Below, piece after piece: positions 1 through 64,000 of a stretch of DNA of 64,000 nt. A model generated the notes under the pieces. That model was not told where the DNA came from. It saw only the letters and a list, made by a program, of their open reading frames with translations, and made no database searches. Position 1 is the first letter of the stretch. Every line of letters starts with the position of its first letter. A program made the translations under genes and the position numbers. This stretch comes from Solibacteraceae bacterium. Its GTDB lineage: Bacteria; Acidobacteriota; Terriglobia; Bryobacterales; Bryobacteraceae. The stretch covers positions 124,001-188,000 of the forward strand of contig JALSRK010000015.1 in the NCBI GenBank assembly GCA_026984795.1. Direction: 5' to 3'.

Positions 1-102
1 CAGCACCGCCCGGTCCCACGCCGGCGTCCAGGGGGCGGCGCGCACCCGTACCCCCGCGACTCCGAACAAAGCGGTCCTCAGCGCATCCCGGCGAGTCCAC
101 AC
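1..102 (-). CDS. Partial secreted protein, Tat-like signal (N-terminus only)
   Basis: A 34-codon open frame runs off the left edge. It starts with GTG at 102, preceded in frame by a TAG stop a few codons upstream and by a weak GGTGA ribosome-binding site. It begins V-W-T-R-R-D-A-L-R-T followed by a hydrophobic stretch, which looks like the twin-arginine signal of an exported protein. Nothing of the mature domain is visible, so no function can be given. It lies downstream of the polyprenyl synthase gene on the same strand and could be the last gene of that operon. It could also be a chance open frame, since GC-rich DNA is often open in several frames. Confidence 0.4.
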   Translation of the reverse strand, partial: MWTRRDALRTALFGVAGVRVRAAPWTPAWDRAVL

Positions 103-155
103 AGCATCACCAGACTAACAAGGGAGGGGAAGTTTCGGGGCCGGCCTTCAGCGGC

Positions 156-1157
156 TCAGTGGTCCCGTTCGGTGACCAGCTCCGTCACCGCCGCCAGCGC
201 ACGCTGGGCAGGTGACTCCGGAAACGACGTGATAATCTCCCGCGCCTTTTCCGTAAAGACCTGAGCCCGCCGCCGCGCCCGCTCGATGCCACCGTGGCTG
301 TGGAGGATGTCGAGGATCTGCCGCAGGGAAACGTTTTCGTAACTCCCCTCGCTCAACACCCGCTCCACCAGGCGGCGCTCTTCGCGGCTCGCCTCTTCGA
401 GCGCGTAGATCAGCGGCAACGTCACCTTGCCTTCGCGCAGATCGTTTCCTACCGGCTTGCCGAGCACCGCTTCCCGCGAGGTGAAGTCCAGCACGTCGTC
501 CACGAGTTGGAAGGCCATGCCCAGGTTCCAGGCGTAATCGGCCATCCGGGCCTCGACGGCCTCGGTTCCTCCCGCCGCCAGACTGCCCAGCCGGGCGCAG
601 GCCGAAAACAGGCTGGCTGTCTTCCGGTGCACCAGCTCCATGTAATCGGCCTCGGTGACGTCGATCTCGCCGATGCTTTCCAGTTGCAGCAGTTCCCCTT
701 CCACCATCAACTGCGTGAGCCCGATCAGCACGTCGAGCACCTGGAAGTTCCGCAATCGGAGGGCCACCTGGAAAGCCTGCATGTAGAGCCAGTCGCCGGC
801 GAGAACGCAGGTGTGGTTGCCCCAGATCACGTTCGCCGAGGGCTTGCCCCGCCGCGTGTCGGCCACATCGATCACGTCGTCGTGCACCAGCGTCGCGGTG
901 TGGATCATCTCGACCACCGCGGCCAGCCGGATCGCCGTCTCGTTCGTATCACCGACGAGCTTGCTCGTCAAGAGCAACAGCATCGGACGCAGCCGTTTCC
1001 CGCCGCTGTTCTGCAGGTACCGCCCGATGTTCGTCACCGCATCGACACCGGCGGTGGACTCCCGGGCAATCTCCTTCTCAACCCTCTGAAGGTCTTCGTG
1101 GACGAGATCCAGGATTTCCTTTGCCGCGAGAGCCTGGCCGATGTGGCTGAATCCCAT
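156..1157 (-). CDS. ispB: All-trans polyprenyl diphosphate synthase (octaprenyl/heptaprenyl type)
   Basis: This 333-residue protein is a trans-isoprenyl diphosphate synthase, which extends allylic diphosphates with isopentenyl diphosphate to make the quinone side chain. Both Asp-rich motifs are intact: DDVID at residues 93-97, followed by ADTRRG, and DDVLD near residue 220. The substrate-binding GGKRLRP element is at about residues 52-58. Length and all-helical character fit the family. The start is 15 bases after the tatD stop, so it is probably co-transcribed with larC, metG and tatD. The chain length of the product cannot be read from the sequence, so the symbol is only a family assignment. 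Confidence 0.9.
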   Translation of the reverse strand: MGFSHIGQALAAKEILDLVHEDLQRVEKEIARESTAGVDAVTNIGRYLQNSGGKRLRPMLLLLTSKLVGDTNETAIRLAAVVEMIHTATLVHDDVIDVADTRRGKPSANVIWGNHTCVLAGDWLYMQAFQVALRLRNFQVLDVLIGLTQLMVEGELLQLESIGEIDVTEADYMELVHRKTASLFSACARLGSLAAGGTEAVEARMADYAWNLGMAFQLVDDVLDFTSREAVLGKPVGNDLREGKVTLPLIYALEEASREERRLVERVLSEGSYENVSLRQILDILHSHGGIERARRRAQVFTEKAREIITSFPESPAQRALAAVTELVTERDH

Positions 1158-1172
1158 AGGAATGGTTCCAGT

Positions 1173-1967
1173 TTAGCGGGTGGTCCTCTCTGGGAGCAAA
1201 CAAAGCCTCCGGAAGTTCTCCGCCGCCGCTTCGGCCACCTCTTCCACCGGCCGCCCCCGCAGTTCCGCCATTTTGGCCGCCGTGTAGGCGACGTACGCCG
1301 GCTCGTTTCTCTTGCCCCGCTTGGGCACAGGAGCCAAGTACGGGCAGTCCGTCTCGATGAGCAGCCGATCCGAAGGGACCATCCGCGCCGCCTCTTGCAC
1401 CCGCACGGCCTTCGGAAACGTCACCACGCCCGCAAAGCTCACAAAGAAGCCGAGGTCCAGAACGCGCCGAGCCTCTTCCGGCCCTTCGGAGAAGCAGTGC
1501 AGGATTCCGGGCAGTCCCGACGGCGCCCAGTGCCGCTCCAGCAGTTCCATGGTGTCTTCCCAGGCTTCCCGCGTGTGGATGATCACCGGCAGCCGCGCCT
1601 CGGCCGCGATCTCGAGCTGTTCGACGAAGACCCGGCGCTGGACCTCCCGCGGCGAGAAGTCATAGTGGTAGTCGAGACCGACCTCGCCCACGGCGGCCAC
1701 CTTCTCATGCCGCAGCAGCTCCCGCAGCGCCGCCATCGTCCCCTGATCCGCTTTCGCTGCATCGTGTGGATGGACCCCTACGGTGGCCCCAATGAACTCG
1801 TAGGCGTCCGCCAGCCGGATGCCGGCCTCCAGATCCGGCGGCCCCTTGCCGGTCCCGATGGCCAGCATCTGTTCGACGCCCGCCTCCCGGGCCCGTTCGA
1901 TCACCTCCTCCCGGTCGGCGTCGAACTGCTCGTCGTCGAGATGGCAGTGGGAATCGACGAGCCTCAT
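1173..1967 (-). CDS. tatD: TatD-family metal-dependent deoxyribonuclease
   Basis: A 264-residue TIM-barrel hydrolase of the TatD/YcfH type. Visible family marks are the N-terminal metal site VDSHCHLDD (residues 4-12), GVHPHDA, GEVGLDYHYDFSPRE, PVIIHTREA, GILHCFSEG and the late IETDCPYLAPVP. The start ATG at 1967 overlaps the metG stop (ATGA), which fixes it; the frame is open further upstream, but that stretch is only the shadow of metG. Family members are 3'-5' DNases acting in the cytoplasm in DNA repair and turnover. A metG-tatD neighbourhood is common in bacteria. Confidence 0.93.
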   Translation of the reverse strand: MRLVDSHCHLDDEQFDADREEVIERAREAGVEQMLAIGTGKGPPDLEAGIRLADAYEFIGATVGVHPHDAAKADQGTMAALRELLRHEKVAAVGEVGLDYHYDFSPREVQRRVFVEQLEIAAEARLPVIIHTREAWEDTMELLERHWAPSGLPGILHCFSEGPEEARRVLDLGFFVSFAGVVTFPKAVRVQEAARMVPSDRLLIETDCPYLAPVPKRGKRNEPAYVAYTAAKMAELRGRPVEEVAEAAAENFRRLCLLPERTTR

Positions 1968-3898
1968 GTGAGCCGCGTCCCCACCGGCACGTCCGCCATC
2001 GGGCTCACCAGCACCGGCTTGCCATCCTCCGGTGTGGCCGCCACCACCATTCCTTCCGAAACGATCCCCCGCAGCTTCCGCGGCTGCAGGTTGGCCACGA
2101 TGACCACCTTCTTGCCGATCAGCTCCTCCGGCTTGTACGCCTCGGCGATGCCGGCCACCAGCGTCCGGGGCCTGCCTTCGCCCGCATCCACGGTGAGCTT
2201 GAGCAGCTTGTCGGCCCCCTTCACCGGCTCGGCGTTGACGACTTCGGCCACCCGGAGCTCGACCTTGGAGAAGTCGTCGATCGAGATCGTCTCGGCCGCT
2301 TCGGTTTCCGGCTTCTTGCCCAGCAGCGCGTTCTGCCGGGCCGTCTCCTGGATCTCCAGCTCCCGCATCTTCGCCGTCGCCTCGTCCACCTTGATGCGCG
2401 GGAAGACCGGCTCTCCCCTGTGCACCTTCTGGCCGGGCTCGAGCTGCCCCCAGGCCAGCCGCTCGAAGCGCACCGACTCCAGCGGCTCCGGCATGCCCAG
2501 CTGGTTCCAGATGTTCGCCGCCGATTCCGGAATCACCGGCGCCAGCAGCGCCGCCGCCAGCCGCAGCACCTCCGCCGCCGTATAGAGCGTCCCATCCAGC
2601 CGCCTCTGATCCTCCGGCGCTCCGCTCTTGATCAGCTTCCACGGAGCCTGCTCCACCAGATATTTGTCCACCGCGCCCAGCAGGCCCCAAAGGAGCTCGA
2701 GGCCCCGCGAAAACTCGAACCGGTCGAAGCGGGTGACGTAAGCCTCCAGCGTCCGGCCCGCCTGGGCGGCAATTCTCGCATCGGCCTCGGCCCGGCCGTC
2801 GGGCACGGCCCCGCCGCGGTACTGCTCGATCATGCTCAGGGTCCGGCTGGCCAGGTTGCCCAGGCCGTTGGCCAGGTCCGAGTTGTAGCGGTTCACCAGA
2901 GCCTCGTAGCTGAAGTTGCCGTCCTGGCCGAAGACGATCTCCCGCATCAGGAAATACCGCAGGGCGTCCACGCCGGTGACCTCCTGGATCGGCGTCGCCC
3001 GGACGATGTTGCCCTTCGACTTCGACATCTTGTCTTCCTGGAAGAGCAGCCAGCCGTGGGCGAAGATCTGCTTCGGCACCGGCCAGTCGGCCGCCATCAG
3101 GAACGCCGGCCAGTAGATGGCATGGAAGCGGACGATCTCCTTGCCGATCAGGTGCAGGTCCGCCGGCCAGAGATCCTCGCCGTCCACCTTCTCGCCCTCC
3201 ACCGCACTCATGTAAGTCATCAGCGCGTCGAACCAGACATAGAAGACGTGCTTCTCCTCGCCCGGTACCGGGATGCCCCATTTGAGCGACGTCCGGGTGA
3301 TCGAGAGATCGTTCAAGCCCTGGCGAACGAAGGCAATCACCTCGTTGCGCCGCGTCTCGGGCCGGATGAAGTCCGGGTTTCGTTCGTAAAGCTCGAGCAG
3401 CCGGTCCTGGAACTCGGAGAGCTTGAAGAAGTAGTTCTCCTCGGTCACCGTCTCGGTGGGCCGGCCGCAGTCCGGACACGGCGCGCCCGGCTCGTTCTCA
3501 GTCACGTAAAGTTCGCAGGAGGTGCAATACTGCCCCGTGTAGGAGCCCTTGTAGACGTAGCCGTTCGCCTTGCAGCGCCGGAAGAGCTCCTGCACCATGC
3601 GGTGGTGCCGGGGGTCGGTCGTGCGGCGGAACCGGTCCGGCATGATGCCGAGCTTCTCCCACGTGCGCTGGAATTCGGCCGAGATCAGATCGGTGAACTC
3701 CTTGGGCGACTTGCCCTGGGCGCGGGCCGCCTTCTCCACCTTCTGCCCGTGCTCGTCGGTGCCCGAGGTGAGCACCGCCGTGTAGCCCTGCATCCGTTTG
3801 AACCGCCGGATCAGGTCCGCGGCGAACGTCGTATAGGCGTGGCCGATGTGAGGGGCCGCGTTGACGTAGTAGATCGGCGTCGTGAGGTAGTACTTCAT
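1964..3898 (-). CDS. metG: Methionyl-tRNA synthetase with C-terminal tRNA-binding domain
   Basis: A 644-residue class I aminoacyl-tRNA synthetase that charges tRNA-Met. HIGH is at residues 17-20 and KMSKSKGN near residue 290. Between them is a four-cysteine zinc knuckle (CTSCELY and CPDCGRP), as in the MetG2-like group. The last ~100 residues (IDDFSKVELRVAEV, then LVAGIAEAY) form the EMAP-II/Trbp111-type OB-fold used for dimerisation and tRNA binding. The ATG at 3898 lies four bases after the larC stop, and the gene overlaps tatD by four bases, so it is in the middle of an operon. Confidence 0.97.
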   Translation of the reverse strand: MKYYLTTPIYYVNAAPHIGHAYTTFAADLIRRFKRMQGYTAVLTSGTDEHGQKVEKAARAQGKSPKEFTDLISAEFQRTWEKLGIMPDRFRRTTDPRHHRMVQELFRRCKANGYVYKGSYTGQYCTSCELYVTENEPGAPCPDCGRPTETVTEENYFFKLSEFQDRLLELYERNPDFIRPETRRNEVIAFVRQGLNDLSITRTSLKWGIPVPGEEKHVFYVWFDALMTYMSAVEGEKVDGEDLWPADLHLIGKEIVRFHAIYWPAFLMAADWPVPKQIFAHGWLLFQEDKMSKSKGNIVRATPIQEVTGVDALRYFLMREIVFGQDGNFSYEALVNRYNSDLANGLGNLASRTLSMIEQYRGGAVPDGRAEADARIAAQAGRTLEAYVTRFDRFEFSRGLELLWGLLGAVDKYLVEQAPWKLIKSGAPEDQRRLDGTLYTAAEVLRLAAALLAPVIPESAANIWNQLGMPEPLESVRFERLAWGQLEPGQKVHRGEPVFPRIKVDEATAKMRELEIQETARQNALLGKKPETEAAETISIDDFSKVELRVAEVVNAEPVKGADKLLKLTVDAGEGRPRTLVAGIAEAYKPEELIGKKVVIVANLQPRKLRGIVSEGMVVAATPEDGKPVLVSPMADVPVGTRLT

Positions 3899-3902
3899 CG
3901 CG

Positions 3903-5078
3903 TCAATCCTCGACTCTCTGCGTTCCTCCGCGCTGGTTCAGGTACGCCCGGCTTGCTTCGGCGAGCACCAACTTCAGGGGCGTGCCCGTGCGTTCAGCGA
4001 TCTCGCGGCAATCGTCGTACTCCGGCGCAAAACCGGTTTCCGAAACCTTGATCCTAACCTTTCCGTGGGCCGTCTCCACTTCCACCGTCCGCCGCGCCTG
4101 GACCCGCCGCTCGGCGCTCCAGAGCCGCACCCCCAAGGTGGTCGTTTCCGCCGTGAGGATCCCGGCGAGCTCCTCGCGCTGCTCCGGCCGTCCGATCACC
4201 CGCACCAGCACTCCGGGACGGTTTTTCTTCATCATCAAAGGCGAGAAGCCCACGTCCAGCGCCCCGGCGTCCATCAGCCGCTCGAATGCGTAGCCGAGCA
4301 CTTCCGGGGTGGCGTCGTCGATATTGGCCTCGATCACCGTCACCGTGGTCGCCTCGGCCGCCTCCGTCGTCTCGCCCACGAGCGCCGCCAGCACGTTTGC
4401 CTGCCCCGGAAAATCCGCTCCCCCGGCCCCGTAGCCGGTCCTCTCGATCTTCATCGACGGCGGGGGGCCGAACTCTTCGGCGAGCGTCACCGCCAACGCC
4501 GCGCCGGTCGGCGTCGTCAGCTCCCGCACCGGTCCGGAAGCGTAGATCGGACGCCCTTCCAACAGGGCCGCCGTCGCCGGGGCCGGCACCGGCAGCACGC
4601 CGTGCTCGGTTTCCACCGTGCCGCTGCCGGTGTTCACCGGCGAACAGTACAGCGCGCCGACCTTCAGCAGATCCAACGCCGTACAGGCCCCCGCAATGTC
4701 GGCGATGGAGTCGGCCGCACCTACTTCGTGGAAGTGGACCTGCTCGATCGGGATCCCGTGCACCGCCGCCTCGGCCTCCCCCAGCCTTCGGAACACCGCC
4801 ACCGCATTCCGCTTGGCCCGGGGCGGCATCGCCGAACGCTCGATCATCTCGACGATCTCCGGCAAGTGCCGCGCCCGGCGCGTTTCCACGCCCTCGACGT
4901 GGAATTTCGTCGCCGCGATCCCGGCCCGCTTCACCCGCTCGAAGCGAAACTCGGCCCCCGTGCCCAGCGACCGCAGCGCCTCCACCAGGGCGCCCTGGTC
5001 AGCCCCGGCATCGGCCAGCGCCCCCACCGTCATGTCGCCGCTGATGCCGGAAAAGGCGTGAAAATAGCAGATCCTCAT
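3903..5078 (-). CDS. larC: LarC, nickel-pincer cofactor nickel insertion protein
   Basis: A 391-residue LarC (DUF111) protein. LarC inserts nickel into pyridinium bis-thiocarboxylate mononucleotide in a CTP-dependent step, giving the cofactor of lactate racemase and related isomerases. The family start is clear: MRICYFHAFSGISGDM at residues 1-16. It also has VHFHEVGAADSIADI, PTGAALA and the C-terminal VIEANIDDATPEVLG. I chose ATG 5078 because it matches the family N-terminus; the frame is open to 5216, but that extra stretch is Arg/Pro-rich and unlike any LarC. It reads as one frame; in lactobacilli larC needs a programmed frameshift. larE lies 13 kb away on the other strand. Confidence 0.93.
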   Translation of the reverse strand: MRICYFHAFSGISGDMTVGALADAGADQGALVEALRSLGTGAEFRFERVKRAGIAATKFHVEGVETRRARHLPEIVEMIERSAMPPRAKRNAVAVFRRLGEAEAAVHGIPIEQVHFHEVGAADSIADIAGACTALDLLKVGALYCSPVNTGSGTVETEHGVLPVPAPATAALLEGRPIYASGPVRELTTPTGAALAVTLAEEFGPPPSMKIERTGYGAGGADFPGQANVLAALVGETTEAAEATTVTVIEANIDDATPEVLGYAFERLMDAGALDVGFSPLMMKKNRPGVLVRVIGRPEQREELAGILTAETTTLGVRLWSAERRVQARRTVEVETAHGKVRIKVSETGFAPEYDDCREIAERTGTPLKLVLAEASRAYLNQRGGTQRVED

Positions 5079-5216
5079 TGCATCCAAGGGGTTTCGCACC
5101 CGCCCACAGGTATCTATCTTCGCACAGCGGGGGGGCCGCACTCCGTCTCCCGCCGGAACCACACCCCACCCGGACCACCTACCCCGCGCCCCCGCCCGGG
5201 AAATCGAGGCGCTCAC

Positions 5217-5256
5217 TTGACAAGGTTACTTTACTTGATGTAAAGTAACCTTGTCA
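5217..5256 (+). promoter_or_regulatory. Promoter overlapped by a perfect 17-bp palindrome (probable operator)
   Basis: A perfect inverted repeat, TGACAAGGTTACTTTAC (5218-5234) and its complement (5240-5256), flanks a 5-base spacer. It contains TTGACA (5217-5222) and a -10-like TGTAAA (5239-5244) spaced 16 bases apart. It is very AT-rich for this genome. A regulator bound here would cover the promoter. The XRE protein encoded two genes downstream is the natural candidate (inference). Used as RNA, the same repeat would form a strong hairpin next to the first ATG. Confidence 0.7.
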
Positions 5257-5281
5257 TATGGAGGTGACTGTGGAGGCAACA

Positions 5282-5716
5282 ATGGAACAGCGCAAGAAAC
5301 CCTGGTGGGCATGGGGATGCCAGTACGAGATGACCGGTGAAGAACGCCGGCTGATGCGGAACCTGAACGCGTGGATGATCGCCTGGGCGGTCCTCCATAC
5401 CGTGGTTCTCGTGCTGCTGAAACGGCACAGCCAGTTCCTCGGCGCGGCCGCCTACGCGGTCGCCGCGGTACCTGTGGTGGCCGGTTGCATGGCGGTATAT
5501 ACCTATGGACGGTTCCTGCGCGCGGCCGACGAACTGCACCGCAGGATCCAGTACGAAGGCATCGCCCTGGGGTTCGCCGCGGGCATCGTCTTCGCGATCA
5601 CCTACCCGCTGCTCGAGCGCCTCGGCGCCCCGGAGCTCGGCTCGATGGCGCCCTTGCCGGTGATGATCGCGATGTGGGGCGTGGGCGTTTGGACGGCTGC
5701 GAGACGCTATTCATGA
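5282..5716 (+). CDS. Small multi-span membrane protein paired with an XRE regulator
   Basis: A 144-residue protein with about four hydrophobic segments: near residues 26-46, 50-68, 90-108 and 118-134. A charged stretch (FLRAADELHRRIQYE) lies between the second and third. I chose ATG 5282 because GGAGG at 5272-5276 is five bases upstream. An in-frame ATG at 5258 abuts the palindrome and an in-frame GTG at 5270 also has a good GGAGGTGA, so two other starts are possible. The stop overlaps the regulator start (ATGA). Short integral membrane proteins next to a 70-residue XRE regulator are a recurring bacterial arrangement, but I know of no assigned function. Confidence 0.75.
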   Translation: MEQRKKPWWAWGCQYEMTGEERRLMRNLNAWMIAWAVLHTVVLVLLKRHSQFLGAAAYAVAAVPVVAGCMAVYTYGRFLRAADELHRRIQYEGIALGFAAGIVFAITYPLLERLGAPELGSMAPLPVMIAMWGVGVWTAARRYS

Positions 5717-5931
5717 AGAACAAACTGCGTGTGCTGCGCGCCGAGCGCCACTGGTCTCAGCAGGAGCTCGCCTCCCGGGCGGGCGTTTCCCGGCAGACTA
5801 TCAACGCCATCGAGACGGGCAAGTACGATCCCAGCCTCAAACTGGCCTTTCGTCTGGCCCGGATCTTCTCGCTCCCCATCGAGGAGATCTTCTTGAACGG
5901 AGAGAAGCCCGCCGCCGGAGATACCGGCTGA
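5713..5931 (+). CDS. XRE-family helix-turn-helix regulator
   Basis: A 72-residue protein that is almost only a Cro/C1-type HTH: LRVLRAERHWSQQELA, then GVSRQTINAIETGKYDPS, then LAFRLARIFSLPIEEIF. This is the YozG-like short-regulator pattern. The ATG overlaps the stop of the membrane protein by four bases, so the two are translationally coupled. It is the likely ligand of the palindrome at 5218-5256, which would make the pair autoregulated (inference). The signal sensed is unknown. Confidence 0.88.
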   Translation: MKNKLRVLRAERHWSQQELASRAGVSRQTINAIETGKYDPSLKLAFRLARIFSLPIEEIFLNGEKPAAGDTG

Positions 5932-6137
5932 CTCGGCCCGGCGGCAGGTCTCGCCCCGGCAGCCCGCCGGCTGCCGTCCAGATCCGCACCCACTGGTCCT
6001 GAACGGCCGCAACCCACTGAACAGGCGCACGTTATTCCGTGTTTTGCCCCGCGTGTAGTATCATGATCTCTACCTGCCTTGCAGCTCGCGGCGGTCTGCG
6101 CGAGCGCGGCTGCGTCAACGAAGGAGGATCAATAGCA

Positions 6138-9131
6138 ATGCTGCCCAGAAGCGGAAAGTTACTCGCTTTGTGCCTTGCCTTGGCGGGTTTGGCGCTGGCC
6201 CAGGGATTGAACACCCCGGCGTCGAAAGATGACTGGGAGGAGATCAATTTCGAGTTCGATTCCGACATCCTCACCGACGGCTTCCCCAGCATGCTGCGGC
6301 TGGCGGAGCTGCTCAACAAGCATCCCGACTACAGAGTGAAGCTGGTGGGCCACGCCGACTACATCGGCCCGGACCGGTACAACGAGAAACTCGGTCTCCG
6401 CCGCGCCAACGCCGTAAAGCGGTTCCTCGAAAAGTACGGCGCCCGCCCCGGGCAGATCACCGTGGAGACCCGCGGCGAGTCCTCTCCGAAGGTGCCCGCG
6501 CGCACCGACGAGGCCCGCTTCATGAACCGCCGTGTGGAGATCACCGTCACCGACGCTCAGGGGCGCGTGGTGAGCGCCGGCGGCGTCGGCGAGGCCATCG
6601 GGGCGCTGGAGAAACTTCTCAAGAAACAGGAAGAATGCTGCAATACCATCCTCAAGAAGCTCGACAAGCTGGATGAGATCCTCGCCGCGCTCAACGACCT
6701 GAAGCAGCAGAATGCGCGCCTGCAGAGCGAGATCGACGCCTTGAAGGCCAAACACGGCGCCCTCCAGAAAGAGGTCGCCGAAATCCCGCGCCCCCCCGCT
6801 CCGAGCAAAGAGCAGCTGGCCAAGGTCGCCGAGGAAGCCGCCCGCAAGGCGCGCGCACCGAAGTTCGAGCACTTCTCGATCCTCGGCCTGAACGTCGGCA
6901 CCGACGATCGCGGCGACGTTACCTGGACCGGCAAGGGCCGCTATTTCCGCCCGTTCTGGGAGCGGCTGGCCGTCCAGGCCGAGGGTGAGTTCCTCGGCTG
7001 GAAGGGCCGCAAGGAGGGTCAGTTCGATATCGGTCTCGTCGGCCGCTATGAAGCGCTGCAGCTCGGCGTGTTCGGCAGCTTCAAGCACGTGACGCTTAGT
7101 GACTACGACCGCGGCGGCACGCTCGGGCAGGCTTCGCTTACAGCGGACTACATCTTCGGCCGCGGCCGCATCGGCCTCTTCGGTTCGAAGGGCTTCCTCG
7201 ACAAGGCCCTCATCCAGACCCGGTCCATCGGCGCCACCGGCAATGTCATCGAGAACACCTTCCTACGCACCGTGGATCAGATCGGTGCAAGCGGCGCCGT
7301 GGGCTTGTGGGGTACGAGCTGGATCGAGGGCAACCTCGGCTTCCTAAAGGGCCGCCAGGTTGGAAACAAGGCCGGCGGCACCGCCCGTATCGTGCTGCCG
7401 TTCAAGGAGCACTGGGCATTTACGGTCGAAGGCGGTGTCAATGAGACGCTGCTCGCCCGCGACACCTATGGCCGCTGGGCCGTCGGCATCCGCTACGGCA
7501 ACTTCCTGTCGCCCAAGCACTACGCGGATGTGGGCCACCCAGTCCCGGCCGACATCCCGCGGGTGCGCTGGGAGGTCGTCACCGAACGGATCCGCAACGG
7601 CAACGCGGCGCCCATCGCCGATGCCGGCGCCGACCTGATCGGCGTCGCCGCCGGACAGATCCGCCTCGACGGCTCCGCCTCGAGCGATCCCGATGGCGAC
7701 CCGATCACCTTCCAGTGGACCCAGATCTCCGGACCGCCGGTAACGATCAACGGCGCCGACACCGCCGTGGCGACTTTCGTCGCCGAAGAGGGCCAGGTCT
7801 ACGCCTTCCGGCTGACGGTCACCGACGAGCTGGGCGCCTCGGCGTCGGACTCCGTCTCGGTCACCACTAAGGAGGCGCCGCGCGTGCGGATCTTGCAGTT
7901 TACGGCCACGCCGAACCAGATCAACCGCGGCGGGAGCGCCAAGCTCAACTGGCAGGTTGAAAACGCCGACGAGGTCGCCATCGACAACGGCGTCGGTTCA
8001 GTGAACTCGCAGAGCGGCACCGTCACGGTCACCCCGCAGGAGACCACCATCTACACGCTGACCGCCCGCAACGCTGTGAGCGAGGTCACCCAGACCGTCA
8101 TCGTCGTCGTCGAAACGCCGATCCCCGCCTTCATCCGCTGCGACGTCACGCCGCAGAACATCACCCAAGGCGAATCGGCCGTTATCAACTGGCAGGCCGA
8201 GAACGCCGACCAGGTTTCGCTCTCCGGCTTCGGCACGGTTCCCGTGGCCGGCTCGCAGACCGTTTCGCCGATGGAGAATACGACTTACACGCTCACGGCG
8301 GTCAACGCCAACGGCACGGTCAGTTGCCCGCTCGTCGTCCAGGTGACCCGGGGCGAGGTGCCACGCATCTTGCGCTTCACAGCCAACCCGGTCGAGATCC
8401 TGCAAGGCGACGCCGCCGCGCTGTTCTGGCAGGTCGAGAACGCTGACGAGGTGACCATCGACAACGGTGTTGGTTCGGTCAACCCGAACGCCGGTTCGGT
8501 GAACGTCACTCCCACCGACACCACTGCTTACACGCTGCGGGCCAAAAACCGCTTCGGCGAAGTCCAGGCAAACGTAGTCGTGAAGGTGGTGAAGCCAGCC
8601 AAGGTGGTGAACTTCTCCGCCAGCCCGAATCCGGTCCCTCAGGCCGGCGGTCTCGTCACCCTGTCCTGGGCCACCGAGAACGCCGACGAGGTGGTCATCA
8701 GCGGCCTGGGCAAGCGGCCGGCGAGCGGCTCCATCCCGTTGCGGATCACTGAAGAGACCACCTTCACCATCGTGGCGCGGAACCGCTTCTCGCAAGACTC
8801 CGCCTCGGTGACGATCACCATCGCCCCACCGCCGGAGAAGCCTACAAGCGAGCCGCCGGTGGCGAACGCGGGAGCGGACTTCGAGACCACGTCGCGGATC
8901 ATTCACCTCGACGGCACTGCCTCCAGTGATCCCGAGGGCCGCCCGCTTACCTACCAATGGCGGGTGATTCAGGGTACGGCGAGCATCGTCAACCCGAATT
9001 CCCCGACGCCCGAGGTGACCCTCGGCGGACAGGCGGGCATCTATGTTTTCGAACTCACCGTCATCGACGACACCGGCAACCAGGCCACCGACACTGTCAC
9101 AGTCAATTTCATCAACACGACGATGTTCTAG
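6138..9131 (+). CDS. Large OmpA-domain surface protein with PKD and four Ig-like repeats
   Basis: A 997-residue exported protein. Order: signal peptide (1-22, ending ALAQ); OmpA-type peptidoglycan-binding domain (about 36-137, with VKLVGHADYIG, GLRRANAV and FMNRRVEI); a charged coiled coil (158-214); a segment of alternating short hydrophobic strands (about 245-475) that could be a small barrel; a PKD domain (about 490-577, ADAGAD...LDGSASSDPDGD); four Ig-like repeats (about 582-896); and a second PKD domain to the end. ATG 6138 follows a clean GGAGG at 6123-6127; the open frame upstream to 6039 is not needed. An N-terminal OmpA domain is unusual, as it is normally C-terminal. Probably a cell-wall-attached adhesin or structural protein. 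Confidence 0.88.
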   Translation: MLPRSGKLLALCLALAGLALAQGLNTPASKDDWEEINFEFDSDILTDGFPSMLRLAELLNKHPDYRVKLVGHADYIGPDRYNEKLGLRRANAVKRFLEKYGARPGQITVETRGESSPKVPARTDEARFMNRRVEITVTDAQGRVVSAGGVGEAIGALEKLLKKQEECCNTILKKLDKLDEILAALNDLKQQNARLQSEIDALKAKHGALQKEVAEIPRPPAPSKEQLAKVAEEAARKARAPKFEHFSILGLNVGTDDRGDVTWTGKGRYFRPFWERLAVQAEGEFLGWKGRKEGQFDIGLVGRYEALQLGVFGSFKHVTLSDYDRGGTLGQASLTADYIFGRGRIGLFGSKGFLDKALIQTRSIGATGNVIENTFLRTVDQIGASGAVGLWGTSWIEGNLGFLKGRQVGNKAGGTARIVLPFKEHWAFTVEGGVNETLLARDTYGRWAVGIRYGNFLSPKHYADVGHPVPADIPRVRWEVVTERIRNGNAAPIADAGADLIGVAAGQIRLDGSASSDPDGDPITFQWTQISGPPVTINGADTAVATFVAEEGQVYAFRLTVTDELGASASDSVSVTTKEAPRVRILQFTATPNQINRGGSAKLNWQVENADEVAIDNGVGSVNSQSGTVTVTPQETTIYTLTARNAVSEVTQTVIVVVETPIPAFIRCDVTPQNITQGESAVINWQAENADQVSLSGFGTVPVAGSQTVSPMENTTYTLTAVNANGTVSCPLVVQVTRGEVPRILRFTANPVEILQGDAAALFWQVENADEVTIDNGVGSVNPNAGSVNVTPTDTTAYTLRAKNRFGEVQANVVVKVVKPAKVVNFSASPNPVPQAGGLVTLSWATENADEVVISGLGKRPASGSIPLRITEETTFTIVARNRFSQDSASVTITIAPPPEKPTSEPPVANAGADFETTSRIIHLDGTASSDPEGRPLTYQWRVIQGTASIVNPNSPTPEVTLGGQAGIYVFELTVIDDTGNQATDTVTVNFINTTMF
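7880..8830 (+). repeat. Four tandem Ig-like repeat units, A-B-A-B pattern
   Basis: Within the OmpA/PKD gene four units of about 240 bases encode a repeated W-x-x-E-N-A-D-x-V core. Units 1 and 3 share IDNGVGSVN, with very similar DNA about 477 bases apart. Units 2 and 4 share a different core (LSGFGTVPV and ISGLGKRPA). This suggests duplication of a two-domain block rather than four single duplications. Confidence 0.75.
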
Positions 9132-9252
9132 CCGGGCCTGGCGAATCAGGCGGGCTCGCCCCGGCGGGCCCGCCGGCGTCGCCTCGCCGCCGGCAAGCTG
9201 AGCGAAGAGAGAGCCGCCCTCCCGCGGGTCTTGTCTGCATCCGCGGCCGGGG

Positions 9253-9774
9253 TCACGGAACGGGAGATCCTCCGCTACGCCGGCCCTCCAGATGGGCGTA
9301 GTAGCCCAGGTCCTCCCCAGTCATCTGCTTGGTGGCGTAAATAATCTGCCCGGTGTGCTGGGCGAAGTGTTCCACCACATGGTAGACAGCCTCGAGGACG
9401 GAGACCTTGTAGCCTTGCACCACGATGCCCTCGACGAGCCGCTGGGCATCGAGCCCCCCGATGATCCCGGTCGCCGCGTCCATCGCCTCGCGGAGCATCC
9501 GCCGCAGCTCCCGGGCCGGGAGCGGTCCGCGTTCGGCGAACTCTTCGGAACGCCGGCGCACGTCCGGACGGCCGGCCACCCCGTGGCGGAGCCACTGCCC
9601 AAGGTTGCCGCACAGGTGCAACACCAAGTTGCCCACCGCGTTCTCGTTCTCCGAGCCGCGGCGCCAGATCTGCTCGTCGCTCAGGCGGTCCAGACAGTCG
9701 TCGATCCGCCCGGCAAGCTGCTCCAGTTTCTTCACGGAATAGTCGAGGAACAGCCGCTCCAGTCCGCCAACCAT
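9253..9774 (-). CDS. DinB/YfiT-fold putative metalloenzyme (DUF1572-like)
   Basis: A 173-residue four-helix-bundle protein of the DinB superfamily. The three metal-binding histidines expected for the fold can be seen: VLHLCGNL near residue 52, and HVVEHFAQH near 131-139 (two). Members often act as thiol-dependent transferases, but no specific reaction can be given. The ATG follows GAGGAG with a short gap. It lies 68 bases after bamD on the same strand and may be the tail of that operon. Confidence 0.82.
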   Translation of the reverse strand: MVGGLERLFLDYSVKKLEQLAGRIDDCLDRLSDEQIWRRGSENENAVGNLVLHLCGNLGQWLRHGVAGRPDVRRRSEEFAERGPLPARELRRMLREAMDAATGIIGGLDAQRLVEGIVVQGYKVSVLEAVYHVVEHFAQHTGQIIYATKQMTGEDLGYYAHLEGRRSGGSPVP

Positions 9775-9842
9775 GTTCTCCTCTTCCCCGTACGCCCTCG
9801 CTCGACGTCAGGCGGGCCCCACCGTCGGCAGACCTCTGCTGA

Positions 9843-10952
9843 TCACTGTTTTTGAGGCGGCTTCTGTTGCTTCGACGGCGGAACGCGGCGCGCGTCCGGC
9901 TTCGTATCCAGAGCCGACGAATCACCCACGGTCGAAATCGTCACGTCGGCGCTCGTCGCCGCGGCGGTTCCGGCCGCACCAGGTACGCTGGCCGGAACCG
10001 TCGGCATCAGGGGCCCGGCCGCCGGCGTACCGGACTTCGCCGCCCGCTTGATGGTCATCGAAGGATTCTTCTTGAAAATGCCCCAGAACGCGGCGAACCG
10101 GCCGGGCTTCACCGCGTTCTCCAACTCGTATTCCATGCGCGCTACGGCCACGGGGTCCGGCTCGGGGATCTCAGCTTCCATCTCTTCCAGCTTCCGGCGC
10201 GCCTCGTCCGCCAGCGGACTCAGTGGATACTCCCTCACGATCCGCTGGTAGGCATCCACGCTCCTGGAGCGGAAACGCGGACCCATCTTCGCATACGCGT
10301 CACCAAGCTTCCATAACGCCTGATCGGCCCGGCTGTACAGCGGATAGTGTTGCGTCAGCGTGTCCAGCCGGTTGGCGGAGGCCGGATAGCTCCCCTTCTT
10401 GTAGTAAAAGTCTCCGACGCGGTACTCGTGCTCGGCCAGAACCTCCTGGATCTCGCGGAGCCGCTGCTCCATCTCCGGAGCGAACTTGCTGTTAGGGAAC
10501 TGAACCAGGAGCTGGCGGCACTCGTCGTCGGCCCGGATCGCGTGCTCGATGTCGCGGTCGGGTTTTTCCATCTGCCGGTAGTGGATCATGCAAACCCGTG
10601 ACTGCGCTTCGGCGGCTTCTTCGAGCGTCGGGTAGAAGAGGATGAAATCCTTGTACTCGGCCTCGGCTTGCGCCAGCCCGTGCGCGCCGCCTTCACGGAA
10701 CCAGCTGTCGGCGATCGCCAACTTCGCCTTCGCCAGGTACTCGCTCGTATCGTAGGTGTTGATCAGCGTTTGCAAAGTGAGCCTCGCCACCCGGAAGCGG
10801 CCCTTCTCCAGGTCGGCGATGGCCTTGTCGAACAGCACCTTGTCCGGTTGGGCCGTGTCCCGGTCGATCGGATTCTCATACTTCTTTCGCCGGAAACATC
10901 CGGTGACCCCGATGGCTACGAGGGCGAGAATGAGAAGTGTCCGCAGTCTCAT
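9843..10952 (-). CDS. bamD: BamD, outer-membrane protein assembly lipoprotein
   Basis: A 369-residue lipoprotein. A short signal peptide ends in VTGC (lipobox, Cys19). TPR-like repeats follow to about residue 270: YKDFILFYPTLEEAAEAQSR, DECRQLLVQFPNSKFAPEME and QRIVREYPLSPLADEA. BamD is the periplasmic scaffold of the BAM complex that inserts beta-barrel proteins. The last ~80 residues are Ala/Pro/Thr-rich and low complexity, making it longer than the E. coli protein (245 residues). GAGGGGA lies just before the ATG. It sits between rpe and the dinB-like gene in a probable operon. Confidence 0.9.
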   Translation of the reverse strand: MRLRTLLILALVAIGVTGCFRRKKYENPIDRDTAQPDKVLFDKAIADLEKGRFRVARLTLQTLINTYDTSEYLAKAKLAIADSWFREGGAHGLAQAEAEYKDFILFYPTLEEAAEAQSRVCMIHYRQMEKPDRDIEHAIRADDECRQLLVQFPNSKFAPEMEQRLREIQEVLAEHEYRVGDFYYKKGSYPASANRLDTLTQHYPLYSRADQALWKLGDAYAKMGPRFRSRSVDAYQRIVREYPLSPLADEARRKLEEMEAEIPEPDPVAVARMEYELENAVKPGRFAAFWGIFKKNPSMTIKRAAKSGTPAAGPLMPTVPASVPGAAGTAAATSADVTISTVGDSSALDTKPDARRVPPSKQQKPPQKQ

Positions 10953-11005
10953 AGTTCCCCTCTACACAGGATACCGTCTGCGGCCTCCCGCCGGCGCCGC
11001 GAGCA

Positions 11006-11680
11006 TCAGACTCGGACCGCCGTCGCCGCCGTCGCGATCCGCCGCATCTGCGCCACTGTCGCCGCCGCGTCCCGGCTGTGGAAGACACTCGATCCAGCGA
11101 CGATCCAGTTCGCTCCGGCCCGGACGATCTCGGCCAGGTTGTCCTGGTTCACTCCACCGTCCACTTCGATTGGCAGGTCTAAACCGAGCTCATGCCTCTT
11201 TTCGTGGAGCGCCCGGATCTTGCCTAGCACCTGAGGGATGAACTTCTGGCCGCCGAAACCCGGGTTCACGCTCATCAGCAAGACGTAGTCGGCCGCCTCC
11301 AGGACGTGCTCCAGCAGACACAGCGGCGTGGCTGGGTTCAGCACCACCCCCGCTTTGGCGCCCCGGCCCTGGATCTGCCGCAGCGTCCGCTCCAGGTGCG
11401 GGCACGTCTCTTGGTGCACCGACACCAGGTCCGCGCCGGCCTCGACGAAGGCGTCGATATAGCGCTCGGGCTCGACGATCATCAGGTGGACATCCAGCTT
11501 CAGCCGGGTCGCCTTCCGGATACACGCCACCACCGGCGGCCCAATCGTGATGTTGGGCACGAAACGCCCGTCCATCACGTCCAGGTGCAGCATCCGCACC
11601 CCCGCTTTCTCCACCCCGGCGATTTCTTCAGCGAGGCGGGCGAAATCAGCCGACAGAATCGAGGGAACGATCTCTACCAT
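11006..11680 (-). CDS. rpe: Ribulose-phosphate 3-epimerase
   Basis: A 224-residue TIM barrel interconverting ribulose 5-phosphate and xylulose 5-phosphate (pentose phosphate pathway). Diagnostic motifs are VPSILSADFARL (residues 5-16), HLDVMDGRFVPNITIG, LDVHLMIVEPERYI, VNPGFGGQKFI and IEVDGGVN. Metal ligands and catalytic Asp residues are present. ATG 11680 matches family N-termini; an in-frame GTG at 11701 would add seven residues. Downstream of rsmB by about 110 bases and upstream of bamD by 53. Confidence 0.95.
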   Translation of the reverse strand: MVEIVPSILSADFARLAEEIAGVEKAGVRMLHLDVMDGRFVPNITIGPPVVACIRKATRLKLDVHLMIVEPERYIDAFVEAGADLVSVHQETCPHLERTLRQIQGRGAKAGVVLNPATPLCLLEHVLEAADYVLLMSVNPGFGGQKFIPQVLGKIRALHEKRHELGLDLPIEVDGGVNQDNLAEIVRAGANWIVAGSSVFHSRDAAATVAQMRRIATAATAVRV

Positions 11681-11789
11681 GAGCCCAAACCCCAGTGCCA
11701 CGGCGTGCGCCCTTCTTCAGGACGCTTGCCCGGTCCGCCGCCTCCACGGCCGACCAGACGGCCTTTACAAATGCTACCACCTGCCCGCC

Positions 11790-13007
11790 TCAATCCTCGG
11801 CGTCATGGATGCGCTCCTGGGGATAGCTCGCTCTGAGCCGCACGATCACCGCCGCGTAGAATCCGTCGCCAGGATCCACTCCCGGTATGCGACGCTCCTG
11901 GTCGGCCAGGACGAACTCCGGAGGCCGGCGCGACAGCGCCTCCTCGACCACCTGTTCGTTCTCCTCGTATTCCAGCGAGCAGGTGGAATAGACGAGCTGG
12001 CCGCCGGGCGCCAGCCGGTCCAGCGCATTCTCGAGCAGCGCCACCTGCCGGGCGTGATGCCGCTCCAGATCCGACGGCTGCAAACGCCACTTGATCTCTG
12101 GGTTCCGCCCCAGGGTCCCCGTCCCCGAACACGGTGCGTCCACCAGGATGCGCTCGAACTCCGTGCACAACGGCAGCGGCCGGCTGCCGTCCGCCGCCAC
12201 CCGTTCCGCACCGGGGACATTCATCGCCGCCAGACGGTCGAAGCTGCTGTCCACGGCGATCGCCCGCGCGCCGCGCTCCACCGCCTGGGCAGTCTTGTTG
12301 CCCGGCGCCGCGCACAGATCCAGCAGCTGCTGCCCGGGCTCCAGCTCGAGCAGTGGGACGATCGTCTGGGAGCCGATGTCCTGGCGCTGCAGTCCGTCGG
12401 CGTTGCCCGAGATCACCCGGTAACAGCCGGGCACCTCGGTGGCCTCGACATCGTATTTCCGCAGCTCGCCGCGCCGCGACGCCGGCACCCACACGTACGT
12501 TTCCGGCTTTCTTAGAAACGCCCGCGCGACCCGTGCCGCTCCTTCCCGGCCGAACATCCGTTTCCAGTTCTCCAGCAGCCACGCCGGACACGACAGCGCA
12601 ATCTCCCACGAAGGCCACATCACCGCCACGTCGTCCACTTTGCGCAGCACGGCGTTGACGAACCCGGCGGCCGACCGCTTGTGGGCCCGCTTGACGAGAT
12701 CGACGCTCTCAGCGACCGCCGCATGGCGCGGAATCCGCTCCAAGTGCCGCATCTGGTACATGCCCAGCCGCAAGGCGATCAACACCTCCAGATCCAGCCC
12801 GCCAGTGTCTCGGCCGGAATAGTACTGGATTAGAAAATCGAGCTGCGCCTGGTAGCGGAGGACGCCGAACACGAGTTCCGAAGCGAGACCGGCGTCGCGT
12901 GAGCTGAGGTTCGCCGAGTGGATCCGGAGCAGATCAGAGGCGTTGCCGCCTCTGGCAACCTTGCGCAACACATCGAACGCCACGCGGCGGGAAGGGCTGA
13001 CCGGCAT
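11790..13007 (-). CDS. rsmB: 16S rRNA m5C967 methyltransferase RsmB (Sun family)
   Basis: A 405-residue protein with an N-terminal NusB-like RNA-binding domain (about 1-140, SRRVAFDVLRKVARGG) and a C-terminal SAM-dependent m5C methyltransferase. Motifs: LLDLCAAPGNKT (SAM site), ILVDAPCSGTGTLGRNPEI (motif IV, Pro-Cys) and VYSTCSLEYEENE (motif VI catalytic Cys). ATG 13007 gives the normal family start; the frame is open 83 codons further upstream, but that is only the antisense of the ttcA-like gene. Divergent from that gene with a 28-base gap. Confidence 0.95.
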   Translation of the reverse strand: MPVSPSRRVAFDVLRKVARGGNASDLLRIHSANLSSRDAGLASELVFGVLRYQAQLDFLIQYYSGRDTGGLDLEVLIALRLGMYQMRHLERIPRHAAVAESVDLVKRAHKRSAAGFVNAVLRKVDDVAVMWPSWEIALSCPAWLLENWKRMFGREGAARVARAFLRKPETYVWVPASRRGELRKYDVEATEVPGCYRVISGNADGLQRQDIGSQTIVPLLELEPGQQLLDLCAAPGNKTAQAVERGARAIAVDSSFDRLAAMNVPGAERVAADGSRPLPLCTEFERILVDAPCSGTGTLGRNPEIKWRLQPSDLERHHARQVALLENALDRLAPGGQLVYSTCSLEYEENEQVVEEALSRRPPEFVLADQERRIPGVDPGDGFYAAVIVRLRASYPQERIHDAED

Positions 13008-13035
13008 AGATGTCGTGTTTTGACCTTTCAATATA

Positions 13036-13833
13036 ATGGATATGTTGGGGCTGGAAAAGGTTCTCACCAAAAAGGTAGGCCGGGCCATCGGCCGATTCCG
13101 CATGATCCGTCCGGGTGACCGGGTCGCTGTCGCCCTCTCCGGAGGCAAGGATTCCCTTACCCTTCTGGAAGTCCTCCTGCTGCTCGAAAAGCGCGCCCCA
13201 ATCGACTTCAGCATCTGCGCCTTCACCATCGAGCAGGGTAAGTTCTTGCGCCCCATCGAACCGCTGCGTGCATACCTGCAGCGCAGGGGTGTCGAGTGGG
13301 CTTATTTCCATGACATCCCCTCCTTCCACCTCATCCGCGAACAGCCTGAACATGGCTGCGACCTCTGCAGCCGCTACCGCCGCCGCGCCGTCTACGAGGT
13401 CGTTAGCGGCCTCGGTGCGAACGTCATCGCCTTCGGCCACACGGCCGACGATTTTTGCGAAGCGTTCCTTCGCAATGCCCTCTTCACGGGAAAGCTCAGC
13501 GCCCTGCCGGCCGTGACGCACTCCCGCGACGGCCAGTTTCGCCTGATCCGCCCCCTCGTCTATGTTACGGAAGACCTGACCCAGGCCTATGCCGAGGCCG
13601 TCGGCGCCCCCCTTGTCCCCTGCGGCTGTAACCAGAAAACCGGCACCGTCCGCCGCGCGATCCGCGATCTCTTCGCTCGTCTGGAGAACGAGTACCCCAA
13701 CGTCAAGCAGAATCTGTTGTCCGCAATGGGGAACCTGCAGCTGGAACGCCTGCTCGACCCGCAATACCTGGATCTCGACGGCGCCGCCGGGGACGCCTCC
13801 CGGCCGGATCTCCTGCCCGTGCTCGAGGAATAG
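13036..13833 (+). CDS. ttcA: TtcA-like tRNA thiolation ATPase
   Basis: A 265-residue PP-loop ATPase resembling tRNA 2-thiocytidine synthetase. The PP-loop is VALSGGKDSLTLLEVL (about residues 31-46). A CDLC pair and RRRAVYEV follow (about 112-125). FGHTADDFCEAFLRNALFTG matches the family HxxDDxxET-like motif, and PCGCNQ near 195-200 may hold another Fe-S or metal ligand. TATAAT at 13032-13037 overlaps the first ATG, so the true start may be ATG 13042 or TTG 13045 on a leaderless message. TtcA and the TtuA/Ncs6 subgroup are hard to separate by eye, so the thiolated position is uncertain. Confidence 0.8.
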   Translation: MDMLGLEKVLTKKVGRAIGRFRMIRPGDRVAVALSGGKDSLTLLEVLLLLEKRAPIDFSICAFTIEQGKFLRPIEPLRAYLQRRGVEWAYFHDIPSFHLIREQPEHGCDLCSRYRRRAVYEVVSGLGANVIAFGHTADDFCEAFLRNALFTGKLSALPAVTHSRDGQFRLIRPLVYVTEDLTQAYAEAVGAPLVPCGCNQKTGTVRRAIRDLFARLENEYPNVKQNLLSAMGNLQLERLLDPQYLDLDGAAGDASRPDLLPVLEE

Positions 13834-13866
13834 TCCCGGGCTCCCAGCCGTGCCGAAGGTCCGCCC

Positions 13867-14652
13867 TTAGTCGAGCAGCCTCTCGATCCGCCTGGCGAAT
13901 TCCTCGTAAGGATACGCCCCCTGGATCAGCTCCCCGACAGTGATACTGTCCGGATCGTTCGGATCCGTCAGGCCGATGGCGAATGACGGTGTCCCGTTGA
14001 TCCCCAGGCGCGAACCGTCGCGCAAATCCACCGCCACCTTCTTCTCGTACCGGCCGCTCGAAAGGCACGCCTTCCACGACTCCACCTGCACGCCCACGGA
14101 ACGCGCGTACTCTTCCAGGTCCGCCGCCCCCAAGCGGCTCCGGTTGCGGAAAATCTTGTCCCGCAGTTCCCAGTATTTGCCCTGCTCCCCGGCGCACAAC
14201 GCCGCCTGCGCCGCCCGCTGCGCGTCTTTGTGGATCGACGCCAGGGGAAACTCTCTCGCCACGTAGCGGACCTTGCCCGTTTCGACGAACTCCTTCACGA
14301 TCCGTGGAAAGGTGTTCTTGTAATAGCGGAGGCAGAACGGGCACTGGAGATCGCTGAACTCGATGATCGTCACCTTCGCCGTCGGCTCACCTTTCACCGG
14401 GGAACCTTTGAAGCTCGTGCGCTGTGGCCGGAACGGCTTCGGCAGACGCTCGAGCACCGGCTGCAGCGTCTCGATGAGCTCGTCCAGCTTCCGCTGGGTC
14501 TCCGCCTGCTGATTCTTCAGTTCCTCGATCTCCCTCCTTAGCGCCTCCTCGGGCGCCCCGGTCTGCGCGCAAGCGGAACCAGAGAACGCCATTAAGGCGC
14601 ATCCAAGCAATACGTGGCCGGCTCGCGGCCGGCGGGCGAAAGTACAGCTCAT
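13867..14652 (-). CDS. DsbA-like periplasmic thiol oxidoreductase (thioredoxin_4)
   Basis: A 261-residue exported protein: signal peptide (about 1-30, ending SACAQ), a heptad-rich coiled coil (about 35-65) and a DsbA/thioredoxin-fold domain. The active site CPFC lies in IEFSDLQCPFCLRYY near residue 104, and the cis-Pro loop is GINGTPSFAIG near 221. It probably forms or isomerises disulfides in exported proteins. ATG 14652 starts a good signal sequence; upstream in-frame codons (to 14955) are low-complexity and not believable. Convergent with the ttcA-like gene. Confidence 0.87.
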   Translation of the reverse strand: MSCTFARRPRAGHVLLGCALMAFSGSACAQTGAPEEALRREIEELKNQQAETQRKLDELIETLQPVLERLPKPFRPQRTSFKGSPVKGEPTAKVTIIEFSDLQCPFCLRYYKNTFPRIVKEFVETGKVRYVAREFPLASIHKDAQRAAQAALCAGEQGKYWELRDKIFRNRSRLGAADLEEYARSVGVQVESWKACLSSGRYEKKVAVDLRDGSRLGINGTPSFAIGLTDPNDPDSITVGELIQGAYPYEEFARRIERLLD

Positions 14653-14876
14653 GACCTCGATGCTACCATGCCGCTCCGGCTCGCCTCGGGCGCCTCCCTC
14701 GCCTCCAACATAGCGCCTCAGCACCCGCCTCGGAGGAGGCGATCCGCAGCCGAAACGAACCCCGCCGGGCCACTGAGCATCTCCGCCGCCGCTGTGGGGC
14801 CCGCTGGAGCGGGCGGTTTCCCACCCCTCGGTGATCAGCGCCCAGGCCGGCCTCCCGGAGCGTTTATCCTGTATGT

Positions 14877-16217
14877 TTGAAAGGCGCAGACCCATCCGCC
14901 GCCCCGCGGCCGGCCGAGACCCGTTCCGAAACCGGCCTTCCCGGACCGAAGGCATGCGAAGGCCGGCCGCCGCAGCCAGGCCCTTCCGGCTGGAAACTCA
15001 CGTTCCGTGCTCTCCGGCATCGCAACTTCCGCATTTTCGTCTCCGGCCAGGCCGTCTCGCTCATCGGCACGTGGATGCAGAACGTGGGTCAGAGCTGGCT
15101 CGTTTATCGGCTGACGGGTTCGGAGTTGATGGTTGGCTTGCTCGGCTTCTGCGCCCACGGTCCGGTGCTTCTGCTCGGACCCTTGGCCGGGCTCACCGCG
15201 GACCGGCGCTCGCGCTACCGCATCGTCCTACTCACCCAGGCGGCTTTCCTGGTTCAGGCCGTTCTCCTCGCCACCCTCACCCTCACCGGGCGGATCACCG
15301 CTACCCATGTGTTCCTGCTGGCTGGCGTCTGGGGAGTGATCAACGCTTTCGATATCCCGGCCCGCCAGTCGCTTTACATCCACATGGTGGGCGGCCAAGA
15401 TCTGCTGAACGCCATCGCTCTCAACTCAGTGGTGTTCAACACCGCCCGGGTGGCGGGTCCGGCCATCGGCGGTCTCGTCATTGCCGTCGCCGGCGAAGGG
15501 GTCTGCTTTTCGATCAACGCCGCCACCTTCCTGGCTGTGCTCGGCTCCCTGTTCCTGCTCCGCCTGCCGCCGCTCGAACCCGAGAGCCGTGACACGCCGT
15601 GGCGGCACTTGCGCGAAGGCTTCCGCTACGTCGCTTCGCACCAGCCCGTACTGGCCCTGCTGGCGATCAACGCCGCGATGAACGTCACCCGGGCGCCCGC
15701 GGTGGCATTGGCTCCCTTCTTCGCCGACGCCATTTTCGGCCGCGGGTCGGAGGGGCTCGGGGTGCTCACCGCCGCCGCCGGACTGGGGGCAGTCGCCGGC
15801 ACGCTTGGTCTGGCGCGGCGCACGGCCGCCCGCGGACTGCCGGGCGTCGTCTTCTCCAGCGCCCTCGCCACCGGGGCCTGTCTGGTACTATTCGCCTGGT
15901 CGCCCGCCTTCTGGTCCTCGCTGCTCATCTTCGGGCTTATCGGATTCAACCACATGCGGCAGAATGCCTCCGCGAATACGCTGATTCAGACGCTCATCCC
16001 CGACGCCTACCGTGGCCGCGTCATGGCGCTGTATTCCATGACCGTCGTCGGCGTGTTGCCTCTCGGCCACTTGGCCGGCGGCGCGGTCGCCGAGCACATA
16101 GGCCCGCGCTGGACGGTCTTCTGGGGTGGTCTGATCTGTGCCGTGGCGGCCCTGGCGTTCCGTCCGTTCATGGCCGGCTTGCACGAAGCGGTGAAACAAC
16201 GGAGCATGGCTCAATGA
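14877..16217 (+). CDS. MFS transporter (MFS_3/EntS-like exporter)
   Basis: A 446-residue protein with twelve predicted hydrophobic segments. The N-terminal family signature RALRHRNFRIFVSGQAVSLIG (split here by residue 47-66) continues into GTWMQNVGQSWLVYRLT, typical of the MFS_3 drug/siderophore exporters. The long loop after TM6 is present. No ATG precedes the first helix, so TTG 14877 is the only reasonable start. A TATCCT hexamer ends six bases before it, which would give a leaderless message. The stop overlaps the next gene (ATGA). The substrate is unknown. Confidence 0.85.
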   Translation: MKGADPSAAPRPAETRSETGLPGPKACEGRPPQPGPSGWKLTFRALRHRNFRIFVSGQAVSLIGTWMQNVGQSWLVYRLTGSELMVGLLGFCAHGPVLLLGPLAGLTADRRSRYRIVLLTQAAFLVQAVLLATLTLTGRITATHVFLLAGVWGVINAFDIPARQSLYIHMVGGQDLLNAIALNSVVFNTARVAGPAIGGLVIAVAGEGVCFSINAATFLAVLGSLFLLRLPPLEPESRDTPWRHLREGFRYVASHQPVLALLAINAAMNVTRAPAVALAPFFADAIFGRGSEGLGVLTAAAGLGAVAGTLGLARRTAARGLPGVVFSSALATGACLVLFAWSPAFWSSLLIFGLIGFNHMRQNASANTLIQTLIPDAYRGRVMALYSMTVVGVLPLGHLAGGAVAEHIGPRWTVFWGGLICAVAALAFRPFMAGLHEAVKQRSMAQ

Positions 16218-17527
16218 GACTGTTTCGGCGTCTCCTCGTGGCCGCCCTCCTGCTGTTGGCGTCCGGCTTGGCCCACGGCCAGGACACCACCGCCGACAAC
16301 TCGGTCTTCCGGCAGATCGACTCGATCCTGGCTCAACTCAGCGAGATCACCGGCCTCGAAATGCGCCGCCGCGTGGACTACGCCGTCATCGCTCCGGCCG
16401 AGCTCAAGCAGTTCCTGAAAAAGCGTATCCGCGAAGAAATCGATGCTGAGCAGATCCGCATCGAAGAGCTTTTGCTCGAGAAGCTCGGCTTCGTCCCGAA
16501 AGATTTCCACCTGGAAGAGACAACGCTCGCCCTCTACGAAGAGCAAGCCGCCGCCTTCTATGACTTCCGGCAGAAAAAGCTGTTTCTTCTTGACTCCTCC
16601 GATGGCCCGATGCAGCGCTCCGTGCTGGTCCATGAGCTGGCCCACGCGCTCGCCGACCAGCACTTTCACCTGGAGAGATTTATCGGCAAAGCATCGAAGA
16701 ACGACGACGCCGCCCTCGCCAGGATGGCCGTGATGGAAGGCCAGGCCACGTGGCTGATGACCGAGTTTATGGCCCGGCGGATGGGCGAGTCTCTGGCAGA
16801 CTCCCGCGAACTCGTAGATATGATGTCCCGCCTCGCGGGTGCGCCGACGGGCCAGTTCCCGGTGCTCGACAAAGCGCCCCTCTATGTCCGGCAATCCCTC
16901 CTGTTTCCTTACACCAGCGGCCTCGAGTTCCAGCAAGCCGTCTTCGAGAAGCTGGGGCGTAAGAGCTTCACCCAGGTCTTTCGGCGCCCGCCTCGTTCCA
17001 CGCGCCAGGTGTTGCACCCGGAAAAGTACTTCCACCCCGACGAACTACCGCCGCCCCGGCTGCCCCGCATCTCCGGCGGCTTCCAGAAATCGGCCGAAGG
17101 CACATTAGGGGAATTCGACTTCGGGGTCTTGCTGGAACAGTACGGCAGCGAACACCTGTCGCGGAGCCTCGCGCCACAGTGGCGGGCGGGCAGGTACCGG
17201 CTTTGGGAAAAGAAGGACGGAGGGCACGTAGTGCTCCTCCACGGGTCAGTATGGGCCACCAGAGAAGCGGCGAGCCGCTTCTTCCAGTTCTACCGCCGGG
17301 TTCTCGCAGGCAAATGGGACCGCCTCTCGCTCACCGCCGAAAGCCCCTCCGAGTACGCCGGTGAGGGCGATGACGGCCGCTTTGTCGTGCGGCTTCTTGG
17401 GACCGCAGTTTATGCTGTTGAAGGACTGCGAAGTGGCGACGTGATCCGGAAGTGGCCGAAACCGAGCGGCGCCGCGGCGCGTCGTCGTCATTTGGCGCTC
17501 TCTGCAACCACAGAGCGGCCGCGCTAG
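16214..17527 (+). CDS. Secreted HExxH metallopeptidase-like protein, coupled to an MFS gene
   Basis: A 437-residue protein with a signal peptide (1-23, ending AHGQ). The zinc site HELAHALADQHFHLE is near residues 139-153. About 30 residues later comes AVMEGQATWLMTEF, whose Glu is a plausible third zinc ligand (gluzincin pattern). The C-terminal half has beta-rich segments without known motifs. Its ATG overlaps the stop of the MFS gene, so the two are translated together. It may process or accompany whatever the exporter handles, but that is inference. I do not recognise a named peptidase family. Confidence 0.72.
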   Translation: MRLFRRLLVAALLLLASGLAHGQDTTADNSVFRQIDSILAQLSEITGLEMRRRVDYAVIAPAELKQFLKKRIREEIDAEQIRIEELLLEKLGFVPKDFHLEETTLALYEEQAAAFYDFRQKKLFLLDSSDGPMQRSVLVHELAHALADQHFHLERFIGKASKNDDAALARMAVMEGQATWLMTEFMARRMGESLADSRELVDMMSRLAGAPTGQFPVLDKAPLYVRQSLLFPYTSGLEFQQAVFEKLGRKSFTQVFRRPPRSTRQVLHPEKYFHPDELPPPRLPRISGGFQKSAEGTLGEFDFGVLLEQYGSEHLSRSLAPQWRAGRYRLWEKKDGGHVVLLHGSVWATREAASRFFQFYRRVLAGKWDRLSLTAESPSEYAGEGDDGRFVVRLLGTAVYAVEGLRSGDVIRKWPKPSGAAARRRHLALSATTERPR

Positions 17528-17675
17528 GGTACTCTAATAGTAAAGAGATCAGCTTAGCCAGGCTGGCGGCGCGGCGCACCGCCCTGCTCGAGTGCCGGCG
17601 GCATGACCCGCCGAAGCGGAATGCGGGGGAGGGCAGGTGTGGCGTCGGCTGGCACGGCGACCAGGAGGCCATTCG

Positions 17676-18200
17676 TTGAGGCAACGGAGTCTAGTCGCAA
17701 TCGGCACGGTGGCGCTGTTGGCCGTTTTGCCATTGTTCGCTATCCGGGTTCCCCGCCCGGCCCCGGAACTCACCTTTAAGCTGGCCAACGGGCAAGTGAT
17801 GAAGCTCAGCCGGTTCAAGGGCAAGGTGGTTGCCCTGGAATTTCTCCTCACCACCTGCCCGCATTGTAAGCGCACCTCGGGCGTGCTGCGCGACATGTAT
17901 GCTGAGTACGGTCCGAAGGGCTTCCAGGTCCTGGGGGTGGCCATCAACGAGGGTGCAGAAAAACTGGTCGAGCCTTTCCGTGCCGAGCTGAACCTGGACT
18001 ATCCAGTCGGCTATGTGAGCCGGGACGCGGCCGTGGACTTCCTCGAGCATCCGATCATGCTCACCATGTGGATGCCGCAATTGGTCTTCATCGACAGGAA
18101 AGGCGTCATCCGTGCCCAATATGGAGGCGCCGACGAATTCTTCCGCAACCAGGAGCAGAACATTCGGCAGATGATCGAGAAGCTTCTCGCCGAGAAGTAG
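17676..18200 (+). CDS. TlpA-like thiol-disulfide oxidoreductase, membrane anchored
   Basis: A 174-residue protein: an N-terminal hydrophobic anchor (about 5-22) and a redoxin domain with a CPHC active site in FLLTTCPHCKRTSG (near residues 66-69) and the WMPQLVFIDRKG cis-Pro region. I chose TTG 17676 because AGGAGG at 17663-17668 lies seven bases upstream; an in-frame GTG at 17637 has no such site. Probably reduces or exchanges disulfides outside the membrane, for example in cytochrome or envelope maturation. The 148 bases before the gene show only a possible AT-rich promoter patch near 17528-17550. Confidence 0.85.
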   Translation: MRQRSLVAIGTVALLAVLPLFAIRVPRPAPELTFKLANGQVMKLSRFKGKVVALEFLLTTCPHCKRTSGVLRDMYAEYGPKGFQVLGVAINEGAEKLVEPFRAELNLDYPVGYVSRDAAVDFLEHPIMLTMWMPQLVFIDRKGVIRAQYGGADEFFRNQEQNIRQMIEKLLAEK

Positions 18201-18230
18201 TGCCGCTTTCCTCCCGCCGCGGCCCCGTCG

Positions 18231-18236
18231 TACAAT
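18231..18236 (+). promoter_or_regulatory. -10 hexamer TACAAT of the tRNA-Arg gene
   Basis: TACAAT ends 13 bases before the mature tRNA 5' end, with a weak TTTCCT (18207-18212) 18 bases upstream as a possible -35. Placement fits a tRNA promoter. Confidence 0.55.
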
Positions 18237-18249
18237 AGGGATGAATCGG

Positions 18250-18327
18250 GCGCCCGTAGCTCAGCCCGGATAGAGCGCTTGCCTCCGGAGCAAGAGGTCG
18301 CAGGTTCGAATCCTGCCGGGCGTACCA
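18250..18327 (+). tRNA. tRNA-Arg (anticodon CCG)
   Basis: A complete cloverleaf can be folded by hand: acceptor GCGCCCG with CGGGCGT (one G-U pair at the end), D-arm GCTC/GAGC, anticodon stem CTTGC/GCAAG with loop CTCCGGA, and T-arm GCAGG/CCTGC with loop TTCGAAT. The anticodon CCG is at 18285-18287 and reads the arginine codon CGG, common in GC-rich genes. The discriminator is A and the CCA end is encoded (18325-18327). No integrase or attachment-site repeat is visible next to it. Confidence 0.97.
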
Positions 18328-18476
18328 TTTCCCCCGATCCTCCCGGCCATTGCGACACCGCCCAACGGCTGCGCGTCGCTCCCCCCGGTCAGGCGGTTGC
18401 GCCGGGAAGCCAGGTCCAGCCCGATAGCAGCGAGGCCGGTAGCCGAACCTTGAGATTTCGGGCTTCCGGACTGGGC

Positions 18477-18482
18477 TACAAT
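18477..18482 (+). promoter_or_regulatory. TACAAT -10 hexamer six bases before the larE start
   Basis: TACAAT is followed by exactly six bases and then the larE ATG, so transcription would begin at or next to the start codon. No Shine-Dalgarno sequence fits in between. A TTGAGA at 18450-18455 is too far (21 bases) for a standard -35. Confidence 0.5.
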
Positions 18483-18488
18483 CGAAGC

Positions 18489-19367
18489 ATGAGTTCTTTG
18501 GTGGCGCTGGGCCCCCCGCCGAAGCTGGATTTCGCGAAGATCAAGGCCAAGCAGGAGAAACTGTTCTCGATCCTGCGCGAGCTGGGCAGCGTGATCGTCG
18601 CTTACTCCGGCGGCACGGACTCGGCTTATCTTGCCTGGGCCGCCCACCAGGTCCTCGGAGACAAGGCCCTGGCCGTCACCGCGGACTCGCCGTCCATCCC
18701 CGAATCCCACAAGCGGGATGCCGCCGAATACGCCCGCAAGCTGGGTTTCCGCCACGAGTTCATCCGGACCCGCGAGTTCGACAACCCGGATTACGTCAAG
18801 AACGATCCCGACCGCTGCTTCTACTGTAAGGACGAACTTTTCTTGCGTCTGGAACAAGTCCAGAAGGAAAAAGGCATCCCTCACGTCGTGTACGGGGTGA
18901 ACGTCGATGACTTGGGCGACTACCGCCCCGGCCAGGAAGCCGCCCGCAAGCACCGGGTGAAGGCCCCCCTGGTGGAGGCCGGCTTGACGAAGCTGGAGAT
19001 CCGCGCCCTCGCCCGTGAGGCGGGCTTGCCCTTTTGGGACCGCCCGGCGGCCGCCTGCCTCAGTTCCCGCATCCCCTACGGCACGTCGGTGACTCCCGAG
19101 AAGATCAAGAAGATCGAGGCCGGCGAGGAAGCTGTCAAACAGCTCGGCTTTCGCCAGTTCCGCGTCCGCTATCACGGCGAGTTGGTGCGCCTGGAGTTCG
19201 CCCCGGGCGAGCTGGAGAAGGCTCTGAGCCTGGAGATGGCTCGCAAGCTTACCGCCATCTTCAAGCCCCTCGGATTCCACTACGTCACCATCGACCTCGA
19301 GGGCTACCGCCAAGGCTCGCTGAACGAGGTCCTCGGACGCCGGCCGAAAGAGCCTGTCAAGAGTTGA
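18489..19367 (+). CDS. larE: LarE, ATP-dependent sacrificial sulfur transferase
   Basis: A 292-residue PP-loop protein of the LarE family. LarE adenylates the pyridinium biscarboxylate nucleotide and donates sulfur from one of its own cysteines, making the nickel-pincer cofactor. The PP-loop is VIVAYSGGTDSAYLAW (about 36-51). PDRCFYCKDELF (about 113-124) and GVNVDDLGDYRPG are family marks. DRPAAACLSSRIPYG carries the cysteine that is sacrificed in Lactobacillus LarE, so the single-Cys type is likely. ATG 18489 lies six bases after TACAAT; the frame is open upstream through the tRNA, but that is not coding. It works with LarC at 3903-5078; larB and larA are not in the window. Confidence 0.94.
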   Translation: MSSLVALGPPPKLDFAKIKAKQEKLFSILRELGSVIVAYSGGTDSAYLAWAAHQVLGDKALAVTADSPSIPESHKRDAAEYARKLGFRHEFIRTREFDNPDYVKNDPDRCFYCKDELFLRLEQVQKEKGIPHVVYGVNVDDLGDYRPGQEAARKHRVKAPLVEAGLTKLEIRALAREAGLPFWDRPAAACLSSRIPYGTSVTPEKIKKIEAGEEAVKQLGFRQFRVRYHGELVRLEFAPGELEKALSLEMARKLTAIFKPLGFHYVTIDLEGYRQGSLNEVLGRRPKEPVKS

Positions 19368-19388
19368 GCCGCCCGGCCGCCCCTTGCC

Positions 19389-21410
19389 TTACAGCAGCGA
19401 CGTCCCCAACATCTCCGGGGGTTTTGGCAGCCCGAAATAATCCAGGATGGTTACCGGCAGATCAAGAATCGTAGCGTTCGCTGCCTTCAGGCGCCTGCTC
19501 GCCAACAGCGAGCCGGGAACCAAGTCCCGCGCCATAGAGTGGTCGCCGCTCCAGGCGTAGGGATTCACGTCCAGGATCACATTGCCCGTTTCCCCGAGCA
19601 CCGACGAGGCGGCCGCCCGGTAGCCCGGCGTGTAGCCCACCAGCAGATCGGGCATCTCGAAGGTGAAATCCCCGGTATAGACCTCTTCCCGGGTATAGAC
19701 CTTCGCCACCGGCCGCTGGCCGGTCTCCGGATCCACAATCGCCTCCAGCTCCCGCTTCAGCCGCTTGGCCAGCTCCAGCCGCTTGCCGGGCCCGATGAAC
19801 CCCTGGCTTTCCCTGCCCTCCTGGTTGATGTACAGCCCGTTGAAGCCGATACCGTAAGCCGCCGTCTTCGACCAGTCGATGTCGAGGATCGAGGTCTTCT
19901 CCTTCTTCTCGGCCTCCGGCGCCACCGCCAGGTAGCCCTCCCGGCGCAGCCACGTGTTCAGGTGGAACTGGCGGCCGAACTGGGCAAATCCGTGGTCCGA
20001 ACAGATCAACAGCAGCGTGTTGTCGTCCACCGCCGGCAGCACCTTGCCTACCAGCCGGTCCATCTCTTCGTAGAGACCGCGCAGGTAGCCGGCGAAGCGA
20101 ACGTCGCTCGCCTTGTGCATCGGGTGGGTCTCGTCCATGTTCCGCCAGAGCATGTGGGCGTCCTGGTCGGTGCTGGAAATATAGAAGTAGAACAGCCCCC
20201 CGCGGAACCGCGACCACTCGTAGTCGAACAGCGCCAGGCGCTCCTTCAGGATCAGCTCGGCCTGCTTGACGTAACCCTCGTCGTCGATCACCCGGTAGTC
20301 GAAAGCCTTCGTATCCGCCGGCAGCCCCTTGGTCCAGAACGGGCCGATCTCGTCGGCGATCTCCGCCCCCAGCTCCTTGGGGTGCGTCACCGGCATCGCC
20401 TGGTCCGCCGGATCGATGTTGATTGGGGTCACGTAAAGCTGCAAGTGCGGGTGCACCTGCTTGACGTAGAACCGCGCGATCCCGGCAACGCTGCTCACCA
20501 GCGGCAGCATCTCGAAGCGGAGCCGCACCCACGGACTGTATTCGCCCTGGTTCAATACCAGGCGCTCCCCCTGGATGTCGATGCGGACGACATCGGCGGA
20601 CGGGTCGATGTGAACCGTGAACGGAATGCGGGTCTGGTTGACGAACGGGTCCTCGGAATCGTCCTTCGGCTTCCGCAGCGAGTTCACCGGCCCGTAGAGC
20701 AAGGCGTCCACACGATGCTCCCGCTCCTCGACGTGGATCACGTTGCCGCCGCTCAGTTCCTCGTAACGCTCGTCCGGATCGGTAGTGTAGTAGCTGAACA
20801 TGCCGAACGAGTCGATCACGTCCGGCGTGCCCATGCCGCTGATCGCCCGCGTGGCGGTTTCTTCCACCGGGAAATTGGTCGGGATCTTGATCACCGACGC
20901 CGGGATGCCCTGTTCGGTGAGCCACGCCCAGAAAGGCTTCCCGTACCGGCGGTTTACCACCTTCCCGCCGCCCAACGGCAACTGGTAGTCCCCTAACGAC
21001 AGCACGCGGTCGGACTTTTCCGCTTCCCAGATCGAAAAGAACGGCATGTAAGTCTCCGGGTCGCGCACGATGAAGTCCGCAATCCCGTGCCCGCCGGGCG
21101 ACAGGCCGGTGATGAAACTGCTCCAGGCCACCGGGCTCAATGCCGGCATCGTCGTCCCCAGACGGGTGAACGTCCCCATCTCCGCCAGCTTCTTGAAGTT
21201 CGGCCCCCGCCCCAGATCGATCATCGCCTGGACCATCTTCGGATCCAGCCCGTCCATGCCCAGGACGATGACCTTCTTCTCGACTTCGTGGGCCCTGCCG
21301 CTGCAGGAAATGAACGGGAAGCCGGCCACCGCCGCTCCCGCGCCGAGGGCGGTGCGTACGAACTCGCGCCGGTTCACCCGGCGTCTCTTCGGGACAGAGT
21401 TATTGGACAT
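19389..21410 (-). CDS. Tat-exported alkaline-phosphatase-superfamily phosphodiesterase
   Basis: A 673-residue protein with a twin-arginine signal (KRRRVNRREFVRTALGAGAA) and a possible lipobox FISC. The core is a type I phosphodiesterase/nucleotide pyrophosphatase fold: VIVLGMDGLDPKM (metal Asp), TMPALSPVAWSSFITG (nucleophile region, Ser/Thr), LLICSDHGFAQFGR (metal Asp-His) and WSGDHSM (late metal Asp-His). The substrate could be a nucleotide, phospholipid or sulfate ester. AAGGAG lies five bases before the ATG. The gene follows the M19 dipeptidase by 38 bases and is probably co-transcribed. Confidence 0.85.
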   Translation of the reverse strand: MSNNSVPKRRRVNRREFVRTALGAGAAVAGFPFISCSGRAHEVEKKVIVLGMDGLDPKMVQAMIDLGRGPNFKKLAEMGTFTRLGTTMPALSPVAWSSFITGLSPGGHGIADFIVRDPETYMPFFSIWEAEKSDRVLSLGDYQLPLGGGKVVNRRYGKPFWAWLTEQGIPASVIKIPTNFPVEETATRAISGMGTPDVIDSFGMFSYYTTDPDERYEELSGGNVIHVEEREHRVDALLYGPVNSLRKPKDDSEDPFVNQTRIPFTVHIDPSADVVRIDIQGERLVLNQGEYSPWVRLRFEMLPLVSSVAGIARFYVKQVHPHLQLYVTPINIDPADQAMPVTHPKELGAEIADEIGPFWTKGLPADTKAFDYRVIDDEGYVKQAELILKERLALFDYEWSRFRGGLFYFYISSTDQDAHMLWRNMDETHPMHKASDVRFAGYLRGLYEEMDRLVGKVLPAVDDNTLLLICSDHGFAQFGRQFHLNTWLRREGYLAVAPEAEKKEKTSILDIDWSKTAAYGIGFNGLYINQEGRESQGFIGPGKRLELAKRLKRELEAIVDPETGQRPVAKVYTREEVYTGDFTFEMPDLLVGYTPGYRAAASSVLGETGNVILDVNPYAWSGDHSMARDLVPGSLLASRRLKAANATILDLPVTILDYFGLPKPPEMLGTSLL

Positions 21411-21448
21411 CGCGGCTCCTTCGCCCCCTCCTTCCGGTATTCACTATT

Positions 21449-22600
21449 CTACCGCCCGGCCGCCTGCTCCACCGCCCGCATCACCCGGAGCGTGTTGCCG
21501 CCGTAGATCTTGCGGATGTCCTCGGCGCTGTAGCCCTTCTCGAGCAGCGCCCGCGTCAGGTTCGGAAACTTGGAGACGTCCTCCAGCCCCACCGGCGTGC
21601 AGCTCACCCCGTCGAAGTCGCTGCCGATGCCCACTGCGTCCACGCCCACGAGCTTCACCACGTGGTCGATGTGGGCCACTACGTCGTCCAGCGTGGCCGG
21701 CGGCACCTTCCGCGGATCGGTCCCCCGGGCCTTCGGGTTGAAGTACGGCGAAGCGTCGGCCGATGCCTGCGAGAGAAACTCGCAGCCGAAGTTGATGTGG
21801 ATCACGCCGCCTTTCTCCGCCAGCGCCCGGATCATTTCGTCGCTCATGTTCCGCGCGATGTTCGAGATCGCCCGGCAAGACGAGTGCGACGCGATCACCG
21901 GCGCCCGGCTTACCTCCAGCACGTCCCAGAAGGTCTCGTCGGAGACATGGGAAATGTCGACCATCATTCCCAGCCGGTTCATCTCCCGGACTACCTCGCG
22001 GCCGAACTTCGTCAAACCGCCGTGGTGGCGAACTTTGGGATCGTTGATATCACCCGAGGAGTCCGCCCAGTTGTTCGTGTTCGAGTGGGTCAGTGTCATG
22101 TAGCGGACGCCCAGCGCGTAGCTGTCCCGCAGGATGCGCAAACTGTCCTCGATGGCGTGGCCGCCTTCGATGCCGATCAGCGCCGCGATCTTGCCTTCCC
22201 GGTGCGCCCGTTCGATGTCGTCGGCGGTCAGGGCGAGGACGAAGTCGTCCGGGTGCTTCTCGACGATGTCGTGGCGGATCGTGTCGATCATCTCCAAGAG
22301 CCGGTGAGCCGACCGGCCCATCGGCACGTACCGCTTTGAGACATAAGCCGCAAAGAATACCGCCCCCACCCCGCCCTCGCGGAGTCGCGGCAAGTCCGTG
22401 TGTCCTTTGGAGCGCCTCAACCCGATGTTTAGCCCCTTGACGGTCTCGCTGGTCACGTCATTGTGCAGATCGATCAGTAGCGCTGACCGGTGAACCTCCC
22501 GCACCTGTTCGTCGCTCACCGCCGGGACTGGGGCCCCTCGGCCGGCTGCCGTCAGCCAGACGAGCCCGCAGATAGCTGACAACCTCAATACGCGCCGCAT
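21449..22600 (-). CDS. Membrane dipeptidase, peptidase family M19
   Basis: A 383-residue exported dipeptidase with a signal peptide (about 1-22). Dinuclear zinc ligands of the renal-dipeptidase family are visible: LIDLHND (His46, Asp48), IGIEGGHAI (bridging Glu), VIASHSSCRAI (His) and DISHVSD (His). The late GIGSDFDG Asp is also present. It cleaves dipeptides, including D-amino-acid ones, outside the cytoplasm. TAGACT ends six bases before the ATG, with GAAGGA between, so the message is short-leadered. First gene of a probable two-gene operon with the phosphodiesterase. Confidence 0.93.
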   Translation of the reverse strand: MRRVLRLSAICGLVWLTAAGRGAPVPAVSDEQVREVHRSALLIDLHNDVTSETVKGLNIGLRRSKGHTDLPRLREGGVGAVFFAAYVSKRYVPMGRSAHRLLEMIDTIRHDIVEKHPDDFVLALTADDIERAHREGKIAALIGIEGGHAIEDSLRILRDSYALGVRYMTLTHSNTNNWADSSGDINDPKVRHHGGLTKFGREVVREMNRLGMMVDISHVSDETFWDVLEVSRAPVIASHSSCRAISNIARNMSDEMIRALAEKGGVIHINFGCEFLSQASADASPYFNPKARGTDPRKVPPATLDDVVAHIDHVVKLVGVDAVGIGSDFDGVSCTPVGLEDVSKFPNLTRALLEKGYSAEDIRKIYGGNTLRVMRAVEQAAGR

Positions 22601-22705
22601 TCCTTCAGTCTAGTGAACTTGCCACATGCATCGCGCTGCCCCGACCGTCGCGGAGAGAACTTTGTACCATCGAATAAATCTATAGGTGGAGCTAATATTT
22701 TCTAT

Positions 22706-22734
22706 TTTACAAAGTTATGCCAAGCCCTTATATT
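22706..22734 (+). promoter_or_regulatory. Strong sigma-70-type promoter TTTACA-N17-TATATT
   Basis: -35 TTTACA (22706-22711) and -10 TATATT (22729-22734) are separated by exactly 17 bases in a conspicuously AT-rich patch (about 22660-22745). The predicted start near 22741 gives a leader of about 20 bases to the ATG at 22760. This is the best consensus promoter I see in the window. Confidence 0.75.
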
Positions 22735-22759
22735 TGAATAAGAACAAGGCAGGAAACCA

Positions 22760-23032
22760 ATGAACTGCACCCTGTCGAAGCAACATGGTCCGCCCGATCC
22801 AAGACGGGGGATCCGTCCCGGGGGGCCCCTGCAGCTGCGGCGCCCGCCAGGCGCCGCCCGTGAAAGCGATTGTGATTGCTGCGCGGGTCTCGGCTGGCTC
22901 GACTGTTCTACGTGCCAGGGGACCGGACGCCTCTTCTTGCAAGGGCCGATGGACAGAGCTTTCGACGACGAGTGTGACGCTTGCGCCGGCACGGGCACCG
23001 TGCCCTGTGCAGCTTGTCAGGGCGCAGCATAG
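22760..23032 (+). CDS. Small DnaJ-type cysteine-rich zinc-finger protein
   Basis: A 90-residue open frame whose second half carries CxxCxGxG-like repeats: CDCCAGLGWLDCSTCQGTG, then CDACAGTGTVPCAACQG. Eight cysteines in four pairs resemble the DnaJ/BSD2-type zinc finger that holds unfolded or thiol proteins. AGGA precedes the ATG, and a consensus promoter lies directly upstream. The first ~38 residues are Pro/Arg-rich and featureless, so the true start could be later. No J-domain is present. Confidence 0.6.
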   Translation: MNCTLSKQHGPPDPRRGIRPGGPLQLRRPPGAARESDCDCCAGLGWLDCSTCQGTGRLFLQGPMDRAFDDECDACAGTGTVPCAACQGAA

Positions 23033-23126
23033 AGTTGCCAGCGGGCGGCCGTTACGGGGCAGGCGCCGAAGGGCAATGGCCCACGGCGGTAACGGCCGCT
23101 CGAATGGTATCGGCGGAGAAGAAACC

Positions 23127-23288
23127 ATGACCACCAGAAACAAACCCATCAAAGAAGTGCCGTGTTCCTACTGCTTCCTCCTGACGCCGGAATGGCGCGG
23201 CCGCTGCATCCATTGCGGCCGTGAGCTCGAACTGGAGAAACAGTCCGGCGGCGCGGCGTCGAAGCGCAGCAAGAGCAAGGCCGCCTGA
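23127..23288 (+). CDS. Small zinc-ribbon protein
   Basis: A 53-residue protein with VPCSYCFLLTPEWRGRCIHCGRELE: two CxxC knuckles 16 residues apart, followed by a Lys/Ser-rich tail. GGAGA lies about eight bases before the ATG at 23127. The frame is open upstream to 22785, but there it runs against the Cys-rich frame of the previous gene. The 95 bases between them show no other signal. Probably in one transcript with the DnaJ-type gene. Function unknown. Confidence 0.6.
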   Translation: MTTRNKPIKEVPCSYCFLLTPEWRGRCIHCGRELELEKQSGGAASKRSKSKAA

Positions 23289-23408
23289 TCTGTCCCGCCG
23301 GCTCTCTCATCTCGGATTCACAGTTCTTACCGTTCCCAGCGCGGTAGGGCTGTCCCTGGACCCGGCGTCTCTGTCGGACTGGCGCGGCGGTTACACTGTT
23401 AAGGAGCC

Positions 23409-24269
23409 ATGACGCCGAAACTGCCGATTGCTGCGATCACCGACGAGTACTCGATGGATCTCAACGCGGCGCTCGACGCCATGCAGGCCACCGGGATGAC
23501 CGGCGCCGAGCTGCGCATGATCGGCGGCAAGAACATCCTCGATCTCACGGACGTCGAGCTGGACCGCGCCATCGAGGCCTGCCGCACCCGGGGCATGGAG
23601 ATCGTCTCCATCGCCTCCCCTCTGCTCAAGTGCGTGTTGCCGGGCGGGCCGGAGATCGATCCGCGCTTCCAGCAGGACGTCTTCGGCGCCGTCCACACTT
23701 ACGAAGACCAGCCGCGGCTGGCCGACCGGGCCTTCGCCATCGCCAGGCGCACCGGCGCGCGTATCATCCGCGTCTTCTCGTTCTGGCGCACCGTGGAGCC
23801 GGAGAAGTGCCACGACGGCATCGTCAAGGCCCTCACCGAGCTGGCCGACAAGGCCAAGGCCGAGAACCTGATCATCGGCCTGGAGAACGAGCACGCCTGC
23901 AACGTCGCCACCGGCGCCGAGACCGCCCGTATCATGGCCGCCGTCGATCGTCCGAACTTGAAGATCGTCTGGGATCCCGCCAATGCCCTCGTGGCCGGCG
24001 AGAATCCCTACCCGGAGGGCTACGAAAAACTCCCCAAGGACCGCATCGCGCACGTCCACGCCAAGGACTGCCACATGGAGGGCAACAAGCCCGTCTGGGG
24101 ACCTCTGGGCACCCGCGCCGTGGACTGGCACGGCCAGATCCGGGCCCTGCTGCGCGACGGCTACAAGGGCTACCTCAGCCTCGAGACCCACTGGCCCGGC
24201 CCCGCGGGCGACAAGTTCATGGCCAGCGTGATTTGCGGCTGGAACCTCCGCGGCCTGGCCGCGGCGTGA
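23409..24269 (+). CDS. Sugar phosphate isomerase/epimerase (xylose isomerase-like TIM barrel)
   Basis: A 286-residue protein of the AP-endonuclease-2/IolE-like superfamily. Metal-site strands can be followed: GAELRMIGG, RVFSFWR, IGLENEHACNV (Glu), IVWDPANALVAG (Asp), HVHAKDC (His, Asp) and YLSLETHWPGP (Glu). Such proteins isomerise or epimerise keto-sugars. TACACT at 23392-23397 lies 11 bases before the ATG, so AAGGAG (two bases from the ATG) may not act as a ribosome-binding site. It heads the carbohydrate cluster to 28.9 kb. Confidence 0.87.
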   Translation: MTPKLPIAAITDEYSMDLNAALDAMQATGMTGAELRMIGGKNILDLTDVELDRAIEACRTRGMEIVSIASPLLKCVLPGGPEIDPRFQQDVFGAVHTYEDQPRLADRAFAIARRTGARIIRVFSFWRTVEPEKCHDGIVKALTELADKAKAENLIIGLENEHACNVATGAETARIMAAVDRPNLKIVWDPANALVAGENPYPEGYEKLPKDRIAHVHAKDCHMEGNKPVWGPLGTRAVDWHGQIRALLRDGYKGYLSLETHWPGPAGDKFMASVICGWNLRGLAAA

Positions 24270-24345
24270 AGGCGGAGGCCCCGGGCTACAGCGACAGATC
24301 CGCCCCCGTTGCAGCCTCGCAGATGGACCGCCTTTCGATCCGTGC

Positions 24346-24351
24346 TACAAC
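24346..24351 (+). promoter_or_regulatory. TACAAC -10 hexamer six bases before the beta-helix gene
   Basis: TACAAC then six bases then ATG 24358, the same geometry as at larE. TGGACC at 24324-24329 (spacer 16) is a partial -35 match. Suggests a leaderless start. Confidence 0.45.
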
Positions 24352-24357
24352 GGCAGC

Positions 24358-25953
24358 ATGCGCCGATTCTTGACCATCGTCCTGGCGGCTGCCGTCGCTC
24401 TGCCCGTGGCGGCGGCGGACTATTACGTGGACAGCCGCGCGGGCGACGATGCCAACGACGGTCTGTCGCCGGCCCGGCCCTGGAAGACCTTGTTGCGCGT
24501 CAACGAGCATCTCTTCAAACCCGGCGACCGCCTGCTGTTCAAAGCCCGCGCCGTCTTCCAGGGCCAGCTCCGGCCGCACGGCAGCGGCGCCGAAGGCGCT
24601 CCCATCGTCATCGACGCTTACGGGGAAGGGCCGAAACCGCGGATCGACGGGGAAGGCAAGGTTCCGGCCGCCGTGTATCTCTACAACGTCGAGTACTGGG
24701 AGGTGAACAACCTGGAAATCACCAACCGCGGCGAACAGCGCCAGGCCGGCCGCGCCGGCGTCTACGTGCACATCGAGAACTTCGGCGCCGCCCATCACAT
24801 CGTTCTGAAGGGGCTGGAGATCCACGACGTCAACGGCAGCCTCGTCAAACAGCAAGGCGGCGGATACGGGATCCGCTGGCGCAACGAAGGCGATTCGAAA
24901 TGGTCCCGCTTCGACGGCCTGCTCATCGAGAACTGCCGTCTCCGCCGCTGCGAGCGCAACGGCATCGTCGGCGTAAGCGCCTACTGGAAGCGCAGCAAGT
25001 GGTACCCCAGCCTGAACGTGGTCATCCGCAACAACCTGCTCGAGGAGATCCCGGGCGACGGCATCGTTCCCATCGGCTGCGACGGGGCCCTGGTCGAGTA
25101 CAACGTCATGCGCAACGGCACGCGCCTGCTTCCCGAAGGCGAAGCCGCCGCCGGCATCTGGCCGTGGAGCTGCGACAATACGGTGATCCAGTACAACGAG
25201 GTCAGCGGCCACAAGGCTCCCTGGGACGGCCAAGGGTTCGACGCCGACTGGAACTGCCGCAACACCCTCATCCAGTACAACTACAGCCACGACAACGAAG
25301 GGGGCTTCCTGCTCGTCTGCACCAAAGGCGATTTCCAGGGCCCTGACAACGCCGGCAACGTCGGCACGATCGTCCGCTACAACATCAGCGTCAACGACGG
25401 CCTGCGCGCGACCGGCAAGCACGCCGGCTTCTCCCCCGTCTTCCACATCAGCGGCCCGGTCGAGAACACGCACATCTACAACAACGTCGTTTACCTGATG
25501 CGCAAGCCGTCCGGGGAAGTCGACCGGACCCTCGTCAAGATGGGCAATTGGGGCGGGCCGTGGCCGGTGGACACCCGCTTCACGAACAACATCTTCTTCA
25601 CCGAGGAGTGGACCGCCTACGACCTCGGCCGGGCCGTCCGCACGGTCTTCGAGAACAACGTCTACTACGGCGAGCATCGTCTCCGCCCGCCCGATGCCCG
25701 CGCCATGCTCGAGGACCCGCTCTTCGTCAACCCCGGCCTCTTCCCGGCGGGGTTCCGGGCGCCCCTCGGCTACCGCCTTCAGCGCGGTTCGCCTTGCATC
25801 GCCGCCGGCGTTCCCGTCCCGGACAACGGCGGCCGCGACTTTCTCGGCCAGCGGCTGCCGGGAAACCGCCCGCCTTCGGTGGGAGCGATCGAGTGGATCG
25901 GGCCGCCCGGGCGCAGCCCCTCTCCAGGCCGCCGTCCCGGCGCGGGCAGGTAG
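24358..25953 (+). CDS. Secreted right-handed parallel beta-helix protein
   Basis: A 531-residue exported protein with a clean signal peptide (1-20, ending VAAA). It opens YYVDSRAGDDANDGLSPARPWKTL (residues 21 onward; read in two parts), the DUF1565/pectate-lyase-like beginning of many beta-helix polysaccharide lyases and hydrolases. Later residues carry regular N-N-x-I/F rungs such as VVIRNNLLEE, NTVIQYNEVSG, NTLIQYNYSHDNEGG and HIYNNVVYL. It probably binds or cleaves a plant or microbial polysaccharide. No catalytic residue can be named. Confidence 0.83.
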   Translation: MRRFLTIVLAAAVALPVAAADYYVDSRAGDDANDGLSPARPWKTLLRVNEHLFKPGDRLLFKARAVFQGQLRPHGSGAEGAPIVIDAYGEGPKPRIDGEGKVPAAVYLYNVEYWEVNNLEITNRGEQRQAGRAGVYVHIENFGAAHHIVLKGLEIHDVNGSLVKQQGGGYGIRWRNEGDSKWSRFDGLLIENCRLRRCERNGIVGVSAYWKRSKWYPSLNVVIRNNLLEEIPGDGIVPIGCDGALVEYNVMRNGTRLLPEGEAAAGIWPWSCDNTVIQYNEVSGHKAPWDGQGFDADWNCRNTLIQYNYSHDNEGGFLLVCTKGDFQGPDNAGNVGTIVRYNISVNDGLRATGKHAGFSPVFHISGPVENTHIYNNVVYLMRKPSGEVDRTLVKMGNWGGPWPVDTRFTNNIFFTEEWTAYDLGRAVRTVFENNVYYGEHRLRPPDARAMLEDPLFVNPGLFPAGFRAPLGYRLQRGSPCIAAGVPVPDNGGRDFLGQRLPGNRPPSVGAIEWIGPPGRSPSPGRRPGAGR

Positions 25954-26073
25954 CGCTTTTCGCCGGCAGGGCCGGCACCGGCCGGACGCCGCGCCGGCGC
26001 GATAAGATGTCTGCTTCCTGCCCCCGCTTCCGGGCCCGCCATCGCGCTGGGCCCGGGGAAAGGAGCGATTCAC

Positions 26074-27885
26074 ATGACCCGCCTCGCCGTTGCCCTCGTC
26101 GCCGGCGCCCTCGCCATCCCGGCCGCCGCCGCGCCTCCCGAGATCACCTCGGTGAGGGCCGCCAGCGAAAAGGTCGGCCGCTATGAGAAGTTCGAGCTCC
26201 GCGTCGGCCTGCGGGCGAACTTCACGAATCCCTACGACCCGGACGAAGTCGGCGTCTGGGCCGAGTTCACCGCCCCATCGGGCAAACAATGGCAGATCCA
26301 CGGCTTCTACAACCCCTCCGACTACGTTCACGAGTGGATGGTCCGCTTCGCGCCCACCGAAACGGGGAGATGGCGCTACGCCGTCAAGGCCCGGGACGCC
26401 GAAGGCTTCGCCGAAGCGGTAGAAGGCGAGTTCGAGGCCGTGGCATCGGAACACCACGGCTTCTTGGAGATCGCGCCCAACCGCCGTTACCTGCGCTACA
26501 GCGACGGCACGTCGTGGTACGGCGTCGGATTGTGGTACAACGACGCTTCCGCCACCGCCAACCTGGGAGCGATCACCGAAGCCGGCCTCGACGAGCTGAA
26601 GAGCCTAGGCGTGAACTTCATCAGCCTGTTTCTGGTCCCGCTGGAGACGATGGGTACCGGCCTCGGCCGCTACGACCAGCGCCTCGCCGCCCGCCTCGAC
26701 GAGATCTTCGAATGGTGCGAGGCCCGCGACATCCACATCAGCCTGAACGTCTGGTTCCACTCCTACCTTTCCGAAACCGTCTGGGGCGGCCCGAACGTGC
26801 GCTACCAGCACAATCCCCACCGCCTCGTCGCCGCCGCACCCGAGTTCTTCGCCAGCGAAGAGGCGTGGAAGTATCAGGAGAAGCTTTACCGCTACATCGT
26901 CGCCCGCTGGGGCTACAGCCGGGCCCTGTTCCTCTGGTTCCTCGTCGATGAGATCAACGGAACCGACGGCTGGGTCCACGGCGATCCGAAACTCGCCGAG
27001 GCCTGGTGCGAGAAGACCCACGAGTATTTCCGTAGACACGACCCCTACCGCCGCCCCACTACGGGGTCACAGAGCGGCGGCATCAAGTGGTGGTGGCCGG
27101 CCGGCTACCAGATCTTCGACATCGCCAACCGGGAGATCTACGAAGCCCAGGGCCATCCCATGCCGCCGGGCGGCAAACCGAACCTGGTCAGCGAGAACCC
27201 CCTCAAGTTCAGCTATCTGAACTACGCCACCCAGGTCCGGAACCTCTGGGAGGGCTTCCGGAAACCGGCTATGGTCGGCGAGACGGGCTGGGACCACACC
27301 TATTACGAGCCCGGCATGCCCGGCTACCTCGCCCTCTTCCACAACGCCCTCTGGGTGAGCCTGGCGAACGGCCTCAGCATGACGCCTCTGTGGTGGGCCT
27401 ATCAGCACCCCGCCGCCCACCGGAGCCCTCCGCCCGGACCTCTCCCGGCCACTGCCCGCCGCCGGCGGCAGATCCTCACCGGCATCCACGACGGCGTCGT
27501 CGCCGGCCACTTGCGCTACTTCGCTAAGTTCGTCGAAGACATCGACTTCGCCAACCTCGAGTGGGCGCCCGCCGAAATCGACGCCGGCGCCGGCGACGCC
27601 TGGGCCATGGGCAGCCCGGAGATGGTTTTCGGCTGGGTGGTGAACCCCGCCTCCGGCGTCGGGGGCGAGTCTTTCACCGTCACCGGCCTCGCCGGCGGCG
27701 AATACGAGGTCCGTCTCTACCGCACCTGGCGGGGCGAGTACCTCGAGCCGCAGCGCCTCCAGGCCGCCGGCGGCAAGCTCACCGTCTCGATCCCCGAGCG
27801 GAAAACCACCCGCGGCCACGCGGACTACATCGGCGCCGACGTCGCGTTCAAGATCGTCCCGGTGCGTACCGGCTCGACCCGGTGA
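26074..27885 (+). CDS. DUF5060 domain glycoside hydrolase (GH-A-like)
   Basis: A 603-residue exported protein: signal peptide (1-19), a DUF5060 beta-sandwich (about 25-125, VWAEFTAPSGKQWQIHGF and ETGRWRYAVKA) and a TIM-barrel glycosidase (about 135-500). Candidate catalytic acids are Glu293 in FLVDEINGTDGW and Glu403 in MVGETGWDH, in the order expected for clan GH-A. A C-terminal beta domain follows. AAGGAG lies eight bases before ATG 26074. The substrate is unknown, but the beta-helix neighbour suggests complex polysaccharides. Confidence 0.85.
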   Translation: MTRLAVALVAGALAIPAAAAPPEITSVRAASEKVGRYEKFELRVGLRANFTNPYDPDEVGVWAEFTAPSGKQWQIHGFYNPSDYVHEWMVRFAPTETGRWRYAVKARDAEGFAEAVEGEFEAVASEHHGFLEIAPNRRYLRYSDGTSWYGVGLWYNDASATANLGAITEAGLDELKSLGVNFISLFLVPLETMGTGLGRYDQRLAARLDEIFEWCEARDIHISLNVWFHSYLSETVWGGPNVRYQHNPHRLVAAAPEFFASEEAWKYQEKLYRYIVARWGYSRALFLWFLVDEINGTDGWVHGDPKLAEAWCEKTHEYFRRHDPYRRPTTGSQSGGIKWWWPAGYQIFDIANREIYEAQGHPMPPGGKPNLVSENPLKFSYLNYATQVRNLWEGFRKPAMVGETGWDHTYYEPGMPGYLALFHNALWVSLANGLSMTPLWWAYQHPAAHRSPPPGPLPATARRRRQILTGIHDGVVAGHLRYFAKFVEDIDFANLEWAPAEIDAGAGDAWAMGSPEMVFGWVVNPASGVGGESFTVTGLAGGEYEVRLYRTWRGEYLEPQRLQAAGGKLTVSIPERKTTRGHADYIGADVAFKIVPVRTGSTR

Positions 27886-28056
27886 CGGCGCCGCCGCTTC
27901 TTCGGCGGCGTGTGGCCCCTTGCCGCCTCGTCCTCCCGCCGCCGGCCGGGAACGCTACAATCGAAGTGGACCGGGTTCGACGCCCGCCCGGCGCCCTCCC
28001 ATCGCTTCCCTTGTCGCCCGGCGGCCCGCAACGCGGTTTCGAACACGAACACCCCC

Positions 28057-28863
28057 ATGAAAGCGATCCACGCCCTTACCCGCCGCGCATCGGGAATCTT
28101 TTGCTGCCTGGCGCTGGCTACGCTGGCCCTCGCCCAGTCCGAGGCCCCCATCCGCCCCGAGAAGACCATCGTGCTCTTCGACGGGACCAGCCTGGAGGCC
28201 TTCTACGCTTACCTGGAGCACAGCAAGTACGAAGACCCCAAGGGCGTCTTCACCATCCGCGACGGCCTGCTGCGCATCAGCGGCGAGGAGTGGGGCGGCA
28301 TCACGACGAAGAAGGCCTACCGCGACTACCGCCTCGTCGTCGAATGGAAGTGGGGCGGCACGACCTACCCGCCCCGCGAAGATCGCGCCCGCGACAGCGG
28401 CATCCTGGTCCACGGCGTCGGGCCTGACGGAGCGGCCTCGAACAAGTGGCTCGAATCGATCGAGTATCAGATCATCGAAGGCGGAACCGGCGACTTCATT
28501 CTCGTCGCCGGCGAGGGCCGGCCGTCGCTTACGGTCGAAGTCCGCGAAGGTCCCCACGGCCAGCTCTACTGGCAGGAAGGCGGCCGCCGCGTCCGCCGGG
28601 ACCGCGGGCGCTTCAACTGGTTCGGCCGGGATCCCGAATGGAAGGACGTGCTGGGCTTTCACGGGCGCCAGGGCGTCGAGCGTCCAGCCGGCGAGTGGAA
28701 CGTCTCCGAAGTCGTCTGTGACGGCGGCGCGATCACGGCCATCGTCAACGGCGTAGTCGTCAACAAGGGCTTCGACGCCGAGCCCTCGGCCGGCAAGATT
28801 CAGATCCAGTCCGAAGGCGCCGAGATCCTCATCCGCCGCATCGAGCTCCGTCCGGTCCGCTAG
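28057..28863 (+). CDS. DUF1080 protein (3-keto-disaccharide hydrolase-like)
   Basis: A 268-residue secreted protein (signal ends LALAQ near residue 27) with a concanavalin-like DUF1080 domain: TIVLFDGTSLEAFYAY, FTIRDGLLRISG, DYRLVVEWKWGG, DSGILVHG and AGEWNVSEVVCDGG. Members hydrolyse 3-keto-glycosides made by Gfo/Idh-type dehydrogenases, or bind glycans. TACAAT at 27956-27961 is a possible promoter. A second, shorter DUF1080 gene lies at 49325. Last plus-strand gene of the carbohydrate cluster, convergent with the OmpA gene. Confidence 0.88.
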   Translation: MKAIHALTRRASGIFCCLALATLALAQSEAPIRPEKTIVLFDGTSLEAFYAYLEHSKYEDPKGVFTIRDGLLRISGEEWGGITTKKAYRDYRLVVEWKWGGTTYPPREDRARDSGILVHGVGPDGAASNKWLESIEYQIIEGGTGDFILVAGEGRPSLTVEVREGPHGQLYWQEGGRRVRRDRGRFNWFGRDPEWKDVLGFHGRQGVERPAGEWNVSEVVCDGGAITAIVNGVVVNKGFDAEPSAGKIQIQSEGAEILIRRIELRPVR

Positions 28864-28890
28864 CCCGGTCCGGCGCGCCGGCTTCAACCG

Positions 28891-30360
28891 TCAGCGGATC
28901 AGCCCCTCGATGATCAGCTCCACCCGGCGGTTGCGTTTGCGCCCGGCCGCCGTCCGGTTCGAGGCGATCGGCCGGGTCTCGCCGAAGCCCCGCGCGGTCA
29001 TCATCGACGGCGAGATGCCGCACTCCTCCAGGTACCGCTTCACCGCCTCGGCCCGGCGTTCGGAGAGCCGCTGATTGAACGAGGCCCGGCCGGTGGAATC
29101 CGTGTGGCCCTCGATCGAGAGGTGGTATTCCGGAGCGACCAGTAGCACTCCGGCGATGCGGCTGAGGATCTCCTTGGCCGCCGGCTGCAGCCGCGAGCTG
29201 CCCGAGGCGAACAGCACGTCAGGCAGGAATACGGTGAGGCCGCGCTCGGTTTCTTTGATGTCGGCCAACTGCGCCAGCGCGTTCTGAATCCGCACGAAGA
29301 AGCCGGCGGCCTTCTCTTCGGCCTGAGCGGCTGTCTGCTTCGCTTGGGAGAGTTGCCGCGCCAGCTGGTCCGCCTCCTGGTTCGCCTCGAGCAGCTCCTT
29401 TTCCACCTGCTTCAACTTCACTTCCGTCTGCTCGAGGCGCCGCCCTACCGACTGGTTTTCCTGCTCGAGCATCGCTGCCCGCGCCCGCGCCGCCGCCAGC
29501 TCCTTCTGTAGCCGCTCGATCGTTTCCCGGTTCGTCTTCCGCTCATCAGCCAGCATCGCCGCCTGCCGCCGCTCTTCGGCCAGCTTCTTGGCCCGCACCG
29601 CCAGGCGGATGGCCCGGTGCGCCACCGGCGTGAGATCCTTTTCCTTCACCCCTTGGGCGAACATCTTCAAAGTGCTGCTCAGCGCCGCCCGCGCCTTTGC
29701 CAGAACCTCAGGCGCCCATTCCTGCGCGCCCGCCTCCTCGGCGAAGCGCACGGCGATGATCGCCTGGTGCCGGTCCGTTCGAATCTCCCCCTTTGACTCC
29801 GGTAGGCCTGATAAGTTCTCCTTCTCCACCTTGTAGTCGGCTGCGAAATCCGACCAGGTGAAAGGTACGGTTCCCACGCCTTTCTGCTCCGCCAGGCCCG
29901 CGTCGGTGCTCGACAGAACCACCAGCCGGCTCGGCTTCTCCACCAGGAAGTGCGGTTCGGCGGTCACCAGCACGCCGAAAGACGCCAGCGGCGTAGCCGT
30001 CTGGAGCCTCCCCTTGGAGCCGGAGATGACAACCTCCCCCGCATTGTCGGCGAAGCCCTCGGGCGTCACCAACCAGACTACGTAGGTGTTGATGTCGCCG
30101 CCGAAGAGCATCGCCGGCTGCATGTTCTGAAGCTCCACCTCGAGCGAAGTAACGCCCCGGCGCCGTCGCACTTTTACCTGCCCCGTCGCCGTCGCCAGAT
30201 GGGGCGAGGCCGCCAGCGCCAGCTTCACCGTCTTGTCTTCGGGAAACGTGGCGCCGGTCACCGGCCGGGCAAGCTGCTCTTTGGGAGCCTCCTGCGCGGA
30301 CGCCGCCGGCCGCGGCACGAGGGCCAGCAGCAGTAGCAGAGGTGCGGCAATCCTCACCAT
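28891..30360 (-). CDS. Coiled-coil OmpA-family envelope protein
   Basis: A 489-residue exported protein: signal peptide (1-22), a beta-rich N-terminal region (about 40-200), a long coiled coil (about 255-365) and a C-terminal OmpA peptidoglycan-binding domain (about 375-489) with FASGSSRLQP, LSIEGHTDSTG, RLSERRAEAVKRYL and RKRNRRVELI. It probably links envelope layers. It is the last gene of a minus-strand series with TPR, yvcK and glmU, all concerned with the envelope. Domain order is the reverse of the OmpA/PKD protein at 6138. Confidence 0.88.
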   Translation of the reverse strand: MVRIAAPLLLLLALVPRPAASAQEAPKEQLARPVTGATFPEDKTVKLALAASPHLATATGQVKVRRRRGVTSLEVELQNMQPAMLFGGDINTYVVWLVTPEGFADNAGEVVISGSKGRLQTATPLASFGVLVTAEPHFLVEKPSRLVVLSSTDAGLAEQKGVGTVPFTWSDFAADYKVEKENLSGLPESKGEIRTDRHQAIIAVRFAEEAGAQEWAPEVLAKARAALSSTLKMFAQGVKEKDLTPVAHRAIRLAVRAKKLAEERRQAAMLADERKTNRETIERLQKELAAARARAAMLEQENQSVGRRLEQTEVKLKQVEKELLEANQEADQLARQLSQAKQTAAQAEEKAAGFFVRIQNALAQLADIKETERGLTVFLPDVLFASGSSRLQPAAKEILSRIAGVLLVAPEYHLSIEGHTDSTGRASFNQRLSERRAEAVKRYLEECGISPSMMTARGFGETRPIASNRTAAGRKRNRRVELIIEGLIR

Positions 30361-30402
30361 AGCGTCACGAATCCAGTCTATCCGGTGTGTGGCCGGCGGG
30401 TC

Positions 30403-31815
30403 TCAGCCGTCGCCGCCCTTCTTTTTCCGCCGCTCGCGGGCCCAGCCTTCCTTCACCACTTGCCGGGAGCGGCCCAGGGCCAGCGAGTCCGCCGGCACGT
30501 CGCGGGTAATCACGCTGCCCGCCCCTACATAAGCTCCTTCGCCGATCTTCACCGGGGCCACCAGCGTGCTGTTGCTGCCGATGAACGCCCCGGCTTCGAC
30601 CTCGGTGCGGTGTTTCTTCAGCCCGTCGTAGTTGCAGGTGATCGTACCCGCGCCCACGTTCACCCCCGGCCCGATCGCCGCGTCTCCCAGGTAGGCCAGG
30701 TGGAGCGCCTTGGCCCCTTCGCCCAGCTCGGCGTTCTTCAGCTCGACGAAGTTGCCCACCGCCGCCCCGGCCTCGATCCGGTTGCCGAACCGCAGCCGCG
30801 CATAGGGTCCGATGCGCGCTCCGGGGCCGACCTTGGAGTCCTGGATCACCGTCAACGGGCCCACCTCCACTCCGTCGGCCAGCTCCGAGTCGCTGATCAC
30901 CGCGCCGGCCCCGATCACGCAATCCTCCCCGATCTTCGTGCGCCCCAGGATCTGGGTGAAAGGCCCGACGATGGTATCCCGGCCGATCTCCACGTCCGGG
31001 TCGATCGTTACCGTTTCGGGCTTCTCTACCGTCACGCCCGCCAGCATCACCTCCCTCAGCTTCCTCTCCCGGAGAATCCGGTCCACTACGGCCAGCTCCA
31101 CCCGCGTGTTGATGCCGAGCAACTGGCTCGAGTCCTCCACCATCATCGTCTCGACGTCGTGGCCGGCCCGGCGCAGCACCTCCACCATGTCGGTCAGGTA
31201 GTACTCGCCCGCCGGATTGTCCGTCGTCAGCTCGGTGATGTGCTTCCAGAGGAGCTCGGCCCGGAAGCAGTAGATGCCGCTGTTCACCACCTTGATGGCG
31301 AGCTGCTCCGGCGTCGCCGCCTTCTGTTCTACGACGGCCTGAATACGTCCTTCCGAGTCCGTGATCACCCGCCCATAGCCGGTGGGATCGTCGAGCACCG
31401 TGGTGATGATCGCCGCCGCCGCCGTCGAGCCCTGCTCCTTCTCGATGAGCGCCCGCAGCGTCGCCTCCTCGAGCAGCGGCCCGTCTCCATAGAGCACGGC
31501 CACGTAGTCCGCCCGCCCTTCCACAGCTTCTCGGGCCGCCATCACCGCGTGGCCGGTGCCGAGCTGCTCTTTTTGAACGGCGAACCGGACACCGTATCCC
31601 CGGACGGCTTCCTGAACCTGCTCGGCCTGGTGGCCCACCACCACCACCACGTTCTCGGGCGGCGCTACCCGGCGGCACATCCGCACCACGTGCTCGATGA
31701 GCGTGCGCCCGCCGGCCCGGTGCAGCACCTTCGCCTTCTTCGACTTCATTCGGGTGCCGAGACCCGCCGCCAGAACGATGATCGCAACCGACGCGTCTGT
31801 GGGGTTCTTCGCCAT
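30403..31815 (-). CDS. glmU: Bifunctional GlmU (GlcNAc-1-P uridyltransferase/GlcN-1-P acetyltransferase)
   Basis: A 470-residue cytoplasmic enzyme making UDP-GlcNAc for peptidoglycan and LPS. The N-terminal nucleotidyltransferase has IIVLAAGLGTRMKSK (about 11-25), QLGTGHAV and VLYGDGPLL. The C-terminal left-handed beta-helix (about 255-455) shows hexapeptide rungs and the acetyltransferase elements RFGNRIEAGAAVGNFVELK, HLAYLGDA and TITCNYDG. It lies 16 bases after yvcK. Length is normal. Confidence 0.97.
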   Translation of the reverse strand: MAKNPTDASVAIIVLAAGLGTRMKSKKAKVLHRAGGRTLIEHVVRMCRRVAPPENVVVVVGHQAEQVQEAVRGYGVRFAVQKEQLGTGHAVMAAREAVEGRADYVAVLYGDGPLLEEATLRALIEKEQGSTAAAAIITTVLDDPTGYGRVITDSEGRIQAVVEQKAATPEQLAIKVVNSGIYCFRAELLWKHITELTTDNPAGEYYLTDMVEVLRRAGHDVETMMVEDSSQLLGINTRVELAVVDRILRERKLREVMLAGVTVEKPETVTIDPDVEIGRDTIVGPFTQILGRTKIGEDCVIGAGAVISDSELADGVEVGPLTVIQDSKVGPGARIGPYARLRFGNRIEAGAAVGNFVELKNAELGEGAKALHLAYLGDAAIGPGVNVGAGTITCNYDGLKKHRTEVEAGAFIGSNSTLVAPVKIGEGAYVGAGSVITRDVPADSLALGRSRQVVKEGWARERRKKKGGDG

Positions 31816-31831
31816 CTCTGCTCTCCGCCTG

Positions 31832-32863
31832 TCAGCGTGCGCGGCGCCGGGACCGCCTGCGCCTCCGGCCGCGCCGCGCCAGTTCGACAGCGACCTCCGC
31901 CGCCTGGTCCGGATCGTGCCGGACCTTCTCGCCCTTGGCCACCAGCGGCGCCTCGACCACCTCGACGCCCGCCTTCTCCAACCGTTCGCGGTCGGCCGCC
32001 ACCGGCTCCACCTTCTCCGCCGCGTAGCGCTCGAGCAGCGCCGCCGGAATCGGCGCGGTGTTCAGCACCACGCAGTCGATCAGCCGCCGCCGGGCGTGCT
32101 TGTGGATGGCCCGAAGGTGATCATAAGCCGTGTAGTGCATCGTCTCGCCCGGCTGCCACATCAAGTTCACGAAATAGGCCTTCAAGGCCGGCGACTCGGC
32201 GATCGCCCGCGACATCCCCCCCACCAGCACGTTGGGAATCACGCTCGTGTAGAGCGAGCCCGGCCCCAGGCAGACCAGGTCCGCCTCTTCGATCGCTTTC
32301 AGCGTCTCCGCCAGCGGCCGGCAGCCCGGCGGCCGCAGCCCCACCCGGTCGATGGGAGTCTTGCTCCGGCTGATCCTCGTCTCGCCGCTGACGATCGAGC
32401 CGTCGGCCAGCCGGGCCTCCAGCGATACATTGGCGTTCGTCGAAGGGAAGATCCGCCCGGCGATCGCCAGCACCTCCGAGGAGAACTGGACCGCCCGCGG
32501 AAAATCGCCGGTCACGTCGGCCAACGCCGTCAGGAAGAGGTTGCCGAAGCTGTGCCCCCTCAGCCCGCGTCCGGTGCGGAACCGGTATTGAAACAACCGG
32601 GAAAGCAGCGCTTCGTCTTCGGAAAGCGCCACCAAGCAGTTCCGGATGTCGCCCGGCGGGAGCACGTCGAATTCCCGACGCAGGCGCCCGGAACTTCCCC
32701 CGTCGTCGGTCACCGTCACTACGGCCGTGATGTCAACCGGTGGGGCACGCCGCTCCCCGGTCTCGTGCCACGGCGAATATGCGTGCTTCTTCAGCCCCCT
32801 CAGCAGGGTAGACAAACCCGTGCCGCCGCCGATCGCGACGATCCGGAGCGGATCCGCACGCAA
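31832..32863 (-). CDS. yvcK: YvcK/MgfK-type gluconeogenesis factor (CofD-like fold)
   Basis: About 343 residues of the UPF0052 family: IVAIGGGTGLSTLLRGLK near the N-terminus, TVTDDGGSSGRLRREFDV, PPGDIRNCLVAL, GHSFGNLFLTAL, VCLGPGSLYTSV and VNLMWQPGET. YvcK binds UDP-sugars and helps cell-wall precursor supply and cell shape in Bacillus, which suits a place before glmU. No ATG fits. I use TTG 32863, just after the TPR stop; an in-frame TTG at 32965 or a CTG near 32875 with GGAGAG upstream are alternatives. The C-terminus is very Arg-rich. Confidence 0.88.
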   Translation of the reverse strand: MRADPLRIVAIGGGTGLSTLLRGLKKHAYSPWHETGERRAPPVDITAVVTVTDDGGSSGRLRREFDVLPPGDIRNCLVALSEDEALLSRLFQYRFRTGRGLRGHSFGNLFLTALADVTGDFPRAVQFSSEVLAIAGRIFPSTNANVSLEARLADGSIVSGETRISRSKTPIDRVGLRPPGCRPLAETLKAIEEADLVCLGPGSLYTSVIPNVLVGGMSRAIAESPALKAYFVNLMWQPGETMHYTAYDHLRAIHKHARRRLIDCVVLNTAPIPAALLERYAAEKVEPVAADRERLEKAGVEVVEAPLVAKGEKVRHDPDQAAEVAVELARRGRRRRRSRRRAR

Positions 32864-32876
32864 TGCGTTGGCCTTT

Positions 32877-33482
32877 TCAGTCAGGGCTGATTCTCTCCGG
32901 GTGGAGAAGGTTCTCGATCTCCGGGGCCGAGGCGAAGGGCGCAAAGTCCGGGTCGTTCCGGGCAACCGTCCGGTTCCGGGGATCCAGCTTGATGGCTTCT
33001 CTCAAGTGCCGGGCCGCGCTCGCCAGATCGCCTTCCAGCCCATAACAAAGAGCCAGAGCGTAGTGTACGTGGTCTTGGTCCGGGCCCGCCGCCAGCGCTC
33101 GCTCGAGCTGTTCCCGGGCCTCCGGGAGCCGGCGCTGGTTCATGAGAGCGATCGCGTACGTGTAGCGTTCTTCGGGCGAATTCACACTGACGGTCTCCCG
33201 TGAGAGCCGCCGCTCACACGCCGAGCGATGCATCCGCGCCGCATGAGCGATCTCCGGCGACGGCCCTTTCGCTGCCTGCTCGAGCAACTTCCGGGCCGCG
33301 GCGAAATCACCGGAATTGAACGCTCGCATAGCCCGGTCGTAGATGGCCGCCTGTTTCTCCCGGGTCAAGGCGCCGGCGGAAGCTTTCGTAGTGGTCTTGC
33401 GGCCGCGGGCCGTCTTCCCGCCCGCCTTCTGCGCAGTGGCTTTCGACGCCGCCTTCTTTTCCCCCTGGGCGCGCTTAGTCAT
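32877..33482 (-). CDS. TPR-containing protein with basic N-terminal tail
   Basis: A 201-residue protein. Residues 1-40 are Lys/Ala/Thr-rich and disordered. TPR-like helices follow: YDRAMRAFNSGDFAAARKLLE, YTYAIALMNQRRLPEAREQLE and HYALALCYGLEGDLASAARHL. No signal peptide, so probably cytoplasmic; the basic tail could bind nucleic acid or an acidic partner. First gene of the yvcK-glmU operon, with GGAGG 11 bases before the ATG and a TACAAT promoter upstream. Confidence 0.82.
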   Translation of the reverse strand: MTKRAQGEKKAASKATAQKAGGKTARGRKTTTKASAGALTREKQAAIYDRAMRAFNSGDFAAARKLLEQAAKGPSPEIAHAARMHRSACERRLSRETVSVNSPEERYTYAIALMNQRRLPEAREQLERALAAGPDQDHVHYALALCYGLEGDLASAARHLREAIKLDPRNRTVARNDPDFAPFASAPEIENLLHPERISPD

Positions 33483-33540
33483 ACACTGGATTTCCTCCGC
33501 GACGGCGAATCAATGCCCTCTGAATTCACGCCGACAAAAG

Positions 33541-33546
33541 ATTGTA
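33541..33546 (-). promoter_or_regulatory. TACAAT -10 hexamer for the TPR-yvcK-glmU operon
   Basis: Minus-strand TACAAT about 58 bases upstream of the TPR start, in the gap between divergent genes. No good -35 is visible at 16-18 bases. Confidence 0.4.
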
Positions 33547-33754
33547 CCCTACCGGTCAATCCTACTGGAAAACGCCGGCCGCTCGTGTGCCTGCGCTCCC
33601 GAACCGGATAGAATCGGTGTACGTGGGCTGGCGCGGGCGCCCCGAGACCCGGATCTGCGAACCGGACCGCCGGCCCCGGCGGTCGAAAACGACGGCAATC
33701 GCCCGCGGACCCGCTGGTATGCAAATGCCGCGCCGGATCCGTGCCGGCCTCTCC

Positions 33755-34918
33755 ATGATGCTGCCCGAGCCCATCGTCGTCACCTGGAAATGCGAACAAG
33801 AGATCGGCCCTGCTATCGAGGCCGTTCCGCCGGGTCCCGCGGTGTTCATGGTCCTGCCCCGCGAAGGCGATCCCTACATCGGCCGCACGATGGCCCTGAG
33901 ACGCCGTCTCAAGCGCCTGCTGCGGCCCGCCGCGCAGCCCTCCCGGCTGCTGAACCTCCGTGCCATCGCCCGCGAAGTCCATTTCTGGCCCGCCGGCTCC
34001 CGCCTCGCTCTCTGGATCTACGCTTGGCAACTGGCCCGCCGCCATTACCCGGAGACCTACCGCAGCTTGGTGAAGCTCCGCCTCCCCGCCTACGTCAAGC
34101 TGATCCTCTCGAACCGTTTCCCGCGCACTCAGGTCACCCGGCGCCTGAGCTCCCGCACTGCTCAATTCTTCGGTCCGTTTCGTACCCGCGCCGCGGCCGA
34201 ACGCTTCGAGAGCGAGTTCCTCGACCTCTTCCAGATCCGCCGTTGCGAAGAGGATCTGAAACCCTCTCCGGACCACCCCGGCTGCATCTATGGTGAGATG
34301 AACCGGTGCCTGCGTCCCTGCCAGCAGATCGTCGGCGTCGAAGAGTACCGTAGTGAGGTCCATCGCGTTCAGGAGTTCCTCGCCACCAGCGGCCAGGCTC
34401 TGCTCAAACGCGCCGCCGCCGCCCGCGACCAGGCGAGCGACCGGCTCGAGTTCGAGGAAGCCGCCCGGCTCCATCAGCGCTACGAACGCATCCGCCAGGT
34501 GCTTCGGCTCCGCGACGAACTCGCCGCTGACATCGATCAGCTCCACGGAACCGCCGTCACCCCTTCCCCCGCCGCCGACACGGTGGATCTGTGGTTCCTC
34601 GTCCGCGGCGCCTGGTTGCCTCCGCACCGCTTCCCTCTCACCGCCGCCGCGGACCAGCCGGTCTCCATGGACAAGCGTCTCCGGGAGATCGTCGAAACGC
34701 TCGAGGCTCCCGCCGTCACCACCGTCGAGCGCCAGGAACATCTGGCCATCCTCGCCTCCTGGTACTACTCCGGTTCGTGCGACGGCGAGTGGATCCGCTT
34801 CGAGTCTCTCTCCTCGGTCCCCTACCGGAAACTGGTCAATGCCATCCACCGCGTTGCTGTCGGCTCCCGGCCGGTGGCGTCCCGCTTGCCAAACGCCGCA
34901 AATCCTGATAACTCATAA
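33755..34918 (+). CDS. Short UvrC-like protein (GIY-YIG and UVR parts only)
   Basis: About 387 residues resembling the N-terminal half of UvrC. A GIY-YIG-like core AVFMVLPREGDPYIGRT (about 29-45) is followed by LRRRLKRLL, then RHYPETYRSL and FPRTQVTRRL as in UvrC, then FFGPFRTRAAAERF, the cysteine segment CIYGEMNRCLRPC (about 176-189) and a UVR-like helix pair (DRLEFEEAARLHQRYERI). The RNase H-like nuclease and helix-hairpin-helix of full UvrC (~600 residues) are absent. E. coli Cho is a comparable half-UvrC. The start is uncertain: MM at 33755 fits best, while ATG 33719 or an upstream GTG is possible. Confidence 0.75.
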   Translation: MMLPEPIVVTWKCEQEIGPAIEAVPPGPAVFMVLPREGDPYIGRTMALRRRLKRLLRPAAQPSRLLNLRAIAREVHFWPAGSRLALWIYAWQLARRHYPETYRSLVKLRLPAYVKLILSNRFPRTQVTRRLSSRTAQFFGPFRTRAAAERFESEFLDLFQIRRCEEDLKPSPDHPGCIYGEMNRCLRPCQQIVGVEEYRSEVHRVQEFLATSGQALLKRAAAARDQASDRLEFEEAARLHQRYERIRQVLRLRDELAADIDQLHGTAVTPSPAADTVDLWFLVRGAWLPPHRFPLTAAADQPVSMDKRLREIVETLEAPAVTTVERQEHLAILASWYYSGSCDGEWIRFESLSSVPYRKLVNAIHRVAVGSRPVASRLPNAANPDNS

Positions 34919-34950
34919 GGCGCACCTGAGCCATCTCGAGGAGACGCACC

Positions 34951-36447
34951 ATGGCCGAAATCACCAGGCGGAATCTCATGGCCGGCGCCGGCGGCCTGAG
35001 CATCGTTCCGCGGCGCGTGCTCGGCGGCGCGGGATATGTGCCCCCCAGCGACAAGATCACCATCTCTTTCATCGGCGTCGGCAGCCAGGGACTGCGCGTG
35101 ATGCTCGATTTCCTTGAGCAGCCCGACGTCCAAGGCGTCGCCGTCTGCGACGTGAATCGCCGCAGCAACGACTACCCCCAGTGGGGCAAACACGAATTCC
35201 GCGACCGCGTCAGGAAACTCCTCGGCGGCTCCGCCCCCGCCTGGGTCGACTGGCTCAGCACCAACCGGCCGATCCGGCTCACCCCGATCTCTACCATGCA
35301 GGGCGGCGTCGCCGGCTGGGAACCCTGCCAGCAGATCGTCAATGCCTATTACGGCAGAGGCGCGGGAAGCGGCAACTGGAACGGGTGCAATGCCTACACC
35401 GACTTCCGCGAGCTGCTCGAGAAGCAAGATTGCGACGCCGTCGTCGTTTGCACGCCCGATCACTGGCACGCCCATGTCTCCATCGCCGCCATGCGCAAGG
35501 GCAAGCACGTCTTCTGCCAGAAGCCTATGACCCACTCGGTAGCCGAGGCCCGCAAGATGGCCGAAGTGGCCCGGCAGACCGGCGTCGTCACCCAGGTGGC
35601 CGTCGGCAACCAGGCCACCGAGGACTCCCGCCTCGTCCGGGAATGGATCGGGGCCGGCGTTATCGGTAAGGTGCGGAAGGTCGTCAACTGGTCCACCCGG
35701 CCCGTCTGGCCTCAGGCCCTCGTGCGGCCCGCCGAAAAGCCGCCGGTACCGGAAGGCCTCGATTGGAACCTCTGGGTAGGACCTTCGCCCGAGCGCCCCT
35801 ACCACCCTATCTATCTGCCGTTTGTCTGGCGCGGCTGGTATGACTTCGGGACCGGCGCCATCGGCGACATGGGCTGCTATAGCTTCGACACCATCTTCCG
35901 GGCCCTCAAGCTCGACGCGCCCGAAAGCGTCGAAGCCAGCTCCACCTACCTCTACGAGGAGACCTACCCCGCCGCCGGCGTGATCCACTTCCGCTTCCCC
36001 GCGCGCGGCCCGCTGCCGCCCGTGCTGCTGAGCTGGTACGACGGCCGCCTGAAACCCCCGCGGCCCGCGCAGATGGAGCCGAACCGGAAACTGGCCAGCG
36101 AAGGCTTGATGTTCCTCGGGGACGAAGGAACGCTCCTGTGTGCCTTCAATGGCCTGAAGCCCCGCCTCGTGCCGGAAAAGAGAATGAAACGCTTCTCCCC
36201 GCCCCCGAAAACCTTGCCCCGCTCGCCCGGCAACGAGCGCGAGTGGCTCGACGCCATCCGTGACCGCTCCAAGCCCACCGGCGCGAACTTCGAGTTCGAA
36301 GCCAAGGTCACCGAGACCATCCTCCTCGGTAACGTCGCTCATCGGGCCGGGGGCATGATCCGCTGGGACTCCGCCGGGATGAAGGCGACGAATGTCGATG
36401 CCGCGAGCCTGATTCAGCCGCCATACCGGCGGGGCTGGCAACTCTAG
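34951..36447 (+). CDS. Tat-exported Gfo/Idh/MocA-family oxidoreductase
   Basis: A 498-residue NAD(P)-dependent dehydrogenase. The N-terminus ITRRNLMAGAGGLSIV is a twin-arginine signal. The Rossmann start is ITISFIGVGSQGLRVM, and the family motif near VVVCTPDHWHAHVSIAAMRKGKHVFCQKPM (positions about 167-196) carries the conserved E/QKP lysine and the DHWHA histidines. The C-terminal domain shows WYDFGTGAIGDMGCYSFDTIFRAL. Exported members oxidise glycosides, including to 3-keto sugars, and could feed the DUF1080 hydrolases. GAGGAG precedes the ATG. The cofactor must be bound before Tat export. Confidence 0.9.
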   Translation: MAEITRRNLMAGAGGLSIVPRRVLGGAGYVPPSDKITISFIGVGSQGLRVMLDFLEQPDVQGVAVCDVNRRSNDYPQWGKHEFRDRVRKLLGGSAPAWVDWLSTNRPIRLTPISTMQGGVAGWEPCQQIVNAYYGRGAGSGNWNGCNAYTDFRELLEKQDCDAVVVCTPDHWHAHVSIAAMRKGKHVFCQKPMTHSVAEARKMAEVARQTGVVTQVAVGNQATEDSRLVREWIGAGVIGKVRKVVNWSTRPVWPQALVRPAEKPPVPEGLDWNLWVGPSPERPYHPIYLPFVWRGWYDFGTGAIGDMGCYSFDTIFRALKLDAPESVEASSTYLYEETYPAAGVIHFRFPARGPLPPVLLSWYDGRLKPPRPAQMEPNRKLASEGLMFLGDEGTLLCAFNGLKPRLVPEKRMKRFSPPPKTLPRSPGNEREWLDAIRDRSKPTGANFEFEAKVTETILLGNVAHRAGGMIRWDSAGMKATNVDAASLIQPPYRRGWQL

Positions 36448-36476
36448 CCGGCTGGCCGGGCGCGCCGGACCCTGCC

Positions 36477-37124
36477 TTACGGCTTGTCCGGCTTCTTTTC
36501 GCCCTTCTTGAAAAGCGTCGGCTTCTTCTTCTCGTGCTCTTTCTGCTCCTTCTCCAGATCCGCCGTGTCTTCCTTCCGCTGCTGCCGCATCTCTGGAGTC
36601 ATCATCTCCTCTAGCTCGCGGCGCTCCTTCTCCTCGCGCTCCTTGACCTGTATCTTGCGCTCACCGAGGTCCTCGAGATTGACGTCGATCGAATCGGCCG
36701 TCGTCTCCAGTGCGGTCTCCAGCACGAAGCGGTAGTGGGCGATGTCCTTCGGCTTGGCGGCCTGCACTTTCTGGAGGCGTTTCAAGAACTCCTGTTCGGC
36801 CCCTGTCACCGCTTGCAGCCCCTCGGTGATGTCCACGCCCCGGGCGATGGCGTCGTCGGCCACGATGTCGATGGTCTCGATGATCTTCGTGTAGTCTGAG
36901 ATGGCCTGGTGCAGCAGAAGCGACCGGCCGGGCTCGTTTTTCGACAGCAGGTGGTCGATCAGGTCGATCCGCTGGCGCGCGAAATCCGCGTACAGCTTGA
37001 GCCGGGCGTTCGGCTCCTGCGTCAGCCGCACCTGGTCGGCCTCATCCGTCGTCAGAAAGTCGCGGTCCGCACACAGCGGCCCCGCCAACAGCAGTGTCGC
37101 AATCAGGAAACCCGCCCCTCTCAT
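36477..37124 (-). CDS. Exported helical protein of unknown function, Lys/Glu-rich C-terminus
   Basis: A 215-residue protein with a signal peptide (1-19, ending LCADRD). The body is helical: ARLKLYADFARQRIDLIDHLL and then a long charged C-terminal stretch (about 150-215, KEREEKERRELEEMM to KKGEKKPDKP) that reads as a coiled coil and a disordered basic tail. I do not recognise the family. ATG 37124 overlaps the stop of the preceding gene, so it is the third gene of a coupled operon with two other exported proteins. Confidence 0.8.
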   Translation of the reverse strand: MRGAGFLIATLLLAGPLCADRDFLTTDEADQVRLTQEPNARLKLYADFARQRIDLIDHLLSKNEPGRSLLLHQAISDYTKIIETIDIVADDAIARGVDITEGLQAVTGAEQEFLKRLQKVQAAKPKDIAHYRFVLETALETTADSIDVNLEDLGERKIQVKEREEKERRELEEMMTPEMRQQRKEDTADLEKEQKEHEKKKPTLFKKGEKKPDKP

Positions 37125-37558
37125 CGGCCACCTCCCATCACGGCGTTCAAAAGCATGTCTTGTAACTGCTCGACGTTGTCGATCACCTTGTCGATCTTGT
37201 CGCGGTCGACGTAACTCATCGAATCCCGGAATCCGTTCAGGCGCCGGATCAACTGCCGGGCGCCGATCTCGGCCCGTTTGTAGTGCTTGGCGATCTTCCG
37301 CGGTTTCCGCCCGGTGGCCTGCAGCGAATCATAAGCCAGCCGCACCGAGTCTTCCACTTCCTGAAGCCGGGTGTTCGTCTGCTCCAAGTCACCCGCCAGA
37401 TACGCCTCCCGGGCCGCGTCCAGCGCCGCGTTGGCGTTCTCCATCGCTTTCCGCGCTCGCCGGTAGAGATTCTTCTCCGCTTTCACACTCTGCAGATCGG
37501 CCCACGAGAGCCCGCCCGGGAGCAATAGGATGGCGAAGGTCCGCCGGCTGATTCTCAT
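37121..37558 (-). CDS. Exported helical protein of unknown function
   Basis: A 145-residue protein with an N-terminal export signal containing a twin Arg (MRISRRTFAILLLPGG). The mature part is all helical: NLYRRARKAMENANAALDAA, YLAGDLEQTNTRLQEVEDSV and DRDKIDKVIDNVEQLQDML. The helix spacing resembles TPR-like or four-helix scaffolds. Coupled by ATGA overlaps to both neighbours. No family recognised; presumably a partner of the adjacent TPR protein. Confidence 0.8.
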   Translation of the reverse strand: MRISRRTFAILLLPGGLSWADLQSVKAEKNLYRRARKAMENANAALDAAREAYLAGDLEQTNTRLQEVEDSVRLAYDSLQATGRKPRKIAKHYKRAEIGARQLIRRLNGFRDSMSYVDRDKIDKVIDNVEQLQDMLLNAVMGGGR

Positions 37559-38784
37559 CGTCTCAACTCCCTTTGGATCACCTTGATCCGTTGGCGCGCC
37601 TTGAACTCTTCGTCTGGAAATTCATTGTTGCTCAGCGCCAGGAATTTCTGATAGGAAGCCAGCGCCTTCTCGTATTGGTGCGCCTTGTCCCAGATCATCC
37701 CCCGGAAGAAGTGGATCGAGGCCGGCGCTTTCCCCAAGGCCTCAACGCGGTCCAGCGCCGCCAGCGCCCGAGGGTAGTCCTCCAGCAGGATCAGCATCCC
37801 CGCCAGCTCCTTCCACGCTTCCTGGGAATCCGGCCGCGCCTCCACCGCCCGGAGAAAGTCCTGTGCCGCGGGCCCGAACCGCCGCTGGTCCCGTAGCAGG
37901 CGGCCCCGAATCATGAGTATGTCGTAGTTCTTCGGATCTTCAGCCAGCACCTCGTCGAGCAGCGGAAGCGCCTTGTCCGGCTGCCGGGTCTTGATGTAAG
38001 CCATCGCCAGCGCGAAACGGTTCGCCTGAGTCGGCGACAGGCTGACCGCCTGCACGAGGTGCGGCAGGGCCTCCTCGGCCCGGCCCAGCCGAAGCAAGAG
38101 GTGGCCGAGGCGCTCCTGGACGACGGGCTTGTCCAGGAACAGCCGGTAGATGCGGATCGCCGCCTCGGCTTTGTCCTTTTCCTCGTACCGTGTCCCCAGT
38201 TCCAGCAAATAGGTCTTGTACCGGGCATCCAGCTCGGCCGCTTTACGGTAGTAAGTTTCGGCTTCTTCATACCGGCCCTGGTTGAAGACGGCCCGGCCAA
38301 GCCCGATCTGGACATCCGGCGCGGTTGGATCGATCTCGGCCGCCTTCCGGTAATATCGCTCCGCCCCCGCATCGTCTCCGTTCATGTACAAGGCTTCAGC
38401 CAGGTAGTAGTTCGGCCGGAACGCCGACGGCTTCTGCTGGGCGGCGGCCTGCAGGTATGGGATGGCACGCTCCGCTTTCTTCTCACCGACCAGCAGGATG
38501 CCCAGGTTCAGCTCAGCCTGGTAAAGCCCGGGCTTGAGGGCCAGAACCTTCTCGTATCCCGCAATGGCCTCCTGTTTCCGCCCGAGCATCGTATAGGCGA
38601 AGGCCAGGTTGAACAGCGAACCGTAGTCCTCGGGATGGGCTTCGATGGCCTTTTCGAAAGCCTGGGCCGCCTCCTCGTAACGTTCCTCCTCGAGCGCCTT
38701 CAACCCCTCGCGCGCCGGGTTTCCTGCCGGAGCGGCTGCCTGCTGGAGAAGGAAGAAGGCCGCGGCTGCCGCAACCCACCCCAT
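37555..38784 (-). CDS. Secreted TPR-repeat protein
   Basis: A 409-residue protein with a signal-like N-terminus (1-20) and about ten TPR units, for example YEEAAQAFEKAIEAHPEDYG, KQEAIAGYEKVLALKPGLYQA, YEEAETYYRKAAELDARYKT and YEKALASYQKFLALSNNEF. It is a periplasmic or envelope scaffold. First gene of the three-gene operon. TAAACT ends six bases before the ATG with GAAGGT between, nearly the same arrangement as at the M19 gene. Confidence 0.87.
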   Translation of the reverse strand: MGWVAAAAAFFLLQQAAAPAGNPAREGLKALEEERYEEAAQAFEKAIEAHPEDYGSLFNLAFAYTMLGRKQEAIAGYEKVLALKPGLYQAELNLGILLVGEKKAERAIPYLQAAAQQKPSAFRPNYYLAEALYMNGDDAGAERYYRKAAEIDPTAPDVQIGLGRAVFNQGRYEEAETYYRKAAELDARYKTYLLELGTRYEEKDKAEAAIRIYRLFLDKPVVQERLGHLLLRLGRAEEALPHLVQAVSLSPTQANRFALAMAYIKTRQPDKALPLLDEVLAEDPKNYDILMIRGRLLRDQRRFGPAAQDFLRAVEARPDSQEAWKELAGMLILLEDYPRALAALDRVEALGKAPASIHFFRGMIWDKAHQYEKALASYQKFLALSNNEFPDEEFKARQRIKVIQRELRR

Positions 38785-39359
38785 ACCTTCAGTTTATGCC
38801 CGTTGCCCGGCCGGGGAACCCCCGGGTCGGCTCGCTCTCCACCCATTCGGTCTCTCCCGGCCGCCTTTAGGCATCGAATCGGGACATCCCGTTTCCCCGG
38901 TCACTCCCGCCGCCGAGGAACTTTCCCCTTTTCGCCCCAGCCGCTTGCCCGATTCCGCCTCTTGGCCCGCGCCCTACCGCCTGCTACCTTGGACCCGCCG
39001 GCGGAGCGCGCCCGAAGGTCTTGCCGATGTCAGTTGCGACGCAGATCCGATCCGTACCCGGCGCTTCGCCTGTCTTTTGGCTTCACCGTCGCCCCGCAGC
39101 CGGCCCGCATCCCCGAATCCTGCTTCCCGCCGCCGCCCGCGGCTCGGCCCGGCCCGTCGCCCGATGCTCTGCGCCGATCGATGGACGTCCTGGGCGCAAG
39201 AGTGCGAAACGAACCCAATTTCAACCTAAGCCCTGTGAAATCAACGGAATAGCGAATATTGATCTTTGCTGTTTCTTCGCCGTTTTTGGACGCCCTGCCC
39301 TCCACCAAATCCAGAACGGCAGTGCGGCCACCGCCGGCCCGGGCCGTTGCTCGCCCTCT
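38785..39359 (-). other. 575-bp non-coding stretch with a CETNPI/RNEPNF-type motif
   Basis: No believable gene on either strand. The left part holds the promoter of the TPR gene. At 39204-39222 GCGAAACGAACCCAATTTC occurs, followed by an unusually AT-rich ~60 bases (39220-39290). Short spurious frames here read CETNPI, RNEPNF and AKRTQF, the phrases I recall from repeated intergenic elements in planctomycetes and some other bacteria. Only one copy is seen in this window. Confidence 0.4.
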
Positions 39360-40868
39360 TCACTCTCGTTGGCTCCGCCGCAGCTCCAACGCGATGTCTT
39401 CCCGATACTGGGGGGTCACCAGCCAGAGCAGGCCACCCTCGTGCTCGACCGCCGGCGCCTCCTCCTTCTCCCCGGTGCGCGGACGCCACCACGTCACTTG
39501 ATACCGGCCTGCCGGCACGTTCAAGGCAACGCGCGTCCGCTGCGGCGCCGTGCTCACTCCGTAGTAGGGCCGGTACGCGCCGAGGGGGGTCCCGTGGTGG
39601 AGGTAGAGCGCGTATTCTCCGTTGCCCGCCAGCAGCCGCGCCGAGGCTTCCAGCCCGGCCCAGGGGGCCGCCGAGATCCAGTTCCAGTCCCTGCCGTCCG
39701 CCAACACCCGGATCGAGCCCCGCAGGCCCACCAAAGCGGCGATCAATTCATCCGCCGGCTTCATGTGAACGAAGTCGAACCGCTCCATGAAGTCGATCAA
39801 CGCTTTGAACGACCGCCGCAACTCCGGGCCCCCACCCCCGGGTTGTGTCTTCGGGAACCGGTAGGCGCCGTCCTCGTGACCTACCGTAAAGGAGTAGTCC
39901 AGATGGTTGAAATGGCCGCCGCCCGCCAGGACGAAGTCCCACGCCTGCACCCGGTACGGCGAGTCGAGGGTGCCGTCGAATCCCGTCTCGTCGTAGCCGA
40001 TCAGCTTGCCCAGCCCGTAGTTCATCGCCACCACCACCGGGGGCCGCGCGTAGTGGAAGTGCAGCAGATCGACGTTGGTCGATGGGCCGGTCACCAGCTT
40101 CCAGTGATTCGCCACGTTGCGCGCGATCAGGTGCCGCCGCCCCAGCCGGTCTTCCGTGTCGCGGATCACCTGGGCCACGTGCAGCTGCCAGTCGAGGCTC
40201 ACATCGCCCGCCCACGGTTCGTTGCAGATCTCCCACGTCACGTTGTCGAAGCCGTTGAGCTCCGTGACGATCTTGTTGACGAACTCATCGAGGCGATGGT
40301 AAAGCGGCGGGTGCTTCAGCGAGAGCACCTCCTGCCGCGGCACGTCCGGCGTCCGGTTGATGTTGTTCTTGGGGTGCAATGGGCTCGCCTCCCACATCTC
40401 GTCGCGGTAGTAGCTGCAGAAAAGGGTCACCTGGGTGATGATCCCCTTCTCCGCCGCATAGCCGACCAGATCCTTCAACCGCCGCCAGTATTCCGGGTTC
40501 CATCGGTCCAAGTCCCACTTGTTCAGCCCGTCCAGGGCCCCCGGCGTAGAAGACCGCGCATAGGGCGTGAGAAACTGCTCGGGCGCCGGAGCCAGCGTGT
40601 TGTGTGTGATCCCGAACGAGCCGGGAACCTCCCGGTACAGCCCGGTGAAGAAACGGGTGAGCCGCATCCCATCACGGGCCAAGGTGTCGAAGTACTTGCG
40701 GTAATCGAACCGGCGATTGATGAGGGCGCCATAGTGCTCCGCCGACGTTACGGCCAGGAAGGGTTTCCCGCGGAACTCATAATAATGAGGATTCTCCGGA
40801 TGAAGACGGACCGGCTGCGCCGCCAGCGCCGCCGTCAGGCTCAGGCACAGGAACGAGGCACGCACCAT
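39360..40868 (-). CDS. Secreted GH-A-like glycosidase (cellulase-fold)
   Basis: A 502-residue protein with a signal peptide (1-17, ending LAAQ). A TIM-barrel glycosidase covers about 25-400: FRGKPFLAVTSAEHYGA, MRLTRFFTGLY and NVTWEICNEPW, where Glu217 is the likely acid/base. Glu294 in GYDETGFDG is a possible nucleophile. A small C-terminal beta domain (about 410-502) follows. I chose ATG 40868, which starts a good signal sequence nine bases after TACAAT; the open frame upstream to 40988 overlaps the next gene region. The substrate is unknown. Confidence 0.85.
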   Translation of the reverse strand: MVRASFLCLSLTAALAAQPVRLHPENPHYYEFRGKPFLAVTSAEHYGALINRRFDYRKYFDTLARDGMRLTRFFTGLYREVPGSFGITHNTLAPAPEQFLTPYARSSTPGALDGLNKWDLDRWNPEYWRRLKDLVGYAAEKGIITQVTLFCSYYRDEMWEASPLHPKNNINRTPDVPRQEVLSLKHPPLYHRLDEFVNKIVTELNGFDNVTWEICNEPWAGDVSLDWQLHVAQVIRDTEDRLGRRHLIARNVANHWKLVTGPSTNVDLLHFHYARPPVVVAMNYGLGKLIGYDETGFDGTLDSPYRVQAWDFVLAGGGHFNHLDYSFTVGHEDGAYRFPKTQPGGGGPELRRSFKALIDFMERFDFVHMKPADELIAALVGLRGSIRVLADGRDWNWISAAPWAGLEASARLLAGNGEYALYLHHGTPLGAYRPYYGVSTAPQRTRVALNVPAGRYQVTWWRPRTGEKEEAPAVEHEGGLLWLVTPQYREDIALELRRSQRE

Positions 40869-40877
40869 ATCCCCGCC

Positions 40878-40883
40878 ATTGTA
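40878..40883 (-). promoter_or_regulatory. TACAAT -10 hexamer of the glycosidase gene
   Basis: Minus-strand TACAAT nine bases before ATG 40868, giving a very short or absent leader. The divergent ATPase gene starts about 105 bases away. Confidence 0.45.
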
Positions 40884-40986
40884 CTCCCGGAAAAAAGCGG
40901 CCCTGAAGCGGTCCGGCTGCCGGCCGGCGGCCGGGCGGGCGGGCCGGCCCACCCCGCGGCGCCCGCTGTCATAATAGGTAACGTTC

Positions 40987-43900
40987 ATGCACCAGCATCA
41001 CCTGGAGTTCTCGGCTGAGTTGCCCGACGACCGGACCGAGAAGCTGCGCTACTTCGGACTCACCGCCGTCGTCGGCGCGCTCTTGCTGCTGAACCTGCTG
41101 GGCCTGTGGAAGACCGTCTTTGGCGTCGATACCGCCGCCATCCTCGCCGTCATCGCCGGCTACCGGACCTTTTACAACGCCATCGCCGGTCTGCTCGAGC
41201 GCCGCATCACCGCCGACCTTGCCATCGCCGCGGCCGTCGTCGCCGCCCTCGCCGTCGGCCAATACCTGGCCGCTGCCGAAGCCATGTTCATTATGCTCGT
41301 CGGCGAAGGGCTCGAAGGGTACGCAGCCAAACGGACCTCGACCGCCATCACCCGGTTTGTCGAACAGATGCCGCGGAAAGCGCGCCTGCTCCGCGACGGC
41401 GAAGAGGTCGAGGTGGATGCCGCGGCCCTGCTGCCCGGCGACCTGATTCTCGTCCGCGCCGGCGAACGTATCCCCGCCGACGGCGTCATCGACCACGGAA
41501 GCTCGGCCATCGACGAGGCCACGATCACCGGCGAGAGCCTCCCCGCCGACAAGGGCCCGGGCGACGAGGTCTTCTCCGGCACCCTGAACGGCCACGGCCT
41601 GCTCCGGATCCGCGTGACGCGGGCCGGCGAGGAAACAACGCTGGCCCGGGTGATCCGGCTCGTCGAAGAAGCCCGAAAACGCAAGGCGCCCGTGGAGCGT
41701 CTGGCGGACCGGTATGCCCGCTACTTCGTGCCCGCCCTCTTCGCCACCGCCTCGCTCACGTTCTATTTCACCGGCGACTGGATGCGCACCGTGGCCGTGC
41801 TGATCATCGCCTGCCCGTGCGCCTTGATCCTGGCGACCCCTACGGCGATGGTGGCCGCGATCGGCGGGCTGGCCCGGCGGGGCATCCTGGTGCGCGGCGG
41901 CAGCGCTCTGCAACTCGCTTCCCAGGCCGACACCATCGTCTTCGACAAGACCGGCACCGTCACCGAAGGCCGTTTCGAGATCCTCAAGATCCTCGCCCTC
42001 GGCGGCGGTGAAGACGATGTGTTGCGCCTCGCCGCCATCGCCGAGAGCGGTTCGGATCATATGCTCGCCCGGGTGATCGTCGAAGAGGCCCGGCGCCGGG
42101 GACTGGAGCTCCCTCAGCCGGAATCGGCGCACATCGTCCCCGGGCGGGGGGTGGAATGCCGTTTCGAAGGCCGGATGCTCAGGGCGGGCAACACCGCCTT
42201 GCTCGAGCAGAGCGGCGTTCAGCTCAGCGACGCTCTCCTGGCCGAGGCCGATCAGCTCGGCGCCACGCCTGTCCTCGTCGCCGAGGACGGCCGCCTCGCC
42301 GGCGCCATTCTTCTTCGCGACCGGGTCCGCGAGGGCATCAAGGAAGCCGTCCACGGACTCGAACACCTGGACATCACCCACCTCGTCATGCTCACCGGCG
42401 ACCGCCGCCGGGCCGCCGAGGCCATCGCCCGCGAGATCGGCATCCCGAACGTCGAGGCCGAACTGCTGCCCGAAGAAAAGGTCGAAAAACTCCGCCAGTA
42501 CCTCTCCCAGGGCCGTAAGGTCGCTATGGTCGGCGACGGCGTCAACGACGCCCCGGCGCTGGCCACCGCTCACGTCGGCATCGCCGTCTCCGGAGCCAGC
42601 GATATCACTGCCGAAGCGGCCGACGTCGTTTACATGCCGCGGCCGCTGGACCGCTTGCCCAAGCTGTTCGAGGTCGCCCGCAAGGCCGTGTCCACCGCCT
42701 GGCTGAACATCATCCTTTTCGCCGGCGTAGTGAACGTGGTCGCCGTGGGAATCGCCTCGACCGGCATCGTCGGCCCCCTCGGCGCCGCTGTCTTCCACCA
42801 GGTGGCCTCTCTGCTCGTGATCCTCAACTCGCTGCGGTTGCTGCGGGTGGAACCGGCCCGCGGCCGGCATCACGGCGGTTTGCTGCACCGGCTCGGCCAC
42901 CAGATCGAGCACACTCCTGCCGCCGCCGCCTGGCGGAAACTCAAAGCTGCCGCAGCCGCCTTCGATCCGAAAGAGGCCTTCCATTACCTCATCGTCAACC
43001 GCCGCCGCTATGCGAAGCCGGCCCTCGCCGGCGCCGCCGCACTCTACCTGCTCAGCGGTTTCTATGTACTCGGCCCCGACGAGGTGGGTGTGATCGAACG
43101 GTTCGGCCGTAAGATCCTCCCGTACAAACAGCCCGGCCTGCACTTCAAGTGGATGTGGCCTGTGGACCGGCTGACCCGGATCCAGGCGCGGCGGGTGCGG
43201 GTGATTGAAATCGGTTTCCGTAGCGGGAGCGAGCTTCCCGAAACCGAGCCCGCTGCCTATGAGTGGAACGTGCAGCACCGCTCGGGGCGTTTCCAGAAGA
43301 AGCCGGAAGAGTCCCTCATGTTGAGTGGGGACATGAACATGCTCGAAATGAACGCGGTGATCCACTACCGCCTGAACCGCCCCGACGACTACCTCTTCCA
43401 GCTTCTCGACGGCGAAACCACCGTCCGCGTCGCCGCCGAGAGCGTGCTGCGCAGCGCCGTCCGAACCACAGTGCTGGACGGCGTCTTGACGGTGGCCCGC
43501 AACGAGATCGAGCGGCGCACCGCTGAGGAGCTTCAGAGACGCCTCGACAAATACCGTGCCGGAGTTCAAATCCTCCAGGTCCGGCTTCTCGACGTGCATC
43601 CCTCACTCGAGGTGGTGGACGCCTTCCGCGATGTCGCCGGCGCGTTCGAGGAAAAGAACCGCATGATCAACGAAGCCGAAGGCTACCATAACGAACAGGT
43701 GGCCCTGGCCCGGGGCACGGCGGCCGCTGACGTCGTCACCGCCCGGGGATACTCCGTGGACCGTAAGAACCGCGCCGCCGGCGAGGCGTCGCGCTTCATC
43801 GCCTGGGAACAGGCCTTCCGGCGAGCCCCGCAGGTCAACCAGACCAGACTCTACCTGGAAACGATGGAACAGATCCTGGCGGGACGCCGCAAGATGATCG

Positions 43901-44064
43901 TGGACTCCACGCGCGGCCGCCGCCACCTGACACTCGTCGATGACGGCCTGGGATTGTTCCCGGCCGTGCCCGAACAGCCGTACCGGCCGGAGACCGAATA
44001 CCCGCCCCTGGAAGAATCTCCGCCCCCTCCGGTTCCCGGCGCGGCCCCGGCGAAGCAGCCATGA
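40987..44064 (+). CDS. P1B-type metal ATPase fused to an HflK-like SPFH domain
   Basis: A single 1025-codon frame. Residues 1-620 are a heavy-metal P-type ATPase: TGES actuator loop (181-184), CPC in the membrane (276-278), phosphorylation site DKTGT (320-324), GDGVNDAP (516-523) and a last helix FHQVASLLVILNSLRLLR (603-620). No N-terminal CxxC metal-binding domain exists; the protein opens MHQHH. A His-rich linker (about 625-643) follows, then a membrane helix (about 680-697) and a full HflK-like SPFH domain (VGVIERFGRKILPYKQPGLHF to about residue 970) with a Pro-rich tail. Metal identity is uncertain: CPC suggests Cu/Zn/Cd, but the HQVAS motif is not a classic subgroup mark. First of four coupled genes. 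Confidence 0.93.
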   Translation: MHQHHLEFSAELPDDRTEKLRYFGLTAVVGALLLLNLLGLWKTVFGVDTAAILAVIAGYRTFYNAIAGLLERRITADLAIAAAVVAALAVGQYLAAAEAMFIMLVGEGLEGYAAKRTSTAITRFVEQMPRKARLLRDGEEVEVDAAALLPGDLILVRAGERIPADGVIDHGSSAIDEATITGESLPADKGPGDEVFSGTLNGHGLLRIRVTRAGEETTLARVIRLVEEARKRKAPVERLADRYARYFVPALFATASLTFYFTGDWMRTVAVLIIACPCALILATPTAMVAAIGGLARRGILVRGGSALQLASQADTIVFDKTGTVTEGRFEILKILALGGGEDDVLRLAAIAESGSDHMLARVIVEEARRRGLELPQPESAHIVPGRGVECRFEGRMLRAGNTALLEQSGVQLSDALLAEADQLGATPVLVAEDGRLAGAILLRDRVREGIKEAVHGLEHLDITHLVMLTGDRRRAAEAIAREIGIPNVEAELLPEEKVEKLRQYLSQGRKVAMVGDGVNDAPALATAHVGIAVSGASDITAEAADVVYMPRPLDRLPKLFEVARKAVSTAWLNIILFAGVVNVVAVGIASTGIVGPLGAAVFHQVASLLVILNSLRLLRVEPARGRHHGGLLHRLGHQIEHTPAAAAWRKLKAAAAAFDPKEAFHYLIVNRRRYAKPALAGAAALYLLSGFYVLGPDEVGVIERFGRKILPYKQPGLHFKWMWPVDRLTRIQARRVRVIEIGFRSGSELPETEPAAYEWNVQHRSGRFQKKPEESLMLSGDMNMLEMNAVIHYRLNRPDDYLFQLLDGETTVRVAAESVLRSAVRTTVLDGVLTVARNEIERRTAEELQRRLDKYRAGVQILQVRLLDVHPSLEVVDAFRDVAGAFEEKNRMINEAEGYHNEQVALARGTAAADVVTARGYSVDRKNRAAGEASRFIAWEQAFRRAPQVNQTRLYLETMEQILAGRRKMIVDSTRGRRHLTLVDDGLGLFPAVPEQPYRPETEYPPLEESPPPPVPGAAPAKQP

Positions 44065-44092
44065 AGCGCTCGAGCCATTGAGAGGATGAACG

Positions 44093-44983
44093 ATGGAGCG
44101 TTATAAGAAATACGTACCGGCCGCCCTCGCGGCCCTCCTGGCGCTGCTGCTGGCGCGCACCTTCTTTTCCGTCCGGGAAACCGAATTCGTCCTCGTCACC
44201 CAGTTCGGCAAGCCCGTCTACACCGTGACCGAGCCGGGCCTCCACGTGAAATGGTTCTTCCGCAGCGCCACCTACTTTGACCGCCGCCTCCGCATCTACA
44301 ACCCGCGTCCGAGCGAGTTTCTGACCCGCGACAAGAAGAACCTCGTCATCGAGTGCTACGTCGCCTGGCAGATCGCCGATCCGAAGACCTTCGTCCAGAC
44401 CGTCGGCGATCCGGTGGCTGCGGAGATGCGCCTGCACGACATCATTTGGTCCTCGCTCGCCGCCGCCGTCGGCACGCACGACATGGACGCGTTGATCGCG
44501 CCGTCGCCCCAGGCCGTGCGCACTCAGGACATGCTCGACGAGGTGACGCAGCTCACCGACGCCCGGGCGCTGGAACGTTACGGCATCCGCGTCGCCGACG
44601 TCCGCATCAAGCGCCTCAACCTGCCCGAGCAGAACAAGCAGAGCGTCTATGCGCGTATGAGAGCCGAACGGGAACGCATCGCCCGCCGGTACCGGGCCGA
44701 GGGCGAGGAGCAGGCCCTCAAGATCCGCGCCGACGCCGACCGTCAGAAGCAGGAGATCCTCTCGGCGGCCTACAAGCAGGCCGAAGAGATCAAAGGCCAG
44801 GGCGACGCCGAGGCGACGCGCATTTACAGCAACGCTTACTCGCGGAACCCGGCTTTCTATAAGCTGTTGCGTACCCTCGAAGCCTACAAGAAGATCTTCG
44901 GCGACGACAAGACCACAGCCATCCTGAGCTCGGACTCCGAGCTGCTGAAAGTCATGATGGAAGGAGAGAGGGCAGCACGGTGA
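44093..44983 (+). CDS. hflC: HflC-like SPFH membrane protein
   Basis: A 296-residue protein: one N-terminal membrane helix (about 9-25), the SPFH/band-7 domain (FVLVTQFGKPVYTVTEPGLH, then KNLVIECYVAWQIADP) and a helical coiled-coil region (RMRAERERIARRYRAEGEEQ). It ends in NPAFYKLLRTLEAYKKIFG, as in HflC. HflC with HflK forms a membrane cage around FtsH in E. coli; here the partners are the ATPase fusion before it and the HflK-like gene after it. GAGAGG precedes the ATG; the stop overlaps the next GTG. No ftsH is in the window. Confidence 0.9.
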   Translation: MERYKKYVPAALAALLALLLARTFFSVRETEFVLVTQFGKPVYTVTEPGLHVKWFFRSATYFDRRLRIYNPRPSEFLTRDKKNLVIECYVAWQIADPKTFVQTVGDPVAAEMRLHDIIWSSLAAAVGTHDMDALIAPSPQAVRTQDMLDEVTQLTDARALERYGIRVADVRIKRLNLPEQNKQSVYARMRAERERIARRYRAEGEEQALKIRADADRQKQEILSAAYKQAEEIKGQGDAEATRIYSNAYSRNPAFYKLLRTLEAYKKIFGDDKTTAILSSDSELLKVMMEGERAAR

Positions 44984-46005
44984 GCCTGACCGGCGTCGCC
45001 AAACCGGGAACCCATCCGGAGCATGAGCACCCTCATGCCCATGAGCATCCCCACCCTCACGAGCGCCGTCCTCCCATTTGGCGGCGCCACCCGAGGCGAA
45101 TTGCCGGAGCTCTGCTTCTGTTGTGGCTGCTGAGCGGCGTCTACATCGTCCCCGCTGACCAGCAAGCGGTGGTCACCCGGTTCGGCAAGGTGGTGGAGCC
45201 GCGGGTGATGCCCGGCATCCACATCGCCTGGCCGTGGCCCCTTGAGCGGGTGACGAAGCTCAAGGTTCAGCAGTTGCAGCGCCTCATCATCGGCGGCGAT
45301 ATCTCCGACGGCATCCTGGGCCGCACCGATCCCCGCATCTCCCAATTCTTGACCGGCGATCAGAACCTGATCCACATGCGGGTCGTCGTCCAGTACTCGG
45401 TGGGCGAGCCGGCCCAGTATCTGTTCCGCGCGGAAAACGTATCGAAGGCCGTCGGGGCCGCGGTGGAAGCCGAGCTGGCCCACCGGGTGGCGAACCGTGG
45501 CGTCGACGCCGTCCTGACCACCGAGAAAGCGGCCATCCAGGAAGAGGTCCGCGCCGCGGCGCAGAAGATCATCGACGCTTACGGCATCGGGGTGCTGCTG
45601 GCCAGCGTCAACATCGAGAGTGCCCAACCGCCGCCGGAGGCGGCCGACGCCTTCCGCGATGTCGCCGGGGCCCGGGCCGACGCCGCCCGCATCGTCAATG
45701 AGGCTCACGGTTACGCCAACGACGTCATTCCCCGGGCCCGGGGCGAGGCTCAGCGGCTGCTCGCCGAGGCCGAAGCCTACCGCCGCCGCAAGATCAATGA
45801 GGCCCTCGGCGACGCCTCCCGCTTCTCCCAGGTCGCCCGGGAATACCAGCGCGCCCGGCAGATCACCGGCCGCCGGCTGTACCTCGAGACGATGGAGAAG
45901 ATCCTGCCCCGTATCCGCAAGCTGGTTGTCGACAAGAGCGGCAACCTCGACCTGACGATCATTCGGAAAGGGGCCCCGCCCGCCAAACCTCCCCCGAAGC
46001 AGTGA
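44980..46005 (+). CDS. hflK: HflK-like SPFH protein with His-rich N-terminus
   Basis: A 341-residue protein starting at GTG 44980, overlapping the hflC-like stop by four bases, with AAGGAG upstream. Residues 11-28 are a His/Glu/Pro repeat (HPEHEHPHAHEHPHPHE), a likely metal-binding tail on the cytoplasmic side. One membrane helix (about 40-55) follows, then an SPFH domain (AVVTRFGKVVEPRVMPGIHIA) and the helical region (AFRDVAGARADAARIVNEAHGY; long run, about 225-246) resembling the end of the ATPase-fused SPFH domain. Ordinary HflK N-termini are Gly/Asn-rich, not His-rich. Confidence 0.88.
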   Translation: MSLTGVAKPGTHPEHEHPHAHEHPHPHERRPPIWRRHPRRIAGALLLLWLLSGVYIVPADQQAVVTRFGKVVEPRVMPGIHIAWPWPLERVTKLKVQQLQRLIIGGDISDGILGRTDPRISQFLTGDQNLIHMRVVVQYSVGEPAQYLFRAENVSKAVGAAVEAELAHRVANRGVDAVLTTEKAAIQEEVRAAAQKIIDAYGIGVLLASVNIESAQPPPEAADAFRDVAGARADAARIVNEAHGYANDVIPRARGEAQRLLAEAEAYRRRKINEALGDASRFSQVAREYQRARQITGRRLYLETMEKILPRIRKLVVDKSGNLDLTIIRKGAPPAKPPPKQ

Positions 46006-46008
46006 GAC

Positions 46009-46488
46009 ATGGCTGAGCAACGAACCGCCCAGGCAGTGACCATCGCGGTGATCGCCCTGATCGTGGCGATCATCGCCATCCGCCAGTCCGGCTGGAAGCC
46101 CTCACCGCGCACCAACCGCGACCAGACGCCCCAGGACGCCATCTATGCGATGTTGGACGCCGCTCGGGAAGGCGACGTCCAGGCTTACCTCAGGCACTAC
46201 GCCGGCCAGATCCGCGCCACTTTGGAGCAGGCCGTCAAGGAGCAGGGCGAGGACGGCTTCGCCCGCTACTTGCGGGAGAGTAACGCGCCGGTCAAAGGCA
46301 TCGCCATCACCGAGCCGGAGAAGATCGCGCCCAACGAAGTGAAAGCCCGCGTCGAGTACGTCTACCAGGACCGCAACGAGGTTCAGTACATGTACCTGAC
46401 TCGAACCGGCGGCAAGTGGGTGATCACCCGCGTGGACGCGGTCCAGCGCATCAAGACAGTGATCCCCTACGGGACTCCGGTGGAGTGA
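46009..46488 (+). CDS. Membrane-anchored small protein, DUF4878/NTF2-like
   Basis: A 159-residue protein: an N-terminal membrane helix (about 8-24) and a domain with AIYAMLDAAREGDVQAYLRHY and KARVEYVYQDRNEVQYMYL, then GGKWVITRVD. This is the pattern of DUF4878/lumazine-binding-like NTF2 folds, often lipid- or membrane-linked. ATG 46009 is three bases after the hflK-like stop, so it belongs to the ATPase-SPFH operon as a fourth component. Function unknown. Confidence 0.78.
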   Translation: MAEQRTAQAVTIAVIALIVAIIAIRQSGWKPSPRTNRDQTPQDAIYAMLDAAREGDVQAYLRHYAGQIRATLEQAVKEQGEDGFARYLRESNAPVKGIAITEPEKIAPNEVKARVEYVYQDRNEVQYMYLTRTGGKWVITRVDAVQRIKTVIPYGTPVE

Positions 46489-46494
46489 CGCCGC

Positions 46495-46785
46495 TTACGA
46501 GCTTCTCCCGGTTTTGCCGCCTTCGCCCTCCGGCAGGAAGGACCTGTAGCCACCGCTTTGCATCGCCGCGCGGGTCCGGTCGAGATCGGCGGCGCGCACG
46601 TAGAAGAACGCTCCCACCCGGGTGCGGCGGAAAATCACTCCTCCGCTGTACGTATCCGGCTCGACGTAGTAGTCGATCGCCCGCTCGGTCAGCAGGTCCT
46701 CGAGCCTCAGGGCCTCGTTCAGGCGCTTGGCGATGTAAACCAGCGTCAATTCGTCGCCGTCGAAGAACTCGGCTTCTCTGCGCAC
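46495..46785 (-). CDS. DUF2007-like small signal-transducing protein
   Basis: A 96-residue protein with TLVYIAKRLNEALRLEDLLTERAI and a following beta segment (GVIFRRTRVGAFFYVRAADL), the PII-like DUF2007 fold. Starts at GTG 46785, 11 bases after a minus-strand TATAAA. Convergent with the SPFH operon, with a six-base gap. Possibly binds a small ligand; role unknown. Confidence 0.75.
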   Translation of the reverse strand: MRREAEFFDGDELTLVYIAKRLNEALRLEDLLTERAIDYYVEPDTYSGGVIFRRTRVGAFFYVRAADLDRTRAAMQSGGYRSFLPEGEGGKTGRSS

Positions 46786-46796
46786 CGCTGTCTTGA

Positions 46797-46802
46797 TTTA
46801 TA
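46797..46802 (-). promoter_or_regulatory. TATAAA -10 hexamer of the DUF2007 gene
   Basis: Minus-strand TATAAA 11 bases before the GTG start, in the 99-base gap to the divergent sialidase gene. Confidence 0.45.
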
Positions 46803-46884
46803 CCGCATCTCGGCGCTCGGAACAGCTTGACGGCGGCGCCTCGGCGCGGCAGGATGGGTTAGGCTCTGACCAGAGAGGCCGGCC

Positions 46885-48072
46885 ATGAGACCTGTATCGC
46901 TGCTTCTGTTCGCCGCTGTCTGCCTCACCTGCGCGAATCGCGTCCCGAAGCCCGCCGTCGAGCACGTTACAGTCTTCCGCTCCGGCCCGGAGGGTTATCC
47001 GAGCATTCGGATCCCGTCGGTCGTAGTGACGAAATCCGGCGCCGTCCTGGCCTTTGCCGAAGGCCGCATGAAACCCAGCGACCACGCCGAGAACGACATC
47101 ATCCTCAAGCGCAGCACCGACGGTGGGCGCACCTGGGGCGAGCTTCAGGTGATCGCCGAAGACGGACGCAACTGCCTCAACAACCCACAGGCCGTGGTGC
47201 TGCCTGCAGGCCGCGTTTTGCTCATGTATCAGGTCTTCCCGGAACACGTACACTCGGTGAGAATGGGTGATTCCATCCGCCCGGCTTCCCCCGGCTACGA
47301 AGGCCCGGACGTGCAGCGTTCCTACCTCATCTGGAGCGACGACGAGGGCCGGACCTGGTCCGAGCCGCGCGACGTCACCCGCCAGGTGAAACGCCCCGAC
47401 GCCTCGGCGCTGGCCGGCGGGCCCGGCATCGGCATCGTGCTGCGCCGCGGCCCGCATAAGGGGCGGATCGTGATGCCCTTCAACGAGACCGTCTACCCGG
47501 GCGAGGGGCGCGAACCGAAAGACCGCATCTTCCACGTCTACGCCGCCTTCTCCGACGACGGCGGCCGGACGTGGCGCTGCGGCCATCCCGTCCCGCACGA
47601 CCAAGACCTGCCGGGGCAGGCCGGCTGGGGAAACGAGGTCCAGGTGGTCGAGCGCATCGACGGCTCGATCCTGCTGAACTCCCGCAGCTACCGCGGGGCG
47701 AAACTCCGCAAGACGGCTGTCAGCGACGACGGCGGCGAGACGTGGTCTCCCCTGAAAGACGATCCGCAACTCCCCGAACCCGAGTGCATGGGCAGCATCT
47801 TCCGCTACAGCGATCCCCTAGACGGCGAGCCAAGCCGCATCCTGTTCAGCTCGCCGGCCAGCCAGTCCGCCCGGACCTTGGGCACCATCCGCCTTAGCTA
47901 TGACGAAGGCGAAACGTGGCCCGTCTCCCGGATCCTGGTTCCCAACGGCGGCTCTTTCGCCTACTCCTGCTTGACGCGGCTGCCCGACGGCGCGATCGGC
48001 TGTCTTTACGAGACCGACCACTACGGTCGCATCGTCTTCGCCCGCATTCCCCTCGCCTGGCTCGTACCGTGA
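46885..48072 (+). CDS. Secreted exo-alpha-sialidase (BNR/Asp-box propeller)
   Basis: A 395-residue exported protein (signal 1-17; LTC could be a lipobox). It has the FRIP-like SIRIPSVVV near residue 35 with the first Arg of the sialidase triad, FAEGRMKPSDHAENDI, and five Asp boxes: STDGGRTWG (77), SDDEGRTWSE (about 151), SDDGGRTW (about 223), SDDGGETW (about 280) and SYDEGETW (about 338). It probably releases sialic acid or a similar nonulosonate from glycans. A sialic-acid catabolic set is not in the window. Confidence 0.87.
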   Translation: MRPVSLLLFAAVCLTCANRVPKPAVEHVTVFRSGPEGYPSIRIPSVVVTKSGAVLAFAEGRMKPSDHAENDIILKRSTDGGRTWGELQVIAEDGRNCLNNPQAVVLPAGRVLLMYQVFPEHVHSVRMGDSIRPASPGYEGPDVQRSYLIWSDDEGRTWSEPRDVTRQVKRPDASALAGGPGIGIVLRRGPHKGRIVMPFNETVYPGEGREPKDRIFHVYAAFSDDGGRTWRCGHPVPHDQDLPGQAGWGNEVQVVERIDGSILLNSRSYRGAKLRKTAVSDDGGETWSPLKDDPQLPEPECMGSIFRYSDPLDGEPSRILFSSPASQSARTLGTIRLSYDEGETWPVSRILVPNGGSFAYSCLTRLPDGAIGCLYETDHYGRIVFARIPLAWLVP

Positions 48073-48154
48073 ATCCCGGTCCTGCCCGTCGCCGACCCTC
48101 CCGGGCGGGTGATTCGCCGGGCAACCGCCCGATCCGGTCCGGCGTGTCCGTATG

Positions 48155-49255
48155 CTAAGGCTCGGCGGCCGCCATCGACTCCGCAGCAGCGGCTGGAAAG
48201 GTCTCGGGCGTGACGAAGAAGGCCAGCTCCCAACCCGCCTCCTCGAAAGCGTGTGCTCGGGCGGTAAAGACCACCGAACACGCGGGTTCTTCCGGCGGCT
48301 CCGGCACCTCCGGACCGGCGGCCGGAGAAACGACGGCAAGATACCGTAAGACGTGGTAGACATCACCCTCAGCCGGTATCGAGAGATCGTAATACTGGGT
48401 CCGGAAACGAACCCGCGCGTCCCGCTGAGCGGTGTGCCAGACCAGGTAGGAGCAGCACTCCACCACCCGCTCGAACCACGCCGGGCGGGTGAGACCGGAC
48501 GGAAGATCGAGCACCAGGACGGCCAGCGGGTCCTGGTCCTGCGCAAACTCTCGGACCTGCAGCTCCCCGGTGTGCGCCGTCGCTTTCCAGTCCACGTGCC
48601 GCGCGCTTTCCAAAGGCTCGTACGGACGGATGCGGTAAAAGTCGCTCCCTCTGCCGCGCAGGCGGGCCTCTATTTCACCGTTCACAGCGTGGAGCAGCTC
48701 CGGAAAGCCCGGCTGCGGCTCCAGACACGGATAGACGAGGATGTCCCGCTCCAGCGTCACGCGGATCCGCCGCTCGGTGAAGCCGAACGGAAAGCGGGTG
48801 GAGAACTCAAAAGCGTTCTCCCGATAACGTCCGCGCCTCGGGAACTCCGCCTCCACAGTGACCTGGACGACGCTGCGCGGAGGCAAGACCGGAAAGTAGA
48901 GGTCCGCCGGGATCGGGCTGGGCTGCACGCCGCTCAGGCGAACCGAGAAGGCCGTCAGCCGTTTCTGATTGCGGATCTGGACTCGGGCCGCCGCCTTCTG
49001 CCGCGCGGCGATATGCTCCGGCAGCGAGAAGTCCACCTGGAGCTCGGCCAGGGTGAGGCGGCTGACGAGCCCGGAGACGAGTAGCGCCGCCAGCATCACC
49101 GCAAAGAGCAGGAACAGCAGGTTGTTGGCCGAAACGAACGCCCCGATGCCGACCAGGACCGCGGCCGCCGTGAAGACCAGGCCGCGCCGAGTGACCCGCT
49201 GCCGCACACCGCCGGCCACGCCACGGCGGATGCGCCTCCACCAATCGCCGAACAC
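48155..49255 (-). CDS. DUF58 membrane protein (MoxR-associated type)
   Basis: A 366-residue protein with two N-terminal membrane helices (about 25-70) and a vWA-like DUF58 region, marked by RIRPYEPLESARHVDWKATAH and LQVREFAQDQDP. DUF58 proteins usually lie beside a MoxR AAA+ ATPase and a transglutaminase; neither is next to it here, so it is an orphan. Convergent with the sialidase and divergent from the DUF1080 gene. Confidence 0.9.
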   Translation of the reverse strand: MFGDWWRRIRRGVAGGVRQRVTRRGLVFTAAAVLVGIGAFVSANNLLFLLFAVMLAALLVSGLVSRLTLAELQVDFSLPEHIAARQKAAARVQIRNQKRLTAFSVRLSGVQPSPIPADLYFPVLPPRSVVQVTVEAEFPRRGRYRENAFEFSTRFPFGFTERRIRVTLERDILVYPCLEPQPGFPELLHAVNGEIEARLRGRGSDFYRIRPYEPLESARHVDWKATAHTGELQVREFAQDQDPLAVLVLDLPSGLTRPAWFERVVECCSYLVWHTAQRDARVRFRTQYYDLSIPAEGDVYHVLRYLAVVSPAAGPEVPEPPEEPACSVVFTARAHAFEEAGWELAFFVTPETFPAAAAESMAAAEP

Positions 49256-49288
49256 CTGCCCTCATGGTGGCACAGGCCGCCGGACAGG

Positions 49289-49294
49289 TACAAT
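49289..49294 (+). promoter_or_regulatory. TACAAT -10 hexamer of the second DUF1080 gene
   Basis: TACAAT 30 bases before ATG 49325, with GGAGG at 49311-49315 nine bases from the ATG, so this transcript has a normal leader. Confidence 0.5.
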
Positions 49295-49324
49295 GGCGGT
49301 GAACGGGAACGGAGGCCGTCTCGC

Positions 49325-49951
49325 ATGAAGCTGATCCTGAGCCTGTTGATCGCCGCGACGATGCTCAACGCCGGCGAGTGGAAGCAGTTGTTCAACGGGA
49401 AGAACCTCGACGGCTGGAAGATGGTCGGACCCGGCCGTTTCGTCGTCGAGAACGGTGTGATGAAGACCGAGGGCGGGATGGGTCTTCTCTATTACACTCG
49501 AGAGAAGTTCGGCAATTGCCGGATCCGCGTGGTCTTCAAAACGGCCTCGGACCACAGCAACTCCGGCGTCTTCATCCGGCTGCCCGAGGAGCCGCCCGAC
49601 CCCTGGTACGCAGTTCACAACGGCTACGAAGTGCAGATCGAGGCCAGTGGCGATGATTGGCACGCCACCGGCTCCATCTATTCGCTGGCCAAAGTGATCG
49701 CCCGCCCACAGAAGCCCGCCGGCGAATGGAACGTGCTGGAGATAGAACTGGACGGGCCGATCACGCGCTCCTACTTGAACGGCGTGAAGGTCATGGAGTT
49801 CGATCCGTCCAAGCCGGTACCCCCAAGGAAGCGCTGGTACGAGCCGGTCCGAGGTCCCCGGCCGGACTACGGCTACATCGGCCTGCAGAACCACGACGCC
49901 CGCTCGACGGTCTACTTCAAGGAAGTGAGCGTCAAACCGCTCGAGAAGTGA
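49325..49951 (+). CDS. DUF1080 protein (3-keto-disaccharide hydrolase-like), short form
   Basis: A 208-residue exported protein with a signal peptide (1-17, ending LNAGEW). The DUF1080 fold shows WKQLFNGKNLDGWKMVGPGRF, NSGVFIRLPEE, GYEVQIEASGD, AGEWNVLEIELDG and GYIGLQNHD. Compare the longer paralogue at 28057. Its stop is 14 bases from the convergent SbcC-like stop. Confidence 0.9.
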   Translation: MKLILSLLIAATMLNAGEWKQLFNGKNLDGWKMVGPGRFVVENGVMKTEGGMGLLYYTREKFGNCRIRVVFKTASDHSNSGVFIRLPEEPPDPWYAVHNGYEVQIEASGDDWHATGSIYSLAKVIARPQKPAGEWNVLEIELDGPITRSYLNGVKVMEFDPSKPVPPRKRWYEPVRGPRPDYGYIGLQNHDARSTVYFKEVSVKPLEK

Positions 49952-49964
49952 CCCCCAGGGCGGC

Positions 49965-52697
49965 TCACCCGGCGGCCCGGTCCGCCGCCTCCACTTCGTG
50001 GATACGATTCCCGGCCAGTTCCAGGAACCGCGCTGCACCCAGCGTGCGGTAGCGCTCCGGATGGCACGTCAGGATCAGCAACTGCACCCGGCCGCTCCAC
50101 TCCTCGATCAACTCGAAGATCCGCCCCAGCCGCTCATCGTCGGTGTTGAGCAGCACGTCGTCGAGCACCACCAGGTGACGCTCCCGCCCGGTGAGGATGC
50201 GCGCCAGCGCCAGCCGCACCGCCAGGTGGATCTGCTCCTGCTCGCCACCGGAGAACTCCTCCACCGGAACCTTCGGCGGGCCTTCCGGCGGGCGCAGGCC
50301 GGCGACGGCGAAATCGCCGCCCAGTTCGAAATCGGCGAGGCGCCTCCCGGCGATGCGTTCCAGCAGCCCCGCGGCTTCCTCGGCCACCGGCCCGGCGAGA
50401 TCGCCCAGCGCCGCCTGCTTGGCCTGCGCCAGGCATTGCCACGCTAAGCGCACGGCCTCGGCTTCCCGCTCGGCGGCGGCGAGTTCGCGCTCGACAGCGT
50501 TCCTCTCCTCCTCGGCCTCGGCGTAGACCTCATACGGGGCCCGGCGCAGCGCCGCTCCCAGGTCCGCCTCGGCGTTCATCCGGGCGCGTTCTTTCTCGCG
50601 GACCGTTCGTTCCAGTTCCGCCGCGCGCTCGCGCAGCTCAGCCGCCCGCTCCTCGATGCCGGCCGGCAATTCGCCGAGCTTCCGTTTCGTCTCCTCGAGC
50701 TTGCGGGTGAGATCCTCCCAGCGCAGCTTGCGTTTGCGCAATTCCTCGCTGCGTTGGTCTTCGCTCAGCCCGTCGCTTTCAAGCTCGGCCAGCCGTTTCT
50801 GCTTCTCCTCGATCTCGTTCTCCAGCTTCTCGAGCTCGCTGCGCCTCTCGGCGTGCTCCACCTGCTTCCGGACCGCCAGCTCCTGGCGTTCGCGGCGGCG
50901 GCGCTCGGCTTCTTCCAACTCCCGGCCGACGGTCTTCCGCAGCGCCTCGACTTCCGCTTCGGCCGCCTCGAGATCCGGCGCTGCGCTCTTCCATTCCGGA
51001 TACTCGGCAGCAAGCTCGGCGCGGCGCGCGGCCAGCTCCTCGAGCCTTCTCTCGACGCCGTCCTCGGACCGCTCGCCCAGCCGCGTGATGCGCTCGGTCT
51101 CCAGCTTCTCGATCTCCGCCTCGAGCCGCTCCCGTTCGCGGAGCCGCTGTTCGAGCACGCCGGGATCGCTCGCGCCGAACGGCGCCGTCAACCCGGCCAG
51201 CCGCTCGGCGGCCTCGCTGCGTTGTGCGCGCAACGCAGTGAGGTCGCCCGCCGGTCCGCGCGCCCGGAAGCGCCCCACGCCGGCGATCTCGATTTCCACC
51301 TTCCCTTCACCGGCCACCTCGAAGACCTCGCCCGGCTCCAGGCGACGCGTGGCGCGGGGCTCGCCCTCGAGCACGGTGACGCCGGCCGCGATCTCGGGAA
51401 CGAACTCGGCATGGACCAGCGCGGCGTCGATCCGGCCGTCGAGCCGCGCGATCTCAGCGGCCAGCTTCCGCACACGGTCCAACGTGGTCCTCTCCGGCGC
51501 TTGCAACGCCGCGATCCGCCCGCGCAGCTTCTCGATCTCGCCGCCGATCTCCCCCACGCGGGCCAACAGGCCGCGTAAGCTCTCCTGCTCCCGGGCGATC
51601 GCTTGCCATTCACGGCCCGCCTCGAGCCGGCGCTCGAGCTGCCGCAACTCCTCTTCGCGGCTCCTGGCGGCGCGATAGTCCGCCTCGGCCTCTTCGAGCT
51701 TCTTGCGGGCCGCCGCTTCCGCCACCTCGGCTTCTTGTGTGCCCTTCTCCGCCTCTACCTTCTTCTGCCGCCGCTCGGCCAGCTCCTTGCGCAGCCTGCC
51801 GATCTCGGCCACCGCCTTTTCGAGCGCCTGCAGGCTGGTGGAGGCCGCGCGCTGCTCGGCTTCGGCGAGGCGCTCTTCTTGCTTCAAGCGCTTCCATTCG
51901 GCCTCGGCCGTCCCGGCCGCCTCCAGTTCCGGCCGCAGCTTGGCCAACGCTGCCTGCGCGGCTTCGAGTTCCCGGGCGGCGGTCTTGACCTGGGCGCGGA
52001 ACGCTTCGATCTCGTTCATCGCCTTCACGGCATCTGCGGCGCGTTCCCGGGCTTTCTCGGCCGCGTCGCGGAGCCGCCGCACCGGAGAAGCTTTCCGCTC
52101 CTTGCCGGCGTCGGTGAACCACCGCTCATAGACTTCCCGGAGCCGCTTCTCGGCCTTGCGGCCGGCTTCCCCCGCCAGCGACGCGCCCAGCGCCTCGCGG
52201 ACCTGTTCGAGCAGCGGTCCGCTCAGCGATCCCAGCGGCAGCCGGCCCTGGGGCGTGACGAGGACGCGCAGCAGGCTCGAGTGGGTCTGTTTGGCAAGGC
52301 CGCGCTTGATCTCTTCGGCGGCCAGCAGCTCCCGGAGCCGCTCGTCGGCGCCCCGGTTCTCGGCGACGGCGCTCCAGCGGCCGTCCGCCGCCCGGCGCTC
52401 GAGAGTCGAGAACGGCCGGTCGAGGAACCGCTTGCGGGCGCGCCAGGCGTGGCCGCCGTGTTCGAACTCGACTTCGATCTCCGGCGCCAGGTCCGCTCCC
52501 CACGGCCGCAGTGCCTGGACCGCGTCGCCGGTGACATTGTGGTTGTCGAGCAGGCACCGCACCACCGCCTCGAGCAGGGTGGACTTCCCCGCCCCGTTCG
52601 GCCCGGCGAGCACGACCACCGGCGCATCCGGCAGGACGAGCTCGATCGGCTCCCGGAAGCAGCGGAAGCCCCGGACCGAGACGCGCCGCAGGATCAT
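49965..52697 (-). CDS. sbcC: SbcC/Rad50-like coiled-coil ATPase without a zinc hook
   Basis: A 910-residue SMC-type ATPase. Walker A GPNGAGKST is at 32-40, signature EFSGGEQEQIHLAVRLAL near 811-828 and Walker B LVVLDDVLLNTDDERL near 841-856. Long charged coiled coils fill about 180-430 and 490-770. At the middle, where SbcC has its CxxC zinc hook, there is instead a beta-rich insert (about 432-482, TVLEGEPRATRRL, VEIEIAGVGRFRARGPAG); no CxxC exists in the protein. ATG 52697 overlaps the SbcD stop. Probably acts with SbcD on DNA ends or structured DNA; the apex suggests a distinct subgroup. Confidence 0.87.
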   Translation of the reverse strand: MILRRVSVRGFRCFREPIELVLPDAPVVVLAGPNGAGKSTLLEAVVRCLLDNHNVTGDAVQALRPWGADLAPEIEVEFEHGGHAWRARKRFLDRPFSTLERRAADGRWSAVAENRGADERLRELLAAEEIKRGLAKQTHSSLLRVLVTPQGRLPLGSLSGPLLEQVREALGASLAGEAGRKAEKRLREVYERWFTDAGKERKASPVRRLRDAAEKARERAADAVKAMNEIEAFRAQVKTAARELEAAQAALAKLRPELEAAGTAEAEWKRLKQEERLAEAEQRAASTSLQALEKAVAEIGRLRKELAERRQKKVEAEKGTQEAEVAEAAARKKLEEAEADYRAARSREEELRQLERRLEAGREWQAIAREQESLRGLLARVGEIGGEIEKLRGRIAALQAPERTTLDRVRKLAAEIARLDGRIDAALVHAEFVPEIAAGVTVLEGEPRATRRLEPGEVFEVAGEGKVEIEIAGVGRFRARGPAGDLTALRAQRSEAAERLAGLTAPFGASDPGVLEQRLRERERLEAEIEKLETERITRLGERSEDGVERRLEELAARRAELAAEYPEWKSAAPDLEAAEAEVEALRKTVGRELEEAERRRRERQELAVRKQVEHAERRSELEKLENEIEEKQKRLAELESDGLSEDQRSEELRKRKLRWEDLTRKLEETKRKLGELPAGIEERAAELRERAAELERTVREKERARMNAEADLGAALRRAPYEVYAEAEEERNAVERELAAAEREAEAVRLAWQCLAQAKQAALGDLAGPVAEEAAGLLERIAGRRLADFELGGDFAVAGLRPPEGPPKVPVEEFSGGEQEQIHLAVRLALARILTGRERHLVVLDDVLLNTDDERLGRIFELIEEWSGRVQLLILTCHPERYRTLGAARFLELAGNRIHEVEAADRAAG

Positions 52698-53785
52698 CCG
52701 GCCACCCCCAGCGTAGCGCGGTAGAGCAACAGCAGCGCCTGCCGGCGGATGATCTCGTCGGCGGCGTCGCGCTGAACGAGGCGGGCCGCCTCGCGCAGAA
52801 AACCTTCGGGCAGGCTTTCCAGCCACTCGTCCCAGTCCGGCTCCAGATCCAGGCCGTCGCGACGCAGCCTCCCCAACAGGAAGCGCTCCTCGAGGGTCTG
52901 CTCGAGACGGTGAAGGATCTCGGACTCGTCCGGGTAGAGCGTGCCGCGGATCGAACACTCCACCAAAGCCGTTTCGGGATCGGGAACGGCTTCGAGGTCT
53001 TCGAGCGCCCGGCGCAGCTCGCCCCGCGAGGCGATCCTGTAGTCTTTCCTCAACCACCGCAGGGCCCCGACACGGACCGCCTCGACGGCCGGAGCGGCGC
53101 CGGGCGCTTCGATCTCTACGAGGAGCACGTTGCCGCTGTCGCGCTCGCCGAAGGCGGTGGCTTCGTGGGCGCCGGAATAGGCCATCCGGACCGCCCCGTC
53201 CACCTCGTAGAGCGCCGTCGAATGCCAGTGCCCCAGAGCGAGGTAATCGAGCCCGGCGCGGCGCGCGGCGTCCCGGCCGACCACGTCCGCGCCGTCGCTA
53301 CCGGCCACTCCTTCGACGCCGGCGTGGGCCATCCCGATGCGGATGCCGGTTCCGCCGCCGGCTTCGATCCAAGCCGTCGGATCGCGCCGCGAGCCCCCGC
53401 GGGAGCCCGGGCATGGAAACAGCACGCCGCCCGGCAGCGGTACGGGCTTCGGAGTGAGCAGCAGGTGAACGTCCGGCTGCCCCACCCAGGCGGGATCCTC
53501 CCAGACCGAACCCGGCTCGCGCGGGTCGTGGTTGCCGGGGATCACGTAGACGGGCCGGCCCGCCGAGCCGAGCAGCCGCGCCACCTCGCGCACCGCGACG
53601 CGGCTGACGCCGTTGTGCTCGAAGACGTCGCCGGCCACCAGGATGAAGTCCACTTTGCGCTCCCGGGCCAGCTCGACGACGCGCCGGGCGGTCTCCAGCC
53701 GCTTCCGGCGCACGGCGCCCGCCTTCTCGCCGAGATGGGCCGCTTTCATGCCGATCTGCCAGTCGGCCGTGTGGAGGAATCTCAT
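52694..53785 (-). CDS. sbcD: SbcD/Mre11-like metallophosphoesterase
   Basis: A 363-residue calcineurin-like nuclease. Motifs: FLHTADWQIG (Asp8; the usual DxH has Gln10 in place of His), LVAGDVFEHN, VIPGNHDPRE, GMAHAGVEG and LALGHWHSTAL. The C-terminal region (about 280-363) would contact the ATPase coiled coil. Overlaps the sbcC-like gene by four bases. The His-to-Gln change at the first metal site may alter metal use; this variant may be normal in this subfamily. Confidence 0.9.
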   Translation of the reverse strand: MRFLHTADWQIGMKAAHLGEKAGAVRRKRLETARRVVELARERKVDFILVAGDVFEHNGVSRVAVREVARLLGSAGRPVYVIPGNHDPREPGSVWEDPAWVGQPDVHLLLTPKPVPLPGGVLFPCPGSRGGSRRDPTAWIEAGGGTGIRIGMAHAGVEGVAGSDGADVVGRDAARRAGLDYLALGHWHSTALYEVDGAVRMAYSGAHEATAFGERDSGNVLLVEIEAPGAAPAVEAVRVGALRWLRKDYRIASRGELRRALEDLEAVPDPETALVECSIRGTLYPDESEILHRLEQTLEERFLLGRLRRDGLDLEPDWDEWLESLPEGFLREAARLVQRDAADEIIRRQALLLLYRATLGVAG

Positions 53786-53845
53786 CAGCGCTGGTCCCTG
53801 TAACCAGCTTGCCGGATCGGGTGGCTCACGTGGTGAGCCCGCGCC

Positions 53846-54880
53846 TCAGACGGTGGCCGCCTTCCCTTTGGCGGAGACCGGAACCCGCACCGGGGCCTTT
53901 TTCGGGGCCTCCTCGTACCGCGCCGCCGCCCGCTTGAGCATCTCGATCACCTCCCGGCGCAGCGGCTCCGGCGAGATCACCTCGACGTCGGGGCCGTGCC
54001 GCAGCACGTCCATCAGGATCTCGCGCGACTCCGAGTACGGCACCTTCAAGGTGAGCGAGCCGTCCTCGTGGAGGATGCGCTCCTGATCCGGGTGCCACTT
54101 CTCGTGCGCCACCCAGCGGGCGGCTATCGGAGAGAACCGCAGCACGGCCACGTGGCGCGGCGGCCCGGCGAAGATCCCATAAGCCTCGCAGACCTGGGCG
54201 TCGAGCTGCTCGGCGGGCACCTCCCTGGCCCGGTCCCGGCCGACGACCACGCGCTTCATCGAGTCCAGGGCGAAGATCCGCAGGTCGTTGCGGAGGTGGC
54301 ACCAGGCCTGCAGATACCAGTTGTCGCGGTAATAGATGAGTCGCTGCGGCGAGGTGTCCCGCCGCGTGGCGGCGTCGCGCGAGCGCGTGTGGTATTCGAT
54401 CCACAGCCGCCGCCGGGCCAGCGTCGCCTGGCTGACAGTGCGGAAGTGCTCCGGCACCACGGGCCGGATGCCGGCGTGCAGAATGCGGAACCGCTGCCTG
54501 AGATCCGCCGGCTTCAGCGGGCTGTGGGCGAGTATCTCGCGCAGCCGCTTGGCGAAAGGCTGCAACTGGTCCCGGAGCAGGCCCGTGTGGAGCTGCTCGA
54601 GGATCTCGTTCATCAGCAGCAGCGAATGGATCTCGTCGGCGGTGAACCAGAGGCCGGGCAGCGAATAGGCGTTGGAATCATCGCCGTTGGTGTCGTATCG
54701 GTAGGTGTTGGTCTCGCGGTCCCAGACGATGGGGGCGCGGAGGCGGCTGCGCATGTACTCCAAGTCGCGCTTGAAAGTGGCCGGCGAAACCTCGAGGGCC
54801 GAGAGGATGTCGTCCCTGGAAGGCGGCCTGCGCCCGCGCAGCATCCGGTCGATCTGATAAATGCGCTCGAGCTGGCTCAT
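53846..54880 (-). CDS. WYL-domain transcriptional regulator
   Basis: A 344-residue regulator: N-terminal winged HTH (about 1-65, ERIYQIDRMLRGRRPPSRDD and ATFKRDLEYM), a WYL domain (about 150-230, with RRLWIEYHTRSR, RLIYYRDNWYLQAWCHLRNDLRIFALDSM in the middle) and a C-terminal WCX extension. WYL proteins often sense nucleic-acid ligands and control DNA-repair or defence genes. It lies 60 bases upstream of sbcD on the same strand and probably controls the pair. AGGGAA precedes the ATG, and TGTAAT (54901-54906, minus) is a possible -10. Confidence 0.9.
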   Translation of the reverse strand: MSQLERIYQIDRMLRGRRPPSRDDILSALEVSPATFKRDLEYMRSRLRAPIVWDRETNTYRYDTNGDDSNAYSLPGLWFTADEIHSLLLMNEILEQLHTGLLRDQLQPFAKRLREILAHSPLKPADLRQRFRILHAGIRPVVPEHFRTVSQATLARRRLWIEYHTRSRDAATRRDTSPQRLIYYRDNWYLQAWCHLRNDLRIFALDSMKRVVVGRDRAREVPAEQLDAQVCEAYGIFAGPPRHVAVLRFSPIAARWVAHEKWHPDQERILHEDGSLTLKVPYSESREILMDVLRHGPDVEVISPEPLRREVIEMLKRAAARYEEAPKKAPVRVPVSAKGKAATV

Positions 54881-55027
54881 TCGTTCCCTACTCTTTGAAG
54901 ATTACATGAATATATCGGCTCGCTGCTGTCTTTTCCGCACGACAGGCCGGCCGCGACGACCTCCGATACGGCCTGTGGGCGGCCGCGGCTTCCCGTCTGA
55001 GACAGGCTCGTACCCCGCAGACGGCGC

Positions 55028-55672
55028 TCACACCCACCGCAGACCGGGGAACGTCCAGTTCAGTGCAAGCCATAGAACAGACGGGGAGGCGAAGAAAGAA
55101 ATCCGCGCCGCCCAGCGCACCAGGCCGGGAGGAAACAGATGCGGCTCGCCGAAACGGTAATAGGAGACGCCGGAGATCAAGACCGTCGCCAGCGACGCCC
55201 AGACGAGCGCCCCCACAAGCCAGTGCTCCGGATCCAGGACAAAAGCCAGACACAGCGCAGCGATCACCGCCGTATTCGCCTTGCCCCACGCCTGCGCCCG
55301 GGGGATGCGGCCCTGCCGACGGGCGAGGATGGCTCCCAGCGCGACGATCAGCAGGTCGCGGTAGCCGAGCAGCAGGATGACGAGCGCCGGGAAGCCCCGG
55401 GCGGCGACGGCGGCCAGGATGCCCGAGGCCATGGCGATCTTGTCGGCCAGCGGATCGAGAATCATCCCGAGTTCAGTGACCTGGCCGAGGCGGCGGCTCA
55501 ACCACCCGTCCAGGGCGTCGGAGACGGCGGCCACGGCGATGAGCAGCGCCAGCCACCCGTCGAGCCCGGCCTCCGGATGCGCCACCAGCCAAGTGATGGG
55601 CGCGGCGAGGGCGAGGCGAAGCAGGCTGAGCAGGTTGCCCGGGTAGAACCAGTGGCGCAGTTCGATCGTCAT
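55028..55672 (-). CDS. CDP-alcohol phosphatidyltransferase (PgsA-like)
   Basis: A 214-residue membrane enzyme with about six helices. The CDP-alcohol motif is SDALDGWLSRRLGQVTELGMILDPLAD read across two segments (about residues 51-77): D-x2-D-G-x2, then S-R instead of the usual A-R, then G-x3-D-x3-D. It opens with the typical PGNLLSLLRLALA. Probably makes phosphatidylglycerophosphate or a related phospholipid. Which alcohol is used cannot be told. Confidence 0.85.
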   Translation of the reverse strand: MTIELRHWFYPGNLLSLLRLALAAPITWLVAHPEAGLDGWLALLIAVAAVSDALDGWLSRRLGQVTELGMILDPLADKIAMASGILAAVAARGFPALVILLLGYRDLLIVALGAILARRQGRIPRAQAWGKANTAVIAALCLAFVLDPEHWLVGALVWASLATVLISGVSYYRFGEPHLFPPGLVRWAARISFFASPSVLWLALNWTFPGLRWV

Positions 55673-55753
55673 TCTCGGAAGCCGGACCAGTTCCCAGGCT
55701 ACAACAGCGTCTGCTTACCGGCGGCCCGCGCCGCTGCCGGCCGGCGTCCCCCG

Positions 55754-56575
55754 TCAACGCAGGAAAGGCAGCAAGCGCAAGAAACGAGGGCCCCGGGGCC
55801 GGCTGTGCCGGCTGCCGCCCGGGGGCCGCCGGTCGAGTTCCAGGCTCCGCACGTACTCCGCCACCTGTTCCGGCGGCAGAGGCCGGGCCTTGCGCAGGGC
55901 CATGGCGGCTTCCCGGGCGCGGCAGAAGCGGTCCAGTTCGTACCAGGAGGCGAGGAGGCGGTCTTCGATCTCGTCGCGGCGACGCCAGTCGAGCCGCCCG
56001 TCCAGCACTTGAAAGAGCCGCCGCAACGGAACCGGCTCCTCGGGCGGCGACGAGCGCACTTCGGCGACGAGGGCCGCGCCGTAGGAGCGGTCCGAGACGA
56101 CCGCGGCATCGCCGCCCAGCCGTTCCGCGGCTCTGGCGACCACCTGCCGTACCCGTTCCCCGGCGGCCGGCAGCAGCTCGCGCATCCCGTCCTCGTCATA
56201 CCCCAAGACAGCGAACCACACGATCTGGCGCTCGAGGCGCGTGAATTCCTCCAGCGCGCCGCCGAAGCGCTCCCGGATTCCCCGGTCGCCGGCGTCTGCC
56301 GGCAGGGCGCCGGCCCAATCGAGCCAGTATTCGGCGGCGCAGTAGAGAAACTCCCGGTCGGTGGCCGTGCGGAATCGGTTCACAGGACTGCGGGCATCGT
56401 CCCGCAAGGCGGCGAGAAAGCCTTTCAAAGAGCCCTCGCGCCCGGCGGCGGCTTCGTCATGGCGCCGGGCGATCCACTCCAGGGCGGGCAGGAACCGGCT
56501 CACGAGGTACTCCCAGCCCTCAGCCCGGCCCGCCCGGCAGTCTTCCAGCATGTCGATCGACGTATAGACGGCCAA
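55754..56575 (-). CDS. Divergent sigma-factor-like protein with a C-terminal extension
   Basis: A 273-residue protein of no certain family. Residues 8-37 (MLEDCRAGRAEGWEYLVSRF) resemble ECF sigma region 2. Residues ~112-152 (TRLERQIVWFAVLGYDEDGM and RVRQVVARAAERL) resemble the region-4 HTH, with the normally conserved residues partly changed. The C-terminal part (VPLRRLFQVLDGRLDWRRRD, DRLLASWYELDRFC) recalls anti-sigma zinc-finger helices lacking the cysteines, so a sigma/anti-sigma-like fusion is possible. ATG 56575. It sits between the ALDH and the phosphatidyltransferase genes. Confidence 0.6.
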   Translation of the reverse strand: MAVYTSIDMLEDCRAGRAEGWEYLVSRFLPALEWIARRHDEAAAGREGSLKGFLAALRDDARSPVNRFRTATDREFLYCAAEYWLDWAGALPADAGDRGIRERFGGALEEFTRLERQIVWFAVLGYDEDGMRELLPAAGERVRQVVARAAERLGGDAAVVSDRSYGAALVAEVRSSPPEEPVPLRRLFQVLDGRLDWRRRDEIEDRLLASWYELDRFCRAREAAMALRKARPLPPEQVAEYVRSLELDRRPPGGSRHSRPRGPRFLRLLPFLR

Positions 56576-56648
56576 GGCGCACCTCCCCTCTGAGCGTGCA
56601 AGCGTTTCTTCTGATTTTATCGCCCGGCGGAACCGGACCCGGCGGTTC

Positions 56649-58196
56649 TCAAACCTCGAAACGGATGCCTTGGGCCAGCGGCAGTTCGCTCGACCAGTTG
56701 ATGGTGACGGTCTGGCGCCGCATGTAAGCCTTCCAGGCGTCCGAGCCGGCCTCGCGTCCGCCGCCGGTCTCCTTCTCGCCGCCGAAGGCGCCGCCGATCT
56801 CGGCCCCGCTGGTGCCGATGTTGATGTTGGCGATGCCGCAGTCCGAGCCCCGGGCGCTCAGGAACGTTTCGGCGGAGATCAGGTTCGTGGTGAACATGGC
56901 CGAGGAGAGGCCCTGGGGCACGGTGTTGTGCCACTCGATGGCCTGATCCAGGGTCTCGAACTCGATCAGGTGCAGGATCGGGGCGAAGATCTCTTCGCAC
57001 ACGATGGGCATGTCGGGCCGGGAGCGGACGATGGCCGGCTCCACCCAGCAGCCGCCCGGACGGTCCTTGAGGACGCACCCGCCGTAGAGCAGTTCTCCGC
57101 CTTGCTCCTGAATGGTCTTCAGGCCCTGCATCATCTCCTCGACGGCGGCGCGGTTCACCAGCGGGCCCATCAATGTCTTTTCGTCCAGGGGATCGCCGAT
57201 GCGGATCTGGCGGTAGGCGGCGACGAGCCGCTCGGTCATCTCCTTGGCGATGGGCTGGTGCAGGAAGACCCGCCGGATGGTGGTGCAGCGCTGGCCGGCG
57301 GTGCCGACGGCGCCGAAGAGGATGGCCCGCAGGGCCAGGTCCAGGTTGGCGTCCTCCATGACGATGACGCCGTTGTTGCCGCCCAACTCGAGGATCGTCC
57401 GGCCGAGCCGCTTGCCCACCACTTCGGCGACCCGGTGGCCCATGCGGCAGGAGCCGGTGGCGCTCACCAACGGAATGCGCGGGTCGGCGAGCAGCCGCTC
57501 GCCGACGACGGAGCCCCGTCCGATTACCAGAGTGAAGACGCCGCGCCAGCCGTGGCGCTCCAGGACGCGATCGACGATGCGCTGCACGGCGATAGCCGTC
57601 AGCGGCGTCTCCGAAGAGGGCTTCCAGACGACGCAATCGCCGCAGACGGCGGCGATGAAGGCGTTCCAGGACCAGACGGCGACGGGGAAGTTGAACGCCG
57701 AGATTACCCCGACCACGCCCAGCGGGTGCCACTGCTCGTACATGCGGTGGGCCGGGCGTTCGCTTTGCATGGTGTAGCCGTAGAGCTGGCGGGAGAGGCC
57801 GACGGCGAAGTCGCCGATGTCGATCATCTCCTGTACCTCGCCCTTGCCCTCGGCCAGGATCTTGCCCATCTCGATGGTGACCAGGGCGCCGAGGTCGTCC
57901 TTGGAGCGCCGCAGGTCGTCGCTGATCTCGCGGATGATCAAACCCCGCTTGGGGGCCGGAAACATCCGCCACTCCTGAAAGACCTCCGAGGCTTCCTCGA
58001 CCACGCGGTCGTAGTCCTCCGCCGAAGCCATCTTCACCTTGGCGATGACGGAACCGTCGGCCGGATTGACGGAGGCCAACTCGCCGCCGCCCGGTTCGGC
58101 GATCCAGTCCCGCCCGCAGGCGCCGGAATTCACGGAAGCGATGCCCAACCTCTCGAGCACCGCGGCAATGTCAAGTTTGGAATTCGTAGCAGCCAT
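56649..58196 (-). CDS. ALDH7-family aldehyde dehydrogenase (aminoadipate semialdehyde/piperideine-6-carboxylate type)
   Basis: A 515-residue NAD-dependent aldehyde dehydrogenase of the antiquitin group. Catalytic Cys304 lies in GTAGQRCTTIRR; the general-base Glu is in ILELGGNNGVIV. The family tail SGAEIGGAFGGEKETGGGRE followed by AGSDAWKAYMRRQTVTINWS is diagnostic for ALDH7. It probably oxidises alpha-aminoadipate semialdehyde in lysine breakdown. ATG 58196 is seven bases after the mscK-like stop, an unusual pairing of a channel with a dehydrogenase. Confidence 0.92.
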   Translation of the reverse strand: MAATNSKLDIAAVLERLGIASVNSGACGRDWIAEPGGGELASVNPADGSVIAKVKMASAEDYDRVVEEASEVFQEWRMFPAPKRGLIIREISDDLRRSKDDLGALVTIEMGKILAEGKGEVQEMIDIGDFAVGLSRQLYGYTMQSERPAHRMYEQWHPLGVVGVISAFNFPVAVWSWNAFIAAVCGDCVVWKPSSETPLTAIAVQRIVDRVLERHGWRGVFTLVIGRGSVVGERLLADPRIPLVSATGSCRMGHRVAEVVGKRLGRTILELGGNNGVIVMEDANLDLALRAILFGAVGTAGQRCTTIRRVFLHQPIAKEMTERLVAAYRQIRIGDPLDEKTLMGPLVNRAAVEEMMQGLKTIQEQGGELLYGGCVLKDRPGGCWVEPAIVRSRPDMPIVCEEIFAPILHLIEFETLDQAIEWHNTVPQGLSSAMFTTNLISAETFLSARGSDCGIANINIGTSGAEIGGAFGGEKETGGGREAGSDAWKAYMRRQTVTINWSSELPLAQGIRFEV

Positions 58197-58203
58197 GATC
58201 TCG

Positions 58204-61200
58204 TTACCCCTCTTTTGCGCCGGGAACCGTTCGCTCGCCAGCCGCCCGGGACGGGGAACGCAGTTGTTCCGCCGCGGCGCCGGCGGCCGGGCGGGCTCCG
58301 GCGGCCTGTTCCTGCACGTTCACCACCGGCACGGCGAACTCGATGCCTTCCCGGCGGAAGACCTCTTCGATCGCTTCGTGCACTTTGTCCTTGGTAGCCA
58401 TCCCGTGGCCGAAATCGACGAAGAACCGGAGTTCGAACTTCATCGCGCTCTCGCCGAACTCGAGCAGCAGCGCCTTGGGCGGCGGATCCTCGAGTACCTC
58501 GGGGAACTTGCGCGCCGCCTCGAGCAGCGCCTGCTTCACCTTCTTCACGTCCACTCCGTAGGCGACACGGACGGGCACGTCCACGCGGCGCTTGGAATCC
58601 GACAGCGTCCAGTTGACCAGCTTGTTGGTGATGAATTCCTTGTTGGGGACGATCATTTCGCTGCGGTCCCAAAGTGAGATCGTCGTGGCGCGGATCTGGA
58701 TACGGCTCACGCGGCCCTGCAGATTGCCGATGGTCACGGCGTCGCCCACCCGAACGGGCCGCTCCACCAGCAAGATGAGACCAGAGACGAAGTTGGCTAC
58801 GATCTCCTGGAGGCCGAAGCCAAGACCGAAGGTGAGGGCCGCCGCCAGCCACTGGATCTTCGACCAGGACAGGCCCAGCAGGCCGAAGGTGACGCTGACG
58901 CCGCCGATCAGGATGGCGTAGCGCACCAACGTACTGGCTGCCACCCGCGCGCCGCTGTCCACGCCGGGGCGCCGCAACAGTATCAGTTCCACCAGACCGG
59001 GCACATCCCGCACCAGGGCAATCGTAATGAGAAACGCCAGTAGCGCCTGGCCGACGTTCCAAAGCGTCAGCGTCGTCGCGCCGCCGGCGCCCCTGCTGTC
59101 AGCGGCGCTGGTCTTGACCGGCGCGGCCGTCTTGCCAAGCGGCGCCGGCGACGGCTTCTGTTGCGCATCACCGCCGCCGTCTCCGGGTGGGGCCTTCTGC
59201 TGAGCCGCCAGCGGGGAGGGCCCGTCGATAGGGCTGAGAATGGTAACACTCGGATAGACTTGCACGCGCTTGAGGGCTTGCAGCGCCGGCAGGGCGTCGG
59301 ACCAGATCCCGTACAGGCCCACCGTGACCAGGACGATGACGACAAAGTGGAAAAGTTGGCGGACCCTCGGCCCAAGCTGTTCGGTCGCCGTCCGGGCCTC
59401 TTGCGGCAGATCCCGGCTTCGGCGGAGCCGAATCGCCCACCAGCGCTCCAACAGCTTCGCCAACACCAGTAGCACGAGGATGAGCGAAATGGTCCGGAAG
59501 AACTGAAAAGCCAGCATCAGGCCTGTCAGGTAATAGCCGAACAGGGCCGCCAGGGCCGGGACGACAGCCACCAGCATCACCGTCGGATAGGCCCAGTAGG
59601 AGACCCTCCGCAACTCCAGGTTCACCCGCCGATCGACCTCGCTCCTGCCGGTCCAGCGGGGCCGGAAGACGGCAAACATCGCTCCGGCCAAAACCAACAG
59701 CGCCGCAATGAATCCCAACCGGCCGAGAGAATCACTGAGCGGGCGCACTTCCTCCGCACTGTCGATCCGCAAGCCCGCCCACCCGAGGTGCAGGCACACA
59801 TAGAGCAACGGGAGCACCACGGCCTCGGCCCAGAAGAGGCCGCGGTAGAGCCTCCGGGCCAAGATCCGGGAACCGCCGAAATGCGCCTCGGCCAGGCCGT
59901 TCGGCCGGGCGAGGCTGCGGATCGAGCTGAACAGCGCGGCGATCCCGGCCAGGTAGTAGAGCGTCTGACCGAGGGCGAAAACAAACTCGGATACCGCCAC
60001 CCCCGTGTTCAGGGCCCGGCTCAGCAAGAACAGCGCCGCCGGCAATGGGGCAGCCAGCAGGGCAGTGTGCAGCATCGCCTCCAGCGTCATGTGGAAGTCG
60101 GCCCGATCGATGTCGCGCGCCTGACGCCCCAGCGTCTCGAGCCGCCGCTTGAACCGCTTCCGAAAAACCACCAGGGCCGCCAGGAACAGGATCCAAGCGA
60201 TTGTCAACCACGGCCGGGAAGCCGCCGCCGCCCACACAGCCACCAGCACCTGCCGCCAACTGCTGGGATCGAACAGCCAGACGATGGCCCGGAAGAGGTC
60301 ATGCGACTTGGGCGGAAAGGCCGTCGCGATAGTCCGGGACCAGTACAGATTCTGCCGCAGGAAGGCTTCCGTTTCCTGGACGTTGCGCAGCAGGTTCTGG
60401 CTGAGTTCTTCCAGCTCGAGGAGGCGGTTCAGATACTGGGTGTGGCGGCGGATCAGTTCGTCCAACAGGTCCCGCCGGGCGCGCAACAGCTCGTCCACCG
60501 CCCGGCGCAACTCGTTCTTGTGCTTTTCGTCGATATTCAGAGTGTCAATTCGCCGGAGCGCCTCGAAGGCCATCCGGTCTGCCTCGCCACGCTGTTCTTC
60601 GAGTTGAATGAGCTGAAGCTGCAATTCAGGAATCAGGCGCTTCCGTTCGGCAACGTCCTCCTCCAGCTCCGGTAGTTTCGGGAAATCGGGCGGCATCTTG
60701 GGCCACCACTGCAAGTAACTGGTGCCCGAGCCGGCGGCTTCGAAACGCCGGCGCGTCAGTTCGGCAATCCGATCGAGCTCGGTGATATGCCGCCGGGTAT
60801 CGGCCAGGCGGCGCTCCGTCCGGTCGATCCGGCTCAGCACCCCGGTATCGCCCCACAGCAGCAGCGCGTATTTTTCGGTCTCACCCGCCAGGCCGGCGAA
60901 GCCGGGACTCAATCCCACCACCTGCCGGCAAAGCTGCTTGATCTGCTCCAGTTTCTTCTGGTTCTCCTCCTGCTGGCGCTGTCGCACCACGTCTTCCAGC
61001 ACGGTGACTAACTGCGTGCGGTATTCGGCCCGTCGCCGCGCCTGGTCCCGCCGCCAGGGTAATTCGGCCGACTGGGCCTCCAGGAGCACGAGTTCCGCCC
61101 GCAGCCGCTCCTTTTCAGCCACCCGAGCCAGCCGCCGGGTCCGCAGGTTGAGACGGAGCGCCCGGGCGAGCTCGGGATTGGATTCCAGAGCGCCCACTGT

Positions 61201-61719
61201 ACGCAACTCGTCGCTCAGGTCCTCGATCTCGCGGTCCAGTTGCCCCAGACGGCGGGCGATCTCCGTGCGCCGCGCAGCCCTCCGCTCGATGAGCCGCTCG
61301 ATCTCACGCAGGCTAGAACGGCTCGCCTCCAGCAGGGAACGCTGTTGCGTCAAGCGCGCTTCGAGATCGGCCGCGCTCAGGTTCCCCGGCAACCGAAGCT
61401 TCGGCTCTTGGGGCGGCTTCGCCAATTCCGCCCGCAGAAGGTCTATGCGCGCGCTCACCCGGGCGCGTTCCCGCTGGTAGCGCCGGACGTCAGCCCGCGA
61501 GGTTTCAGCCGCTTGGAGTGCCTCGAGCGCTTGCTCGTACAGGGAAACGATACGCTTTTTCAGCGCCGGTGGAAGTGTCTCGCTTTTCTCGGCCCGGTCC
61601 TTATAGGTCTTGATCTGGGCGGGATCGATCTTTCCTTCAGAGTCGAGCTGCGTCTGCCCCCAACAGACGAAGCTCATAAGGATGGAGGCGACCGCCGCAG
61701 CGGCCTTGCGGCACCGCAT
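58204..61719 (-). CDS. mscK: Large mechanosensitive channel, MscK/KefA type
   Basis: A 1171-residue protein: signal peptide (1-21), a very long periplasmic coiled-coil domain (to about 480), around eleven membrane helices (about 490-1000) and the MscS core. The pore-region helix is LTFGLGFGLQEIVANFVSGL (long, near 985-1005), followed by the beta domain VGDAVTIGNLQGRVSRIQIRAT and the MIVPNKEFITNKLVNWT motif. A Pro/Ala-rich loop (about 845-890) interrupts the helices. It would open under membrane tension in osmotic downshock. AGGAG precedes the ATG. Divergent from ftsY. Confidence 0.93.
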   Translation of the reverse strand: MRCRKAAAAVASILMSFVCWGQTQLDSEGKIDPAQIKTYKDRAEKSETLPPALKKRIVSLYEQALEALQAAETSRADVRRYQRERARVSARIDLLRAELAKPPQEPKLRLPGNLSAADLEARLTQQRSLLEASRSSLREIERLIERRAARRTEIARRLGQLDREIEDLSDELRTVGALESNPELARALRLNLRTRRLARVAEKERLRAELVLLEAQSAELPWRRDQARRRAEYRTQLVTVLEDVVRQRQQEENQKKLEQIKQLCRQVVGLSPGFAGLAGETEKYALLLWGDTGVLSRIDRTERRLADTRRHITELDRIAELTRRRFEAAGSGTSYLQWWPKMPPDFPKLPELEEDVAERKRLIPELQLQLIQLEEQRGEADRMAFEALRRIDTLNIDEKHKNELRRAVDELLRARRDLLDELIRRHTQYLNRLLELEELSQNLLRNVQETEAFLRQNLYWSRTIATAFPPKSHDLFRAIVWLFDPSSWRQVLVAVWAAAASRPWLTIAWILFLAALVVFRKRFKRRLETLGRQARDIDRADFHMTLEAMLHTALLAAPLPAALFLLSRALNTGVAVSEFVFALGQTLYYLAGIAALFSSIRSLARPNGLAEAHFGGSRILARRLYRGLFWAEAVVLPLLYVCLHLGWAGLRIDSAEEVRPLSDSLGRLGFIAALLVLAGAMFAVFRPRWTGRSEVDRRVNLELRRVSYWAYPTVMLVAVVPALAALFGYYLTGLMLAFQFFRTISLILVLLVLAKLLERWWAIRLRRSRDLPQEARTATEQLGPRVRQLFHFVVIVLVTVGLYGIWSDALPALQALKRVQVYPSVTILSPIDGPSPLAAQQKAPPGDGGGDAQQKPSPAPLGKTAAPVKTSAADSRGAGGATTLTLWNVGQALLAFLITIALVRDVPGLVELILLRRPGVDSGARVAASTLVRYAILIGGVSVTFGLLGLSWSKIQWLAAALTFGLGFGLQEIVANFVSGLILLVERPVRVGDAVTIGNLQGRVSRIQIRATTISLWDRSEMIVPNKEFITNKLVNWTLSDSKRRVDVPVRVAYGVDVKKVKQALLEAARKFPEVLEDPPPKALLLEFGESAMKFELRFFVDFGHGMATKDKVHEAIEEVFRREGIEFAVPVVNVQEQAAGARPAAGAAAEQLRSPSRAAGERTVPGAKEG

Positions 61720-61798
61720 TTGCTCCTAGGATAGCGTCATTTAACCCAACAGGCTCTCTATAACTGCCGTCGGCGGGCGGCGCGCCGAGGGCGGGCGA

Positions 61799-61804
61799 TA
61801 CAAT
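61799..61804 (+). promoter_or_regulatory. TACAAT -10 hexamer of ftsY
   Basis: TACAAT 22 bases before ATG 61827. No clear -35; the intergenic gap to the divergent mscK gene is 107 bases. Confidence 0.45.
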
Positions 61805-61826
61805 CAGACTAGTCAGTAAGCACGCT

Positions 61827-62777
61827 ATGATTCAGACTTTGTTCGGCTCCGTCGAGCCGGAACCCACAATCTTCGATCGCCTCAAGAAAGGCATCCGGAA
61901 AACCCGTGAGGGGTTGGCCAGCCGCCTGGAAGACGTCTTCGCCGGCAAGAAAGAGATCGACGAGGAACTCCTCGAGGAGCTGGAATACACCCTGATCACC
62001 GCCGACATCGGCGTGAAGACCACAGCCGAGATCCTCGATCTGGTGCGGGATCGCGCCGACCGGGGCGAGCTGAAGGACCCGGAGGCGTTACGGGCCCTGA
62101 TCCGCGAGCATCTCCTCGAGGTGCTGAAGACGATCGACAAGCCCATCGGCGAAGTCAGCCAACCGCCGGCGGTGATCCTCGTGGTCGGCGTGAACGGGAC
62201 AGGCAAGACGACTACCATCGGCAAGCTCACCCATCACCTGAAAGAGGCGGGCCATAGCGTCCTGTTGTGCGCCGCCGACACCTTCCGGGCCGCGGCCATC
62301 GAACAGCTCGAGGTCTGGGGCCAGCGGACCGGGACGGAGGTGATCCGCCAGAAGCCGGGCGCCGATCCGAGCGCGGTGCTCTTTGACGCTTTGCAGGCCG
62401 CCAAGGCCAGGGGGACCGATTACGTGATCGCCGATACGGCCGGCCGCCTCCACACGAAGTCGAACCTGATGGCGGAACTCGAGAAGATGCGCCGCATCGC
62501 CGGCCGGGTGGTTCCGGGCGCGCCGCACGAGGTGCTGCTGGTGATGGACGCCACCACCGGCCAGAACGGGCTGGAGCAGGCGCGGAGGTTCACCGAAGCC
62601 AGCGGCGTCACCGGCATCGTGCTGACGAAACTGGACGGCACGGCCAAGGGCGGCGTGGTGGTGGCCATCGCCCGGGAGCTCGGGCTGCCCATCCGCTACG
62701 TAGGCGTCGGCGAGAAGGTGGAAGACCTGCTGCCCTTCGACGCGGAGAAGTTCGTGTCATCCTTGTTTGAAGCGTAA
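61827..62777 (+). CDS. ftsY: FtsY, signal recognition particle receptor GTPase
   Basis: A 316-residue SRP receptor: N-terminal helical NG domain start (about 15-110) and G domain. G-motifs: [16 protein letters not shown] (G1), [11 protein letters not shown] (insertion box), [11 protein letters not shown] (G3), [11 protein letters not shown] (G4) and [14 protein letters not shown]. The long acidic A domain of E. coli FtsY is missing, as in many bacteria. The stop TAA overlaps the ribD ATG by one base (TAATG), so the two are coupled. Confidence 0.96.
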
Positions 62778-63877
62778 TGGCGGATTTCCTCAAGGAAGCC
62801 TTGGAGCTCGCCCGGCGGGGCGTCGCCCTGGCCAGCCCCAACCCCATGGTGGGCGCGGTGCTCGTAAAAGACGGGCGCGTGGTGGGCCGCGGCTTCCACA
62901 CTTACGCCGGCAAGAAGCACGCCGAGGTGATCGCGCTCGAAGAAGCCGGCGCCGCCGCCCGGGGCGCGACGCTCTACATCAATCTGGAGCCCTGCTGCCA
63001 CCAGGGACGGACGCCGCCGTGCACGAAGCGGATCATCGAAGCGGGTGTCAGCAAGGTGGTCGCCGCCATGGCCGACCCGAACCCGGCGGTGGCCGGCAAA
63101 GGCTTCGCGGAGCTACGGGCCGCCGGCGTCGAGGTGGTGGAAAACTCCGAGCACCGGCAAGAGGCCGAGCGGGTGAACGAGGCGTTCATCCACTTCATGA
63201 AGACCGGCCGGCCCTTGGTGACGCTGAAGGCCGCCGTAACTCTCGACGGCAAGATCGCCGCCCCGGAGGACAACTACGGCTGGATCACCAGCGAGCGGGC
63301 CCGGGCGCACGTGCAAGAGGTCCGGCACGCCCACGACGCGATCCTTACCGGCATCGGGACGCTGCTCGCCGACGACTGCCGGCTCACGGACCGCACCGGC
63401 AAGCCGCGCTCCCGGCCCCTGATGCGTCTGGTGCTGGACTCGACCCTGCGGATTCCCTTGGAATCGAAGATGGTCCAGAGCTGCCGCAACGACCTCACGG
63501 TGGTGACCACGTCGGCCGCTTCCGAAGAGAAGCGCAAGGCGCTGGAGGAGCGGGGCGTCCGGGTGATCGTCTGCAACGGGCCAAAGGGCCGGACAGATCC
63601 CGTCCAGGTGCTCGAGTGGCTGGCCTCGGAGAAGTATCTCTCGCTGATGATCGAAGCCGGCAGCAAGGTGAACTGGTCGTTTCTGGCCGCCGGCGCGGTG
63701 GACAAGATCCTCTTCTACTACGCGCCGAAGATCCTCGGCGGCCTGAAATCGCTGCCGGTGGTGGGCGGTAAGGGCCGGCTGCGACGGCGCGACGCCATCC
63801 TGTTCCGGAACGTCGCCATCACGCCGATTCCGCCGGACGAGTTCGCCATCGAGGCCTGGTACGTGCGGGAGAGTTGA
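62777..63877 (+). CDS. ribD: RibD, bifunctional riboflavin deaminase/reductase
   Basis: A 366-residue riboflavin-pathway enzyme. The N-terminal deaminase has NPMVGAVLV, the zinc site KKHAEVIAL and LEPCCHQGRTPPCTK (about 71-85). The C-terminal reductase has TLKAAVTLDGKIAAPE, DAILTGIGTLLADDC and LMIEAGSKVNWSFL. It converts the diaminopyrimidine product of RibA to the 5-amino-ribitylamino-uracil phosphate. The start overlaps ftsY and ribE follows after 21 bases. No FMN riboswitch is seen before it, as expected within an operon. Confidence 0.96.
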   Translation: MADFLKEALELARRGVALASPNPMVGAVLVKDGRVVGRGFHTYAGKKHAEVIALEEAGAAARGATLYINLEPCCHQGRTPPCTKRIIEAGVSKVVAAMADPNPAVAGKGFAELRAAGVEVVENSEHRQEAERVNEAFIHFMKTGRPLVTLKAAVTLDGKIAAPEDNYGWITSERARAHVQEVRHAHDAILTGIGTLLADDCRLTDRTGKPRSRPLMRLVLDSTLRIPLESKMVQSCRNDLTVVTTSAASEEKRKALEERGVRVIVCNGPKGRTDPVQVLEWLASEKYLSLMIEAGSKVNWSFLAAGAVDKILFYYAPKILGGLKSLPVVGGKGRLRRRDAILFRNVAITPIPPDEFAIEAWYVRES

Positions 63878-63898
63878 GCGGCGGGCGGGAGGAGACGG

Positions 63899-64000
63899 GT
63901 GTTCACCGGCATCATCGAAGAGCTCGGCACGGTAGAAGGCTTGGAACCCAGAGGCGCCGGGGCGCGCCTGTCGGTCCGCTGCCGCAAAGTGCTCGAGGAC
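63899..64000 (+). CDS. ribE: RibE, riboflavin synthase alpha chain (partial, N-terminus)
   Basis: 34 codons from GTG 63899 to the window end: MFTGIIEELGTVEGL, the invariant N-terminus of riboflavin synthase, then ARLSVRCRKVLED. GGAGGAG lies just upstream. The enzyme joins two lumazine molecules to make riboflavin, next in the pathway after RibD. The rest is outside the window. Confidence 0.93.
   Translation, partial: MFTGIIEELGTVEGLEPRGAGARLSVRCRKVLED

Follow-up and report, generated by a model that had tools for sequence, protein, structure and literature searches.

Assemblies of SPFH-domain proteins are known mainly as domes that fence in proteases or lipid domains, and in the HflK/HflC family the SPFH domains are periplasmic and the N-termini cytosolic. 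Among metal exporters, P1B-4 ATPases are not known to have an HMA domain and carry SPC in TM6 and HEG in TM8, the TM6 motif of CopB is CPH, and the known members of the SO_0444 permease family are stand-alone proteins. For E. coli, one report describes HflK and HflC as alternating in a ring and presents structures of both native and over-produced HflK/HflC (PMC12048511). PMC4932525 assigns YN in TM7 and MxxSS in TM8 to P1B-1 (Cu+) pumps, and a Lys in TM7 and DxG in TM8 to P1B-2 (Zn/Cd/Pb) pumps, and PMC10233261 describes S. aureus CopB/CopX (P1B-3) as 8-TM pumps on which a His-rich N-terminus replaces the CxxC domains.

The operon considered here comprises four genes on the + strand of the window, the 64,000-nucleotide stretch of DNA that was analyzed. 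The first (40987..44064) encodes a 1025-residue protein in which a P1B-type ATPase is joined through a linker and one TM helix to an HflK SPFH domain (TIGR01933 match, residues 692-983, 43060..43935). Its Pfam matches are E1-E2_ATPase, Hydrolase and Band_7, and it scores 564.4 bits against TIGR01525 (cut-off 346.25) and 196.2 bits against TIGR01933 (hflK), above the curated cut-off of 159.4. It is followed by an HflC-like protein of 296 residues (44093..44983; TIGR01932, 217.6 bits, curated cut-off 134.4), which bears no His tail in the window, and by a second HflK, HflK2 (44980..46005, 341 residues, GTG start), which exceeds the same TIGR01933 cut-off with 228.8 bits and matches E. coli HflK (7vhp) at 160.3 bits. 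The fourth gene (46009..46488) encodes 159 residues with an N-terminal TM and an NTF2-like domain, as judged from an AF2 model (pLDDT 92.2) and a Foldseek search whose matches were NTF2-like and DUF4783 proteins (best E 2e-4; TM-scores by query 0.28-0.47 over the first 14 matches). Its start lies 3 bases 3' of the HflK2 stop in the window and overlaps that stop by 4 bases in 91 of 111 loci. In the genome of the window (a 97% complete assembly), TIGR01933 was passed solely by the two HflK proteins of the operon, and the operon HflC is the sole TIGR01932 match at E 1e-30. The usual modulators of FtsH may be missing from this genome, or the HflK/HflC proteins of the operon may be shared.

Residues 11-28 of HflK2 (45010..45063) read T-H-P-E-H-E-H-P-H-A-H-E-H-P-H-P-H-E, with His at positions 12, 15, 17, 19, 21, 23, 25 and 27, ahead of the single TM (approximately residues 41-57, estimated by eye). 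This agrees letter for letter with the original prediction, which had described an eight-His run at these residues. The GTG start is well supported, since its 4-base overlap with the HflC stop is the commonest spacing (82 of the 124 loci of this operon with a measured gap) and the next in-frame start codon lies 141 bases downstream. Against a background of 0.97% His in the HflC and HflK2 cores, the chance of at least 8 His in one single 20-mer is about 9e-12, before any correction for the number of places, and HflK2 alone among 200 mechanically called window ORFs of at least 100 aa has more than 5 His per 20 residues within its first 45. At the DNA level, the pattern of five alternating His codons is not rare, with 9 matches spread over 7 genomic places, because the reversed pattern gives 5 matches; judged from their translations, only the HflK2 tail among the 7 places falls in a real reading frame. 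The His codons of this tail are mixed (5 CAT and 3 CAC).

The pump belongs to the P1B heavy-metal ATPases, with CPx in TM6, DKTG, TGE and the match to TIGR01525. CPC in TM6 is present in 37/37 aligned ATPase rows, TM7 is nearly invariant across the 37 rows as WQNII..VN and TM8 as HQxxS..VMxNSxRLL, and DKTG and TGE are invariant in ATPase alignment A3; L059, whose fusion is intact, stands outside the ATPase alignment. P1B-4 was rejected as a class for the pump, with CPC and HQ found instead of its motifs and the TM8 His alone in common in the alignment to 7qbz. Relative to the motifs given in PMC4932525, P1B-1 was likewise rejected, WQNII..VN and HQxxS being found instead of YN and MxxSS, as was P1B-2, TM7 being without Lys and TM8 having HQ. 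Assignment of a substrate metal from the TM motifs therefore failed, as they fit none of P1B-1, P1B-2 and P1B-4, the classes that the comparison covered. The same genome has two further P1B pumps (L284 and L285), which by reading of motifs are CopA-like, with P1B-1 motifs, and ZntA-like, with P1B-2 motifs; the motifs of both differ from those of the fusion.

An HMA domain was found in none of the 37 aligned fusions, the N-termini of whose rows were trimmed, and in none of 8 fusions read from stop to stop. The original prediction had also described a pump that begins MHQHH (40987..41001), lacks a CxxC metal-binding domain and holds five His in its linker (residues 625-643, 42859..42915), all of which was borne out, with no HMA domain by Pfam and the linker His at 628, 629, 634, 638 and 642. 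MHQH starts are present in 8 of the 36 aligned ATPase rows that have an N-terminus, and ATPase N-termini of family f60 are also His-rich, e.g., MGAHFHDDGHGHSHSHG; conservation of the linker histidines was ruled out by the ATPase alignment. Of 70 N-termini read from stop to stop, 11 showed an in-frame CxxC (CYLC/CYVC in f3, CSRC/CLRC in f60), situated 5' of the probable start codon, and L060 was likewise flagged for an in-frame CxxC, without printed context. In most f3 loci, CYLC or a similar motif lies in frame just 5' of the first ATPase start codon, and CYLC or CYVC directly precedes that start in L062, L064, L065, L068, L069, L073 and L074. This stretch is probably untranslated; if the start were non-standard, it would give the f3 pump a CxxC. 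The AF2 model of the fusion (pLDDT 75, pTM 0.54) has a P1B fold, a helical linker, a further TM helix, the SPFH domain and a long helix. Because eight TM helices of the pump can be counted on this model, known topology predicts a cytosolic linker and a periplasmic SPFH domain.

A search with HflK2 gave matches in 52 of 101 genomes (that of the window and relatives). Thirty-eight other genomes with strong matches were taken on, along with G090, which had a weaker one; tblastn detected the fusion, HflC and HflK2 together in 38/38 and the small fourth protein in 33/38, and ruled out G090 as the same operon type. The ATPases of L047 and L061 are interrupted by a contig end or gap. When a fusion-specific stretch was searched against genome contigs, 80 loci of 87 relatives were kept, 78 mostly labelled Acidobacteriota or Bryobacterales and 2 Planctomycetota (L155, Brocadiia; L156, Thermogutta), in both of which HflC, HflK2 and the small protein follow the fusion. 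Among 297 Acidobacteriota genomes drawn, 15 had the fusion (that of the window, f33 (2), f41 (1) and f60 (11)), with the same four genes in the same order in all 14 others, and the Thermogutta fusion as query gave matches in 2 of 246 Planctomycetota genomes, both known already. The four-gene unit of fusion, HflC, HflK2 and NTF2-like protein is found in the same order in two phyla and several Acidobacteriota families. Ten flanking proteins scanned at six loci were mutually unrelated and included no shared regulator, and no plasmid match of the P1B fusion covered 80% of the part searched.

The 133 loci with an ATPase match were reduced to 123 by leaving out 9 without a usable HflC or HflK2 (among them L113, which bears a His tail on HflC) and L119, which was too short; these 123 comprise 85 distinct sequences. 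A tail was defined as at least 5 His per 20 residues, a threshold chosen after the counts were seen to be two-peaked, with either 0-2 (52 operons) or 5-13 His (33) in HflC and either 0-3 (80) or 6-11 (5) in HflK2. Tails were present on HflC in 33 of the 85 operons, on HflK2 in 5, on both in none and on neither in 47; because of these 47, a His tail on HflC or HflK2 is not essential. Mutual exclusion between the two proteins is a mere observation, since the Fisher test was not significant (p 0.15, with operons that are not independent). The HflK2-tailed operons are those of the window, L101 (MSTIPLVEHHHHNGYGHPHEHHRHDHPHEH), L128, L148 and L135; the HflK2 of L136 is identical to that of L135. 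HflC tails are stronger than the HflK2 tail of the window, beginning, for example, MHDHSHTHHHH, with further examples in L073 (MHDHSHTHHHHGHADHHHDHDHDHGHSHSHGHRH) and L208 (MTDHDHHQHHDHHGHHHDDVHRHDGGDGHEH). The median N-terminal extension of HflC is 40 aa with a tail and 7 without, and in tail-bearing extensions His makes up 36% of the residues and Asp 14%, while Cys is absent. The operons of L082 (labelled Acidimicrobiia), L094 (Nevskia soli) and L136 (Cytophagales) group with those of Acidobacteriota, and the three records are probably mislabelled or mixed MAGs.

As controls, up to 60 in-frame residues preceding the first TM were inspected in HflC proteins outside the P1B operon. One set combined 25 loci from one survey with the best-scoring 30 of a second, covering 59 Planctomycetota and 149 Acidobacteriota genomes; a few of these 55 come from transporter operons (L229, L230, L234-L237), and 54 were assessable, L224 ending at a contig end. 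At least 4 His per 20 residues were found in 0/54 of these survey HflC proteins (best-scoring loci in the second survey; maximum 3), in 0/7 canonical HflC from genomes that also own the operon (5 of 11 f60 and 2 of 2 f33; maximum 2) and in 0/13 HflC of the permease and CDF sister operons described below (maximum 1). Given control maxima of 3, 2 and 1, the tail goes, within this sample, with the P1B operon and not with HflC generally. The seven f60/f33 genomes keep a separate canonical HflK/HflC pair besides the operon.

Changes in tail state were counted on a tree of the HflC and HflK2 cores, tails excluded; since this was a quick LG+G4 tree with no bootstrap, on which the long Planctomycetota and f33 branches meet, the counts are approximate. 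HflC tails required 4 changes (at least 4 by starred branches; shuffled mean 26.4), HflK2 tails 3 (at least 2 by starred branches; shuffled mean 4.9), and the three tail states jointly 7 (shuffled mean 30.5), with an HflC tail in all 15 f3 and all 11 f60 operons of the tree. Among six close f3 tails, His codons showed CAT/CAC exchange in 19 pairwise cells and replacement in 20, and other codons 14 and 43; among ten f60 tails, the corresponding synonymous and replacement cells were 43 and 150 for His codons and 116 and 203 for other codons, the cells being non-independent in both comparisons. The f60 counts speak for a labile tail, and f60 tails also vary in length and in the positions of their His.

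At the level of sequence, then, the SPFH proteins that accompany an HMA-less P1B-ATPase repeatedly bear His tails. The narrower expectation, that a tail on HflK2 is kept in close orthologues, fails: the three operons nearest to the window on the tree (L037, L041 and L044) have no HflK2 tail, nor do 80 of the 85 distinct operons. Conservation of the HflK2 tail as such is ruled out (5/85), and the tail of the window looks lineage-specific. The original prediction had also proposed that the SPFH partners may have taken over metal handling from the ATPase N-terminus. A putative role of these partners in metal handling gains much support from the HMA-less pumps, from His extensions on an SPFH partner in 38 of 85 operons and from their absence in HflC sampled outside this operon type, but an actual transfer stays conjectural, given the 47 operons without a tail and the ATPases with His-rich N-termini.

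HflK-like SPFH domains were also found fused to two other kinds of exporter. In one, a Cu/Zn efflux permease of the SO_0444 family runs on into an HflK-like SPFH domain, with HflC and then a second HflK-like gene behind it. Such trios occur as a second trio in some f3 genomes (L157:4687-9295, L158, L159), in L211 and, found through the HflC surveys, in Planctomycetota (L268, L269, L270, L272) and Acidobacteriota (L274, L276); all 8 permease fusions scanned passed NF033936 (316.3-390.9 bits, cut-off 300), L158 and L159 being outside that scan. In the other, a CDF-HflK fusion precedes HflC and HflK in one Planctomycetota locus (L271:3971-5731) and two Acidobacteriota loci (L273:2357-4120 and L275:2529-4301), and the 3 fusions scanned passed TIGR01297 (120.3, 85.0 and 89.4, cut-off 82.35). 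The CDF-HflK, HflC, HflK arrangement is also present on the conjugative plasmid unnamed1 of Aquibium oceanicum B7 (NZ_CP018172.1; L287:6001-9646), where the fusion scores 89.0 against Pfam Cation_efflux (cut-off 26.6) and is annotated only as hflK, and where the neighbours are an Nramp gene, a two-component system and a heavy-metal P-type ATPase. Neither HflC nor HflK of the Aquibium operon has a His tail. Whole-length matches in the plasmid search numbered one for the CDF form and none for the permease form.

The SPFH part of these sister fusions is above the Pfam Band_7 cut-off in 11/11 scanned. Against TIGR01933 (159.4), L269, L271 and L274 are above the cut-off, L268 is at exactly 159.4, and L157, L211, L270, L272, L273, L275 and L276 are below it at 113-156; with the cut-off exceeded in 3 of 11 and equalled in one, "HflK-like" is the safe name. 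Transporter-HflK-HflC units were present in at least 6 of 59 Planctomycetota and at least 12 of 149 Acidobacteriota genomes in the two HflC surveys, lower bounds because just the unusual-looking loci were opened. A His stretch of their own (at least 5 per 20 residues) was found in 6 of 10 permease fusions and in 0/3 CDF fusions scanned; since the latter have none, and neither do HflC and HflK of Aquibium, the SPFH trio works without a His stretch. No match to the NTF2-like fourth gene was found in the 13 permease and CDF operons. The literature searched, mostly without subscription papers, yielded no earlier report of such fusions; by term search, ATPase, permease and cation are absent from PMC2636767, PMC13086221 has no mention of such fusions, and SPFH and HflK are absent from the main text of PMC10092412.

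On balance, we lean toward the reading that a metal exporter has been integrated into an HflK/HflC-type assembly and that the tail extends an SPFH subunit of this assembly on the cytosolic side, where it binds metal. With SPFH domains periplasmic and N-termini cytosolic, the SPFH partners would form an HflK/C-like dome that holds or fences the exporter, the fusion setting the pump within this dome or at its rim. The His tails, one for each HflC or HflK2 subunit, would then surround the cytosolic entrance of the pump like a brush. They may bind a divalent metal (Zn, Ni, Co, Cd or Cu) with moderate affinity, concentrate it locally and/or activate the pump, and could in this way replace the function of the missing N-terminal domain, with the metal exiting beneath the dome. 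Alternatively, the tails might be low-complexity expansions of a tolerant disordered N-terminus, gained and lost by slippage and doing little. Their patchiness (47 of 85 operons without one), their absence from the nearest relatives of the window and the variable lengths and His positions in f60 are consistent with such an origin. However, tails are missing from HflC sampled elsewhere (0/54, 0/7 and 0/13), His is chosen every time, the f3 clade shows a relatively high frequency of CAT/CAC exchange, and HflC tails persist through 15 f3 and 11 f60 operons, so that we regard slippage as a rather unlikely explanation.

It also seems quite improbable that HflC and HflK2 are ordinary FtsH modulators, with the fusion tying the ATPase to the FtsH complex and metal sensed by the tail controlling whether the pump or other membrane proteins are proteolytically degraded. 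PMC12048511 describes HflK/C as enclosing FtsH in E. coli, and the genome of the window is without other HflK/HflC above the cut-offs. Yet the seven f60/f33 genomes retain a canonical pair beside the operon, and in those genomes the operon trio is therefore not just an FtsH modulator; moreover, HflK-like fusions to three unrelated exporters would be left unexplained. Finally, the tails could be assembly or targeting elements that link subunits in a metal- or pH-dependent manner and thereby determine how many pumps enter the SPFH ring, rather than delivering metal. The position of the strong tail, where present, on a ring subunit (HflC or HflK2) suits this idea, and nothing specific speaks against it, but the MHQH starts, the His-rich f60 ATPase N-termini and the His loops in 6 of 10 permease fusions suggest a role related to transport, and we consider it very doubtful.

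If the tail is indeed a metal-binding extension of the exporter assembly, the metal-binding domain missing from the pump may sit on its scaffold. More tentatively, it is possible that SPFH-caged metal exporters are an unrecognized class, in which a P1B-ATPase, an SO_0444 permease or a CDF protein, each extended by an HflK-like domain and encoded alongside HflC and another HflK, would pump into a closed or half-closed periplasmic dome, the P1B form being fed by cytosolic His brushes. That exporters of three kinds carry fused HflK-like domains ties an SPFH assembly to transport and offers a testable reason for SPFH domes, which could confine a dangerous ion or regulate access to the pump. Aquibium provides a cultured, plasmid-borne example of the system, and its plasmid illustrates that automatic annotation can hide transporter fusions under the name HflK.

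Compared with the E. coli HflK-HflC cage around FtsH, the proteins described here belong to the same TIGR01933 and TIGR01932 families and have the same order of one TM followed by an SPFH domain. In contrast with that cage, each operon encodes one HflC and two HflK, one of the two HflK being joined to a metal pump, and a His-rich extension and an extra NTF2-like protein are added. With the CopB-type P1B-3 Cu-ATPases, as described in PMC10233261, the operon shares a cytosolic His-rich stretch in place of CxxC domains. The window pump differs from CopB in having CPC in TM6, and a strong His stretch, in operons that have one, is mostly found on a separate SPFH protein. In TM8, the His of the pump aligns with the His of HEGST in the P1B-4 ATPase sCoaT (7qbz), from which the pump differs by CPC instead of SPC in TM6 and HQ instead of HE in TM8. 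The SO_0444 permeases, in turn, have their counterpart in the sister version of the operon, where HflC and HflK2 are encoded next to a permease joined to an HflK-like domain.
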